Positions 1 to 64,000 of a DNA stretch of 64,000 nt are shown in pieces. Under the pieces are notes generated by a model that was given only the letters and a program-made list of their open reading frames with translations, made no database searches and was not told the DNA's origin. The position numbers and the translations under genes were made by a program. This DNA is from Ailanthus altissimus (taxonomy: Eukaryota > Streptophyta > Magnoliopsida > Sapindales > Simaroubaceae). How positions within the stretch are numbered: position 1 is the first letter of the stretch; every line of letters starts with the position of its first letter. The stretch spans positions 9,436,001-9,500,000 of the forward strand of contig OX327694.1 in NCBI GenBank assembly GCA_946807835.1, written 5' to 3'.

Positions 1-159
1 GTCCTTTGCATATCACCACATACAAAGGGTATAAGGAGAGGAGTATAACATACATTCTTATGGTGATAGATGGAGAACTGCTCATTTATATTTTTCATAA
101 GTATAGCTCACCCTATTATACCTCTAGCCCCATTTAGACTGCTCTCTTTGTTCACGGGG

Positions 160-1603
160 TAATAAGGGCAAATTTGTCATATATTTTCTCATGTTTTTAT
201 TATTGATATTTTATGGTTTTATGAGAATAGATGGCTATTTATGTGCATTATTGTTATTTATAGGGACTTGAACGAAATTTAAAGAAAGAACGCAAAAGGA
301 GCAAAAACAGGGACTAAAATGCAAAGTTTCCAAAATTTGAGTCCAGCGCCCCCGCGCCATAAGAATATCGCCCCAGCGTTAGAATAGTGATCGAAATAAG
401 AAAAACGACCTGCTTAAGTCGCATCCAGCGCCCCAGCGCTATCAACATACCGCGCCAGCGGTGAAGTCGTTTTCATGCAGCGCCCCAGCGCCAAGATCCC
501 ACTGCTCCAGCGGTAATAGCTTTTTCACGCGTCGCCCCAGCGACAGATGCACAACGCGCCAGCGGTAGTGCGAGTCCTAGTCCGACGAGATTTGTGATTT
601 TTAAGCTCATATCAATCCTTATATAAAGCCACTCGTTCCCAACCTTCAAGAATGAATCCAAGATGACCTAAGAGCACCAAGAATACAGAGCACGAGTCTT
701 GGAGAGCAATAGGAGCTTAATTGAAGCATCTTTAGAGAGAGATACAAGACGTTCTTCGGCATCAAGAGTTTCTAGGCAGCGCAATTAAGAGCAATTCGAC
801 GTCTATATCGGTTTGCGATTGATTGTATCATGTTTTATTTTTATTTTTACTGCTGTTCTCTTGTAGCCATGAGCTAACTTATTTTCTAGGGTTAATATTT
901 GAACTCAATATGTGCACTTAAATTGCCATATCTTTTAGTATTTAATAAACTTAGTCCTTTATTATTTAAATTACTTGTGTTTAATGCTTCAATATATCTG
1001 GCCAATATATGGTGAATGAATTGGTAATATTTTGATAAACTTGGAAGAGGAATCAATATATTTAGACCTAGGTAATTTGATGCATGATTGTAGAGTAACA
1101 TTCAATGTTGCATATGCAAGTTTCAACTTAGGATAGGAATATACCTAATTGGCATGTATGATCAATAAGACCTAATCTTAATGAATCTTAATTTATTACA
1201 AGTACCATAGGAATATAGGTATTTGGTAAATTAGGGTATACTTGCATGACCTTGGAAGAGGCTTGTGAATACATTAGTGTCTTGATCAATAATAAAGACT
1301 AAGTGAGTTAAATATGAGAGGATTAATCATTAGAAACATATTGAGGGATAATATTAATCCTAGGTTTTCTCTACGTTGCTATCTTTAAATCTCATTGCAT
1401 TGTGTTTTTGCTTTTATATTTCTTACATTCATTCTTAGATTTTTATTTTTCTGAATAATTATTAGAAAGATATAATTTTAATAATTGGTTAAAAAGAAAC
1501 AATTATCCCTGTGGGTTCGACATCCGACTTATTTAATCTCTTTATTACTTGCATACGATAGTGTATACTTGCACTTAATTGATGATATAGAATTATCGCA
1601 TCA
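160..1603 (+). repeat. Solo LTR, family A (Athila-like), plus orientation
   Basis: This 1444-bp LTR starts TAATAAGGGC (TG has become TA) and ends in ATCGCATCA. It is flanked by a perfect 5-bp TSD, CGGGG, at 155-159 and 1604-1608, with no internal region, so it is a solo LTR left by LTR-LTR recombination. A GC-rich block at about 340-570 repeats CCAGCG-type units, followed by a TATA box (TTATATAAAG, about 619). Near its end it has CCTGTGGGTTCGACATCC, a motif shared with the other Athila-type LTRs here. The inverted copy is at 6672-8120. Confidence 0.9.
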
Positions 1604-1649
1604 CGGGGCAAGCAATCATTCTACTATAGAATGCTCGAGGACTTAGCGT

Positions 1650-4600
1650 GACACTACTAGGGATCTCTAAGGCTTTTTTACATAGGCACGATCCTTAGAA
1701 TTTGGCTCTTGGTATTTGCACAGAGAGCTTGTAGAGATAATATTTTCCTTGAGAGATCTATCATTCTCTCTTTAACCGTGGTCTAAGTCATCCTTGCTTT
1801 CTTTCATACTACGAGAGTAAGGTGGCTCAGTGGCACAAAGAGTACATAATAGCCTAATAATCAGTAGAGACACATGAATATACTTAGAGAATATCTTTCA
1901 TTTCATTAGCAAACACTAGGAGCATAACTAGTATAGTTCTAACATCCTTCTACATATTAAATAGGTGGAAAATAAGTCCATTCAGTGTATTCAAGCTCCT
2001 GAACAAGAGTATGAGATAACAGTTAGCAAAAATCTTGAAAACAACTGAGTAGAAAATATATATGCCTACCACTTACAGATAGTATTTACAGAGTTGAGCT
2101 GCATTCCACGGATACTTGACTTGTCTGTATTTAGGTGAGTCAGCATCCCTGACCCGATCACCCTATCCACATGATAAAGACTCTGTCAGTTAGGGCCCAA
2201 AACCTTATCCAAAGGCTTTTTAGTATTCAAGTTCACATGGCGGAGGACTAAGTCATATTCCTTAAATTATCTTGGCTTAAATTTCTTGTCATACATTTTA
2301 TCTACCTGCTACTAGTAAGCTGCCGCTTTGATGGCTACTAAGTCTCATGTCTCTTCTAAAAGGTCTATATTAGCTGTAACTGAGATAACATTTGTAGTCT
2401 TAAAGAAGTTATTAACCTTTTGTATGGGCTCTCAGAGCTTAACTAGTATAACTACCTCAAATATGAAAGATTGGGCAATAGTAGTGGCAGTATGGATATG
2501 GTCCTATAGGCCCACAGTACGCTAGGCAAATCATCTACGTAACTCCTTTTGTAGCTCTCAAGCTTGTTCTTTATAACAGTTTTAATGATCTTGTTCATGT
2601 CCTCCACCTGCCCATTGGATTTAGGTTAAGCTATTAAGGCAAACCGATTGGTGATCTTTAAGTTTTTACAAAACTATCTGGATCTCTCGTTGTCAAACCA
2701 AGTCCCATTATCTGTAACTATGGCGTAAGGCAACCAAAGCGACAAAGTATAGCTTGCCATATGAACTTAGTAGCCTTTCTCTCAGGGCTTGAGATCAAGA
2801 GCTTGGCCTCAGCCCACTTAGTCATGTAGTCTACATCTATAATAACATATTTAGCTTATTTCTTTCCAATTGGCATAGGGTCGGTGAGATCTACCATTTA
2901 TATGGCAAAGGGCCAAAGGAAGCTAAATACTGTAAGGTTCTTAGGAGGTTGCCTCGGTATCTTTACGAACTTTTGGCAGTTGTCACACTTCTTTATTAGG
3001 TCTTTCACGTCACACTTCATGTTGAACCAGAAGTATCATTACCTTAGTACCTTGTAGGTTAAGACTCTACATTCTCTGTGGTTTCTGTACATCCCTCTAT
3101 GTATGTCCCTAAGTACGTACTGTCTTTTCTGAGGGTGCAGGTACCTCAGGTAGGGTAGGAAAGCTCATCTCTTGTAGAGTACCTCATCAATTACGATGTA
3201 TTTGACTACTTGGTACCTCAGCTTTTTGGCTTGTATTTTATGCTCAGTGATGACTCCGTCCTTTAAGTAATGAATAATGGGATCCATCTAGTAAGTTTAA
3301 TCATCAACTGAGCAGATTTTCATGGGCTTCTTAAGGTGGATACTAGGTTCAGGTATGATTTCTACTATTACTGTCTTGGGCAACTTAATAGTATCGGTAG
3401 ATGCTAGTGTAACCAATAAGTTATCTTTGTAGTTGTCTATTCTTATGACTTGCTTAACACGGATCTCTCTAAATGCTTTGATCAGCTCTTGAGCCTTCTT
3501 CAGGTAAGTTTGCATATTTTCTTCCTTGGTCTTTTATTTATTGTTGATCTGGCTAACTATAAGTTGGGAGTCATTCTTGACTACCAATTATCGAGCTCCT
3601 AAGGCCTTAGCCATCTTTAATCTCATGATCATGGACTCATACTTAACCTTATTATTAGACGCCTTAAAGCCAGACTTCAAGGTGTAGCTCACTTCTACTC
3701 CTTTAAGGTTGATTGTGATGACTTTAGCTCTATTTTCTTAGTCGTTCAAAGCTCCATCTATGTGCACAGTCTAATGAGTCACCTTCTGCTACTCGTCAGG
3801 ATTATACTTTTCCTTTACTTTCGTCTCTAAGTCTAGTGTAAGCTTAACCATGAAGTCTTCAATGGCTTGGGCTTTGATAAAAGGGCGCAGTTTATAGGTG
3901 ATATCGAACTCACTTATCTTGTATGACCATTTTATTAGTCGCCTTGATAAGTTTACCTTTAGCGGTAAATTAGTGAATACTATAATGGTATGAGCTAAGA
4001 AGTATAGGTGTAGCCTTATTGTCATGCTACCAGAGCTAGCGCGTACTTCTCAGTGGGTTGATACCGCTTCTCAGGATTGATTAAAAGTTTACTGATGTAG
4101 TAGATTGGCCTCTGGACTTCATCACATTCCTTCTTCACTAGTACTGAGCTAGTTGCAATTTTGGATATGGCTAAGTAAATTAGGAGTACATCACCAAGTT
4201 GCTAACTATTGAGCATGAAAGGCTTCTCCAGATATTGCTTTAGCTTTGCGAAGGCCTTCTTGCACTCAAGAGTTCAAACTATGTTATTCCAAGCCTTCAA
4301 TACTTTGAAGAAAAGTTGGCAACGATTAGTAACCTTAAAGATGAACCTGTTTAATGCGACTACTCGTCCTGTTAAGCTCAACATGTCTTTCATTGCCTTG
4401 GGGATTTTTATCTCTTTTATGGCTCTTATATTCTTTAATTAGCTTTAATCCTTGTTTGTTGTACAATAAACCCAAGAAATTTTCCCTTAGTTTACGCTAA
4501 ATATGCACTTCTCCGTATTAGTTTCATGTTGTAATTCCTTAACACCTAAAATATTTCCTACAAGACTGATACATGGTCAACAGCAAGTGTGAACTTTGTG

Positions 4601-5500
4601 ATTATGTCATCAATGTAGATCTGTATGGTCTCCTTAATATGATCCTTGAAGAGTTTGTTCACTAAATGCTCATAAGTCACTCCAGCATTCTTAAGTCGAT
4701 AAGACATTATTTTGTAGCAGTACAGTCCACTGTTGGTGATAAAGGTGGTCTTTTTCTTATTTGGAACATACATCTTGATCTAGTTGTAGCCTAAGAAGGT
4801 ATTCATGAAGCTGAGGAGTTCATGCCCTAAGGTCGAATCAACTAGGAAAGGCTTTGTTAAGGTCAATGAAGTCCACACATATACACTACTTCCATTCGCC
4901 TTTTTCACTAGCACGACATTAGAGACCCACTCAGGGTACTGAGCTTCTCAAATGAAGTCGGTATTGAATCACCTTTCCACCTCATCTTCAATAGCTTTGT
5001 ATCTCTCTTAGTTGAAATACCTTATCTTCTACTTGACTGGTTATGGTTGGGATCTATATTTAGCATATAACATGCTAGCTTCAGATTAATCTCGAGCATG
5101 TCCTCATGGGTCTAGGTGAACATATCTATGTAATCATTGAGGAATATGATTAGAGCTTTCCTGACCTCCTCGGGTATTGAGAAGCTTATCTTGACACTCT
5201 TACTCAGGTCACTTAGAGAGACTGAGACCGAGATGAGTTCCTCAATAGGCTCACTCTGCTTCTCCTCACTTTTTTCCTTTGGGTTCAGTATAGCATTTGA
5301 TAACTTGGCTTCACAGCAGTTGTATAGCACTTTCTGGTTGTTGCCTAGTCACCTTTCACAATGATGACCTCCTCATTTAGTAGGATCTTCATAACTAGGT
5401 GATATATGAATATAACAGCTTGGGTAGCTATCGACCTAGAGGGGTCTGACCTAAAAAGTATGAGGAAAGTGTTAGAGAAGTTCGTGATTGTTGGGACTTC
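1650..5500 (-). pseudogene. Tat-type pol remnant (protease region, RT, RNase H, integrase)
   Basis: Translated minus-strand pieces appear in normal pol order from right to left. At about 5112-5330 lies the acidic linker ahead of RT. At 4558-4773 is an RT piece with YCYKIMSYRLKNAG and a degenerate active site YIDDI. At 3789-4025 is an RNase H tail ending IKAQAIEDFMVKLT, as in Tat RNase H. At about 2700-2860 is the integrase core, with VDYMTKWAEAK and TDNGT. Many stops and frameshifts separate these blocks, so no functional protein is possible. The region left of about 2200 has no readable domain. Confidence 0.7.
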
Positions 5501-5637
5501 CGTTGCCAATGGTCAAATCGGGTTTAAAACTCTTTTCAATGATGAAGAATTCAAGAGTAAACTAAACACCAAGTAAAAGCTAGTTGACTTGAGGGGACTG
5601 ATAAGATTTAAAGGACGCAAGAAAATATAAGGCCAGT

Positions 5638-6531
5638 TGTTGGTGCGAGTGAGGTAATCGCAACAGTGCTTCAATGCTTAAGTCATGTGACTATTGTGTG
5701 GTGAAAGTTTCCTAAGGTTTATTTGCCTCCAGAAAGAATGTAGAAAAATTTAGAGAAAGGACGAGAGTTGTCTCTTACTAGAGAGTTGTTTAAAATTAAA
5801 ATTCTCCTACTACCTTGCAAATTTGGAGATAAACTTTAGCTTAGAGGTTCTAGGTTGGAGATTTCCCCTCCAATGAGACACATGGAAAACTAAAATTAGA
5901 AAATCGTCCCTATTATGAGGGGTATTTTGGATAACTTTCTTTGGAGGGGTAATGAGGTCATTAGACCTTCCCTAACATTTGAAACACTTTCTGGAGCTGT
6001 CAGCTTGATTTGGTGAAACCTAAGAGCTCTTAGGGTTCGTTTGACTCTATCCCTCTAAGCTGAATAGGTCTTATGCTGAGTTGCCCAACTATCCCATAAA
6101 ACTCTACCTACTTTGTCAGCATTATCAATAGGAGACAAAGTTCTAATGTATACTAATGTAGATGTCGGTGATTGACTCATTGAGGATTCTCTTATCCAAC
6201 CTTATCTTTAGGTCTAGCAGTTGGATGATGTGGTATCTAGGTGCTCCTTTAGTAGGTCCTGCTAATGACATGACAGATCCTAAGTGACAGGTGTTCAAAC
6301 TTCTGTGACGTGTCATCTGACACCGCTACTAAGTTGTGACACATGTCTTAGCACATGTCCTACTAGATAGGCTTTTGAGCCAAGTTGTGGAGGTCCAATT
6401 GTTTGAGCCCAAGTTCAGTCTTACTGAGCTGGTTAGTTTTAATTCGGGCTGCTCAATAAGAGGTCTAGGCCTGAGTATTGAATTGGGCTCCCCCGTGTTA
6501 GGCTGAGTGTTACCAATATTTACCTCCAACA
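5638..6531 (-). repeat. 5' LTR of the minus-strand Tat element
   Basis: Read on the minus strand this 894-bp segment begins TGTTGGAGG and ends CACCAACA, giving the TGTTGG/CCAACA terminal inverted repeat of plant LTRs. It lies immediately upstream (minus sense) of the pol remnant. Only the outer flank (AGTTT, 6532-6536) could be a TSD, and its partner is outside the window. Boundaries come from the terminal motif only, because no second copy is available to confirm them. Confidence 0.55.
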
Positions 6532-6617
6532 AGTTTCAACATAATATTGATGAAATTTCTACCTATTTTATTATTTTACTATTAATTATATATATTTCCT
6601 TTTTAGTCATACAAATT

Positions 6618-8505
6618 GATATTTTGATGATAATCAAACACATGTTGTTTGTAATACATTAGTCTATTAGGTGATGCGATATTTCTATATCTTAAAATTA
6701 AGTGCAAGTATACATTATCGTATACAAGTAATAAAGATACTAAATAAGTCAGATGTCGAACCCACAGGGATAATTTCTTCTTTTTAACCAATTACTAAAA
6801 TTATATCTTCCTAATAATTATTCAAAAAAATAAAAATCTAAGAATTAATGTAGAAAATATAAAGGCAAAAATATAATGCAAAGAGATTTAGTTGATAGCA
6901 ATATAGAGAAAACCTAGGATTAATATTATCCCTCAATATGCTTTCTAATGATCAATCTTCTAATATTTAACTCCCTTAGTCTTTGTTATTGATCAAGACA
7001 CTAATGTATTCGCAAGCTTCTTCCAAGGTCATGTAAGTATACCTCAATTTACCAAATACCTATATTCCTATGGTACTTGTAATAAATTAAGATTCATTAA
7101 AATTAAGTCTTATTGATCATACATGCCAATTAGGTATATTCCTATCTTAAGTTGAAACTTGCATATGCAACATTGAATGTTACTCTACAATCATGCATCA
7201 AATTACCTAGGTCAAAATATTATGATTCATCTTTCGAGTTTATCAATGATAGTACCAACTCATTCACTATATATTGGTCAGATATATTGAAGCATTAAGA
7301 TCAAGTAATTTAAATATCAAAGAACTAAGTTTATTAAATATTTGAAAGATATGGCAATTAAGCACACATATTGAGTTCAAGTATTAACCTTAGAAAATAA
7401 GTTTAGCTCATGGCTACAAGAGAACAGCAGTAAAAATAATAATAAACCATGATACAATCAATAGCAAACCGATATAGACGTCGAATTGCTCTTAATTGCA
7501 CTGCCTAAGAACTCTTAATGCTAAAGAACGCCTTGAATCTCTCTCTAAACTTGCTTCAATTAAACTTCTATTACTCTCTAAGACTCGTGCTCTGTATTCT
7601 TGGTGTTCTTGAATGTATCTTGAGTAGCTCTTGGATGATTTTTCAAGGCTGGGAACGAGTGGCTCTTTATAGGGATTGATATGAGCTTGAAATTCTTAAT
7701 TCTCGTCGACTAGGACTCGTGCTACCGCTGGGGCATTATGCAATTGTCGCTGGGGCGACACGTGAAAAAGGCTTCACCGCTGGAGCGGTAGGTTGATGGC
7801 ATTGGGGCTCTGTCCCATCGCTGGCGTGATGAAGGTCTGGCGCTAAGGCGCCATATGCGACTTAAACAGGTCATTTTTGTTATTTCGATCACTGTTCCAG
7901 AGCTGGGGCTATAATCCTTGTGGCGCTGGGGCGATGGACTCATACTTTGAAAACTTTACATTTTAGTCCCTGTTTTCGCTCCTTTTGCATTCTTTCTTTA
8001 AATTTTGTTCAAGTCCCTATAAATAACAATAATACACATAAATAGTCATTTATTCTCATAAAATAATAAAATATCAAAAGTAAAAACATGAGAAATTATA
8101 TGATAAATTTGCCTTTATCATTAGGTATTAAAGGTTTAAGTACAGAAGGAAAGCATATTATAAGTAGAGAACACATAACAACTTAAAGGTTTTAAGACTT
8201 TAACAAATTAAAATGACATATTGAGAATTAAATGGTACTTTATGAGACCAAATTGTCCACAAATTTAATGTTATTAGAAAGATAATTGTATTAATTTTTT
8301 AAAGAATTTTACATAAGTCAATTTGGAGTTGTCTAAAAAATATTATGGTCAAATTATTCAAGCATGCATAGAATAAAAGGTGAAAAGCAGTTGTGCAGTT
8401 TGAGAATCGGTTTTACACCTAGTTTAAATAGAATGAAACCAATTGAATCTGTTTCCAACCAGTCAAATCGATTCTGCATTTTTTTAGATTTGTTTTCATT
8501 CTTGG
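6618..8505 (+). repeat. Old copia LTR fragment (SIRE-like), first part, with nested solo LTR
   Basis: After removing the solo LTR at 6672-8120, the flanks read as one LTR that starts TGATATTTTGATGATAATC, a common start of SIRE/Maximus copia LTRs. The rest of this LTR resumes at 20909-21005 (with GACATAGGTCG and AACCACGTAAA near its end) and probably at 31550. The Athila and Tekay elements therefore both sit inside this one older LTR. Family assignment is from remembered LTR features and is tentative. No coding sequence is visible. Confidence 0.45.
6672..8120 (-). repeat. Solo LTR, family A, minus orientation
   Basis: This 1449-bp LTR is the inverted counterpart of 160-1603. On the minus strand it begins TGATAAAGGC and ends ATCGCATCA. 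A perfect TSD, TTAGG, lies at 6667-6671 and 8121-8125. It keeps the GC-rich CAGCG block (about 7720-7940) and the GTGGGTTCGACATC motif (about 6750). There is no internal region, so it is solo. Confidence 0.92.
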
Positions 8506-8510
8506 CCTTG

Positions 8511-10064
8511 TGATGAACACATGAAAATGCATGTTGTTAAAAGATTCAATCACCATTTAATGTCACTAATTTTAGTATTTTTTGTATTTTTAGCTTGAAA
8601 TAAAGTGTTCTCCTTAAATTGTGATTAATGAATGTTATTTGGACAGATTTAGGTAAATTGGACATAACTCTCAATGTAGAAATCGAAATGAAGAAATTCT
8701 TAAACCTGGTGCAACATGACTCAATCTTACACAAATTTGAAGAACAGTGGAAAAGCCAAATCCAACATGTTATGGGCCAAACATTGAGATACAACAGAAT
8801 CGGACTACAACTCTTACCCAGCTTGCCCAACTCACGTATTTGAACCGTATCTCCCAAAATACATACTCAATTGGTATAATTATTGAAGCTGTGAATTGAT
8901 GACTTAACTATCAACAACTCGTATGTTTATGGTAAAGTCCAAATCAGCCGTTATCATGGACCAAATCGCATTACAAGTGGGTAAAATAGTTGTTGGCCGA
9001 ATTCTGATGTATCTTTGGAAGTTTGCTCATATCTCATTGGATACTCATCCAATTTGCATGAAATCAGTGCCTATGGAAAGAAGAGTCAAAATTCTACAAC
9101 TTTCATGTCGGCTGCAGAAGCTGAATTGATCATTTACATTATCAAAAATATGCTGCAAGTGGATACATGAGTTATTGGCTTAAAATTATTGAAGATTGAT
9201 ATCATCCATGACATATGTCCATTCATTGCCTATATAAGGAGACCCTTAGGACGTTTTTAATAGATAATTTCTCTCTTCTTTTATTCTCATTAACATGTAT
9301 TGTAATTTAGGCTAGAGTTCCTAGCAAGGCTAAGAGATGAACTTTTATGTGTAGTAAATCTACTTCCATGCTTTGATTCGGTGTCAAGAGCTATAAATGT
9401 TGTAAGTTTGGTTTTGATTAAACTCTTATCTATTTTATTTTCTATAATCCAGAGGTTATAATTTTCATGTCTCATATATGTTCAGTCATGCTTTTCTTAT
9501 GTGATTCATGTTGATTTATAATTGTTACTGGTTACATTGTTTTATATGTTAATCTTTTATTGCAGTATTGTCAATTTGATATATTGTCGATCTTAGATAA
9601 CATGTAAGGGCAATAAATGTTTGATATTCAAGTTAATATTTTACTGCAATATTGTCAAAATGATATATTGTCCATCTTAGATAACTTGTATAAATAACAT
9701 GATGTGTGTTAATGCTTGCAAAGAGTTTAACTAAATCAAATACATGTGTTATCAAATGTGCTATATATTACATACCTTCCGATTGATTGTTTGGGATGTG
9801 AAACTTTCAGTTGAGTTATAAATATCGAATCAAAGTATAGAGTAGATTTATAAAGCATAATTGTGATTCTCAAAGCCTTGCTTAAATCATCATAAGACAT
9901 TTTCCTCAATTCATAGACAATTCTTTCTCATCCGTTTAAATCAATTAACCCTTTGCTACTGCTTTAATATTTTACTTCACTAACCTATTTTGCCAAGAGC
10001 TTCCTCGTGGGATCGACACCTCAATCTATACTACGATAGCTGCGTTATATTTTAAGCGTAAACA
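8511..10064 (+). repeat. 5' LTR of the Athila-type element
   Basis: This 1554-bp repeat starts TGATGAACAC and ends GCGTAAACA. It matches 19350-20903 along its whole length and the solo LTR at 56413-57971. Near the end it has CTCGTGGGATCGACACC, typical of the Athila group. The short ORFs inside it recur in all three LTR copies simply because the LTR recurs; they are not supported as genes. Confidence 0.95.
9231..9238 (+). promoter_or_regulatory. LTR TATA box
   Basis: TATATAAG lies within GCCTATATAAGGAGACCC, about 830 bp before the 5' LTR end. The same box is kept at 20070-20077 in the 3' LTR and about 57134 in the solo copy. It is the likely core promoter, with transcription starting about 30 bp downstream. 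Confidence 0.7.
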
Positions 10065-10070
10065 AAAATT

Positions 10071-10088
10071 TGGCGCCGTTGCCAGGGA
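10071..10088 (+). other. Primer-binding site of the Athila-type element
   Basis: TGGCGCCGTTGCCAGGGA begins six bases after the 5' LTR end. TGG plus this core is the usual Athila-group primer site, which I recall as complementary to tRNA-Asp. It fixes the LTR/internal boundary. Confidence 0.85.
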
Positions 10089-10203
10089 AGCACACTAAGC
10101 GAAAGTCGGTTGCGATTATAAATACTAAAGTGGTAACTTTGTATATTTTCTTTTCTTTGTAAACTCTTAGTTTATTTCCTTTGTTGTAATTTATTTATTA
10201 TTC

Positions 10204-10720
10204 ATGGTTAGTTCTACCACCTAATTTATTTTGTTTTCTTTAGTTAATTTGTTATATTTTATATTATCTTAATGGCTGGTTTTGCCGCCTAATTAGTTTA
10301 TTTTCTTTTATCTATTTATTGCACTTTATTTCTTATGGCTAGTTTTACCGCCTAACTTTGTTCACTTTCTTTTATTTATTTATTGTACTTTATTTCTTTA
10401 GTTAATTTATTGTATTTTCTTTTTATTTTATGGCTGGTTCTACCACCTAACTTAGTTTCTTTATTTCGTATTGTACTCTATTTATTTATTGCACTTTTTT
10501 TATTGTACTTTATTTTCATTTTCTTTTACATATTTATTGCAATTTATTTTCTTTAGTTAATATGTTGTATTTTCTTTTTATGGCCGGTTCTACCGCCTAA
10601 CCTTTTATTTATTTACTTATTGTATTTTCTTTTTATTATTTAATTATTGTACTTTTTCGTATTTTATAGTCTTTTGTTTAGTTATTGTTTTTATATTTCA
10701 TGGTTGGTCTTACCACCTAA
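10204..10720 (+). promoter_or_regulatory. Leader array of six 7-codon uORFs that can also form hairpins
   Basis: Six copies of a 21-nt unit lie at 10204-10224, 10272-10292, 10335-10355, 10430-10450, 10580-10600 and 10700-10720, separated by T-rich spacers. Each is exactly ATG, five sense codons and TAA. In each copy the bases between start and stop can pair (GG(C/T) with (G/A)CC, then GGT or AGT with ACC or GCC). One stem position is C/G in copies 2, 3 and 5 and T/A in copies 1 and 6, which looks like compensation. A further mini-ORF at 10807-10824 overlaps the gag start. Nearly every ATG in the leader lies in such a mini-ORF. Roles in ribosome shunting, reinitiation or packaging are possible but inferred. 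Confidence 0.6.
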
Positions 10721-10810
10721 CTTATTTCTATTTCTTGTTGTGTTTATTCCACTTCTTAATTTTCCTTAAGCATTTCTTTCCTAAAAAAAAAAAAAAAAAA
10801 ATTAGGATGT

Positions 10811-13465
10811 ATGCATCGACCTAGAGACAAACGAGGAAGATTTGTGAGAGAACTAGAACTAGAACTAGAACCACTCCCACAATTTGTAAGTGAAGAGAAT
10901 TCACCTTCTAGTTCATCTTGTAATTCTAACACAATGAGCCAACACGAAGAAAACCCCGTTAGAACTCTAAAAGATTACTTGCATCCTACTCGCACAGTCA
11001 CACCATCATGCATTATATTTCCACCTAACATACCACATTCGGATTTTAAACCTGGAATGATACAACTTCTTCCCACTTTTCATGGTCTAGATAGTGAAAA
11101 TCCTTATGTACATGTTAAGGAATTTGAAGAGGTAATTGCCACCTTCCATAGCCAACCTGAAGCCATAGACACTGTTAGGCTTAAGTTTTTCCCTTTTTCT
11201 TTGAAAGACAAAGCAAAGAGTTGGCTATACTCTTTGAGGCCGAGGTCTATAGGAACTTGGGCAGAAATGACCCAAGCATTTTTCAATAAATACTTCCCAC
11301 AACACAAAACTAATGGCCTGAAAAGACAAATTTCTTCATTCTCCCAAAAAGACAGTGAAACCTTATATCAAGCATGGGAAAGGTTTAAAGAGTTGCTAAA
11401 TCTGTGCCCTCACCATAGGTATGAAAATTGGCGCTTGGTTAGTTATTTCTATGAGGGACTCACAATTAGAGAGCGCCAATTTGTTGAGATGATGTGTAAT
11501 GGGGAGTTCCTTCACAAAGATCCTGAGGAAGCCATAGAATTCCTTAATGACTTAGCCGAAAAAGCCCATACAAGGACTGGACCTAGCATTGCTGAAAGCA
11601 CAAATAGGTCACGACCCAATGGAGTTTTCCATCTTAGGGAAAAGGATAACCTCAAAGCCCAATTAGAGGTCTTAACTAGGGAGTTAGAGGCCTTGAAATC
11701 CAAAGATAGAAGGGTCACCCACACGGTTGCTAGAGTTGAGTCACACGATGTCTGTTTTGTCTGTGGAGGAGCGGAACACTTAGCTCAGGATTGTCCCACG
11801 TATAGTGAGATGAGAGGGATATATGAGGAACAATGTAATGCCCTAGGGATGTACAAGAAGCCTTATTCACCCTACTCTGAAACATATAATCCTAGCTGGA
11901 GAAACCACCCAAATTTCAGTTGGAAATCTGACCAACAAGCCAACAACCAATGGAAACAAGAACAACAAGCACCCAAGTCTTATGTTGCACCTCAATATAA
12001 TGCACGACCAACTAGGAGTTCTTTAGAGGATACATTACAAGCATTTATGGAGGCACAAAGTAAGACTAATCAAAAATTTGAAACAATTCTTGCACAAGTG
12101 GTGGACGAAAACAAAGAAATCAAGAGTCAAATCATAAAATTGACCAGTGTCTTAACTATACAAGAGAGAGGTAAGTTTCCATCTCAACCTCAATCCAATC
12201 CAAAAGGACAATTCATGGCACAAGCTTCTACTTCTGATGTTCAAAATCTCAAAGAAGTCAATGCCATTACTACTCGAAGTGGTAAGATTGTAAGTGAGCC
12301 TACTCCTGAAATTAACACATCTACGAGTAGTAAAGATGCCCCCCTTGAAAAAGAGGCCACAATGGAAAAAGAGCCCGAAAGTAAGTTTTCAATCCCAGTG
12401 CCTTTTCCTCAAGCTCTTCGACCGGTTGGGAAAAATTCAGAAATTCAAGGTGAGATTTTGGAACATTTGAAACAAGTTAAAATTAATCTTCCCTTGTTAC
12501 ATTTGATTAAGCAGGTTCCAACTTATGCCAAAGTCATCAAGGATTTATGCACTATCAAAAGAAAACACCATGTGAAGAAAACTACATTTTTGGCAGAACA
12601 GGTAAGTGCAGTGATTGAACAAAAGACACCACCCAAGTATAAAGACCCAGGATGTCCCACAATCTCTTGCCAAATTGGGACACATGAGTTTGGTCAAGCT
12701 TTATTGGACTTAGGAGCAAGTGTAAATTTAATGCCTTATTCTATTTACTTGCAGTTAGGACTTGGTGAGATTAAACCAACATCTGTAGTCCTACAATTAG
12801 CTAACCGATCAATCAAGAAACCACGGGGAATAGTAGAAGATGTTTTGTTGCAAATTGACAAATTTTACTATCCTGTTGATTTTCTTGTTTTAGATACTCA
12901 TTCTGTTGTTAACATGGAGTCAAAAATCCCTCTTATTTTGGGGAGACCTTTTCTAGCCACTGCTAACGCTCTTATTAATTACAGAAATGGTCTAATAAAA
13001 TTATCTTTTGGGAATATGACTCTTGAGGTGAATATTTTCAACATTGGCAAACAACCACGAGAAGAAGACGAGTGCTATCATTCATATATAATAGACACAC
13101 TTGTAGCGGAGGAAGCTTATAAAAATCATGGCTATGATTCTTCGAAAAACCTTCTCAATTTTGATTTTGAAGAATTGTATTATCTTGATGTAACAACTAA
13201 TGTGTTTAGTATTTTTGACTCACAGGATAAACGGACTCGATTTTGGCAGCCACACTTTGAAGAGTTGCCACGAGAGAGGGAGAGACCAAAACCATCAAAC
13301 CTCGAGACACCACAAGTTGAGCTTTCTCCACTGCCCAAAGGTTTGAAACACGCATTTTTGGGACCAGGTGATACCTTTCCTATCATCATTTCTTCTGAAC
13401 TTAGTGCTGAACAAGAGAAAAAATTGATAAAATTGTTAAAAGAACATAAGTCTGCACTAGGTTAG
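10811..13465 (+). CDS. gag: Gag and aspartic protease part of Athila-type polyprotein
   Basis: This 884-codon ORF encodes the capsid/nucleocapsid protein that packages element RNA, followed by the protease. The gag domain covers about residues 85-225 (FKPGMIQLLPTFHG, then KDKAKSWLYSL). A zinc knuckle of the C-x2-C-x4-H-x4-C type has C315, C318, H323 and C328. The protease active site is D633-L-G-A-S; DLGAS instead of DTGAS is the form I know from Athila. The start follows an A-rich tract at 10783-10800 and is overlapped by a mini-ORF at 10807. The ORF ends in TAG at 13463-13465, exactly in frame with the RT ORF, just after a conserved KSALG segment. In relatives a tryptophan usually occupies this position, so the stop is probably a mutation rather than the natural end. 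Confidence 0.92.
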   Translation: MHRPRDKRGRFVRELELELEPLPQFVSEENSPSSSSCNSNTMSQHEENPVRTLKDYLHPTRTVTPSCIIFPPNIPHSDFKPGMIQLLPTFHGLDSENPYVHVKEFEEVIATFHSQPEAIDTVRLKFFPFSLKDKAKSWLYSLRPRSIGTWAEMTQAFFNKYFPQHKTNGLKRQISSFSQKDSETLYQAWERFKELLNLCPHHRYENWRLVSYFYEGLTIRERQFVEMMCNGEFLHKDPEEAIEFLNDLAEKAHTRTGPSIAESTNRSRPNGVFHLREKDNLKAQLEVLTRELEALKSKDRRVTHTVARVESHDVCFVCGGAEHLAQDCPTYSEMRGIYEEQCNALGMYKKPYSPYSETYNPSWRNHPNFSWKSDQQANNQWKQEQQAPKSYVAPQYNARPTRSSLEDTLQAFMEAQSKTNQKFETILAQVVDENKEIKSQIIKLTSVLTIQERGKFPSQPQSNPKGQFMAQASTSDVQNLKEVNAITTRSGKIVSEPTPEINTSTSSKDAPLEKEATMEKEPESKFSIPVPFPQALRPVGKNSEIQGEILEHLKQVKINLPLLHLIKQVPTYAKVIKDLCTIKRKHHVKKTTFLAEQVSAVIEQKTPPKYKDPGCPTISCQIGTHEFGQALLDLGASVNLMPYSIYLQLGLGEIKPTSVVLQLANRSIKKPRGIVEDVLLQIDKFYYPVDFLVLDTHSVVNMESKIPLILGRPFLATANALINYRNGLIKLSFGNMTLEVNIFNIGKQPREEDECYHSYIIDTLVAEEAYKNHGYDSSKNLLNFDFEELYYLDVTTNVFSIFDSQDKRTRFWQPHFEELPRERERPKPSNLETPQVELSPLPKGLKHAFLGPGDTFPIIISSELSAEQEKKLIKLLKEHKSALG

Positions 13466-13495
13466 ACCATAGCTGATATTAAAGGTATTTCTCCA

Positions 13496-16222
13496 TTGAT
13501 ATGCTCCCATAGAATTCATTTAGAGGAAGGTTCCCAATCTCGTAGAGACCCACAAAGAAGACTTAACCCAACAATGAAAGAAGTAGTGAAGAAAGAGGTC
13601 TTGAAACTATTAGATGCGGGTATAATCTACCCAATTTCTGATAGTCAATGGGTAAGTCCAACTCAAGTAGTTCCTAAGAAATCTGGGGTTACTGTTGTTG
13701 AAAATGAGAATGGGATACCTGTTCCAACTAGGGTAGTAAGTGGTTGGAGAATGTGTATTGATTATAGAAAGTTAAACACAGCCACTAGGAAAGACTATTT
13801 TCCATTGCCTTTTATCGACCAAATTTTAGAACGTGTAGCTGGACATCCTTTTTATTGCTTTCTTGATGGGTATTTAGGGTATTACCAGATTGAGATAGCT
13901 ATAGAAGATCAAGAAAAAACTACTTTTACATGCCCTTTTGGTACTTATGCTTTTCGTAGAATGCCATTTGGATTATGTAATGCACCAGCTACTTTTCAGC
14001 GTTGCATGTTGAGTATTTTCTCTGATATGGTTGAAAAATGCATGAAAGTCTTTATGGATGATTTGACTGTTTTTGGTAATTCTTTTGATTTATGCCTACT
14101 TAACTTGAAATTTGTTTTGAGTAGGTGTGAAGAAAAAGGACTTGTGCTAAATTGGGAGAAATGTCATTTCATGGTATCTTCAGGAATCGTTTTAGGGCAC
14201 ATTATATCTGAAAGAGGGATAGAGGTTGACAAGGCAAAAATTGAATTAATCTCTAAATTACCTACACCTAAAACGGTAAAAGATGTCCGATCCTTTCTTG
14301 GACACGCTGGCTTTTACAGAAGGTTTATACAAAACTTTTCTGCCATATCTAGACCATTGTGTAACCTTTTGCTAAAAGATGCAGAATTTACATGGACACA
14401 AGAGTGTGAGGAGGCATTTCGAACACTCATTGCCAAACTCACCACCGCTCCTATCATGCAATCACCAGATTGGAACCTCCCATTTGAAATTATGTGTGAT
14501 GCAAGTAATTATGCTGTAGGAGCAGTTCTTGGGCAACGGAGGGAGGGAAAACCCTTTGTTGTTTATTATGCTAGTAGGACTTTGAATGATGCTCAAATGA
14601 ATTACACTACTACTGAAAAAGAACTATTAGCTGTTGTTTTTGCCTTAGATAAATTTCGTTCTTATTTGATTGGTTCACCTATTGTTATTTTTACTGACCA
14701 CGCAGCCTTTAAGTACCTTCTTTCTATGAAGGATGCTAAAGCCCGTTTAATTAGGTGGATTCTTCTTTTGCAGGAATTTGATATAACCATCAAAGATAAG
14801 AAAGGCGTTGAAAATGTTGTTGTTGATCATCTATCCCACCTTGAGTTCACTGACTCTACTGATTTGCCACCCATTCGAGACGATTTTCCAGATGAACATC
14901 TTTTTGCTATAAGCCAAATACCTTGGTATGCACATATCGTAAATTATTTGGTTTGTGGTGAACTTCCATCTGACTGGAGTGCACAAGATAAGCGTAAGTT
15001 CTTGGTTGAGGTACGTAACTTTTATTGGGATGATCCATATCTTTTCAAATACTGTCCTGACCAAATCATGAGACGTTGTATTCCTGAAAGTGAAGTTTCT
15101 AGTGTCTTAAATTTTTGCCATAGTGCTGCTTGCGGTGGCCATTTTTCTATGAAGAAGACAGCTGTGAAAATTTTACAGTGTGGTCTTTATTGGCCCACTT
15201 TGTTCAAAGACACTAATAATTTTTGTCGTTCCTGTGAAAGATGTCAAAAGTTAGGTGCTTTATCTCGAAGAAATATGATGCCTCTTAACCCTATTCTTGT
15301 TATCGAGATATTTGACTGTTGGGGTATTGATTTTATGGGTCCATTTCCTTCATCTTTTGGCTATCTTTACATCATTTTAGCTGTTGACTATGTATCAAAA
15401 TGGGTGGAGGCTGTAGCTTATCGTACTAATGATAATACAACTGTGGTAAAATTCTTAAAAGAAAATGTGTTATCTAGGTACGGTACGCCACGTGTCATCA
15501 TTAGTGACCAAGGAACACATTTTTGTAATCGTTCTTTTGAAGCTTTGATGCGCAGGTATGGTGTTCTTCACAAAGTTTCCACTGCATACCATCCACAGAC
15601 AAATGGACAAGCCGAGCTAGCAAATAGAGAGGTTAAACAGATTTTGGAAAAGACGGTTAACCCGAATCGCAAAGATTGGTCTCTACGCCTTTCTGATGCA
15701 TTATGGGCATATCGTACTGCATACAAAACCATCTTAGGAATGTCCCCATACCGGCTTGTTTATGGGAAAGCTTTCCATTTACCTGTTGAGCTAGAACATA
15801 AAGCTTATTGGGCTGTCAAAGCCCTTAACTTTGATTTGAATGCTGCAGGTCTCCAGAGAAAGTTACAATTGTCAGAAATAGAAGAGCTACGAAATGACGC
15901 ATATGACAACTCCAGAATTTACAAAGCTAAAATGAAAGTAGCTCATGATAAACAGATCTCAAGGAAACACTTTGAGCCAAATCAACGGGTCTATCTTTAT
16001 GATTCTCGATTGCATTTACACCCTGGAAAGTTGAGATCTCGATGGACTGGTCCATTTATGGTAAGACATGTTTTTCCTAATGGTGCTGTTGAAATAGAAG
16101 ACCCCACTGATGGACGGACTTTCAAAGTGAATGGACAGCAGCTAAAAAGCTACGTGGAAAAGGTAAATGACTCTATGTACCTAGGCGAGATCCCTCTTGT
16201 AGATTCTGTCTATCGTGATTGA
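13496..16222 (+). CDS. pol: Pol: reverse transcriptase, RNase H, integrase
   Basis: This ORF continues the gag-protease frame after the single TAG; its first in-frame ATG is at 13496 but the reading frame opens at 13466. It has 908 codons from the ATG. The RT carries the FMDD active site at residues 186-189. RNase H follows, with [12 protein letters not shown] and TDHAA. Integrase has the zinc-binding HHCC region from H542 and H549 and a D-D-E triad at D612, D671 and E707 with the standard 35-residue gap. The C-terminus ([13 protein letters not shown], then NGQQLKSY) is of Athila/Tat type without chromodomain. All catalytic residues are present, so the protein would work if expressed. It copies the element RNA and integrates the cDNA in the nucleus. 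Confidence 0.93.
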
Positions 16223-16329
16223 TCAGGTTCAATCTATCTGTACCATATTTTATATTTTGTCTATATTTTATATTTTGACTTTCTATTTTTGCTTTTATTT
16301 TCTTGCACATGTTATTTTACTTTATTTTC

Positions 16330-16350
16330 TTCTTTTTATTTTTTCTTCAG
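16330..16350 (+). promoter_or_regulatory. Possible splice acceptor ahead of ORF3
   Basis: A long T/C-rich run (about 16312-16350) ends in TTTTTTCTTCAG followed by TGTG, a strong plant 3' splice site by eye. It lies between pol and ORF3, 120 bp before the ORF3 ATG. Env-like genes of LTR elements are commonly expressed by splicing, so this site could produce an ORF3 subgenomic mRNA. No donor has been established. Confidence 0.4.
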
Positions 16351-16470
16351 TGTGATTTTATTTCCCGGTCAAGTGGCGGATACAGTACTCCGTGACTATT
16401 AAAGTCGGTTTCTCAGTTCCCTAAAAACTGTCTCTCAAACGGTGCATTCATCTCTTTTCTTTCTTTCAAA

Positions 16471-17019
16471 ATGGATCGCATTCTTGCCAACCTTAAAAAA
16501 CGTTTTCCTTCATTTCCTCAAAATGCTCTACTTAAGATTTACAAAGCACGGTGTGAAAGACTAAGGCTATTGATGTTGGGTAATATCCCTGTGGACCTTC
16601 GTTGGTTAATTGAAGCCAAGGTTCGGTTGTCTGATGAGTTTGAAAATGATTTTGTTTCTCATATGCCTGGTCTTGGAAGAAGCTCTTATGCCAAAAGGCG
16701 ACGAGCAAAAAGGTTACAAGTCTGTCTTAAATGTGCTCGATGGAATTGTAATTGGAGTTGTCGTTCTTTAGGATTCGTATCTAGAAATCGAGAAGACAAA
16801 ATTCAGTTCATTAAGGATGGACTGAGTAAGGAGTCTTTGGATGATATCCTATTGACTCTTGAGACGCATCCCTGTGGGCTCGTGCAACGTGAACTTCTCG
16901 ATTTATGGAACAAATTCAAAAATGAACATCAACGGTATAGTCTCAGGAATCTGACTCTAAAAGACCCTGTTTGCCAATTTATAAGAAAATTGGATGGGAA
17001 GCCTATCCCCGACCCATAG
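16471..17019 (+). CDS. ORF3: virus-type cysteine-rich nucleic-acid-binding-like protein
   Basis: A 182-residue open frame lies 248 bp after pol, in the position of the Athila env-like gene, but it has no signal peptide or membrane segment. Residues 70-81 read GRSSYAKRRRAK, a basic stretch likely to bind nucleic acid and enter the nucleus. Cysteines C85, C88, C93 and C97 follow, as C-x2-C-x4-C-x3-C. A conserved-looking IQFIKDGLSKE comes next, then an unmatched C-terminal 60 residues. The GRSxYAxRRRA block followed by CxxC and this tail resembles the small cysteine-rich proteins of carlaviruses and vitivirus-like viruses, several of which suppress RNA silencing. Those proteins are shorter (about 100-120 residues) and usually have a different spacing for the last metal ligands. 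The frame is intact although the element is about 2% diverged. Function is inferred from motif resemblance only; a novel retroelement protein is the alternative. Confidence 0.65.
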   Translation: MDRILANLKKRFPSFPQNALLKIYKARCERLRLLMLGNIPVDLRWLIEAKVRLSDEFENDFVSHMPGLGRSSYAKRRRAKRLQVCLKCARWNCNWSCRSLGFVSRNREDKIQFIKDGLSKESLDDILLTLETHPCGLVQRELLDLWNKFKNEHQRYSLRNLTLKDPVCQFIRKLDGKPIPDP

Positions 17020-17274
17020 AGGGCGTTTAAGCCGTTACTGGACGTAAAACCAGAGGAAGATGTAAGCCACAATCACAACTACTTGTAAATACATGTGTTT
17101 TAATTTCAAACTTTATTTTATGAATAGTAGGGCTACTCATGTAGATGTCTTAAATTCAAATCTTTTTGTTCAATAATGCATGTGGGTCATTATGTTTAAA
17201 TTTTTGTGTTTTATTTTTAACTCTCTTTTGACAAACTGTCGGGTTACCATAATCATTGTTATCATTTGGCACTC

Positions 17275-17282
17275 TATAAATA
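17275..17282 (+). promoter_or_regulatory. Internal TATA box ahead of the LOG gene
   Basis: TATAAATA in the context GGCACTCTATAAATACAGC lies 53 bp before the LOG ATG at 17335. That spacing would give a start site around 17305 and a leader of about 30 bases. It suggests that LOG may have its own promoter, captured with the gene or evolved within the element. AT-rich DNA makes chance TATA boxes common, so confidence is moderate. Confidence 0.4.
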
Positions 17283-17334
17283 CAGCACCTCAGTTTCTTC
17301 ATTTTCATATATTGAGATAAAGGTGAGAGTAGAT

Positions 17335-17982
17335 ATGGAGGAAACCCAAGTTCGACAATTTCGAAATATATGTGTATTTTGTGGATCTAGTCCTGGGGAG
17401 AGTAAAGTGTTCGTAGAAGCAGCAAACAATCTAGGAAAAACATTAGCTGCAAGAAAAATTCATTTGATTTATGGAGGAGGTAGCCTTGGGCTAATGGGGT
17501 GTGTGTCAACAGCTGCACATTTAGGAGGAAGTCAAGTTTTAGGTATTATTCCTACAGCTTTGGCCGTGGAAAACCTGACCGGGAAAACAATAGGGGAAGA
17601 ATTACAAGTCTCATCCATGCATGAACGTATAGCCAGAATGCTTTGCAATGCAGACGCTTTTATTGCTTTACCAGGTGGTTTTGGTACCTTGGAAGAAATT
17701 TTTCAAATTGTCTCTTGGGCCCAACTGAATATCCACCGAAAACCCATAGGTTTGTTGAATGTTAACAACTATTTTGATTGCTTACTTTGTTTTCTTGATC
17801 AAGCTGTGGAACAGAATTTTATTTCACATTCGGCGCGACAGATCCTGGTTTCTGCTACTGAGGCGGATGAATTGATTAACAAATTACAGGCAGTTACCTA
17901 CGAACCTGACCCAGCAATAACTCGGATCGATTGGTCAGTGGGCCTTAACAAGCGAAAATTGGATCTGACACTCCGTTTGTAA
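17335..17982 (+). CDS. LOG: ORF4: cytokinin riboside 5'-monophosphate phosphoribohydrolase, LOG family
   Basis: LOG enzymes release active cytokinin base and ribose 5-phosphate from cytokinin nucleotide in the cytosol and nucleus. An open frame begins at 17266, but the ATG at 17335 gives 215 residues, the normal plant LOG length, and starts just before NICVFCGSS. From that ATG: CGSSPG at 16-21, YGGGSLGLMG at 46-55, the MHER segment with R98, and PGGFGTLEE at 113-121 ending in E121. The Arg and Glu are the catalytic pair known for the family. In the usual MHxRKAxM the Lys is here Ile99. The tail from about residue 187 is unusual. Host LOG genes have several introns; this copy has none, which indicates capture from a spliced RNA. 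It sits 246 bp after ORF3, in the same orientation as pol and inside the LTRs and TSD, so it moves with the element. Confidence 0.95.
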   Translation: MEETQVRQFRNICVFCGSSPGESKVFVEAANNLGKTLAARKIHLIYGGGSLGLMGCVSTAAHLGGSQVLGIIPTALAVENLTGKTIGEELQVSSMHERIARMLCNADAFIALPGGFGTLEEIFQIVSWAQLNIHRKPIGLLNVNNYFDCLLCFLDQAVEQNFISHSARQILVSATEADELINKLQAVTYEPDPAITRIDWSVGLNKRKLDLTLRL

Positions 17983-19349
17983 ATTTTTCTTTTTATTTAT
18001 TTATTTATCAGTACCATCATTTTAGTTTATATTTGCTTAAATGTCTCTCAGGTTTGTTTCTTTCAAATAACTGGCGTTTCAGGTAATGTCTCCTATACTT
18101 TATCTCTTTCTATTTAAACATTGAGGACAATGTTTCATCTGGTTTGGGGGGAGGATAGTAGACATACGTTGCATTTTGCAAAAAAAAAAAAAAAAAAAAA
18201 ATTGTGGTCCGACATTTGAATTAAAATGGCAGAGTAAAGAGTTCATTCTTAAACTCTTGAGACGCATTCTAGGTCAAATTAGAATGGCAGAGTAAGGAGT
18301 TTTAGTACTAACTTTTGAAATGCATTTTAACTAACTTTTTGTTATTTTGTTTTATATTTCATGCATTGTCGTTTACTGCTTGTAGTCTTGGTAATTCTTG
18401 TATAAAGGAATTTGCTTTTCTGCATAAGTATGATTTCAGAATTGTTTAGGTTGAGTCACTGTTTCTATCTTGGTTACTAAAGAATGACTTCCAAAATATT
18501 TTTGAGCACAATGCTAAGCCTTGTGGTAAGATGGATGATTCAATTTATATAGCCAAGAGAATTCTCATGTTTAAGTATATATTTTTCTAATCTCGCATAT
18601 CTTTTGTGAGTAAGTGGAAAGGTTGAGAAAACAGCTTATGAACCTTCATTGATCCTTTGAATTGGTTAATTTTTGTTTAAAATGATATTATTTGAATTAA
18701 GGGATAAGTTGGTTACATTTGTGCATAATATAATTTGGTGAGAAACCTTTATAATGCTTCCTTGTATTCTTCAAAAATACAAAAAAAAAAAAAAAATACA
18801 AAAGTACCAAAAACAAGAGAAAAAAAAAAGAAGCAATTCAGTTTAATAAAGTCTTCATTCAATTTTAGAAGACAAATACCTTGTAAAACAGTTTTCTCAC
18901 CAAGTTATAATTGTATTATTCTCACAAGCCAATTAAAGTTCTAAAGTTGGCGTATGATATGAATAATTGATTTTTAAACAAATAATTTTTCTATCTTCGG
19001 ATCAATGTTAGTTTATATGTCTGTCCTTAAAATTGACTTTTTCTTGAGTGCTTAACTGTTTTCCAACTCCATAAGAGAAGTCCTAACCTTTTAAACAGTC
19101 ATACACCTGTGAGGATATGGAGTTGAGGCTTTTACTTGGAGAAATTCTCAAGGCTATATCTATTGTGATTTGTGGTTAGATGGTTATGGCTTAGTTCACA
19201 CACACACAAATTACGGAAGTTGTAATTGAAAAAACCATGATAGCAACAGTGATCTCGAACTAACATTTTGATTGAAATGCTTAGGTAGTTTTGCATATTC
19301 TATTTACGCTTGAATTGCTAGAGACTAGCAATAAGCTGGTTGGGGGCTG
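17983..19349 (+). other. Noncoding tail of the Athila-type element with polypurine tract
   Basis: No gene is seen in these 1.37 kb. At about 18120-18155 lies ACATTGAGGACAATG, soon followed by GGTTTGGGGGGAGG, a pair typical of the 3' region of Athila/Tat elements. A run of about 20 A follows (18180-18201), possibly the trace of a polyadenylated captured transcript. Two imperfect 57-bp units with AATGGCAGAGTAA begin at about 18226 and 18283. The tract GGTTGGGGGCTG ends at 19349, directly before the 3' LTR, and is the probable plus-strand primer. Confidence 0.7.
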
Positions 19350-20903
19350 TGATGAACACATGAAAATGCATGTTGTTAAAAGATTCAATCACCATTTAAT
19401 GTCACTAATTTTAGTATTTTCTGTATTTTTAGCTTGAAATAAAGTGTTCTCCTTAAATTGTGATTAATGAATGTTACTTGGACAGGTTTAGGTAAATTGG
19501 ACATAACTCTCAATGTAGAAATTGAAATGAAGAAATTCTTGAACCTAGTGCAACATGACTCAATCTTACACAAATTTGAAGAACAGTGGAAAAGCCAAAT
19601 CCAATATGTTATGGGCCAAATATTGAGATACAACAGAATCGGACTACAACTCTTACCCAGCTTGCCCAACTCACGTATTTAGACCGTATCTCCCAAAATA
19701 CATACTCAATTGGTATAATTCTTGAAGCTGTGAATTGCTGACTTAACTATCAACAACTCGTATGTTTATGGTAAAGTCCAAATCAGCCGTTATCATGGAC
19801 CAAATCGTATTACAAGTGGGTAAAATGGTTGTTGGTCGAATTCTGATGTATCTTTGGAAGTTTGCTCATATCGCATTGGATACTCATCCAATTTGCATGA
19901 AATCAGTGCCTATGGAAAGAAGAGTCAAAATTCTACAACTTTCATGTCGGCTGTAGAAGCTGAATTGATCATTTACATTATCAAAAATGTGCTGCAAGTG
20001 GATACACGAGTTATTGGCTTAAAATTATTGAAGATTGATGTCATCCATGACATATGTCCATTCATTGCCTATATAAGGAGACCCTTAGGACGTTTTTAAT
20101 AGATAATTTCCCTCTTCTTTTATTCTCATTAACATGTATTGTAATTTAGGCTAGAGTTCCTAGCAAGGCTAAGAGATGAACTTTTATGTGTAGTAAATCT
20201 ACTTCCATGCTTTGATTCGGTGTCAAGAGCTATAAATGTTGTAAGTTTGGTTTTGATTAAACTCTTATCTATTTTATTTTCTATAATCCAGAGGTTATAA
20301 TTCTCATGTCTCATATATGTTCAGTCATGCTTTTCTTATGTGATTCATGTTGATTTATAATTGTTACTGGTTACATTGTTTTATATGTTAATCTTTTACT
20401 GCAGTATTGTCAATTTGATATATTGTCGATCTTGGATAACATGTAAGGGCAATAAATGTTTGATATTCAAGTTAATCTTTTACTGCAATATTGTCAAAAT
20501 GATATATTGTCGATCTTAGATAACTTGTATAAATAACATGATGTGTGTTAATGCTTGCAAAGAGTTTAACTAAATCAAATACATGTGTTATCAAATGTGC
20601 TATATATTACATACCTTCCGATTGATTGTTTGGGATGTGAAACTTTCAGTTGAGTTATAAATATCGAATCAAAGTATAGAGTAGATTTATAAAGCATAAT
20701 TGTGATTCTCAAAACCTTGCTTAAATCATCATAAGACATTTTTCTCAATTCATAGACAATTCTATCTCATCCGTTTAAATCAATTAACCCTTTGCTACTG
20801 CTTTAATATTTTACTTCACTAACCTATTTTGCCAAGAGCTTCCTCGTGGGATCGACACCTCAATCTATACTGCGATAGCCGCGTTATATTTTGAGCGTAA
20901 ACA
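19350..20903 (+). repeat. 3' LTR of the Athila-type element
   Basis: This 1554-bp LTR starts TGATGAACAC and ends GCGTAAACA, followed by the CCTTG duplication at 20904-20908. Its TATA box is at 20070-20077. It differs from the 5' LTR by scattered, mostly transition substitutions and has the same length. Confidence 0.95.
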
Positions 20904-20908
20904 CCTTG

Positions 20909-21005
20909 GTTTAAAGAAAGTTTAGTGGAATCCTCAATATTGTTTGCTTGAGCATAGACATAGGTCGTATGGAGTGGCAAACCACGTAAACATTCAGGGT
21001 GTAAT
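20909..21005 (+). repeat. Old copia LTR fragment, middle part
   Basis: These 97 bp separate the Athila and Tekay elements. GACATAGGTCG and AACCACGTAAA near the end are typical of the 3' part of copia LTRs; a similar pair (GTGGACGTAGG, AACCACGTAAA) is in the copia LTR at about 53945-53980. The fragment continues the LTR begun at 6618. Its last five bases, GTAAT, form the left TSD of the Tekay element. Confidence 0.45.
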
Positions 21006-23774
21006 TGTAATATCCAATCCTTATTAGTAGTATTGGCGCTTAGAATTCGGTATAGAGCAAATAAGACACCATAGGGTTACTCGATTTTAATCTTATTAGA
21101 AATATTCCCTTTATAGTGCACGTGAGAGATATTAGACATAATTTGGTAATTTTACACTCGATCGGTGCGCCGGATGACCCTAAAATATTTTTAAAATTTT
21201 TCTCTATTGGCTTAGAAAAGGAAATCCTAATTTACTACATGAATTTTCATTTAAGGGTTATGAATGGAACAAGTCTTTGTTGAGAAACATAATCCATATA
21301 TTAGAGAATGGACCAATTAGAAGAAATCTCATGGATTGTCAAGTTGGAAGTTCTAGTTAGTTCTTTGAACTATTCTAACTAGATAGTTACAAATGAACTA
21401 ATTACATAATTAGTTTTTAACTAATGGAAAATTAGAAGTTTTAAGTAAGTTGAAGGGCAAAATGGTCAATTGAGAGAGCACTATATATATGTTAAAAGTG
21501 TGTAGAAATTTGAAGAGAGAGCAAAATCAACACTTAGCCAAAAAAAGAGAGAAATTCGAGATTCAAAGGGGGGTGCTGCTACAGTGACTATTCAAGTTTG
21601 TTTTCATGATTTTTCATGTGTAATCAAACTAAAATAAGGTTACATATGAATCCTTAAGCTCAATTGAGGCTTCAATTAGTGGAAATTCAAGAAAAAGAGG
21701 TAAGAAAAGCATTGTTTCATGAGTTTGATAAGTGAACTTTCAAGAATGCTCCAACTGACATTCTTATGCGTATTCTTGGCTTAGATTGAGTTGAATTCTA
21801 GTTTGGAGCTTGAAGGAGTCATGAATTTGAAGAAATTGGCAAGGTGAGAATTAGGGTTTTTGATTATTTTGTTGTAGAGATTTCAATTGGTTGTAATTAG
21901 GGCTTAAGAATGAAATTGACATGATTTTGTTGTAATTGAAACAAGAAATTGAGAAAAGGAATGTATTGGAACCTAGGGTGAAATTCTGCCACTTTAGGGA
22001 AGTTAGGAATTGAGTGGTGTTTTGATTGAATTGTTGTGTGTAAATGGTGCATATTGTAAATTGAATGTATATGGTTGATGAAAAAAACAAAAAATGAAGA
22101 AAATGGGACATAATTATCCATGTTGAAAAGGTGAAGGGCAATTATATCCAACCAAGTTATAAGGTGTTCAATAATTTTCAGGGCGCCGGATGGTGAGTTA
22201 GTTTCGATTATGGCCCCGTAACTAAAATCGGGAAGTAGTATGCATCCGGACTTTGTATGCCGATTAGGGCGTTTAGTAGTTAAATGAGATTCTAGCATTC
22301 GATTTAGTTCTAAATGTCATTTATGGCGCGTAGGTGAAGATAACCGAGAGCGTTAACGGGAGCAGAAATCGGGAGCAAAATTGAGCGCGGAGCGGTTGTG
22401 AGTGGAAATCTGCCATTTCTTTTACTTTTCGGTTATTATGTTTTCGCACAATGACTATGTATGTTTTATGAGCTTTCGATGCATAAACATGATTTATGAT
22501 CTTGATATATTCATAGACATGCTTTTACATGATCGATTTGCGAAACAGTTTTAAAATTCTGCATTTGTTTTAAAGGCCATTGGTACCCTCAGATTGTAGT
22601 GGTGATGATTGTATTAAACCCAGCTGGTATATCCCATGCACATGGACAGGTCTTGGGGGCGTGTCACTAACTCTGGGAAGTTGGGTTGTCCAGTCATGTG
22701 AGTCGCCCTATGTGTATGGGGTATTGTCTCGCTATATGTATGCGATGTAGGATTCCGCTGCATAGCCAGTGAGATATCTTGAGATATCACTACGGGTGCT
22801 GCTAGTTGAGGTGCCCCGTGACCTACTCACGTGTGCGGTGCTAGTTGAGTCACCGCGTGAGTATAGAGCTTTAGGGTTACCATTGGTACAGTTTAGAAAG
22901 AAAATGGTCGAGCGAGGATTTTACTAGTTTTTGATTTACCGATAGCATTTATGCATTTATATGCACACAGCAGTTATTATGTTACACAGATTCTGGATAT
23001 TGTTTTCCAAAGATGTAGATAAAACCCGCTCGGCAAGATTTCATTAGCATATGATATTAGAAACCATTTTACATCCGTTTTAGAAGCATAATTTCTGCAT
23101 GTACTTTAGAAATTGCTATCTTTGTATAATGTTCTTGTAATTGAAATCTCATTTACACTCACTGAGCTCCTTTAGCTCGCCCGTTTTATGTTTTATGTTT
23201 TTAAACCCCTTTCCCAGGTGCAGGTCTCGGTACGCAAGCTGCTGATTCACCTGTTGCCGAGTAGTGGGCCGAATCTAAAGATCATTTTTGTACATGTAAA
23301 TGTGCTAAATAGCACTCTTTACTTTATGCATAGTAGTAGTAGGCATGTATATTTGTATGTATGTTTTGAACCAACAAGAAAATATTTTGAGATTATGATG
23401 ATCATCTTTACTTTTCATGAGTATGCTCATTTTGTGATTTGAATGAAACTTTTGAGTTGTGTTGGATTTGATTTGGAAAGGACCGGAGGTCCGAATTGGT
23501 AGTATTAAGATGTGTTGGAATTAGAAGTGAAATTTCTTTGCAGGTTTTATATGAATTTTCCGAAAAACAGGGGAAACTCTGTCCGTTTATTTTTAAAATT
23601 AAGATGTCGTTTTCATGTATATTACTAGACCTTCTTAGTAGTAACAAGAATTAAAAAGGGGTTCGCCTCGCGGAATTTCTCAACTTACCCAGTTAGGTTC
23701 GGAGAAACTTCTGTCGGGGTGCCCGGCAGGGCCGCTGGGATCTATAGTAGAGGGTCTCGGGTCGGGTCCTGTCA
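21006..23774 (+). repeat. 5' LTR of the Tekay element
   Basis: The 2769-bp LTR starts TGTAATATCC and ends GGGTCCTGTCA, just before the primer-binding site. It aligns to 28605-31371 throughout. The small ORFs in it (for example minus 21851-22298) recur only because the LTR recurs. Confidence 0.93.
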
Positions 23775-23777
23775 GAG

Positions 23778-23789
23778 TGGTATCAGAGC
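23778..23789 (+). other. Primer-binding site (initiator tRNA-Met)
   Basis: TGGTATCAGAGC, three bases after the LTR end, is the standard plant LTR-element site complementary to the 3' end of initiator tRNA-Met. Confidence 0.9.
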
Positions 23790-23923
23790 ACGATTTTTGA
23801 AGTTTTAGTTAAAAAGTTCACTTTTAGAATGAGATTCTTGAAATTGCATGCATATTTTTTAAGTTTAGTAAGTTGAATTCTTTGCATTTGATAATCATTT
23901 GTATCACTAAAGTTTCAGAAAAT

Positions 23924-26900
23924 ATGCATCGTCGTGGAGGCCCACGTACTAGGAGAGCAGCCGCGGACGCTCTTGCACCTGAAGAGGAGCAGGAAAATGA
24001 GTCAGTAAATGTTCCTACGCCTCAGACCCCTCCTGAATTATCTCAACCCGCTGAGCAAGAGGGTGGAAACGTTAATATAGCTCAAATAGCCCAGATACTA
24101 GCAGCGGCGATCCAACAGCTGCGAGAGACTGGAGTGTCCATTGAGCGCGCCAAGAAATTAGGCGCTAAGCCTTATGACGGTACCGGAGATCCCGAGAGAG
24201 CCTTATCTTGGTTAGAGAACAATGAAGAAATTTTTCAGGTTATGGAATGTACGGAAGAGCAGATGGTGGTATACTCCGCATTTCTATTGAAAGAAGGAGC
24301 GAAAGATTGGTGGAAGGCCTTGTAAAGGAGGAACGCCGATGGGGTGTCTTGGGTGCTTTTCAAAGAGGAATTTCTGAATAAGTTCTACCCCAAAAGTTAT
24401 AAAGATGCGAAGATAGAAGAATTCTTCAAGCTCGAACAGGGTTCCCTCTCGGTGGCTGAGTACGAGAAGAAGTTTTCGGAGCTCCTCCATGCCGTTCCCT
24501 TTATAGCCGATAATGAGGAGCAGAAGGCTAACCATTTTGCAGTGGGTCTCAATCCACGAATCAGGGCGTATGTAGTATCGGCAGCCCACACTCAGTATGG
24601 TGCATTGGTGGAAGATGCAACACGGGTTGAAAGAAGCATGGCGGTCATCCCTAAACCGAAACAGTAGGGTCAGAAAAGAGGCTGGTTAGGTAGTTCTCGA
24701 GGAGGACCGAGTAAATTCACCCGAACAGAGGAGAGATCTTCATGGTCCAGCAGTCAAAATCCAAGCCAAGGAGCTCAATCCAGCCAAGCTTCCGTTCGGC
24801 AACCATCCGTCGGATTCCGAAGCACTAAGGAGAGTTGAAAGAATTTCCCGATGTGTAATAAATGTGGCAAGGCCCATCAGGGGAATTGTAAGAAAGGGAT
24901 TACCGGGTGTTATAAGTGCGGTCAAGAGGGTCACTACATGAGAGATTGCTCGAATGATGGAGCTAGCAGTATGTTAGAAGATAGACCACCAGCTCCGGGA
25001 CAAACCAGTGGCGGTCGAGGGTAGATTCGAGAAGGCCCCCAATTCAGAAGATCGAGCGGCGCGAGCCAGCCTAGTAGGGGAGCCGGTCGAGGAGGATCAT
25101 CCGGTGGATCACAAGTGAAACCGCATACCCAGGCTAGGGTATTTGCGGTGACCCAACAGGAGGCAAATGCGGCCCCAGAAGTTGTGACAGGTACAATGTC
25201 AATTTTTGATCGAGATGCTTATATACTGATAGATCCTGGAGCAACCCATTCGTTTATTTCTGTGGAGTTTGCTGCAAATGTTAGTATAGCACCCCAGTTA
25301 TTAGATGGTGTGGTAGTAATGTCTCTTCCTACTAGAGACTCCATTGTAGCATAAACGGTGTATAGGAGTAGTAAAATTAGTATTGAAAGCCAAGAGTTTA
25401 TGGCGGATTTGATTATGTTGGCCATCAGTGAGTTTGATGTGATTTTAGGGATGGATTGGTCGTCTAAGTATCGGGCATCAGTGGATTGCTTCTGGAAAGA
25501 AGTTAGATTATTTAGCCCAGGCGGAACGGAAGTTATTTTCTGTGGGGTGCAAAAATCACTTTCCGCCAGCATGGTGTCGGTAATGAGGGCAAGAAAGATG
25601 CTTCGAAAGTCATGTCAGGGTTACTTAGTCTATGCCATAGACGTAAGAGATGGTGGAACGAAATTGGAGGATATTTCGGTGGTGAGAGAGTTTCCGGATG
25701 TATTCCCCGCGGATCTTTCGGGATTACCTCCGGATAGAGAGATAAAGTTTAAAATAGAAGCAGCCCCTGGAACACAACCAATTTCTAAAGCACCTTATAG
25801 AATGGCTCCTTCAGAATTGAAAGAACTGAAGGTTCAGTTAGAAGAGTTGGTGAATAAGAGTTTCATTAGACCGAGTACTTCTCCTTGGAGTGCACCGGCT
25901 TTGTTTGTAAAGAAGAAAGACGGAAGCATGAGATTGTGCATTGATTACCGGGAGCTGAATAAAGTAACGGTGCGTAATCAATATCCACTTCTGAGAATTG
26001 ATGATTTGTTTGATCAGCTGCAAGGAGCTAGAGTATTTTCCAAGATAGATCTGAGGTCAGGCTATCATCAATTGAAGATCCGGGAGGAAGATGTTCCTAA
26101 GACGGCCTTTAGGACCCGATATGGGCATTATGAATTTTTGATTGTGCCTTTTGGGCTGACTAATGCCCCAGCTGCTTTTATGGATCTTATGAATAGAGTT
26201 TTTAGATCCTATTTAGATCGGTTTGTGATAGTATTTATTGATGATATACTGGTTTATTTAAGCAGTGAGAAAGAGCATATAGAACATTTGAGGATAGTTT
26301 TGCAGACCTTAAGGGAGCATCGGCTGTATGCCAAACTTAGTAAATGTCAAATTTGGCTAGATAGAGTTGCATGTTTGGGGCATGTAATCTCTGCAGAAGG
26401 GGTAGCAGTAGATCCCCAGAAGATTGAAGCAATAGTGAATTGGAGACAGCCCACGAACGTGACTGAGATCCGTAGTTTCTTGAGTTTGGCCGGATATTAT
26501 AGGAAGTTTGTAGAGGGATTCTCAAGGATAGCCGCTCCTCTGACTAAGTTAACCTGGAAAGAAGAGAAGTTTGTATGGTCGGAAGCGTGCCAGCAGAGCT
26601 TCGAAGAGCTAAAACGAAGGTTGACTTTGGCCCCTGTGCTTACACTTCCGTCGGGAAATGACGGTTTTACCATATATTGTGATGCTTCCAGGCAAGGTCT
26701 AGGTTGTATGCTAATGCAGAAGGAGAAAGTAATAGCCTATGCGTCCAGACAATTAAAGAAGCATGAACAGAATTATCCTACACATGACCTAGAACTAGCT
26801 GCAGTAGTTTTTGCTTTAAGAATTTGGAGGCATTATTTGTATGGGGTTCCTTGCAAGATCTTTACAGATCATAAGAGCCTGTAGTACTTGTTCACTCAGA

Positions 26901-28567
26901 AAGAATTGAATATGAGGCAAAGAAGGTGGCTGGAGCTTATTAAAGATTATGAGTGCACCTTGGAGTACCATCCAGGAAAAGCTAACGTGGTAGCAGATGC
27001 TCTCAGCAGAAAGCCTGTCAGTTCAATAGCTCACTTGAAGGTCGCATATCTATCGATGTTGATAGAATTGAGGTCTTTAGGTGTAAAATTAGAATTATTA
27101 GATTCGGGAGCATTATTAGCCACATTTCAGGTATGTCCAATACTGGTTGATCGGATCAAAGAACTACAGACTCAAGATCCACAAGTAGTTAAATTAAAGG
27201 GTGAAATCGAGTCCGGGCAGCGGAAGGATCTTTCAGTGACCGAGGATGGTGTAGTAACCTTAGGTCGGAGGTTATGTGTTCCGGATGTAAATGAATTAAG
27301 AAGAGAGATTATGGAAGAAGCTCATTCTTCTGCGTATGCTATGCATCCGGGGAGCACAAAGATGTACCGTACCCTAAAAGAGCACTACTGGTGGAAGGGC
27401 ATGAAGAAAGATATAGCTAAATTTGTCTCGAGATGCCTAACTTGCCAACAAGTAAAAGCGGAGCATCAGAAACCTGTAGGGCTCTTGCAACCCCTTCCGA
27501 TTTCGGAGTGGAAATGGGAAAGAATAACGATGGACTTCGTGGTAGGACTTCCACGTAACCAGAGAGGCAATGACGCAATATGGGTGATTGTTAATAGACT
27601 AACAAAATCTGCCCACTTCCTACCCATTAGAAGCAGTTGTTCTTTAGATAAATTGGCCCAGTTGTACGTAGATGAGGTGGTACTACTCCATGGAGTTCCC
27701 TTATCCATTGTGTCAGACAGGGATCCACGGTTCACTTCTCGATTTTGGCCCAGTTTACAGAAAGCTCTAGGTACAAAATTGAGTTTCAGTACGGCCTTTC
27801 ATCCTCAAACGGATAGTCAGTCGGAACGGACAATTCAGACACTTGAAGATATGCTTAGAGCGTGTGTTATGGAGTTTAAGGGAAGTTGGGATACTCATCT
27901 GCCGCTAATGGAGTTCGCCTACAATAATAGCTACCAGACTAGCATCAAAATGGCACCATATGAAGCATTGTACGGAAAAAAGTGCAGAACTCTAGTTTGT
28001 TGGGATGAGGTAGGTGAAAGGAAGCTGATCGGCCCAGAAATTGTCCAGATTACTTCGGAAAAGATTCAACTTATCAGGCAGAGATTGAAAACAGCTAATG
28101 ATAGACAGAAAAGTTATGCAGATAACAGAAGAAGAGACTTGGAGTTTGAGATCAGTGATAAGGTCTTTCTGAAGCGAGTACTAAGATTCGAGAAGCGAGG
28201 AAAGCTGAGTCCTCGATCTATTGGACCGTACGAGATAGTTGAAAGAGTTGGAAAGGTGGCATATCGTCTACGGTTACCCAAAGATCTGGCTAGAATCTAT
28301 GATGTGTTTCATGTTTCCATGCTTCGCAAGTATATAGCAGATCCTTCACACATCCTAAGGGAACAATTGGTAGAATTGAATGAGAACTTGACCTACAGAG
28401 AGAAGCCTGTGCAAATCCTAGACCGGAAAGAGCAAGTCCTTCGTAACAAAAGCATTCCCTTAGTTAAGGTGTTATGGATGAACCATGGGGTAGAAGAAGC
28501 CACGTGGGAACGTGAAGATCAGATGCGAGTGCAACATCTTCACCTCTTTGAGACAGGTATGATTTAA
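23924..28567 (+). pseudogene. gag-pol: Tekay gag-pol polyprotein with six in-frame stops
   Basis: One frame runs from ATG 23924 to the stop at 28565 without frameshift. Order: gag (about 24160-24640), zinc knuckle CYKCGQEGHYMRDC (about 24910-24950), protease IDPGATHSF (about 25230), RT with FIDDIL (about 26240), RNase H with CDAS and FTDHKSL, integrase with HPGST, a C-x2-C zinc half-site, [15 protein letters not shown] and QTDSQSERT, and a chromodomain ([16 protein letters not shown]) at the end. Stops fall at 24323 (TAA), 24665 (TAG), 24836 (TGA), 25022 (TAG), 25352 (TAA) and 26882 (TAG). Each is one C-to-T step from a Gln or Arg codon. The chromodomain would direct integration to heterochromatin in active relatives. 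Confidence 0.92.
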
Positions 28568-28570
28568 ATT

Positions 28571-28604
28571 TTGAGGACGAAATTTTTTGAAGGAGGGGTG
28601 AAAT
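28571..28604 (+). other. Polypurine tract region of the Tekay element
   Basis: TTGAGGACGAAATTTTTTGA followed by AGGAGGGG directly precedes the 3' LTR. This combination is characteristic of Tekay/Del chromoviruses and primes plus-strand synthesis. Confidence 0.85.
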
Positions 28605-31371
28605 TGTAATATCTAATCCCTATTAGTAGTATTGGCACCTAGAATTCGGTATAGAGCAAATAAGACATCGTAGGGTTACTCGATTTTAATTTTATTAGAA
28701 ATATTCCATTTATAGTACATGTGAGAGATATTAGACCTAATTTGGTAATTTCACACTCGATCGATGCGCCGGACGACCCTAAAATATTTTTAGAATTTTT
28801 CTCTATTGGCTTAGAAAAGGAAATCCTAATTTACTACATGAATTTCCATTTAAGGGTTATGAATGGAACAAGTCTTTGTTGAGAAACATAATCCATATAT
28901 TAATGGACCAATTAGAAGAAATCTCATGGATTGCCAAGTTGAAAGTTCAAGTTAGTTCTTTGAACTATTCTAACTAGATAGTTATAAATGAACTAATTAC
29001 ATAATTAGTTTTTAACTAATGGCAAATTAGAAGTTTTAAGTAAGTTGAAGGGCAAAATGGTCAATTGAGGGAGCACTATATATATGTTAGAAGTGTGTAG
29101 AAATTTGAAGAGAGATCAAAACCAACACTTAGCCAAAAAAAGAGAGAAATTCGAGATTCAAAGGGGGGTGCTGCTACAGTGACTATTCAAGTTTTTTTTT
29201 CATGATTTTTCATGTGTAATCAAACTAAAATAAGGTTACATATGAATCCTTAAGCTCAATTGAAGCTTCAATTAGTGGAAATTCAAGAAAAAGAGGTAAG
29301 AAAAGCATTGTTTTATAAGTTTGATAAGTGAACTTTCAAGAATGCTCCAATTGACATTCTTATGTTTATTCTTGGCTTAGATTGAGTTGAATTCTAGTTT
29401 GGAGCTTGAAGGAGTCATCAATTTGAAGACATTGGCAAGGTGAGAATTAAGGTTTTTGGTGATTTTGTTGTAGAGATTTCAATTGGTTGTAATTAGGGCT
29501 TTAGAATAAAATTGGCATGATTTTGTTGTAATTGAAACAAGAAATTGAGAAAAGAAATGTGTTGGAACCTATGGTGAAATTCTGCCACTTTAGGGAAGTT
29601 AGGAATTGAGTGGTGTTTTGATTGAATTGTTATATGTAAATGGTGCATATTGTAAATTGAATGTATATGGTTGATGAAAAAAAACCACAAATAAAGAAAA
29701 TGGGACATAATTGTCCATGTTGAAAAGGTAAAGGGCAATTATATCCAACCAAGTTATAAGGTGTTCAATAATTTTCAGGGCGCCGGATGGTGAGTTAGTT
29801 TCGATTATGGCCCCGTAACTAAAATCGGGAAGTAGTATGCATCCGGACTTTGTATGCCGATTAGGGCGTTTAGTAGTTAAATGAGATTCTAGCATTCGAT
29901 TTAGTTCTAAATGTCATTTATGGCGCGTAGGTGAAGATAACCGAGAGCATTAACGGGAGCAAAAATCGGGAGCGAAATTGAGCGCGGAGCGGTTGTGAGT
30001 GGAAATCTGTCATTTCTTTTACTTTTCGGTTATTATGTTTTCGCACAATGACTATGTATGTTTTATGAGCTTTCGATGCATAAACATAATTTATGATCTT
30101 GATATATTCATAGACATGCTTTTACATGATCGATTTACGAAACAGTTTTAAAATTTTGCGTTTGTTTTAAAGGCCATTGATACCCTCAGATTGTAGTGGT
30201 GATGATTGTATTAAACCTGACCGGTATATCCCGTGCACATAGACAGGTCTTGAGGGCGTGTCACTAACTCCGGGAAGTTGGGTTGTCCAGTCATGTGAGT
30301 CGCTCTATGTGTATGGGGTATTGTCTCGCTATATGTATGCGATGTAGGATTCCGCTGCATAGCCAGTGAGATATCTTGAGATATCACTACGGGTGCTGCT
30401 AGTTGAGGTGCCCCATGACCTACTCACGTGTGCGGTGCTAGTTGAGTCGCCACGTGAGTATAGAGCTTTAGGGTTACCATTGGTACAGTTTAGAAAGAAA
30501 ATGGCCGAGCGAGGATTTTACTAGTTTTTGATTTACCGATAGCATTTATACATTCATATGCACACAACAGTTATTATGTTACACAGATTCTGGATATTAT
30601 TTTTCAAAGATGTAGATAAAACCCGCTCGGCAAGATTTCATTAGCATATGATATTAGAAACCGTTTTACATCCGTTTTAGAAGCATAATTTCTGAATGTA
30701 CTTTAGAAATTGCTATCTTTGTATAATGTTCTTGTAATTGAAATCTCATTTACACTCACTGAGCTCCTTTAGCTCACCCGTTTTATGTTTTATGTTTTTA
30801 AACCCCTTTCCCATGTGCAGGTCTCGGTACGCAAGCTGCTAATTCTCCTGTTGCCAAGTAGTGAGCCGAATCCGAAGATCATTTTTGTACATGTAAATGT
30901 GCTAAATAGCACTCTTTACTTTATGCATAGTAGTAGTAGGCATGTATATTTGTATGTATGTTTTGAACCAACAAGAAAATATTTTGAGATTATGATAATC
31001 ATCTTTACTTTTCATAAGTATGCTCATTTTGTAATTTAAATGAAACTTTTGAGTTGTGTTGGATTTAATATGGAAATGACCAGAGGTCTGAATTGGTAGT
31101 ATTGAGATGTGTTGGAATTAGAAGTGAAATTTTTTTGTAGGTTTTATATGGATTTTCCGAAAAATAAGGGAAACTCTGTCCGTTTGTTTTTAAAATTAAG
31201 ATGTCATTTTCATGTATATTACTAGACCTTCTTAGTAGTAACAAGAATTAAAAAGGGGTTCGCCTCGCGGAGTTTCTCAATTTACCCAGTTAGGTTCGGA
31301 GGAACTTCCGTCGGGGTGCCCAGCAGGGTCGCTGGGATCTATAGTAGAGGGTCTCGGGTCGGGTCATGTCA
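28605..31371 (+). repeat. 3' LTR of the Tekay element
   Basis: The 2767-bp LTR runs from TGTAATATCT to GGGTCATGTCA and is collinear with the 5' LTR, with scattered substitutions and small indels. After its last CA the expected TSD is absent; a tRNA-like segment follows instead. Confidence 0.92.
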
Positions 31372-31544
31372 GAGTTAGCTCAAGTGGTACCAGAGGTGCC
31401 CCCCAGTGGTCTTAAAACCCCATATGGTCTTGGGTTCGAGCCTCGAAAAGGCGAAAGAAATGAGGGGGGACTCCGATATCCTTTGAGTGAGCCCACCGAG
31501 TAGGGGTGGACCCCAGCCTACTAGTAGAGGGGTGGGGGCCCACA
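31372..31544 (+). repeat. tRNA-like (SINE-type) segment fused to the Tekay 3' LTR end
   Basis: The segment begins GAGTTAGCTCAAGTGGTACC, containing an A-box-like TTAGCTCAAGTGG (31375-31387). A B-box GGTTCGAGCC follows at 31433-31442, a spacing normal for tRNA-derived SINE promoters. The rest is G/C-rich and unrelated to the 5' LTR leader. No poly(A) or T-run tail is seen. Its end CCCACA abuts GTAAT, the TSD of the Tekay element. It may be a SINE inserted at the junction or sequence carried in by the element. Confidence 0.6.
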
Positions 31545-31549
31545 GTAAT

Positions 31550-31973
31550 TATCTTTATCCTTTACTCTATTTTTTATTACAATTATTTGTTATTGAATTT
31601 TCTTATGTTTGTAATTCATAAATCATTTTTTAGAGCATTAATCATTCATAAATAATTCATTTTAGAGTTTAAGCTTTTAAACATCCAATCTCTTGGGTTA
31701 CCTACCTTATATTTTCAATATATTTATAGTCATTCATTCAAGGAATTGGCAAAATAATTTGGTCAATAAAATAAGTATCATACAAGTCCCATTCATTTTA
31801 GAATTTGACATTGTACAATATTTTGTGCGATACATGTATATGTTTTGTAAAACTTTGTTTTAATTTCTTTTTAAAATTCTATTTATAAAAGCTTTACATG
31901 ATATTTGAATGCATAATAGTATGTATATATAATTTATTTTTACAATTCATCTCATATAAAATGATGTAACATT
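31550..31973. other. AT-rich stretch without genes
   Basis: No coding sequence or clear repeat is seen. The first part (TATCTTTATCC and on) could be the end of the old copia LTR interrupted by the Athila and Tekay elements. The last five bases form half of the Tat TSD (TAAGT, 31974-31978, continues into it). Confidence 0.4.
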
Positions 31974-31978
31974 TAAGT

Positions 31979-32488
31979 TGTTGAGCTTAAAATTAGTTGG
32001 CCCAATTAATTTATGCCACTTGTCCATTATTTAACTCTCAAAGCAATACACATGCAAACGAATGCAACACATTCATTCCTAACCATTCTAACAAAATACA
32101 ATAGCCCTATATGATTGCCAAAGGTTGACATGGAAAATCTAAATGTAGAGAATATGCATGACTTATTCAACAGTTGAGGAAAGATTTAAGGGAAACACTT
32201 ACAATTTCCCTTCAAATCTTATCTATAATTCTCTCTATTTCAAAGATAGATACTCACACACATTTATATTCAAATTTTTAGAATCGATTCTCTAAATTTA
32301 CCAAACGCTTACAAAAATACGCTTTTTAAAAAAAAAATCTCTACTTCACTAAAATTACCTTTCAATTTTTCTGACTTGACCGTAAAGTGTCCTTGTAGAT
32401 GGAACCAAGGAGTGTTCTCTGGTGCTTAGAGTATGATTAAAAATGGTTTTTGGACTCTTGATAGTAGAAGTTAGAACCAGTAACTTCA
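31979..32488 (+). repeat. 5' LTR of the Tat element
   Basis: This segment of about 510 bp starts TGTTGAGCTT and ends TAACTTCA. It aligns with 51144-51665 over shared blocks such as ACACATTTATATTCAA and AAAATTACCTTTCAATTTTT, at roughly 75-80% identity by eye. Confidence 0.8.
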
Positions 32489-32529
32489 ATAACACCGTCC
32501 GCTAAAACAAATTCATCTAACACAACCAC

Positions 32530-34577
32530 AAAGTGAAATGTGAGGTGTTTGATGAACAAAAGAGTGAAGATGGTAAGAACGAGGTGAAATCAAGATAGTT
32601 AACTAGATCAAGAAAACAGGGGTAGAGATGAACAAAGCAAAGTTGAGAATGAGATGGCGAACGAGATTCTTGCATCTGTGATAGGAGTTCGACAAAAAAC
32701 TTGAAGCAACTAAAAGAAACAAAGGAGAATAAGAAGTTGAAAGAAAGGTTGACAATTATTGAAGGATTTGAGAAGCTACGTGCCAATAAGAGATATGATC
32801 AACACTTATGACGTGCTCAATATGAGCGACCAAATTAGTATAATCTAAAAGACTTATCGAAGGAAGTGAATCAGAAGAAAGTCGAGATGCATTATGACAA
32901 GGCTAGTGGAAAGTAAAGATTATAAAGGGGATTAAGGAAAAATATAAAGGATCTATGAAAATGTTTGGGCCAGTAGAAGACAGTACCATGGCCATAGCTC
33001 AAAAAGTGAATCAGAATCCATTTTGACACAATCCAAAGTACTTTAAAGCCTTACAATTTTATGGTTCAAACTTTTAGATCTACGACAGAATGAAAGATCT
33101 ATAGGAACATCTCTTTCATTTCAACACCAAAATAATAATACACAATGACAATAAGCCATTAAAATGTATTACCTTCCTTTCCAGCTTGAAAGGATCAACT
33201 TAGATATAGTTCTGAAGCTTGTAGGAGAATTTAATATTATTGTATATCGAGATTTTCTCATAGCTCTTGGCTTAGTATTTACGACATTAAAAGATGAGGA
33301 AGATTGTGTCTATATTCCTAATGAAATATGGTGACAATGAGATTATTTGTAGGTTCCTAAAATAATCAACACGAAGTTGATTGAGATTGGCAATTGCAAC
33401 ATAAAAGTTTTTGCATAAGCATATCAAAAAATGGTGAAGTCGACTACATTATATTACCGGTATCTTTTGAATTTAGAGCAATAGATTCAAGAAAATGAAG
33501 ATGAAACAATGGTTCATAAAGAAGCAGTAGTGATAATCACTTTAAAAGAGGATAAATCAACAAAGAGGGAAGTTGATAAAAGAAAGAGGCCTTCCGGAGG
33601 GAATAATGATAGAGAATAGAATAGAAGGAAGTTCACTTTTCACCTATACCAATAAACACCCTAACAAAGAAAATTTGGCCAAGCACAAATATAGAGTTCT
33701 CTTTTGAAAGCCAAGAGCCATTTCGACTTTGGAAGAAGAAAAAGATAGATCAAAGCATTGTGCATCCATAATGAGTATGGGCATAACATCAACCACTGGA
33801 GATCTCTCAGGGGGTAGATTGTTAAGCAAACTCTTTGAAGCCCTTGAAGTTGTAGAAGATCACCAAAGGGAAGGAAAAAGTTGTGACCAGTGAGATAGAA
33901 GCAAATAGTAAGAAAGAAAAAGAAATGCTGAAAGTTGGGAAGTTAGAAGAAAAATGCCTAAACTTATCACAGCTAAACAAATATATAGAAAATGAATTAG
34001 CACCATCCAACCCTCATGAAGATAGTAATTTAGCATAACCACCTTCTCCAGGGGTAGGAAGAGATAAAATAACAACTAGATGATTAATGGCCAAAAGGTT
34101 TCCTTGACCCAGGGAAGAGTAAAATTACATAGCCTCAAGCATAGAAGGAATAATGGAAGTGCAGTTAGATAGTTTGGCCAATAAAAAGAAAGGTACTGGT
34201 AGGCGTCAACATAAATAAGAAAGCATAACAATAGATGATTAATTTGTTAAGAATAAACCAGAACGTTTTGACCTCAACACACAAAGACATGGTAACAATC
34301 GATCTAGAAGTATTTTTTACAAACTGAGTATTGATAAAGATTTCCTACCAGTGAAACAGACAAAGGTGTTTTGCACATAAGCATAACAAATTCATTACTG
34401 ATAAAGTAGATCAATTCCTAGAAGTTAGGTTCACCCAGAAGATACAATATCCTAAGTGGCTTTCCAACGTTGTGGTGGTCAAGGAATTAAAATGGAAAAT
34501 AGAGAGTCTGCATCAACTACATAACCTCAACAAAGCCACCCCAAATGATTTATCAAACATTGAATAGATGGTAAATG
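32530..34577 (+). pseudogene. Tat gag, protease region and start of RT (degenerate)
   Basis: Plus-strand translation gives broken gag-like text in 32900-33480. Later, at about 34320-34560, comes the entry to RT: LSIDKDFLPVKQTK, then EVRFTQKIQYPKWLSNVVVV, a Tat RT signature. Stops and frameshifts are frequent. The RT is interrupted at 34582 by the element inserted at 34583-37983 and resumes at 37989. Confidence 0.6.
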
Positions 34578-34582
34578 CTACC

Positions 34583-35920
34583 TGATTGGTGTGCTATAGT
34601 AGCTAAGCGCAAGTGCACGCTATCGTATTAAGTAATATAGGATTTTAAGTCCAGATATCGATCCCACAGGGACTATGCAATCTAATTCTATAAATTAAGT
34701 ACTAAAATTATACCTACTTAACTTTTATTCAGAAAACCAAAATCTGAAATTTATGTAACTAATCTAGTTCTCTCAATTAACTAAACAAAAGTAAAGAATA
34801 GAATTCACAAATAAAGATAATCTAGGATTTTGACTCGTCCCTTTGTATTTCATTGGATTTATTAACCACTTAGTTAATCCCTTAATACCAATTGATTGGC
34901 TTAGACACTAATCTCATCACAAGCCTCTGTCGATAGTCAAGTGACTATATTACGCATTCTAACAATCACCTATATGTCTATGGTAATCAAATCAGAATGT
35001 AATTCATTACGATCAAGTCTAAATTATACCATACATGCCACCTAGGTATATGTCTATCCTAGATGGAACTCATAGTTGTTACCCTATGATCATGCATCAA
35101 ACTACCCTAGGCTAAACACATGAATCCCTCCGTCGAGTTCATCATGGTTCCTCAATCATTCAAAATATTGATCAGGTATAATGAAAGTATTAAACACAAG
35201 ATAGAATGAATCAATTGAATTTATCAAGTTCATAAACTAAAATTTAACACAATCCAAATTCATACTAGGTTTACATAGTCTAACCCTAGATGAACAAATT
35301 AACTCATCACAAAACTAAAAGTATCAAACCAATTCATAAAGATCAACAAGAACAAGAACATAATGATAAAGAAAGAAAAGAAAAACTAATCAAAGTGACT
35401 CATTGATGTGCTTCTCCCTCAATTTTGACTTGAAGCTTGAATCTTGATCTTGATTCTTCAATCTTTGGCTTTGATCTTTGATTTGTGTTGTGATTCTCTC
35501 TCTAAGATTTTTTGCCTCTCTTTTCTCTCTTTTTCTCCTCTCATTTCTCTTAGAGTTTTTGGCTTTCTATTTATAGGTTTTTATCTTCAAAATACTATTT
35601 ACGAGTTACCGTAGAAAAAAAAAGGTTTACGGGGTACTATAGCAAAATACTATTTTCGACACTGTTCGCCGCATTGAGTGCCTCGGCGCTGGGTTGTGGG
35701 TGCCACAGCGCTCAGTCGCTGGCCTGGTGCCCCTTTCGTATTTTGAGCGTAACTTCTTCGTTTGACGTCCGATTCACCTCCTATTTGTTCCTATGCGTCA
35801 CATTTTCTATCGTGCATCTATTTATGATCAAAAACCACAATTAAATAGCCAAATAGTTGTAATTTGAGCAAAATACAAAAGTTGAGTACAAATTATACTA
35901 GTGCTTTTATGCCCTTATCA
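34583..35920 (-). repeat. Complete 3' LTR of the non-autonomous element
   Basis: The 1338-bp LTR begins, on the minus strand, TGATAAGGGCATAAAAGC and ends CTATAGCACACCAATCA. It has a GC-rich segment at about 35660-35740, a TATA box (CTATAAATA, about 35568) and CCTGTGGGATCGATATC (about 34655). Its first 206 bp match 37778-37983. Confidence 0.85.
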
Positions 35921-37777
35921 AATACCCCCAAACTTAAGACTTTACCCGTCCTCGAGCAAAACGAAGAAAAACATTCACAATTTATTCATGACTTAAAAAA
36001 TAAAAATTAAAAACTAAAAACAAGCTTAGGTTGATTAGATGATCAATATCGCTGTCTCAAAAGCTGTGAAAAATAGCACAAGACACTTTAGAAATCAATA
36101 AACAACTTTCAAGAATCCTCATACCATTGATCAAGTACTTCATTCTCCCTTGTTAATGATCACTTGTGTATGTGTGTAATAAGCAAGTAATTAGCTAAAT
36201 AGAACATAGATTTACTCAATACTTAAGAAAGTACATAAAGATGATATCTCGACATAGTTTCAATTATAACACTACCATAAGCTTGCTTTTCATACTACTC
36301 TCCATTAATGTAGAAATACACATGTCTAGGGATCTATTTAGGACTTTATTAGCTTGTAATGTAAGGCTAAGGTAAAGGTGGGTTATAAAGATATATATAA
36401 AGTACAAATCACACCATTAACACTTAGACTTTACTCAAAAACCTCTTGATTCCTTCTCCTCCTTGATTATTCATCTCTTTCCCAAAACTTATGCTATTCC
36501 CATTTTTCTTTTAATTCCTTTTACAAAGAATTTCTTCTTTTTCTTAAGCTAGGGGTATTATGCATTTAAACATTTCTTTTTTTTTCTTTTTTCTTTTTTG
36601 TTATGTACCCCCAAACTTAGAATGATATGCACATTCATGACTTATTGCTTTTCATTGCAGTACCCTTCTTTCATACATCCACAACCTTCTTCATTTTAAG
36701 AATATTTCTAAGTAAACTCAAGGTTTATGGTGCTACTGATAGATTTTAAGGTAAGTAAACTCAAAGTCTTTAAGCTTGTAATGTGGTTAAATAGAAAAAA
36801 TGGTTAATTAGGCTCCAACGGGGAGTTTAGGGATAAATATACATATAAGGTAGGCTCAAAAAGGCTCAAACGGTCCAAAGATGGCCTAATGTCATTTCCC
36901 TAAGCATGTGAATTCTAGGATTTCACCTCAAGTAGTAATCAAGCAAGTTCTAAAGTGTCGGTCTTCAAGACTGTGGTGTACTACTTAAGCATGAATAACT
37001 CTATGCAAAAAATTCAGCTAATACATGCTTCTTTCAATGTGCTCAAGAATAAGTGATCAAAAATAACTTTGAACTCAATCCAAGAATCATGATAAAAAAG
37101 TTATTTCAAGCATCTATTATTTTCTAAAAACTTGTGAAAATAAATTCAACAATTATTTTATTTCTTATCATGGACTAATGATCATCATCTCAACTAAAAC
37201 TTAACAACCTAAAAAAAAAATTTACTTCACAAGACAACCAACCAATATAAGCAGCAAAATAAACACAAGAAAGTGTGTTTTCCACCCCCAAACTTATATT
37301 AGACATTGTCCTCAATGTCTAAAAATAAATTTAAACGTACGAGAAACTCCCTTGGTAACTGAAGTTGAAGCAGTGCAGCATTATGTTCTGTTGAATGTGA
37401 ATGTGGTTCTCTTTGCTTCCAACGCTTGAACTTGCTCATGCTGCTTCATTGAATGCTTGAATTGCTGATTTATTCCTACAAAAAAAAAAACTAACATAAT
37501 TAAAACTGAAAATAAGCTAATAAAAATAAAATTTTACTTAGGTTGCCTCCTAATAAGCGCTTGATTTAACGTCGTTGACTTGGCGGGGCTCTTTCTACTC
37601 TTATGGAGGGTCAAAGTCAATAGTGGAAGCATTTTTATATGTGAGCTTGTTAGGTTTTATTTCTTTTAGCTTCCACATCTTCTTTATTTGATCTTGGGCA
37701 GCAACTTGTTCCTCTTTCTCCTCCTGTTTTTCGAAAAAACTTGAATCTTAGACCGATAAAGTGTCTCTTTTGTGCCC

Positions 37778-37983
37778 GTCGCTGGCCTGGTGCCCCTTTC
37801 GTATTTTGAGCGTAACTTCTTTGTTTGACGTCCGATTCGCCTTTCGTTTGTTCCTATACATCACATTTTCCATCGTGCATCTATTTATGATCAAAAATCA
37901 CAATCAAATATCCAAATAGTTATAATTTAAGCAAAATACGAAAGTTGAGTACAAATTATACTAGTGCTTTTATGCCCTTATCA
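37778..37983 (-). repeat. Truncated 5' LTR of the non-autonomous element
   Basis: These 206 bp match 35715-35920 closely and end exactly at the CTACC TSD. The homology stops abruptly at GTCGCTGGCCTGG (37778), where internal sequence is joined. A deletion removed the rest of the LTR, the primer site and the coding region. Confidence 0.85.
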
Positions 37984-37988
37984 CTACC

Positions 37989-38740
37989 CCAAGTTATGAA
38001 AGGTTGTCCTTCCTTGATGCAGCTCCAACCCAATAAAGATAAACCCAGAATATGAAAAAACAACAAGTTTCATTATTGAATATAGCATCTACTGCTACAA
38101 GAAAATGTCATTTGGCCTAAATAACAGTAGAGCCACCTACTAAAAGCTAGTTAACAAAATTTTTGGGAAAATGATTGGCCAAATAGTGAAAGCTTAAATT
38201 GATGACATGATGGTTAATGATACGAGGGTGGAAGATCACATTCAAGATTTGCAGTAAGTATTTAGTGTTCTAAAGAAGTTTAAGATACCCTTGAATCTCA
38301 CCAAGTACACCTTTTGTGTATCATCTGAAAACTTTCTAGGACATGTAGTCGGGGCAAGGAAGATCGAGGCTAATCCTACTCAAATATTCACTTTAATGCA
38401 ATCAATAGTTCCTTGAACACCAGAGGAAATGCAAATAATAACAGGGAGAATTGTTGCATTTAATTGCTTCATTTCTACAATGTCAGATAGATGTAGACCA
38501 TTCTTTTAAGCTATAAAGGTAAAGAATAAAGGAATATAGGGACCTGAATAGTCAAAAGCCTTACAAGATTTAAAGGAATATTTAAGGAAGGCATTGATTC
38601 TATCTTCCTCATTGCCTAAAGAAACATTATTTTTATATCTTGTAGTTTCTCATGCAGCTATTAGTATGGTATTGTTTTGAAACGATGGAGGTCAATAGAA
38701 TCCTATATTTTACACTAGCGAAGTATTGTTAGATGTCGAG
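37989..38740 (+). pseudogene. Tat reverse transcriptase remnant (continued) and start of RNase H
   Basis: Reading resumes after the insertion with a broken RT. KMSFGLNNSRATY and NKIFGKMIG correspond to the GLKNAGATYQ region of Tat RT, and a decayed active site follows. The RNase H begins near 38600 and is cut at 38740 by the small insertion at 38741-39213. Multiple stops occur. Confidence 0.6.
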
Positions 38741-39213
38741 TGTCACGTCCCAATTATTCTCAAGTATTTTCTCAAACACTTGGTGCGCGACAAAGCCTCT
38801 TAGAGGCCTTAAAGACTGCTGAAATGGATCGTGGGTCAGAGCTTCTAGAAGACCCGCTGACATGGGTGAAAAATCAGGCCAAGCCCACGACTTATTAGGG
38901 TTGTTAACCTTGATTAGAATTCTATAGAATATGTGATGGCATCTAAGAATATTCTAGGGAATATTATTCCATCTTGTATATACATCGTTAGATCATTTAG
39001 ATCTCAATCATCGATTGTATAGGGCTGCTAGTATATAAGGGAGAGACCCTCACTTATATAATTCATCTCATAGCTTTGTTTTCTCTTCAGCAATATAGAA
39101 AGCATTCGTGCAAATACTTGGTGTGCATGTTTTTCTTATTTTTGTGTGGTTTTCTTGGCTGCTTAGCACGCCATGCGTCTAAGGCTGCACGGTTCTCGAA
39201 AAGGTCCGTGACA
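38741..39213 (+). mobile_element. 473-bp solo LTR-like insertion with TGTCACG/CGTGACA ends
   Basis: The insertion begins TGTCACGTCCC and ends GGTCCGTGACA, a perfect 7-bp terminal inverted repeat. It splits the Tat RNase H frame: GATGTCGAG before it and CGAGGCAAG after it share CGAG, so the TSD is 4 bp, or 5 bp with one base lost. It contains a TATA-like TATATAAGG (about 39032). Size, TG...CA ends and TATA fit a solo LTR or TRIM terminal repeat. The family is not recognised. Confidence 0.65.
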
Positions 39214-41110
39214 CGAGGCAAGATACTCACTAGTGAAAAAAAGCTAATGTTGGCATTTTCTCAAGCAAAAGACTAGCTAAAACACTACATCAAGGCCCAA
39301 CAGGTAGTAGCGTATATTTTCTATCCATTGAAATGAATTTTTTCTAGAATAAATATTGTAGAAAGGGAGACAAAAATGGCGATCGGGCTGACAAACATGG
39401 ATATAGAGTATCGCTTTAGAAGTGTAATGAAGGGGTAGGTGATGATAGACTTCTTGCTTGAATTTGAGCTAATGGTAGAAGATAATACATTGCTTTCGAA
39501 AGAATTAGAAGAGGAATAGAGTTAAAGGATGCATATTGGTGGGTCTTCGAATCAAGGTTCTAGATTATAGGTCAGAATAAAGAGCCTAAAAGGGCTCATA
39601 CTCAACCATGCTATCAAACTCTTATCCCTAGCCTCCAATAATGAAGTAGACTATAAGAGCCTAATACAAGGATTGACAATAGCATCTGATGGTCAAAAAG
39701 TTATAAATTTACACTAACTCGACTTTGGCTACTTCATAGTAGTCTGATGACTGCAGTGCAAAAGAAGGTAGGATGAAAAGTTACCTCACCAAAGTAGAAG
39801 AACTAGTTAGAAAATTATCAGTGGTAACGATAAACCAATTTCAAGAAGTAATAACCTCGAGGCAAACAGATTGACTAAGAGTTCTCCTTTAAAAGACTAA
39901 ATCCACTAACAACCAGAAATAAGAGAGAGATGAAAGACAGCGTTAACAACATAATGTACTATGTGATGGTAATTACCACTAGTGGTGGGTGGATGAAAAT
40001 ATATATGGATTTCTCGTAGAATGTAGCCTTTTAGAAGAGCAGCAGGAGTCTCAGAAGCTTAGAAGCAAAGTGGGAATGTGTGTACTCATAGAAGAGAACA
40101 TGTATAGATGATCATTTATAAGACTATGCCTGTAATGTGTGAATTAAGATAAAGGGAAGAAGATTTTGACAGAGGTACATGAAGAAGCCTGTAAAAATCA
40201 TTCTTGTAGAAGGATTTTTGGACATAAAATCCTTCAATAAGGATATTACTAGCAAACACTAAATAAAAGGCAAAATAGTATGTAAAGAAGTATGAGAAGT
40301 GCTAGAAATATTAAAAACACGTAGCTTTACTTTACCTTGCAATTGGAGATCTTGATGTTGTTATAAGCTCGTGGTTATTTGTATAGTAAGAATGGACATT
40401 ATAAACCCTTTGCTAATAGCCACTTATGGAAAGAGATTTATTCTGGTGGTAACAAATTATCAGCAAATGAGTAAGAGATTTGTTCTAGTGGCAATAGATT
40501 ACTTTACCAAATGAGTTAAAGTCAAAGCCTACAACAACATAACTGGTAATGAGGTTAAAAATTTTATTTGAAACAATATTATTAGTAGGTATAGCACCTC
40601 TTAAGTGATAGTAACAGATAATGGAAAGCAGACTATTTATCAAATTATCATTGATTTTTTTAAAGCTTTTAAAATTCAACAAAGGTTCACTTTCAAATAT
40701 TGAAATGGCTATGCAAAAAATCATGAATAGATCCATCTTCACAATTTTGAAGAAGTAATTAGAATGGAAAAAAGAAAGATAGTTATAAGAACTTCTAAGA
40801 GTTCTATAGGCTTATAGAACGACTGAAGGAAGATCAACCAGAAGTTCTTCAAATACCTTGGTGTATGGAATAAAAGCTGTGCTACCAATAGAAGTATTCA
40901 TTCCAACTCTGCGAACCAAGATTATGTAACTCGAACTCAATGACGATGCACCATAAAAAAAAAAAGACCTAGCCAAAGAAGCAAGAGATTAATTGTTAGT
41001 CATGCAGTTATCTATCATGAAAGAAAAAAAGATAGTATGATAGGAAAGTAAGGAAGCAAATGCTACAAAAAATTGATTTGTTGCTGAGAGAGGTATTAGA
41101 TATCAACAAA
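39214..41110 (+). pseudogene. Tat RNase H and integrase remnant
   Basis: The RNase H continues after the small insertion. The integrase core is readable at about 40470-40690: VLVAIDYFTK, then IVTDNGKQT, the first two acidic sites of the D-D-E triad. Stops are frequent. The end of pol is near 41110 and nothing here could be active. Confidence 0.65.
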
Positions 41111-41159
41111 GAGTTTTGTGTTGAAAAGATACACTTTAAATTACATTTCTAAAAGAAAA

Positions 41160-41640
41160 TTGTTGCTCCTAAAGGGTCATGTGTTGCAAAGCAGTCCTTT
41201 AGAACGAGTTATGTGCTTAGATTATCAAATGGTCACTCTTCTTTAGAAGGGTTGTGTGCTGAAATGCAGTCATTCTTTTGAATGACTCGTGTGCTGAAAA
41301 GTAATCTTTTCTTGGAGCGAGTCGTGAACTTAGATTAGTATATGTCACTTCTCCTTGGAAGATTTGTATGATGAGAAGAAATCTTTCTTTGGAATAAGTC
41401 ATGTACTTAGATTATCAAATATAACTTTTTCTTTGAAGGGTCATGTGCTGAAAGCAATCATTCCCTATAAAATCACACAAATAGATCGACAAATACAAAA
41501 CATTGGAGTCTCTAGAAAGATTGTGTATTGGTCAGCAGTTCTTCAATGAAAAAAAAGCACTTGATGGATCAAAATATTATGTATCTAAGTATCTAAGCCC
41601 CATTAGATGATAAAGTACCAAAGTTTCAAAATATCTAACA
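41160..41640 (+). repeat. Degenerate short tandem repeats after Tat integrase
   Basis: Variants of TGTGCTTAGATTATCAAAT recur at about 41213, 41327 and 41403. Variants of GTCATGTGCTGAAA..CAATC occur between them. Units are unequal (about 75-115 bp) and decayed. Tandem repeats between pol and the 3' LTR are known from Tat (Retand-type) elements. Confidence 0.5.
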
Positions 41641-41652
41641 CCCTTAAAGTAT

Positions 41653-44600
41653 TGTTGTGTGGTATTTAAACACAAGTGCACGCTATTGTAAACAAATAAT
41701 AAAGAGTGAGTAAAGTATCATTTATACGAGAAATTGTTATTATTGTTATGTTAAGTACTAAAATTACATCTTCTTACTTTTATTCCTATGAATGAATATC
41801 AAAAGACAGTAATTTAAATTAAATAAACAAAAAACTAACAAGAGAGAAAAGACTAAGGACAACAAGATAGAGGTACTAATAATAAATCAAACCTAGGATT
41901 ACAACTATCCCTTAATATATTTTCTGAAGATTAATTCTTTAATATTTAAATCCCTCAATTGTAATTATTGGTCAAGACACTAAAGTATTCATAAGTCTCT
42001 CTTAATGTCAAGTAAGTATATCTCAATTTACCAAATACTTATATCTCTGTGGTAATTGCAATAAATCAAGATTTATTAAGAATAAGTCTTATTGACCATA
42101 CATACTAATTAGATATATCTCTATCTTAAGTTGAAACTTGTAAATCTCTCTATAATCATGGATCAAATTATCAAGGTCTAAATACAATGATGTCTTTCTC
42201 GAGTTTATCAAAGTATTCACAATTCAATCGTAATATTGGCTAGATATAATGAAGCATTAAGAATAAATAATTTGAATAATAAAGAATTGAGTTCAAATAA
42301 ATATAAAAAAAGATCCAACAATTAGGCATACATATTGAGTTCAAGTAATAACCCTATAAATAAATTTAGCTCATGGTGAAATAAAAAGTTCTAGAAGTTA
42401 TCAAAAACAATATTATAAAAATCTTAGAAAACTAAAAAGAATAAGAGTTGAAGAAATAAAATTAATTTGTTGCGATCTTCAATCTTCTAAGCTTCTTGAT
42501 CCTTTAGAAGCTGCTATTTCTTTATCTAAAGTTATTTTCTCTTAGGCTTCTTCTTCTCCTCTCTTCTTAATTATTAAAAAGAATTTTTGATCTTTTATTT
42601 ATAATTTTATATCTTTAAATTAGGGACAAATATCAAATATAAGTCAGATTATGATTTTTTTTGTGCAGATACTGTTCACGCATACTATTTGGGGGGTATT
42701 TTACATGTGGTGTTGCAGCACTGTATTTTGGGCGTTGGGATACTGAAGACACTGGAATTTGTTAAGGTCGGTGCTTACATGCTATTATTGAATGTACATA
42801 TACTTGTGTACTTATACAAATGTATATTCACATTAAATTGTTAATACTTATTTATATGGTATTATGCATATAACGTTACAGACATTATAGATCTGAAGGA
42901 GTTCGGATCAGATTTAAAAGAGTTTAGATAAGGGCTTATAGTTAGCCATGCTGAGACATATAATTGCTAAATGTTAGCACAGCTAAGGGTTAACTGGTTA
43001 TAATACTCAGCATATGCAAGAGTTGGAGCCTTGTCTGTAATGGGACATAAATCTGGGAATATATTAGTAACTGCATAGTTGCAAGAGTTACAATTGAGTG
43101 CCAGAAAATGCTAGTTACGCAAGTATGTTCTTGAATTATTGTCCTTGGTTTATTTCTGCCGATGCGGGTTTGTCGGTGGATACCTTTCTATATAGATCAT
43201 CATATGTCGTACCTATAGGGTATAGATGGTCGTTCCTAGTCGACCGTAAGCTTAGAGGTCGTATTGATATATGGGGATCCAGTTAGGACTGGATATGGGA
43301 AAAACTCACGAGTACCTCCGATAGACACCCTAGGTAAGCCGTCAACAGAGGGTCCTCTCGAGTTGAGTAGTATACGTGGTCCTTTGACCTGAGTGTCACG
43401 GTGGGCTTGTAAGTGATCCACCATACTTTAGTTGCACGCATGTCATAGACCTTTCATGGTGTGACCGCTGGGTGTCGCAGGGTATGGTCCGATACTTATG
43501 GAGTCCGGTGTGTACAGATATGGGATCCGTTAGCTCCCATATGAAGTTAGATATCCAGATGCTTCGAGACTGTATCTCAGAAAGTCTTGTGGCCACAAGC
43601 ATCAATCCTAGGAAAGATTTCCGCCAGGGTAAGGAGTTTGCACATATTGTTCAGTGAGATACAAGTCTGAAGATAAGACATGGATGCGCACTAGGGGATT
43701 TGACAGTGATAATCTATATCCTCACACATCCAAGATATCATGACGGAAGGACTATACGTATGCGTTGTAACCTCAACTTGCATGGTTCAACGTGCTGATT
43801 TGTATATCTGTGATATGTGCATGGGGCATTACTCACGGACTCATAGAATAGTTTCATTTGACGAATTGGGCGTAGGACCTAGGGATCTCGCGATATAGAG
43901 TGTACTCGTTGTGCATTGGGGCAGCATGCCAGATTAAATTATTTAATCCAGCAATATTCAGCACTACTATAGGAATGTATGCGTGTCTATATTTAAGTGT
44001 TAAATACAACAATTAGTTAATAATTGTTATTTACTAATTGCATTATGACACATGGCGCATTGTAGACCCTCGGTTGAGTTTTTTCAAGTGTGGGATATGG
44101 TGAGACCCACTAAGGGTAGACTTTGTAACTATTTATGAGAGACAAAATGGTCATTTCACACTATGATTATTTAATTGTTAAATAATCATTCTCTCTTATT
44201 ATTATATTATATTATATTATATTATATAATATATTATTATATAATATTATATATATTAATATTTTATTTAGGTGCCAAATAATTGGCACTCATTATATTA
44301 TTATAATTATTATATTATTATTTATACTATATAATATATTATATTATTATTTTATTATATATATATATATATAAAGAAAGAGAGAGAGAAGAAGAAGTAT
44401 GGTTTTTAAGATGGTGGCCGAGAGAAAGAGAAATGGAGAAGAAGAAAGAAAGAAAAGAAAAGAAAAGAATAAGAATAAGAAGAAGAAAAAAAAAATAGAA
44501 AAAAATAAAATTGTTTCATTTTTTTCTATGATTCTATTTGAAGCAATGGTGGATTACTTCAAATTCTCCATTTCTTATCCTTTTGGAGAAAATTATATAA

Positions 44601-45163
44601 AAACACACAACCGGCCATTTTGGAGTTTAAAAGTTAAACCCAGTACTGCATATAGGGCTGCTATTTTAGTTCACCAAGTCCACCATATTGGTGACTAAAA
44701 CTGCCCACGAGTTAGTCTCCATGCAGACTCTGAAAAAATACATGTATAACATTACACGTTGAGGTGAGTTCTTTACCCTATTAATATATTAATATGATTA
44801 ATATATTTATTTATTGTGTTTATGGTTTAATTCACACGCTTCCGTCACGTATAATTCATATATGATATGTATTTTAGGCAATAGATACAATTGCACATGC
44901 ATACACCCACGTGTATTAAATCCCCCGACAACAGAATTGCCACCCCCAGTGTTGGTTTTTAGATGCCTCAGTGGCATCACTATAGCAATCACTGTAGTAG
45001 ATTTGATGTTTTGCCTTATTTTCTTTATATTTTCATCTCAAATAGCTCCATTGACATTAATCCTACAAAATAGTAATAAAACATATAAAAAAACCTAATA
45101 TTATTATTAAGATGAACAATTAATCAAGTGAGTATAAATAATAGATATAATTTACATGTATCA
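41653..45163 (-). repeat. Old family A-like solo LTR, interrupted
   Basis: The left part (CACAAGTGCACGCTATTG, about 41670) and right part (after 44938) together make about 1.33 kb once the nested LTR at 42760-44933 is removed, the same size as the LTR at 34583-35920. Gene-like TATA and GC features are decayed. Possible TSDs are AGTAT (41648-41652) and AATAC (45164-45168), matching at three of five positions with two transitions, so the boundaries are approximate. It lies within the Tat element after the tandem repeats. Confidence 0.5.
42760..44933 (+). repeat. Solo LTR, family B, copy 1
   Basis: The 2174-bp LTR begins TGTTAAGGTCGG and ends CCCCCGACAACA. It has a perfect TSD, GAATT, at 42755-42759 and 44934-44938, and interrupts the older LTR at 41653-45163. 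At 44200-44370 it holds a long ATTAT/TA-rich run and then a GA run. No coding sequence is credible; the Lys-rich frame at 44399-44698 is low complexity. At 43743-43771 it keeps the uninterrupted counterpart of the solo Athila LTR site at 56413. Confidence 0.9.
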
Positions 45164-47915
45164 AATACCTGATGATGAAGTGTTCAATATAAATCTAAAT
45201 ACCCAAGTCACAAGTTTTTCTAAAAGAAAACCTTCCCAAAGACATTCACAAGTTCAAAATTCACAACGAAGAAATGTTGTAGATACTTCTATTATAGTCA
45301 AAAGTAAACAAGTAATAAACACAGTATCTTCAACATTCAAAAGTTGTAACAATTATCAAATCCTCCTAAAATGTTTTTTCAATTCATTGCATAACTTAGT
45401 GAATTCTACAAAATATATCTATCAAAATAAAAAAAATTTGTGTGCTAAGTATAAAAGGAAGTGTAGACTACACTAAGTCTAATCTTCTTTGGTGAAAGAG
45501 CTATTAGATGAAAGATCTATAACATTTGGATCATCTCCGCAGCACCCTCTCCTATTGAGTGGTAATCAAGGTCTTTCATTTCATCCTTAAAGTGTTTGGC
45601 TAACCACCCCTTATACCAGCCACAGGCTCAACCAAAGTCTTTTTCCAAGAGTATGTGAACAGCGAGTTCCCTTCCAAAACAAAATCCTTGTCGAAAAGCT
45701 CTTATGAAAGCAACATGGCATTAGAATTTGTAGTGTTTCTAAGCCACTTTAACCCTCTTCCAAAAATTTTGTTCAGCAATACAATAACTCTTATCTTTAA
45801 TATTTGCACCTTCCAAAGCCTTTTAGGAACTCCTAGAGCAATCTTCAGGCCCCTAGAACCCTTGTTCTAGCTTCGTGTTGCAAGCCTTAAACATTTTTAG
45901 TAGCTTAACCCTAATCTAAGCTTTATTCCTTGTTATTCTCAGTTCGTCATACTTTTTTATAGCTATAAAATAGAGATTTGGTCTGAATAAAGGATTAAAG
46001 TTCTCTCTATCTTATTATTCTTAGAATGCAAATCTTCCATTTTAGTGAATAGGGCATTAACCTCTCTTCATCAGGGTTTTTCAACATGCTTTCCAAGTTA
46101 ACTATCTCTTTCAAAAGGATCTCATTTGCACCCTTCAACTCTTTCACCAAAGTAATATTCCCTTTAACTTCTTTCAAAATACTTTCTATATGCCCTTTTA
46201 TAGTCCTCAAACTTTGCAACTCCGATCTAAACCTCTCATTTTCCACCTTCATCCTTTTTATATATCTTACTTCAGTCTTTAGCAACTTATTCTTCTCTCT
46301 CAACTTACTTAACTTTGCATTTGTAACCATTAACTTGCCACTCCTTAATAAAAATTCTTTAGCTGCCTTATTCAATCTCTAGCTCAAGACTTTCATTCTG
46401 TGGTCCTTGTTTTGGAGCTCTTCCTTGAATGCCTTGACAGTAGAGAAATTGTCTTGTAGAGCTTGTAGCCAAAATCACTTTTGTGAGTCAATTACTAGAA
46501 ATATATGCAAAAAACAAAAACATCTGTAGAAGCTTATAATAATCCATGATTTAGAGCCCTTTAATTCCCAATATCTATTATTCATCTTGGGAATAATTTT
46601 CTTACCCGTCAGCTTGTTCAAGATAGTAGTAAAACTTATTAGATCTCTCAGTACCGTAGATTACTAATGGTTCCAGAATCATCTTCGTTGATAAATAATA
46701 AAATAAAGTCATCACCTTCCTTTGAGGTTGACATTTGCACTCTGTACGATCTTCCAATATTAGAAGTTAAGGAAGTAGGCCTTTGTACTTCCCATAAAGG
46801 TTTGGGCATCTTTTCTTCCCTTCTTGATTTTGTTGGAGGAGGAGGGGCGAATATTATCGTTGGAAAGATTAGGGATTTGAAGTTCAAAATCCAAGCTTAA
46901 GTCAGAGCTAGAACTTAAATTTGAACTATTCTCTACGACTAGAATATTGGCTACAAAATCAAAAAGGTTAAAGAAGTAAAGATGAGTAAGCATGTAAGAG
47001 GAAAATTAATGGAGAGTAATCTTACTAGAATTCGAATGAGGCATTAGATAAGATTTAAGGTTAGAGCTTTCTTTGAAGGAATTAATGCTGGAAGGAATTG
47101 AATGTTTATAATAAGCTAAAGGCATAAGATATAATAATGCCTTTTCAAAACTTTGAGGTTCTGAGGGAATGGTGGAAGGGATATTGATTGAATCCTTGTT
47201 AATAGTTAAAGGTTCCATGACAAAAGAAACCTCTTCTTACCTTAAAATGAAAGGTTAGCTCGGTTCATTAGTAGAGGCATCTTTGAAAGGGTAGATGCTA
47301 GGAAGATCGAAGGTATCTTTAAAATGGGATTTCTTTCCCTCTTTTGAAGGAATGAAAAGACTAAATACATAACTAGGTACACTACTAGCTTTTCTCTATT
47401 TCTTTAGCATCCTAGTATTTTTATTTGCTTGTTATTTTAGTTTTTAAGAAGTCTAGAACCATGTTTAGAAGATCTTCCATAAAGAATTAAAGATTCGGAA
47501 TCAAAGACTCACTATCAACACCCCGAATAAACAAGTATTAGATGGAAGAGAAAAGATGTTACAACTACATTTCTCTTATGAAGAGTCGAATTGAGCTAAC
47601 ATGAGAGAAATGTCAACCCGTTCAAGGCTTTCTACAACTAAAGAAAAATTACTTGTGATTGTAGGAAGGTCTTCAATAGGAGAATCAACATAGTATGAGA
47701 CCCAACTCTAGAAGGACTAGCAATAAAACTGGTGGTAGAAGGATTGACAGTGGAAGACTTAATTGCAAAAGATCTAATGGTGGCTAGATCAACGGTAAAA
47801 GATCTAATAGTAAAAAAAATGTTGCCAACAAAATATTGGACTCTCATTCAAAAGGGTCCTTATGGCTGAAGACCTTTGTCACCTAACCCTAGTAAGAGAT
47901 GAAAGGCTAAAAGAT
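45164..47915 (+). other. 3' internal region of the Tat element
   Basis: No plus-strand gene is seen. The minus strand carries broken, mutually related reading frames (46007-46490, about 46648-46990, 47006-47218), which look like one decayed antisense gene. The remainder is AT-rich and unrecognised. Confidence 0.5.
46007..46375 (-). pseudogene. Antisense coiled-coil ORF remnant in the Tat element
   Basis: A 122-codon minus-strand frame with strong heptad-like Leu/Ile/Lys/Glu periodicity (LSKLREKNKLLKTE, then RFRSELQSLRTIKG, then ELKGANEILLKEI) predicts a long coiled coil. Similar sequence extends upstream to about 46490 past one stop, so it was longer. Tat (Retand-type) elements are known to carry an additional antisense ORF between pol and the 3' LTR, and the position fits. 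Flanking minus-strand frames at 46648-46887 and 47006-47218 probably belong to the same gene. I do not recognise a function. Confidence 0.5.
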
Positions 47916-47920
47916 AAAGG

Positions 47921-49733
47921 TGTTGTGAGTGCTTACTAAGGGTGCATGCATATGAACATGTTTATTAAATCTTAAATTTCATGCCATACATACAATGTGT
48001 AGCAAAATGAAATCTAATTTCTAATTTAATCAAAACAAAATGAATTTAAGCCTTTTTACACTAAAATTCAAAAAACTACCCTTAAAGACGATTTGATGTA
48101 CAAATCGATTCTAGAGCTCACACTAAAGCGTAATCGTTGGTAATTCTAGTCCACAAAAACTAATAGGATTACAAAGCTAAAATGGCACCATGAAATTTCA
48201 AGTAGGATTATTTCAGTTCAACTCTTGAGCTTGTTTCTGTCAATTTTGTCCAAAACATAACTTAGGGACTAAATTGTTAACCTTTCAAAGTTTTATTTCT
48301 AATGGCCGAAAATCAAGTTCCATACAAAACAATTTTGGGCTCTTTATACTTTGACTTTTACATCCTGACACTTGTCCTTCATGCATCCCATGCATAAAGA
48401 CAAGTGTCCCATTGAATCCATGTATGAAAGTCAAGTGTCCATATACATCTCCATGCATAATGCCATTTGTTCAAAATACATGCCATATGTCAACTTCTAA
48501 TAGGTTAACAATAATTGTTAACCAATTAAATAATAAGTTTAACATTTAAAGCTTGATACGTGCATTTTTTTAGAGATTTTAAAACAAATCATGCGTTCTG
48601 AAATTTTCTCGAATCGAACCGTTCGACCCATTTGGTTACCCAGTGCTTAACGAGTACACTTTATATTATAAGATTCACTAGATTCACACTCGTTTGTCTT
48701 ACAAAACTCTTTCGTAAGTTCGTAAATAATGCCCCATGCACATGTTATAGATATTACAGAACGGTGCGTTGAACCATACAAGTTGATATCAACCATATAC
48801 ATATAATCCTTCCATCACCTATATCCTAGAATAGCAAAGATATAGATCATTACCATCAAATCTCTATATGTTCAACCGTGAACTTATCTACAGATTTATA
48901 TTTTTGTAAACAATATCCGTAAAATCCTTTATGATATTGTTTAACCTTACAAAAAAACTCTTTTTTAGAGTTTTCGCTTATGGCTATAAAACTTCCTAAA
49001 ATAAAATCTCGAAACATCCATATATACAACTTACCCATATGAGCTAACGGATCCCATATTTACGCACACTAAACTCTATAAGCATCGTAACATACCCAAC
49101 AACACCTAAAGATCAGACCATGAAAGGTATCTAATATGCGTGGAATCAAAGTATGATGGATCACTCATAAGCCTATCGTAGTGCTTAAGTCAAAAGACCA
49201 CGAATATTATTTAACTCGAGAAGACTTTTCATTGACGGATCTAAAGTATGTCTATTAGAGATCCTTATGAGTCTGTTCAGTACCCAATTCTCACTGAATA
49301 CTTATATACTTATACAAGCTTCCTCTTAGTCCACGATCTACTAAAATTAATCGTCTAGACAATCTAGATATAAATACACACTAATCTAAAAAGTATACCA
49401 ATCAACCCGTATCGGCAATCATAGATTAGAAATGAGGTTTTTGAGAGCATACTACATAAAAATATTTTTTAACACTATTTGCAACTCCTTATAACTATAT
49501 CATTACTAATATATTCTCAAATTTTTGTCCCATTTCAAACAAGTTTCTAACTCATAGAATGCTAACACTTAGTGTTGATCTAAACTCATTTAAATCTACA
49601 ATATCTGTAAAGTAACAAACTTAGAACTATATTATTAAATATTAATAATTTATTCAAAATATTTATTGTATAAATATTAATCAAATAAATATTCATACAA
49701 AATTAAAAGGACACGTAATCACCATCTCTAATA
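47921..49733 (-). repeat. Solo LTR, family B-like, inverted copy
   Basis: The reverse complement of this stretch matches the LTRs at 42760, 55414 and 58769. For example GCCCCATGCACATGTTATAG, then GAACCATACAAGTTGATATC, at about 48730-48790 mirror 59800-59860. The left end is TGTTGTGAG preceded by AAAGG (47916-47920). The right end is less clear; AAACG at 49734-49738 matches the TSD at four of five bases. It interrupts the Tat 3' region. Confidence 0.6.
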
Positions 49734-51143
49734 AAACGAGCTTCATTAATAGGAGCAACTTCCTCAAAAGCTTCATATCTCGATGAGTGAGTCAAACTAC
49801 TTCCACATCTCGTGTTGCAATAAGAACAAAACATAAAGAATTAGAAAAGGAAAGGCAGAAATCAGAACCATGTCATCACAAAATGGAAATCTAAAAAGAA
49901 CTAATTAATGTTGGGAGAGAAACCAATATAAATGATGTGCTGAAAGATATCCTCACCATCTACCAGCCCTACTCCCTCGGGAAATAAAACCTCGAGAGGA
50001 AGCAGTTAACCATGAACGAGATGAGATTGAAAGTTGCGTGCATCGAACGGACAGTAGGAAGTAATAATGTCTTCCCAGTTCAAGTTCAGAGGGGAGAGAA
50101 ATATGCCCATATCCTTAAGGGATATGATGGAAAGGAAATATAAAACCTGTAAAAGGCGAGCATATTCTAGTAAAAAGGTGTAACCTACTTAAGATATTGT
50201 GAGCATATCCCTTGTTCTAGAAATTCTTCTTCAAGAATCGATATTGGCCGATAATGACTCGAGTATTGATTGCTTTTCATCGAAATCGTAAAATTGGGAA
50301 TAAATAGTGAAAGGAAGGTCAGGCCTTCTCCATTCACTACTTACTACAATGAGATTGTTCTTATCAAAATCATCTCATTTTCCCTCAAAGTAAAAAATGA
50401 TCCTCCTACTTGTGGCCTTGAAATGGTAGATTTTTTTAGTAACTAAGGTTGTAACAATGAAATAGGCCAGGGGAGTTTATCATATGATTCATCAAGAAGA
50501 TGCCTTAAATCATATGAAAGATGTTTGGAAGGACTTTGGAGTGGAGAGAGTTCTATGAGGTCAAGAAATTCTAAGATTATTGGGGAGTAGAAAAGCAAAA
50601 GCACTCCAAATGATGCCTGTAAACCACAATTTCATTTGCACCAACTGTCGGGGGATTGTGCATCATCAACAAGAAGATTCTTGAAATGAACATTATCAAA
50701 ATCCTGAAAGCGGCCTCAATTCCTCTATTGAGAAGTTTCCTAAACTACGGTGATCCATTTTTATGAAAAATCTTATAAAGGTGTAAACTTTGGAAATGTT
50801 GTAAAAGTAGAAGATAGAAAGAAAGCAAGCTTAGTGGAAGACGGAGAATATAGAAAAGAAGCAGTTTGAAGAATGAAGACACGAGCAATAAATGAAGTTA
50901 AAATTAAATAAATAAAAAAAGACACCGGATAGTTTGGAAAAGGAAGAAACATTACAAAATTTTCAAAAGTTGAAACATTCTAAAATAGTGCAAGGGTTGG
51001 TACAATATGAAACCATATAGAAAGGCAGGAAACTTGAAGTCAAAAGAGAATATATGGCAAAGCAACAATCAAAGAAGAACAAGAAACCTACCCTCCAAGA
51101 CTAAACTTGGAAGGCCATGATTCTTTATTTGGCAGAGGACATC
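49734..51143 (+). other. Last part of the Tat internal region
   Basis: No intact gene. On the minus strand 49900-50100 shows short open stretches that could be the 5' end of the decayed antisense ORF. The segment ends GGCAGAGGACATC immediately before the 3' LTR, a position and composition suitable for a decayed polypurine tract. Confidence 0.45.
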
Positions 51144-51665
51144 TGTTGGGTTGAAAACTAGTTGGTGCAATTAGCTTATGCCACCTATCCACCGTTTAGT
51201 TTTATAGCAATATCATGTGCAAACGGATGCAACAGTTCATTCTTAGCAATTCTAATAGAAAAAAATAGCTCCACAAGACTGGCAAACACTAATATGGAAA
51301 ATCCAAAGGTAGAGAACAAGCGAGGCTCATTCAATGGCTGATGAAAGATTTGAGGAAAAGTTTTAGAATTTTTTTTTTCCAAATTTTACCTATAAAAAGG
51401 GAACTTCTCTCCATTTCATAAAAAAGATAAACACAAACACATTTATATTCAAGTTTTCAAAATTAGTTCTTTGAATTTACCAAACACTCACGCATATGCA
51501 CCTCCTTTTTTAAATCTTTTTTTCATTAAAATTACCTTTCAATTTTTTAACTTAAATATTAAAGTGTCTTTGCATGCACAATTAATGAGTGTTCTCTAAC
51601 GCTTGAAGTAGAATTAGAAGAGTATTTAGAACTTTTGATTATAGAAGTTATAATCGGTGATTTCA
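51144..51665 (+). repeat. 3' LTR of the Tat element
   Basis: The 522-bp LTR starts TGTTGGGTTG and ends GGTGATTTCA, followed by the TAAGT duplication at 51666-51670. It matches 31979-32488 with many substitutions, consistent with great age. Confidence 0.82.
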
Positions 51666-51670
51666 TAAGT

Positions 51671-53430
51671 ATTATCAGATGAATACATAAAAAAATATAT
51701 ATATAGTAAAAATATGGACTATATATAATAATAATATAATAGTGACACATTAATTTAATGAAAAAGCTTACATTGACTTTATTTAAATATTTGTTCATCT
51801 ACAACTATTAATATATTGTTAATGAAGAACTAATTCTAAGAAAAGAAAATGAAAGTAGAGAAAGACGAGTAAAAATTTCTTGTTCAATTAATATTTGCAC
51901 AGGTGGCAAGTCCTCTTTCTCTCTTTCCACTTCTTGTCTTGCGTTTTCATTTTGGTGAAAGAACAGAAAAAAGATCAAATGAAGATGGATATTACATCAT
52001 ATGATTTCCTCAAGTGATAAACAACCAACCATCTGATGTAATTTACATATATATTCATTTGTATTTAATGTTGGGATTATATGATTTTTGAATTTTCATT
52101 TAAAACAAAATATGAATTTAAAAAAAATAATTTATTAATATGATCTTATTATTATTTTATATTAATACAACACTACAACAAATGAACCAGCAACATTTAA
52201 TTTGAGCTATATGAATACGAGAAAATATTTGCTTATCATTTTGCATTGTATTTTGAGATGAATTTTTTAAAAAATTACTGTTTTTTAATAGGTAAAGTAT
52301 TATTATATTTAGGCAAGCGTAAAACTTTTTATTACATTTTATATATATCAAATATTAAGTAATTAAACACGTAATATGATTTTATAATATATCATAAATA
52401 ATATTAAAATATTAAATTAATTAAATAATTTCATATAACACTATTACCTACATAACTCATTAAATCATTCTTTATATATACACACATACCATAAAAAAAC
52501 CATAAAAAAATGGATGAATATATTTGAAGTTCTTGTCTTAACAAAGACAATATTGATAGTTATCTTCCAAGGGAAAAGTAATTGTTTTTAAAAAAAAAAT
52601 AGAATTATTAATTATCCTCTTTAGTTTTTTTTAAATTATTCAAAATCATCTACAATTTTAAGTCAATAAAAATCCTACTAAAGGGTCTTTTGGCTTATAT
52701 AATAGGATATAATTATATTAAAAAAATAATGTTACGCATCTTAAATTTGTATATTAAATTATATTCTAAGTAATAATATGTCAAATAATTATTAGGTGTA
52801 ATACGTGATTTTAAAATTTATACTATTTCATTACCCAATGATTGCTTGACATATCACTACTTGAAAAATAATGCTACACGTCTTAAGTTTGTATCTCAAG
52901 TTGTACCTCAAGTAATAATATGTCAAGCAATTATCGAAAGTAACGAATAACTTTAAAATTTATACAATTTCACTATCCAATGATTATTTAACACATTATT
53001 ACTTTAAATACAACTTAAGATGTATAATATTACTCTTATATAAATACCAATAACCTCCATAAGAGTTTTTTTAGTATTTCTAAAATTGGACAGGAATAAT
53101 TGATAATCTTTAATAAATAAATAATATTAAAATTTCAATGAAAACATAGTCAAATTTTAGATTCTACGGTATAAATAATTGAATCTATATATGATTTTAC
53201 TAGTATTGTTTTTTCTCTTTTGTTTAATTGATTTGCATAATTTATGTATAAAATTTTACTTACTTGAAAGAGTTTTTGATTCTTTGTTAAAAAAATATTA
53301 CAAGGAAGCAACAATATAATTTATAATATAAAGCTGAAGTTTTCTATACATTAAGCCTAAAGTATATTTTTTAACACCTATATTATAAAGAAAAATTTTA
53401 AAATATTAAAAGTATTTATTGTGAGAATAT
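51671..53430. other. AT-rich DNA without genes
   Basis: This 1.76-kb stretch is very AT-rich with no credible reading frame. It is the right flank of the Tat element. It includes the MITE-like dimer at 52725-53034 and otherwise shows nothing recognisable. Confidence 0.6.
52725..53034. mobile_element. MITE-like foldback element, head-to-tail dimer
   Basis: Two related units (52725-52866 and 52867-53034) begin AATAATGTTACGCATCTTAA and AATAATGCTACACGTCTTAA. Both contain AGTAATAATATGTCAA and then CACTATCCAATGATT or its variant. Unit 2 ends CTTAAGATGTATAATATTA, the inverted counterpart of its start, so it folds back; inner arms also pair. Unit 1 lacks the closing arm. No transposase frame is present. 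Confidence 0.55.
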
Positions 53431-54087
53431 TGATTGAAAATCATCGGTATATAATTTGGAGAGCAAGCCAAGTGCGTATGGTAAGCGAGAATCAAAGACG
53501 GATGCTAAAAGAGGAGAAAGACGAAGAGGTGGTGCCCAAGCGTGGGTGCTGTGGCGCCTAAACAGAACCTAAGCGCCACGGCACCAGATGACTAGTACCG
53601 CAGCGTCCAGGTGGGCAGCCCAGTGCAATGACAGGTTTCCCGTTTTGTTACGATTTATTTCGTCTCACACTTGCTTCAGGACTCCCTAATATGACTCCCA
53701 CACGTTTAGGGTAAACCTAGGACGTTCTAAAGCCTATATAAAGGCTCTCTATTGGCTTGTAAATATATCTTTATGAAAACCTAAGAAATCTTAGTGATAG
53801 CTTTGGGAAATCTTTGTGATTAAACATATTTTGTGAGATAAAATCCTTAGATTACGAAAAAGAGTATTCTTTGTGAGTTTTTCTTATAAAAGGCATACTA
53901 TGTGAGTGTCTTGTGATTCAATAATAACAGTGAGTGATCTTGATCTATCGTGGACGTAGGTAAGTTACAGAACCACGTAAATTTCTGTGTGTTCTTTTTC
54001 TATTCTTCTCTCTTTAATTACTAAATTTCTTGCTTTGCACATTATTGCTTGGGTTATATTACTTGTTTGTGTGCTTCCACTTCAACA
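53431..54087 (+). repeat. 5' LTR of the Tork-type copia element (left end uncertain)
   Basis: The LTR ends CACTTCAACA at 54087, followed by a primer-binding site TGGTATTAGAGC (54091-54102, initiator tRNA-Met type). A TATA box, CCTATATAAAGG, lies at about 53731. A GC-rich segment (53525-53620) precedes it. The start near 53431 is a guess, since no second LTR is present in the window. Confidence 0.6.
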
Positions 54088-54118
54088 AACTGGTATTAGA
54101 GCTTGATTTCAAGCAAAC

Positions 54119-55413
54119 ATGGCCACACTAAAGTATAAGGTAGAGAAATTCAACAGTACGAATGAATTTAATCTGTGAAAAATAAAGAAAAATGCGTTGT
54201 TGATGAGTCAATGGTTAGGCTCAGCATTAGAGGAGACTGCAGCTCCATCTAGTGAAGAAGAAAAGACGCCAGAGTAATGTAAAGCTAAAGCAGAAAGAAA
54301 AAATATTCAAGAAAGAGCTCACAGCACAAACGCTCTATCATTAAGCGATGAAGTACTAAGGGAAGTAGTAGGTGAGACAATAGTGTTTAGTCTTTGGAAG
54401 AAACTTGACTCCCTTTATATGTGAAAATCATTGGCCAACATATTACATATAAAGAAGATGTTGTATCAGCTGTCCATGTCAAAGAGGACGACGATGAAAG
54501 ATGTTATAGAGGCCTTTAATAAGATCGGTCTTGATCTTGAGTCTATCAATATCAAGATAGAAGATGAAGATAGAGCAATTATTCTGTTGAGTTCACTCCT
54601 CAAGAGTTATGAGAGCTTTGTTGATACGCTATTCTATGGCAGAGAGAGTTTAACGATGAGTGATGTGAAATTATCATTAAACTCAAAGTTATTAGGAAAG
54701 CAGATCGAGGGCAATGCAGAAAGTCTATCTGTAAAAGGAAGGCTCTTATATAGAGATGGAAGAAAAATGGCTTAAGATCAAAGTCCAGGACTCCAAGAAA
54801 GTGTTATTGCTGTAAAAAAAGAGTGATACTTCATAAATGACTGTCCAGATAAGAAAGCACAAGACAAGAAGAAAGCGGATGATGCGCCAGCCTATGATAA
54901 CAGCTATGACAACACAGAGACACTCGTCTCTACTGATGGTAAAAATACTAAACAATGGGTTCTTGATTCTGGTTGTACTTTTCACATGTGCCTACACAAG
55001 TCTTGGTTTGTAAATTTCTAGCCCATTAGTGGCGATAAGGTGTTAATGGGTAATGATGTTGCATGCCAAATGATGGGAATTGGTAGTGTTAAACTTAGGT
55101 TGTATGATGGGCGAGTGAGAGAGTTGACAGATATTAGGTATGTTTTTGACCTCAAGAGAAACTTGATTTTACTATGAACTTTAGACCAGAATGAGTGTTC
55201 TATCAAGATTGACAGAGGGGTTTTGAGAGTGTTGAAGGGTTTCATGTGGTAATGGGAGGAGAGAAGCACAAAGACGTTTATATGCTTAAGAGTGAAGATG
55301 TGAGTGGTTCTACATTATTCTCTGTAGATGATGAGAATATGCAAACTAAGTTGTGGCATCTTAGATTGGCACGCTTAGGAAAGAGAAACCTTAAGGAGTT
55401 ATTTAATCAAAAG
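54119..55413 (+). pseudogene. Tork-type copia gag, protease and pre-integrase region
   Basis: Translation from ATG 54119 gives MATLKYKVEKFNSTNEF, then DEVLREVV, LDSLYM, KSLANILH and FNKIGLDLESI, the gag pattern of TNT1/Tork copia elements. A zinc knuckle (CYCCKK...DCP) lies near 54800-54850. The protease site is WVLDSGCTFHMC (about 54957). The pre-integrase segment LWHLRLARLGKRNLKELF ends at about 55413, where the long LTR insertion begins. Several stops (for example near 54178 and 54422) and one frameshift disable it. The rest of pol is at 61650-63845. Confidence 0.8.
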
Positions 55414-56412
55414 GTGCTTACGTGTCATCTCTGAATGTACATATACTTGTGTATTTATACAAGTGTACATTCCCATTAAATCGCTAATACCCATTTATAT
55501 AGTATTATGCATGTAATGTTACAGATATTGTAGATTTGAAGGAGTTAAGACCAGATCTAAAGGAGTTTAAATAAGGGCTCATAGTTAGCCACGCTGAGAG
55601 ATATAAATGCTAAATGTTAGCACAGCTAAGTGTTAGTTGGTTATAATACTCAGCAGATTCAAGAGTTGGAGTCTTGTTTGTAATGGAACATAGACCTGGG
55701 AATATACCGATAACTGCATAGTTGCAAGAGTTGTAATCGAGTGCCACGAAATGCTAGTTGTGCAAGTATGTTCTCAAATAATTATCCCTGATCTATTTCT
55801 ATCGATGCGGGTTTGTCGGTGGATATCTTTTAATATAGATCAGCATTTATCGTACCTATATGGTATAGATGGTTGTTCCTAGCTGACTGTGAGCTTGGAG
55901 CTCGTATTGACATATGGGTATTCAATTAGGACTAGATATGGGACAGATTCACGAGGGCCTCCGATAGACACCCTATGTAAGCCATCAATGAAGGGTCCTC
56001 TCGAGTTGAGTAGTATACGTGGTCCTTTGACCTAAGTGCCACAGTGGGCTTGTAAGTCATCCACTATACTTTAGTTCCACGCATATCACAGACCTTTTAT
56101 GGTGTGACCACTGGGTGTCGATGGGTATGGTCCGATACATATGGAGTCCGATATGTACAGATATGGGATCCGTCAGCTCCCATATGTAGTTTGATATCCA
56201 AATGCTTTGAGACTATATTCCAAAAAGTCTTATAGCCACGAGCAATCATCCCGGGAAAGAGTTCCGCCAGGGTAGAACAATATGGCAAAGGAGTTTGCAC
56301 ATATTGTTCAGTGAGATACAAGTCTGGAGATAATACATGGATGAGCACTAGGGGATTTGATGGTGATAATCTATATCCCCGCACATCTAGGATATCATGT
56401 CGGAAGGACTAT

Positions 56413-57971
56413 TGATGAACACATGAAAATGCATGTTGTTAAGAGATTCAATCACCATTTAATGTCATTAATTTTAGTGTTTTCTGTATTTTTAGCTTGA
56501 AATAAAGTGTTCTCCTTAAATTGTGATTAATGAATGTTATTTGGACAGGTTTAGGTAAATTGGACATAACTCTCAATGTAGAAATCAAAATGAAGAAATT
56601 CTTGAACTTGGTGCAACATGACTCAATCTTACACAAATTTGAAGAATAGTGGAAAAGCCAAATCCAACATGTTATGGGCCAAAAATTGAGATACAACAGA
56701 ATCGGACTACAACTCTTACCCAGCTTGACCCAATTCACGTATTTGGACCGTATCTCACAAAATACGTACTCAATTGGTATAATTCTTAAAGTTGTGAATT
56801 GCTGACTTTACTATCAACAACTCGTATGTTTATGGTAAAGTCCAAATCAGCCGTTATCATGGACCAAATCGCATTGCAAGTGGGTAAAATGGTTGTTGGC
56901 CGAATTCTGATGTATCTTTGGAATTTTGCTCATATCTCATTGGATACTCATCCAATTTGCATGAAATCAGTGCCTATGGAAAGAAGAGTCAAAATTCTAC
57001 AACTTTCATGTCGGCTGTAGAAGCTGAATTGATCATTTACATTATCAAAAATGTGCTGCAAGTGGATACACGAGTTATTGGCTTAAAACTATTGAAGATT
57101 GATGTCATCCATGACATATGTCCATTCATTGCCTATATAAGGAGACCCTTAGGACGTTTTTAAGGGATAATAATTTTCTCTCTTCTTTTATTCTCATTAA
57201 CATGTATTGTAATTTAGGCTAGAGTTCCTAGCAAGGCTAAGAGATGAACTTTTATGTGTAGTAAATCTACTTCCATGCTTTGATTCGGTGTCAAGAGCTA
57301 TAAATGTTGTAAGTTTGGTTTTGATTAAACTCTTATCTATTTTATTATCTATAATCCAGAGGTTATAATTCTCATGTCTCATATATGTTCAGTCATGCTT
57401 TTCTTATGTGATTCATGTTGATTTATAATTGTTACTGGTTATATTGTTTTATATGTTAATCTTTTACTGCAGTATTGTCAATTTGATATATTGTCGATCT
57501 TGGATAACATGTAAGGGCAATAAATGTTTGATATTCAAGTTAATCTTTTACTGCAATATTGTCAAAATGATATATTGTCGATCTTAGATAACTTGTATAA
57601 ATAACATGATGTGTGTTAATGCTTGCAAAGAGTTTAACTAAATCAAATACATGTGTTATCAAATGTGCTATATATTACATACCTTCCGATTGATTGTTTG
57701 GGATGTGAAACTTTCAGTTGAGTTATAAATATCGAATCAAAGTATAGAGTAGATTTATAAAGCATAATTGTGATTCTCAAAGCCTTGCTTAAATCATCAT
57801 AAGACATTTTCCTCAATTCATAGATAATTCTATCTCATCCGTTTAAATCAATTAACCCTTTGCTACTGCTTTAATATTTTACTTCACCAACCTATTTTGC
57901 CAAGAGCTTCCTCGTGGGATCGACACCTCAATCTATACTGCGATAGCCGCGTTATATTTTGAGCGTAAACA
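56413..57971 (+). repeat. Solo LTR of the LOG-carrying Athila-type family
   Basis: The 1559-bp LTR is nearly identical to 8511-10064 and 19350-20903. It has a perfect TSD, ACTAT, at 56408-56412 and 57972-57976. The family B copy at 42760 shows the same site unoccupied (GGAAGGACTATACGTATG, about 43746). It therefore marks an independent insertion of the family, followed by loss of the internal region with its cargo. Confidence 0.95.
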
Positions 57972-58768
57972 ACTATACGTATGCGTTGTAACCTTAACTT
58001 GCATAGTTCAACGCGCTAATTTGTATATCCGTGACGTGTGGGTAGTGCTTTGCTCACGGACTCATAGAATAGTTATATTTGACGAATCGGGCGTAGGACC
58101 TAGGGAATCCCGCAATATGGAGTGTACTCGCTGTGTACTGGGGCAGCGTGCCGGATTAAAGTGTAATCTAGTAATATTCAGCACTATCACAAAAATACGT
58201 GTGTATCTGTATTTAAGTGTTAAATACAATAATTAGTTAATTATTATTATTTACTAATTGTACTATGACACATAGCGTATTGTGGACCCTTAGTTGAGTT
58301 TACCCAAGTGTGGGATTTTGTGGAATCCACTATGAGGTATACTTGATTCATGAGAGACAAAATGGTCATTTTACACTTTAATTATTTAATAGTTAAATAA
58401 TCAAAATATCTCTCATTATAATATATTATTATATTATATAATATCATATTATATATATTATTATTATATTTGGGTGCCAAATAGTTGGCACCCATTATAT
58501 TATTAATATTTTATTATATATATATATATATAAAGAGAGAGAGAAAGAAAATTGTGAGTATGTGTGGGTGTGTGGCCATTTGGTCGAGAGAAAAGAGAAG
58601 AAGAAATGGAGAAAGAAAGAAAAATAAAATTATTTTATTTTTCTTTATACTTCCAATTGAAGTAATAATAGATTATTTCAAATTCTCCATTTCTTATCTT
58701 TTTGGAGAAAGGGATATAAATACACACCCGGCCATTTTGCAAATTAAGAGTTAATCTCGTGTTGTATG

Positions 58769-61364
58769 TGTTGAGATTTGTGCTTACGTGCCATCCCATA
58801 ATGTATAAATATATAGTGATTGTATTTATACAATTATTATTTCTAATAAAATCGTTAATATTATTTTTATTAAATGGTAAGATGCTTGTAACGTTTTAGA
58901 CATTGTATGATCTGAAGGAGTTCAGATTTGGTCTAAAAGAGTTTAGACCAGGGCTAAGAGTTAGCAACGCTAATAGTTATAAACACTAAGAGTTAGTGGT
59001 ACTAAGAGTTAGCAAAATCTAATGAGTTAGAGCCTTGTCTGAAATGGGACAATGACCTGAGAATATATTAGTAATGATATAGCTGCAATGAGTTACAGAT
59101 GGTGCTAAGAAATGTCATTATGCAAGTATGTTCTCAAACATAATGTTCCTGATCTAATTTCATCGATGCGGGTCTATCGATGAAATCCATTAATATAGAT
59201 TAGTGTATGTCTATATCTGGATGGTCCAGATGGTTAGTCTTAGCAAACCATGAGCTTAGTAGGAAGCTCATATAGAGATGCAGGTATTCAGTAAGGACTG
59301 GATATTGAACAGACTCACGAAGACATCCAATAGACATCTCATAAAGCCGTCAATGGAAGGTCTTCCGAGTTGAGTAGTATTTGTGGTCCTTTGACCTGAG
59401 CGCCACGGTAGGCTTGTGAGTGATCCACTATGCTTTAGTTCCATACATGTCAGAAATCTTTCATGGTCTGACCGCTGGGTGTCGCTGGGTATGGTCCGAT
59501 GCTCATAGAGTTTGGTGTGCGTAGATATGGGATCCATCAGCTCATATGAGTGGGTTGTATATCCTAATGCTCTGAGATTGTATTTCAGAAAGTCTTGTGG
59601 CCGCAAGCATAAACCTCAGAAAAGATATTCTGGAGGAATAAACAATATCACAAAAGTGTTTGTGGATATTGTTTTATGAAATATAAATCTGGAGATAAGT
59701 TCGTGGTTGAGCAAATAGAGATTTGACGGTGATGATCTATATCTCTGCTCTTCAAGGATATAAATGATGGAAGGATTATACGAATATGTAATAACCTCAA
59801 CTTGTATGGTCTAACATGCTAATTTGTAATATCCGTAACGTGTGTGTGGGATATTGTTCACGGACGTATGGAGGAGCTCTATATGACAAATTAGGTGTGG
59901 ACCTAGAGAGTCTCACAATATGAAGTATACTCGTTGTGCACTGGGGTAGCGGATTGGATTGAATAGTTCGATCCAATAAATTTCAGCAAAAGAGAACGAT
60001 TGTTTAGGGATTCCTCGAATTGTACATTTGTCAAGACTTAATTGTTAAGTACATCACTTAATTAATTTACAAGGGTTGTTAATTAATAGAATATTGACAA
60101 ATGACAAAATTTGTTTCATGATTTGATTTTACCTTTTTACCATTTAACCATGGTAGTAAAAATTAGTAAGGTAAAAAGTAATTATTCAAAATTGTTTTGA
60201 ATAATTAAATTATATATTATTATTATATTATTAGATAATATTATAATATATATATAGATCATGGCATTGTATTTTAATACAATGAGTGGCCTAGATGTTA
60301 GCCATTTAATTACCCATTATAATTAAAGTAATTATAATTGTTAGGTAAAGATTAATTTTGGTGGCCATTATTCTAGTGCTTGGTTTAATTAATTCTAAAT
60401 GGGAGACCAACAATAAAATTGGTGGAGCACTTCATTTTGTTTATTTTGTTTAATCAAAGTGATGGATAAACAAAATGAATTTTGGCAAAACAATTGAATT
60501 CATTCATTCAATTTTGGGAGAAGAATTTGGCAATGGCAAGGAAGAGAGGTAAGAGAGAGTTCTTTGAGTTTTATTCTTTCAAGTGTTGAAAAATAAACAA
60601 CTTCTCTTCATCTCCTTCTTTAATGGATGGCCAAAATGAATGATATGTAAATGGAGAAAAAGATAATTATTTTGCAAAGAGTTGTTCAAAATAATTATCA
60701 TGTAGAAATTATTTCTAAGATTAATATACAAGAGTTGTATGTTAAAGATTTTTAATTAATACAAGAGTTGTATAGAAAATATTTACCATCTCCATTTAAG
60801 AAACAAAAATTGTATTCAAAAGAGTTTGAATACAAGTGCTGAAAATTTTAAACACTAAGCTACCATTCTAGCTCCTTAATCCCACCAAAAGTTATGGACT
60901 AGAATTGTTCAACATATACTTCAAGGTGAGCTCTTCACATGGATTATTGAAGAACTTGAAGAATTTGTAAAGCTACCTTCATTAGGTGAGTATTTTACAT
61001 TATGTGTTATAATACAATATTGTTCATCATGTTTATATTTGTATAATTGTTATACTTGTTCATATATGTGATATATGTTGTTCATCATGTTTATATTTGT
61101 ATAATTGTTATACTTGTTCATATATGTGATATATGTTGTTCATCATGTTTATATTTGTATAATTGTTATACTTGTTCATATATGTGATATATGTTGTTCA
61201 TCATGTTCATAATTGTATAATTGTTATACTTATGCATATATGTGATATATGTTGAATTTGTTAAAATGGGTGTATTTTGTAACATGCTTCCGCTTCGCAT
61301 ATAGTAATTTTTGAAATTACGCACACACTCGTATAATCACACACTTTATGATAAACACCCAACA
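58769..61364 (+). repeat. Solo LTR, family B-related, copy 3
   Basis: The 2596-bp LTR begins TGTTGAGATTTGTGC and ends ACACCCAACA. It is nested in copy 2. Flanks GTATG (58764-58768) and GTATA (61365-61369) are a TSD with one difference, and copy 2 resumes after 61364 in register with copy 1. It is a diverged subfamily of the same LTR type. Confidence 0.8.
61020..61255 (+). repeat. 58-bp tandem repeat, four copies
   Basis: TTCATCATG marks successive units at 61023, 61081, 61139 and 61197, an exact 58-bp period. The first three units are almost identical and the fourth has a few changes. It lies near the 3' end of LTR copy 3 and is AT-rich. Recent slippage or unequal exchange is likely. Confidence 0.92.
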
Positions 61365-61649
61365 GTATATCAGACTGTTGTTTTAGCTCACCAAGCCCAC
61401 CGAGTTGGTGACTAGAACTGCACACAAGTTGGCCTCCATGCGGACTCCGAGAAAATACGTGTATAACGTTACACGTTGAGGTGAGTTCTCAAACCCTCTA
61501 ATATATTAATGTGATTAATATATTGTATTTATTGTGTTTATTGTATATTTCAAGCTTCCACCGCGTAAAAATTCGTATATGATACGTGTTTAGGCAATAG
61601 AAACATTTACACATGCATACACCCACGTGTATAAGATCCCCTGTCAACA

Positions 61650-63845
61650 GTTTTGTGATGATAGGTTCCAGCCATTAGAGTTTTGTGAGCATTGTGTGCT
61701 TGGGAAAGCACATAAGCTGAGGTTTAGTACCGGCAAGCACATGACTAAGGGGACTCTTGACTACATATACACAGATTTGTTAGGACTAGCTCAGAATGCT
61801 ACTCGTAGTGGTGTTAGGTATTTTCTCAGTTTGATTGATAACTATTCAAAAACGCTGTGGGTCTATGTGTTGAAGAGTAAGGATTAAGCATTTGATGTAT
61901 TCAAGACTTGAAAGGCTCTTGTTGAGAATCAGACTGGCAAAAGAGTGAAGAGGTTGAGAATTGACAATGCCCTCGAGTTTTGTAATAGAGAGTTTGTAAG
62001 TTTTGTACTAAGTATGGGATTGCAAGGTATAGAATGGTAGATCAACACCACACTCACAGTGGTGTAGCTAAGGGGATGAATAAGACCATACTTGAAAGGT
62101 TCAGATGCATGTTTACCAATGCAAAGATGTCCAAGGTATTTTAGGGGGAAGCTGTAGTAACTGCAGCTTATTTGATTAATAGAAGTCCTTCCTCAACAAT
62201 TGATTTCAAGACGCCAGAAGAGAAATGGTCTGGCAATCCTCTTAAGTATTACCACCTTAGAATTTTTGGTTGTCCTGCCTTTGTACATGTTAAGGAAGGA
62301 AAGTTGGAACCTAGAGCTATGAAAGGGGTATTCATAGGATATTCCGAATGAGTGAAAGGATACAAGGTATGATGTAAAGACATGACACCACAAAAGAGTA
62401 TCATAAGTTGTGATGTGTCATTCGATGAAATAACCATGCTGAAAGCCTCCCAAGAAGATGAGAAAGAAGAACCTGTGCCCAAGGAAGACTCTACACCCGA
62501 GTTAATAGAAGTTGAAGTGGAGACTGAAAGTAGATTTGATATGCTCATAGATCAGCACTTCAACAAAGAGATCCTTGAAGAACTAAGAACATCGGCGAGT
62601 TCCTCCAAGTCTACCCAAAGAAAGACTAAGACTTCTGAGATGGAACTTGAAGAGTACCAGTTAGCCAGAGACATGATAAGGAGAACAATAAACCCATCAA
62701 TCAGGTATGCACAAGTAGATCTAGTTGTTCATGCATTTAATTCTGTTTACACTGTTGAATATGATTAGCCTAGAACATATGGTGAGGCTATGAAGAGTGA
62801 AAACAAGAAAGAATGACAGCAAGTCATGGATGAAGGATTAGTTCTCTTAGGAAAAATAATACCTGAAAATTGGTGGAGAAACCTCAAAAGAAACTAGTTG
62901 GGTACAGATGGGTGTATAAGGTGAATGGGATTTTCTCTCCAATTGTCAAGCCACATCCATTAGGATTTTATTAGCTATGTGTGCAAGCCTTGACCTACAT
63001 CTAGAGCAGATGGATATAAAGACGGCTTTTTCTGTATAGAGAGCTTGAAGAGACGATATACATAGCACAACTACAAGGATTAGATGAACCCGAAAAAGAA
63101 GATCATGCTTGCTTACTAAAAAAGTCATTATAAGGGTTAAAACAATCACCTAAACAATGGTATGAGAGATTTGATGAGTTTATAATAGCTTATGACTTTA
63201 GTATGAGCAAGTATGACGGATGCATGTACTTCAAGAATATAAGTTATGAGATGATGTATTTGCTTCAATATGTCGATGATATGTTGATCGCCTATAAGAA
63301 TATGGAAGAAATACAGAAACTCAAGAAGCAATTAAGTAGAGCGTTTGAGATGAAGGATTAGGGAGTAGTGAAGAGAATATTGGGTATGGATATTGTGAGG
63401 GAAAGAAGAGATGTTATCTTCTTGTCCCAACAGCGATATATACTCAAAATTCTAGAGAAATTTGGTATGTCCAATACAAAGGCTGTCTCTACTCCTTTCG
63501 CCATGCATTTTAAACTTTTAGTAGCACAGTCGTCGACATCTGAAGAAGAGAAACTGCAGATGAGTAAAGTATCGTATGTGAGCGTTGTGGGAAGCATCAT
63601 GTATGCAATAGTTTGCACAATACTAGACATAGCACAGGTTGTGAGTGTGGTAAGTAAATACATGGCAAATCTGGGTAAGGATCACTAGCTTGCAGTGAAG
63701 TGGATTTTGAGATATTTTAAGGGGATGTCAAATTATGGGTTTATTTATGAAAGGGATGGGGACAGTAGTGAAATAGTAAGATGATACGTAGACTCAGATT
63801 ATGCAGGTGATCTAGACAAGAAAAAATCGTTGATGGGCTACATAT
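61650..63845 (+). pseudogene. Tork-type copia integrase, RT and RNase H (continued)
   Basis: Copia pol resumes with FCEHCVLGKAHK and the integrase start YIYTDLLG, then RYFLSLIDNYSK (61630-61890). Integrase continues with RIDNALEFC (about 61955). RT is readable from about 62880, with RWVYKVNG, YVDDML (about 63268) and LGMDIVRERRDVIFLSQQRYI (from 63380). RNase H is cut at 63845 by the next LTR insertion, after YAGDLDKKKSLMGY. Many stops, for example at 61887, 62349, 62766 and 63358, make this a pseudogene. Confidence 0.82.
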
Positions 63846-64000
63846 TGATGCGATATTTTTATATTTTAAAATTAAGTGTAAGTATACACTATCGTAACAA
63901 GTAATAAAGAGACTTATAAAGTCGGATATCGAACCTACATGGATAATTTTTTTTTTCTACCAAGTACTAAAACTATATCTTTCTTGTAATTATTTAGAAA
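63846..64000 (-). repeat. Family A LTR, truncated by the window end
   Basis: TGATGCGATATTTTTATATT then GTGTAAGTATACACTATCG matches the minus-strand end of the family A LTR at 6672. It interrupts copia RNase H. The possible left TSD is CATAT (63841-63845); the right end lies outside. Confidence 0.8.

Follow-up and report, generated by a model that had tools for sequence, protein, structure and literature searches.

A retrotransposon-borne LONELY GUY gene under selection, with an EAR-like tail and a flexivirus-type neighbour, in Ailanthus altissimus

Plant retrotransposons are usually viewed as selfish copiers that need only evade silencing. Athila-like elements with an extra ORF of LOGL4-like or YgdH type are said to have been reported by Steinbauerova et al. 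in 2011. According to the available part of PMC9289625, which cites Steinbauerova 2011, Citrus and Populus have Ty3/gypsy elements with LOG-type ORFs. The EAR consensus is given as LxLxL and DLNx(x)P in the available text of PMC9956375, which also names LDLNLTP as the EAR motif at the C-termini of ZCT1 and ZCT2; the accessible portion of PMC7446885 describes a pathogen effector, HaRxL21, that binds TOPLESS via a C-terminal LxLxL, and adds that an EAR motif by itself is not sufficient. The lineage described here, with relatives in several plant orders, retains under selection a predicted hormone-activating enzyme with a co-repressor-type tail, beside a protein assigned to a silencing-suppressor family.

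The window, by which we mean the whole stretch of 64,000 nt of Ailanthus altissimus DNA that was analysed, contains a 12.4-kb Ty3/gypsy LTR retrotransposon spanning 8511-20903, with the LOG ORF between pol and the 3' LTR (Table 1). The matching LTRs, CCTTG duplication and gag-pol stop described in the sequence-only reading are all there: the 1554-nt LTRs are 2.06% apart (32 mismatches/1554 nt), and gag-pol is a single frame interrupted by one in-frame stop. The order gag-PR-RT-RH-INT, the LTRs and the 5-nt target duplication agree with Athila elements, the protease match falling just below the Pfam cut-off (24.0 vs 24.3 bits). The Athila label is our own provisional assumption, taken from what is said to have been reported in 2011 and from the type of primer binding site. 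The Athila definition in the available part of PMC6317226 takes the position in an RT/RH/INT tree and the lack of a Tat aRH domain. As a component of the best overall explanation, and at the slightly better than even confidence that we attach to that whole, the element is understood as an autonomous-type Ty3/gypsy (Athila-like) retrotransposon with one gag-pol stop in the window copy.

Table 1. Features of the LOG-bearing retrotransposon, in window positions
Feature	Position	Strand	Remarks
5' target-site duplication CCTTG	8506..8510	.	identical to 20904-20908
5' LTR, 1554 nt	8511..10064	+	vs 3' LTR: 32 mismatches, 26 of them transitions
Primer binding site TGGCGCCGTTGCC	10071..10083	+	presumably tRNA-Asp type
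gag-protease ORF, terminated by in-frame stop	10811..13465	+	PF03732, E 1.9e-21
RT-RNaseH-integrase ORF	13574..16222	+	same frame as gag; RVT_1, RT_RNaseH, Integrase_H2C2, rve
182-aa ORF, probably related to flexivirus nucleic-acid-binding proteins/RNA silencing suppressors	16471..17019	+	Pfam Viral_NABP, Carla_C4
Block shared by families A and B at ~96-100% identity	16961..17091	+	covers end of 182-aa ORF and 72 nt past its stop
CTATAAATA, TATA box of presumed internal LOG promoter	17274..17282	+	60 nt 5' of LOG ATG; conserved
LOG ORF, intronless, 215 aa	17335..17982	+	ATG to TAA; PF03641
LOG C-terminal tail KRKLDLTLRL, basic patch and LxLxL (EAR-motif consensus)	17950..17979	+	no counterpart in 9 host LOG C-termini
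Purine-rich TTTGGGGGGAGG	18143..18154	+	similar stretch 3' of LOG in family B
3' LTR, 1554 nt	19350..20903	+	
3' target-site duplication CCTTG	20904..20908	.	

Two further observations concern the surroundings. Antisense within the gag ORF (11315-11421, minus strand) lies a match to the plant snoRNA snoR71 (Rfam RF00097; 64.5 bits, cut-off 40), so that either this snoRNA family derives from a retroelement or the Rfam family is misfiled. Downstream in the window, at 23924-28567 on the plus strand, stands a second retroelement with gag-like and pol-like ORFs in separate frames, its translations being judged by eye.

The LOG frame was described earlier as complete, and the 215 aa do run from ATG to TAA with zero internal stops; R98 (in MHER) and E121 (at the end of PGGFGTLEE), which we take to be the catalytic residues from the roles known for LOG enzymes, are both in place. 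The protein matches Pfam PF03641 at E 2.2e-39 (135.1 bits against a curated cut-off of 27), and its closest solved structure is Arabidopsis At2g37210 (2a33, E 2.4e-66). Having the PF03641 domain together with the catalytic Arg and Glu, the product is predicted to be an active LOG phosphoribohydrolase.

With this LOG as query, the 939-Mb host genome (37 contigs) gave 6315 first-look candidates. Scores were obtained for 150, with identities of 97-100% throughout; a stop-free LOG is present in 133 of these 150, a share biased upward because the scored copies were the best matches. The genome holds at least 150 close LOG copies and two further LOG-bearing families. The fetched copies of family A, that of the window element, were all picked by LOG similarity, and the constant position on which the sequence-only reading had made its interpretation depend is seen among them: the LOG follows the 182-aa ORF in 50 of 51, with that ORF lying only partly within the fetched stretch in L032 and replaced by LTR sequence in the exception, L050. 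Family B was found with AtLOG3 (open frame mostly 250; one copy read, L053) and family C with an AtLOG3 fragment (open frame mostly 238; one copy read, L054, one of the three best-scoring places); the remaining places from the fragment search probably belong to family C too, judging from score and frame length. It was the middle of AtLOG3 that led to this third element family and not to host exons, the query with the C-terminal exon recovering the host genes. A single accidental capture, which the earlier reading had held out as the competing outcome, or a recent one, is contradicted by the thousands of first-look candidates, the three families and a single clade lying 0.72 off AtLOG3 and AtLOG8, and was dropped. 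Contamination was dropped likewise, the LOG elements standing on contigs of 20-38 Mb and within LTR context.

Beyond the host, LOG relatives come from Xanthoceras, Melia, Diplodiscus, Reevesia, Pterospermum, Populus, Paulownia and Primulina, as named by the database sources. Relatives of the LOG and of its neighbour pair up nine times on same-size contigs of one source (e.g., 8723, 4511 and 2128 nt), in a comparison that took 63 of 120 LOG and 112 of 120 neighbour matches, on short contigs, and in which chance may account for the smaller coincidences; a Rhamnella protein, P0237, is a fusion of LOG and 182-aa-type domains. The retrotransposon LOG is real, selected and widespread. Its proposed capture from mRNA is upheld, for two host LOG genes (L055, L056) contain five introns and the element LOG zero, the exons breaking near LOG3 residues 68, 79, 112, 135 and 183 within the compared residues 36-199 (first exons lie outside the fetched stretches); because of this difference, passage through mRNA is the simplest reading. 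A further host-like LOG locus, L057, reads through an exon junction that is split in the others and is perhaps a retrocopy. In a 51-row tree, built with 46 of the 120 database LOGs and with AtLOG3 and AtLOG8 as the only host side, 49 element-type LOGs group in a single clade separate from these two (support 100/100; branch of 0.72 changes/site). The tree would fit one old LOG capture, which with two host LOGs it neither dates nor proves.

Family C extends the picture to what looks like a non-autonomous LTR element with a LOG, known from one copy (G000:C17:5093000-5101200; L054, L068, L069). Its direct repeats stand 6534 nt apart and do not differ anywhere in the 1667 nt compared, which suggests very recent movement; because both extend beyond the fetched stretches, the repeats measure at least 1667 nt and the interior at most 4.9 kb. 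The gag, pol and 182-aa proteins of the window element had zero matches in the fetched 8.3 kb of this copy. Besides the LOG, there is one long ORF of some 400 aa, read as two segments, for which a Pfam search gave zero matches. An ORF at L054 1335-2027 (minus strand), free of Pfam matches, precedes the LOG, in the place where families A and B carry the flexivirus-type ORF; the pair of LOG and 182-aa ORF is not universal because family C has this different upstream ORF. Six pairs of places from the AtLOG3-fragment search lie 6.5-6.7 kb apart, as expected for tandem copies with a common LTR.

The second extra ORF, absent from the earlier account, exceeds the curated cut-offs of Viral_NABP (PF05515; 32.7 vs 23 bits) and Carla_C4 (PF01623; 26.2 vs 20.9), and its relatives match the two families at E<=1 in 23 of 23 and 21 of 23 cases, respectively; the family B protein passes PF05515 and fails PF01623 (18.3 vs 20.9). 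A first structural model from 23 sequences (pLDDT 55) gave weak, scattered matches to flexivirus-type proteins. The model from 100 sequences is of moderate confidence (pLDDT 71.8, pTM 0.33), and the top 7 of its 30 viral structure matches, none of them significant by itself (E 0.26-1.2, TM no higher than 0.34), carry the names RNA silencing suppressor (three), nucleic-acid-binding protein (three) and 15kDa protein (one), from viruses that we take to be flexiviruses. A PDB relative was not found, the sole match, ribosomal S10, being dismissed at E 0.72; viral contigs searched with the LOG and with the 182-aa ORF yielded no relatives of either, and the best 120 of 759 matches in a protein search with the whole alignment (not the trimmed core) are plant-type proteins. 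Homology of the 182-aa ORF to flexivirus nucleic-acid-binding proteins is, in our judgement, likely, and nucleic-acid binding with a dampening effect on silencing is its probable function. The member of this protein family from Chrysanthemum virus B reportedly acts in the nucleus and raises cell proliferation, an effect that would suit a protein sited beside a cytokinin enzyme.

Between the two ORFs lies a candidate control element. The motif CTATAAATA stands 60 nt 5' of the LOG ATG in family A and 72 nt in family B, is kept in 51 of 51 family A copies, and recurs with one change as CTATAACTA in the family C copy; past its first 72 nt the A/B spacer barely aligns apart from this motif. Such a conserved TATA box suggests a putative internal LOG promoter. 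Upstream, a block of ~130 nt (16961-17091; L053 982-1112) shows 96-100% identity across A and B and runs past the stop of the 182-aa ORF, for which RNA- or DNA-level constraint, readthrough and recombination are all possible. One database protein, P0183, continues past the same stop position into matching residues.

Between families, purifying selection acts on both ORFs. By NG86, dN and dS of the LOG are 0.235 and 1.738 for A-B (dN/dS 0.135), 0.263 and 1.113 for A-C, and 0.160 and 0.476 for B-C, and those of the 182-aa ORF are 0.179 and 0.816 for A-B (dN/dS 0.22). The LOG ratio, which the sequence-only reading had put forward as a check, is thus far below 1 and indicates that the LOG is retained by selection. 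Within family A, L031 (same place as L001) was excluded from all counts, and L007, L041 and L042 (odd length) as well as L032 and L050 (ORF incomplete) from those of the 182-aa ORF. Singletons, regarded as mostly changes after insertion, divide into amino-acid-changing (stops included) and silent as 38:25 in the LOG and 45:19 in the 182-aa ORF, variants in at least two copies as 4:8 and 4:7. With the ORFs pooled, amino-acid changes make up a smaller share of the variants in two or more copies than of the singletons (8:15 vs 83:44, Fisher p 0.0096); individually, p is 0.041 for the 182-aa ORF and 0.115 for the LOG, whose contrast, from copies picked by LOG similarity, is weak when taken alone. 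Family A copies average 99.3% pairwise identity in the LOG, 99.1% in the 182-aa ORF, 98.3% in the spacer and 98.5% downstream; because copies were chosen by LOG similarity, the LOG figures for identity and selection are flattered, the 182-aa ORF having been no criterion.

The tail of the element LOG provides a further unusual feature. In the window it reads LDLTLRL and so contains the EAR pattern LxLxL. Among the 120 database relatives, the last 15 residues hold LxLxL in 98 and DLNxxP in 1 more, as compared to 2 of 120 with either pattern elsewhere in the protein and to a chance level of 1.6% among random 15-mers of the same composition. The LOG of family C (one copy, L054) ends in KKRKIDLNLTP and hence represents the second EAR class, its IDLNLTP resembling the LDLNLTP of ZCT1/ZCT2 as given in the available part of PMC9956375. 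Neither class of motif occurs in the 9 host LOG C-termini, from 13 host loci fetched, that were readable to the stop. The element tail fits the EAR consensus through which TOPLESS co-repressors are recruited, and may accordingly be a TOPLESS-binding peptide. With regard to the sequence-only reading as a whole, its intact frame, catalytic residues and mRNA capture stand, the 182-aa ORF, the EAR-like tail and the TATA box having escaped it.

Taken together, the evidence is best explained, with a chance that we put a little above even, by a hormone-plus-silencing effector module consisting of a captured, selected LOG with its own promoter, an EAR tail and a silencing-dampening neighbour. On this view, a long-lived element lineage would have acquired its LOG from spliced host mRNA in what was probably a single event, selection retaining it since. 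The LOG would be expressed from an internal TATA promoter of its own, independently of gag-pol, and as a cytokinin nucleotide phosphoribohydrolase would raise the cell's active cytokinin; this may favour cell division or a meristematic state, conditions under which new insertions are passed on to progeny. The acquired basic-EAR tail could bring the LOG to nuclear TOPLESS co-repressors, a contact that would either repress host genes or occupy TOPLESS as pathogen effectors do, and the neighbouring 182-aa protein would bind nucleic acid and probably dampen silencing. The stronger version, in which a TOPLESS-docking LOG with its own promoter and a flexivirus-related suppressor reprogram the host cell for transposition, the LOG being portable to a family without detectable gag-pol, is put forward tentatively and is rather to be doubted than believed.

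The alternative that survives best, unlikely in our estimate, keeps the LOG for its enzyme alone: local cytokinin helps the element, and the tail is passive or stabilising and does not bind TOPLESS. The strong conservation of the catalytic residues and the low A-B dN/dS (0.135) agree with it, as do the 21 of 120 relatives without the motif, which sorting by hand from the listing divides into 5 with one leucine changed, 9 (208-212 residues) that stop before or within the tail, and 7 that are shorter, longer or fused. However, the tail is confined to element-type LOGs among the LOGs read, one family has arrived at the second EAR class, and the leucines are nearly fixed while other tail residues vary. 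Leucine at positions -5, -3 and -1 is kept in 101, 98 and 100 of 102 tails, selected from the 120 by a loose pattern requiring hydrophobic residues at these three positions, so that what this profile can tell is limited to the choice of leucine there and the variation at the intervening positions. An enzymatically dead LOG core, serving as scaffold that presents the EAR peptide as a TOPLESS decoy, would account for the long branch separating element from host LOGs and for an EAR-type tail in 99 of 120 relatives, but is improbable given that 112 of the 120 relatives retain R98 and 118 retain E121, and that the PGGxGTxxE region ranks among the most conserved stretches. Hitch-hiking of the LOG as neutral cargo multiplied with a successful element, to which the near-neutral singletons of the 182-aa ORF (45:19 against an expected 2.5-3.5 to 1) and stops in 5 of 51 LOG and 5 of 46 neighbour ORFs of family A, as expected after insertion, would be congenial, is already disfavoured and the least probable of all, since LOG dN/dS is 0.14-0.34 across family pairs with frames intact and dS >1 in two of three, and the LOG is retained in a family without detectable gag-pol.

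Should the parts of the preferred effector module work as they look, transposable elements would manipulate host development and chromatin like pathogens, and the reason why plant Ty3/gypsy elements keep extra ORFs would become testable with a few simple assays. Among described systems, the LOG elements of Citrus and Populus come closest, being likewise Ty3/gypsy with a LOG-family extra ORF, thus the same kind of capture; the available part of that report (PMC9289625) makes no mention of a flexivirus-like ORF, an EAR-like tail, a TATA box, a selection test or a non-autonomous LOG element. A search of the literature that was not exhaustive (it included the available parts of PMC7264820, PMC6317226, PMC11728184 and PMC12596083) found neither a flexivirus-type ORF nor an EAR tail in LOG elements. 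With LONELY GUY enzymes of AtLOG3 type the element LOG shares fold family, length, R98 and PGGxGTxxE, but it is intronless, about 53% identical, extended by the basic-LxLxL tail and resident in retrotransposons. The 182-aa protein exhibits the basic stretch followed by a cysteine cluster of flexivirus proteins (PF05515, PF01623), from which it differs in extending beyond the Pfam match at both ends, with a length of 182 aa, and in being encoded by a retrotransposon. HaRxL21, as described in the available part of PMC7446885, similarly carries LxLxL at its C-terminus without being one of the host's own repressors; in the element LOG, by contrast, the tail sits on an enzyme, the protein belongs to a mobile element, and TOPLESS binding is predicted. 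The orchid Ty3/gypsy elements with an m6A demethylase (available part of PMC9289625) have likewise captured and conserved an enzyme domain, in that case of another enzyme, in another host group and with no hormone link. LOG capture as such was already known, and what is added to it here are the tail, the putative promoter, the flexivirus-type neighbour and the apparently non-autonomous carrier.
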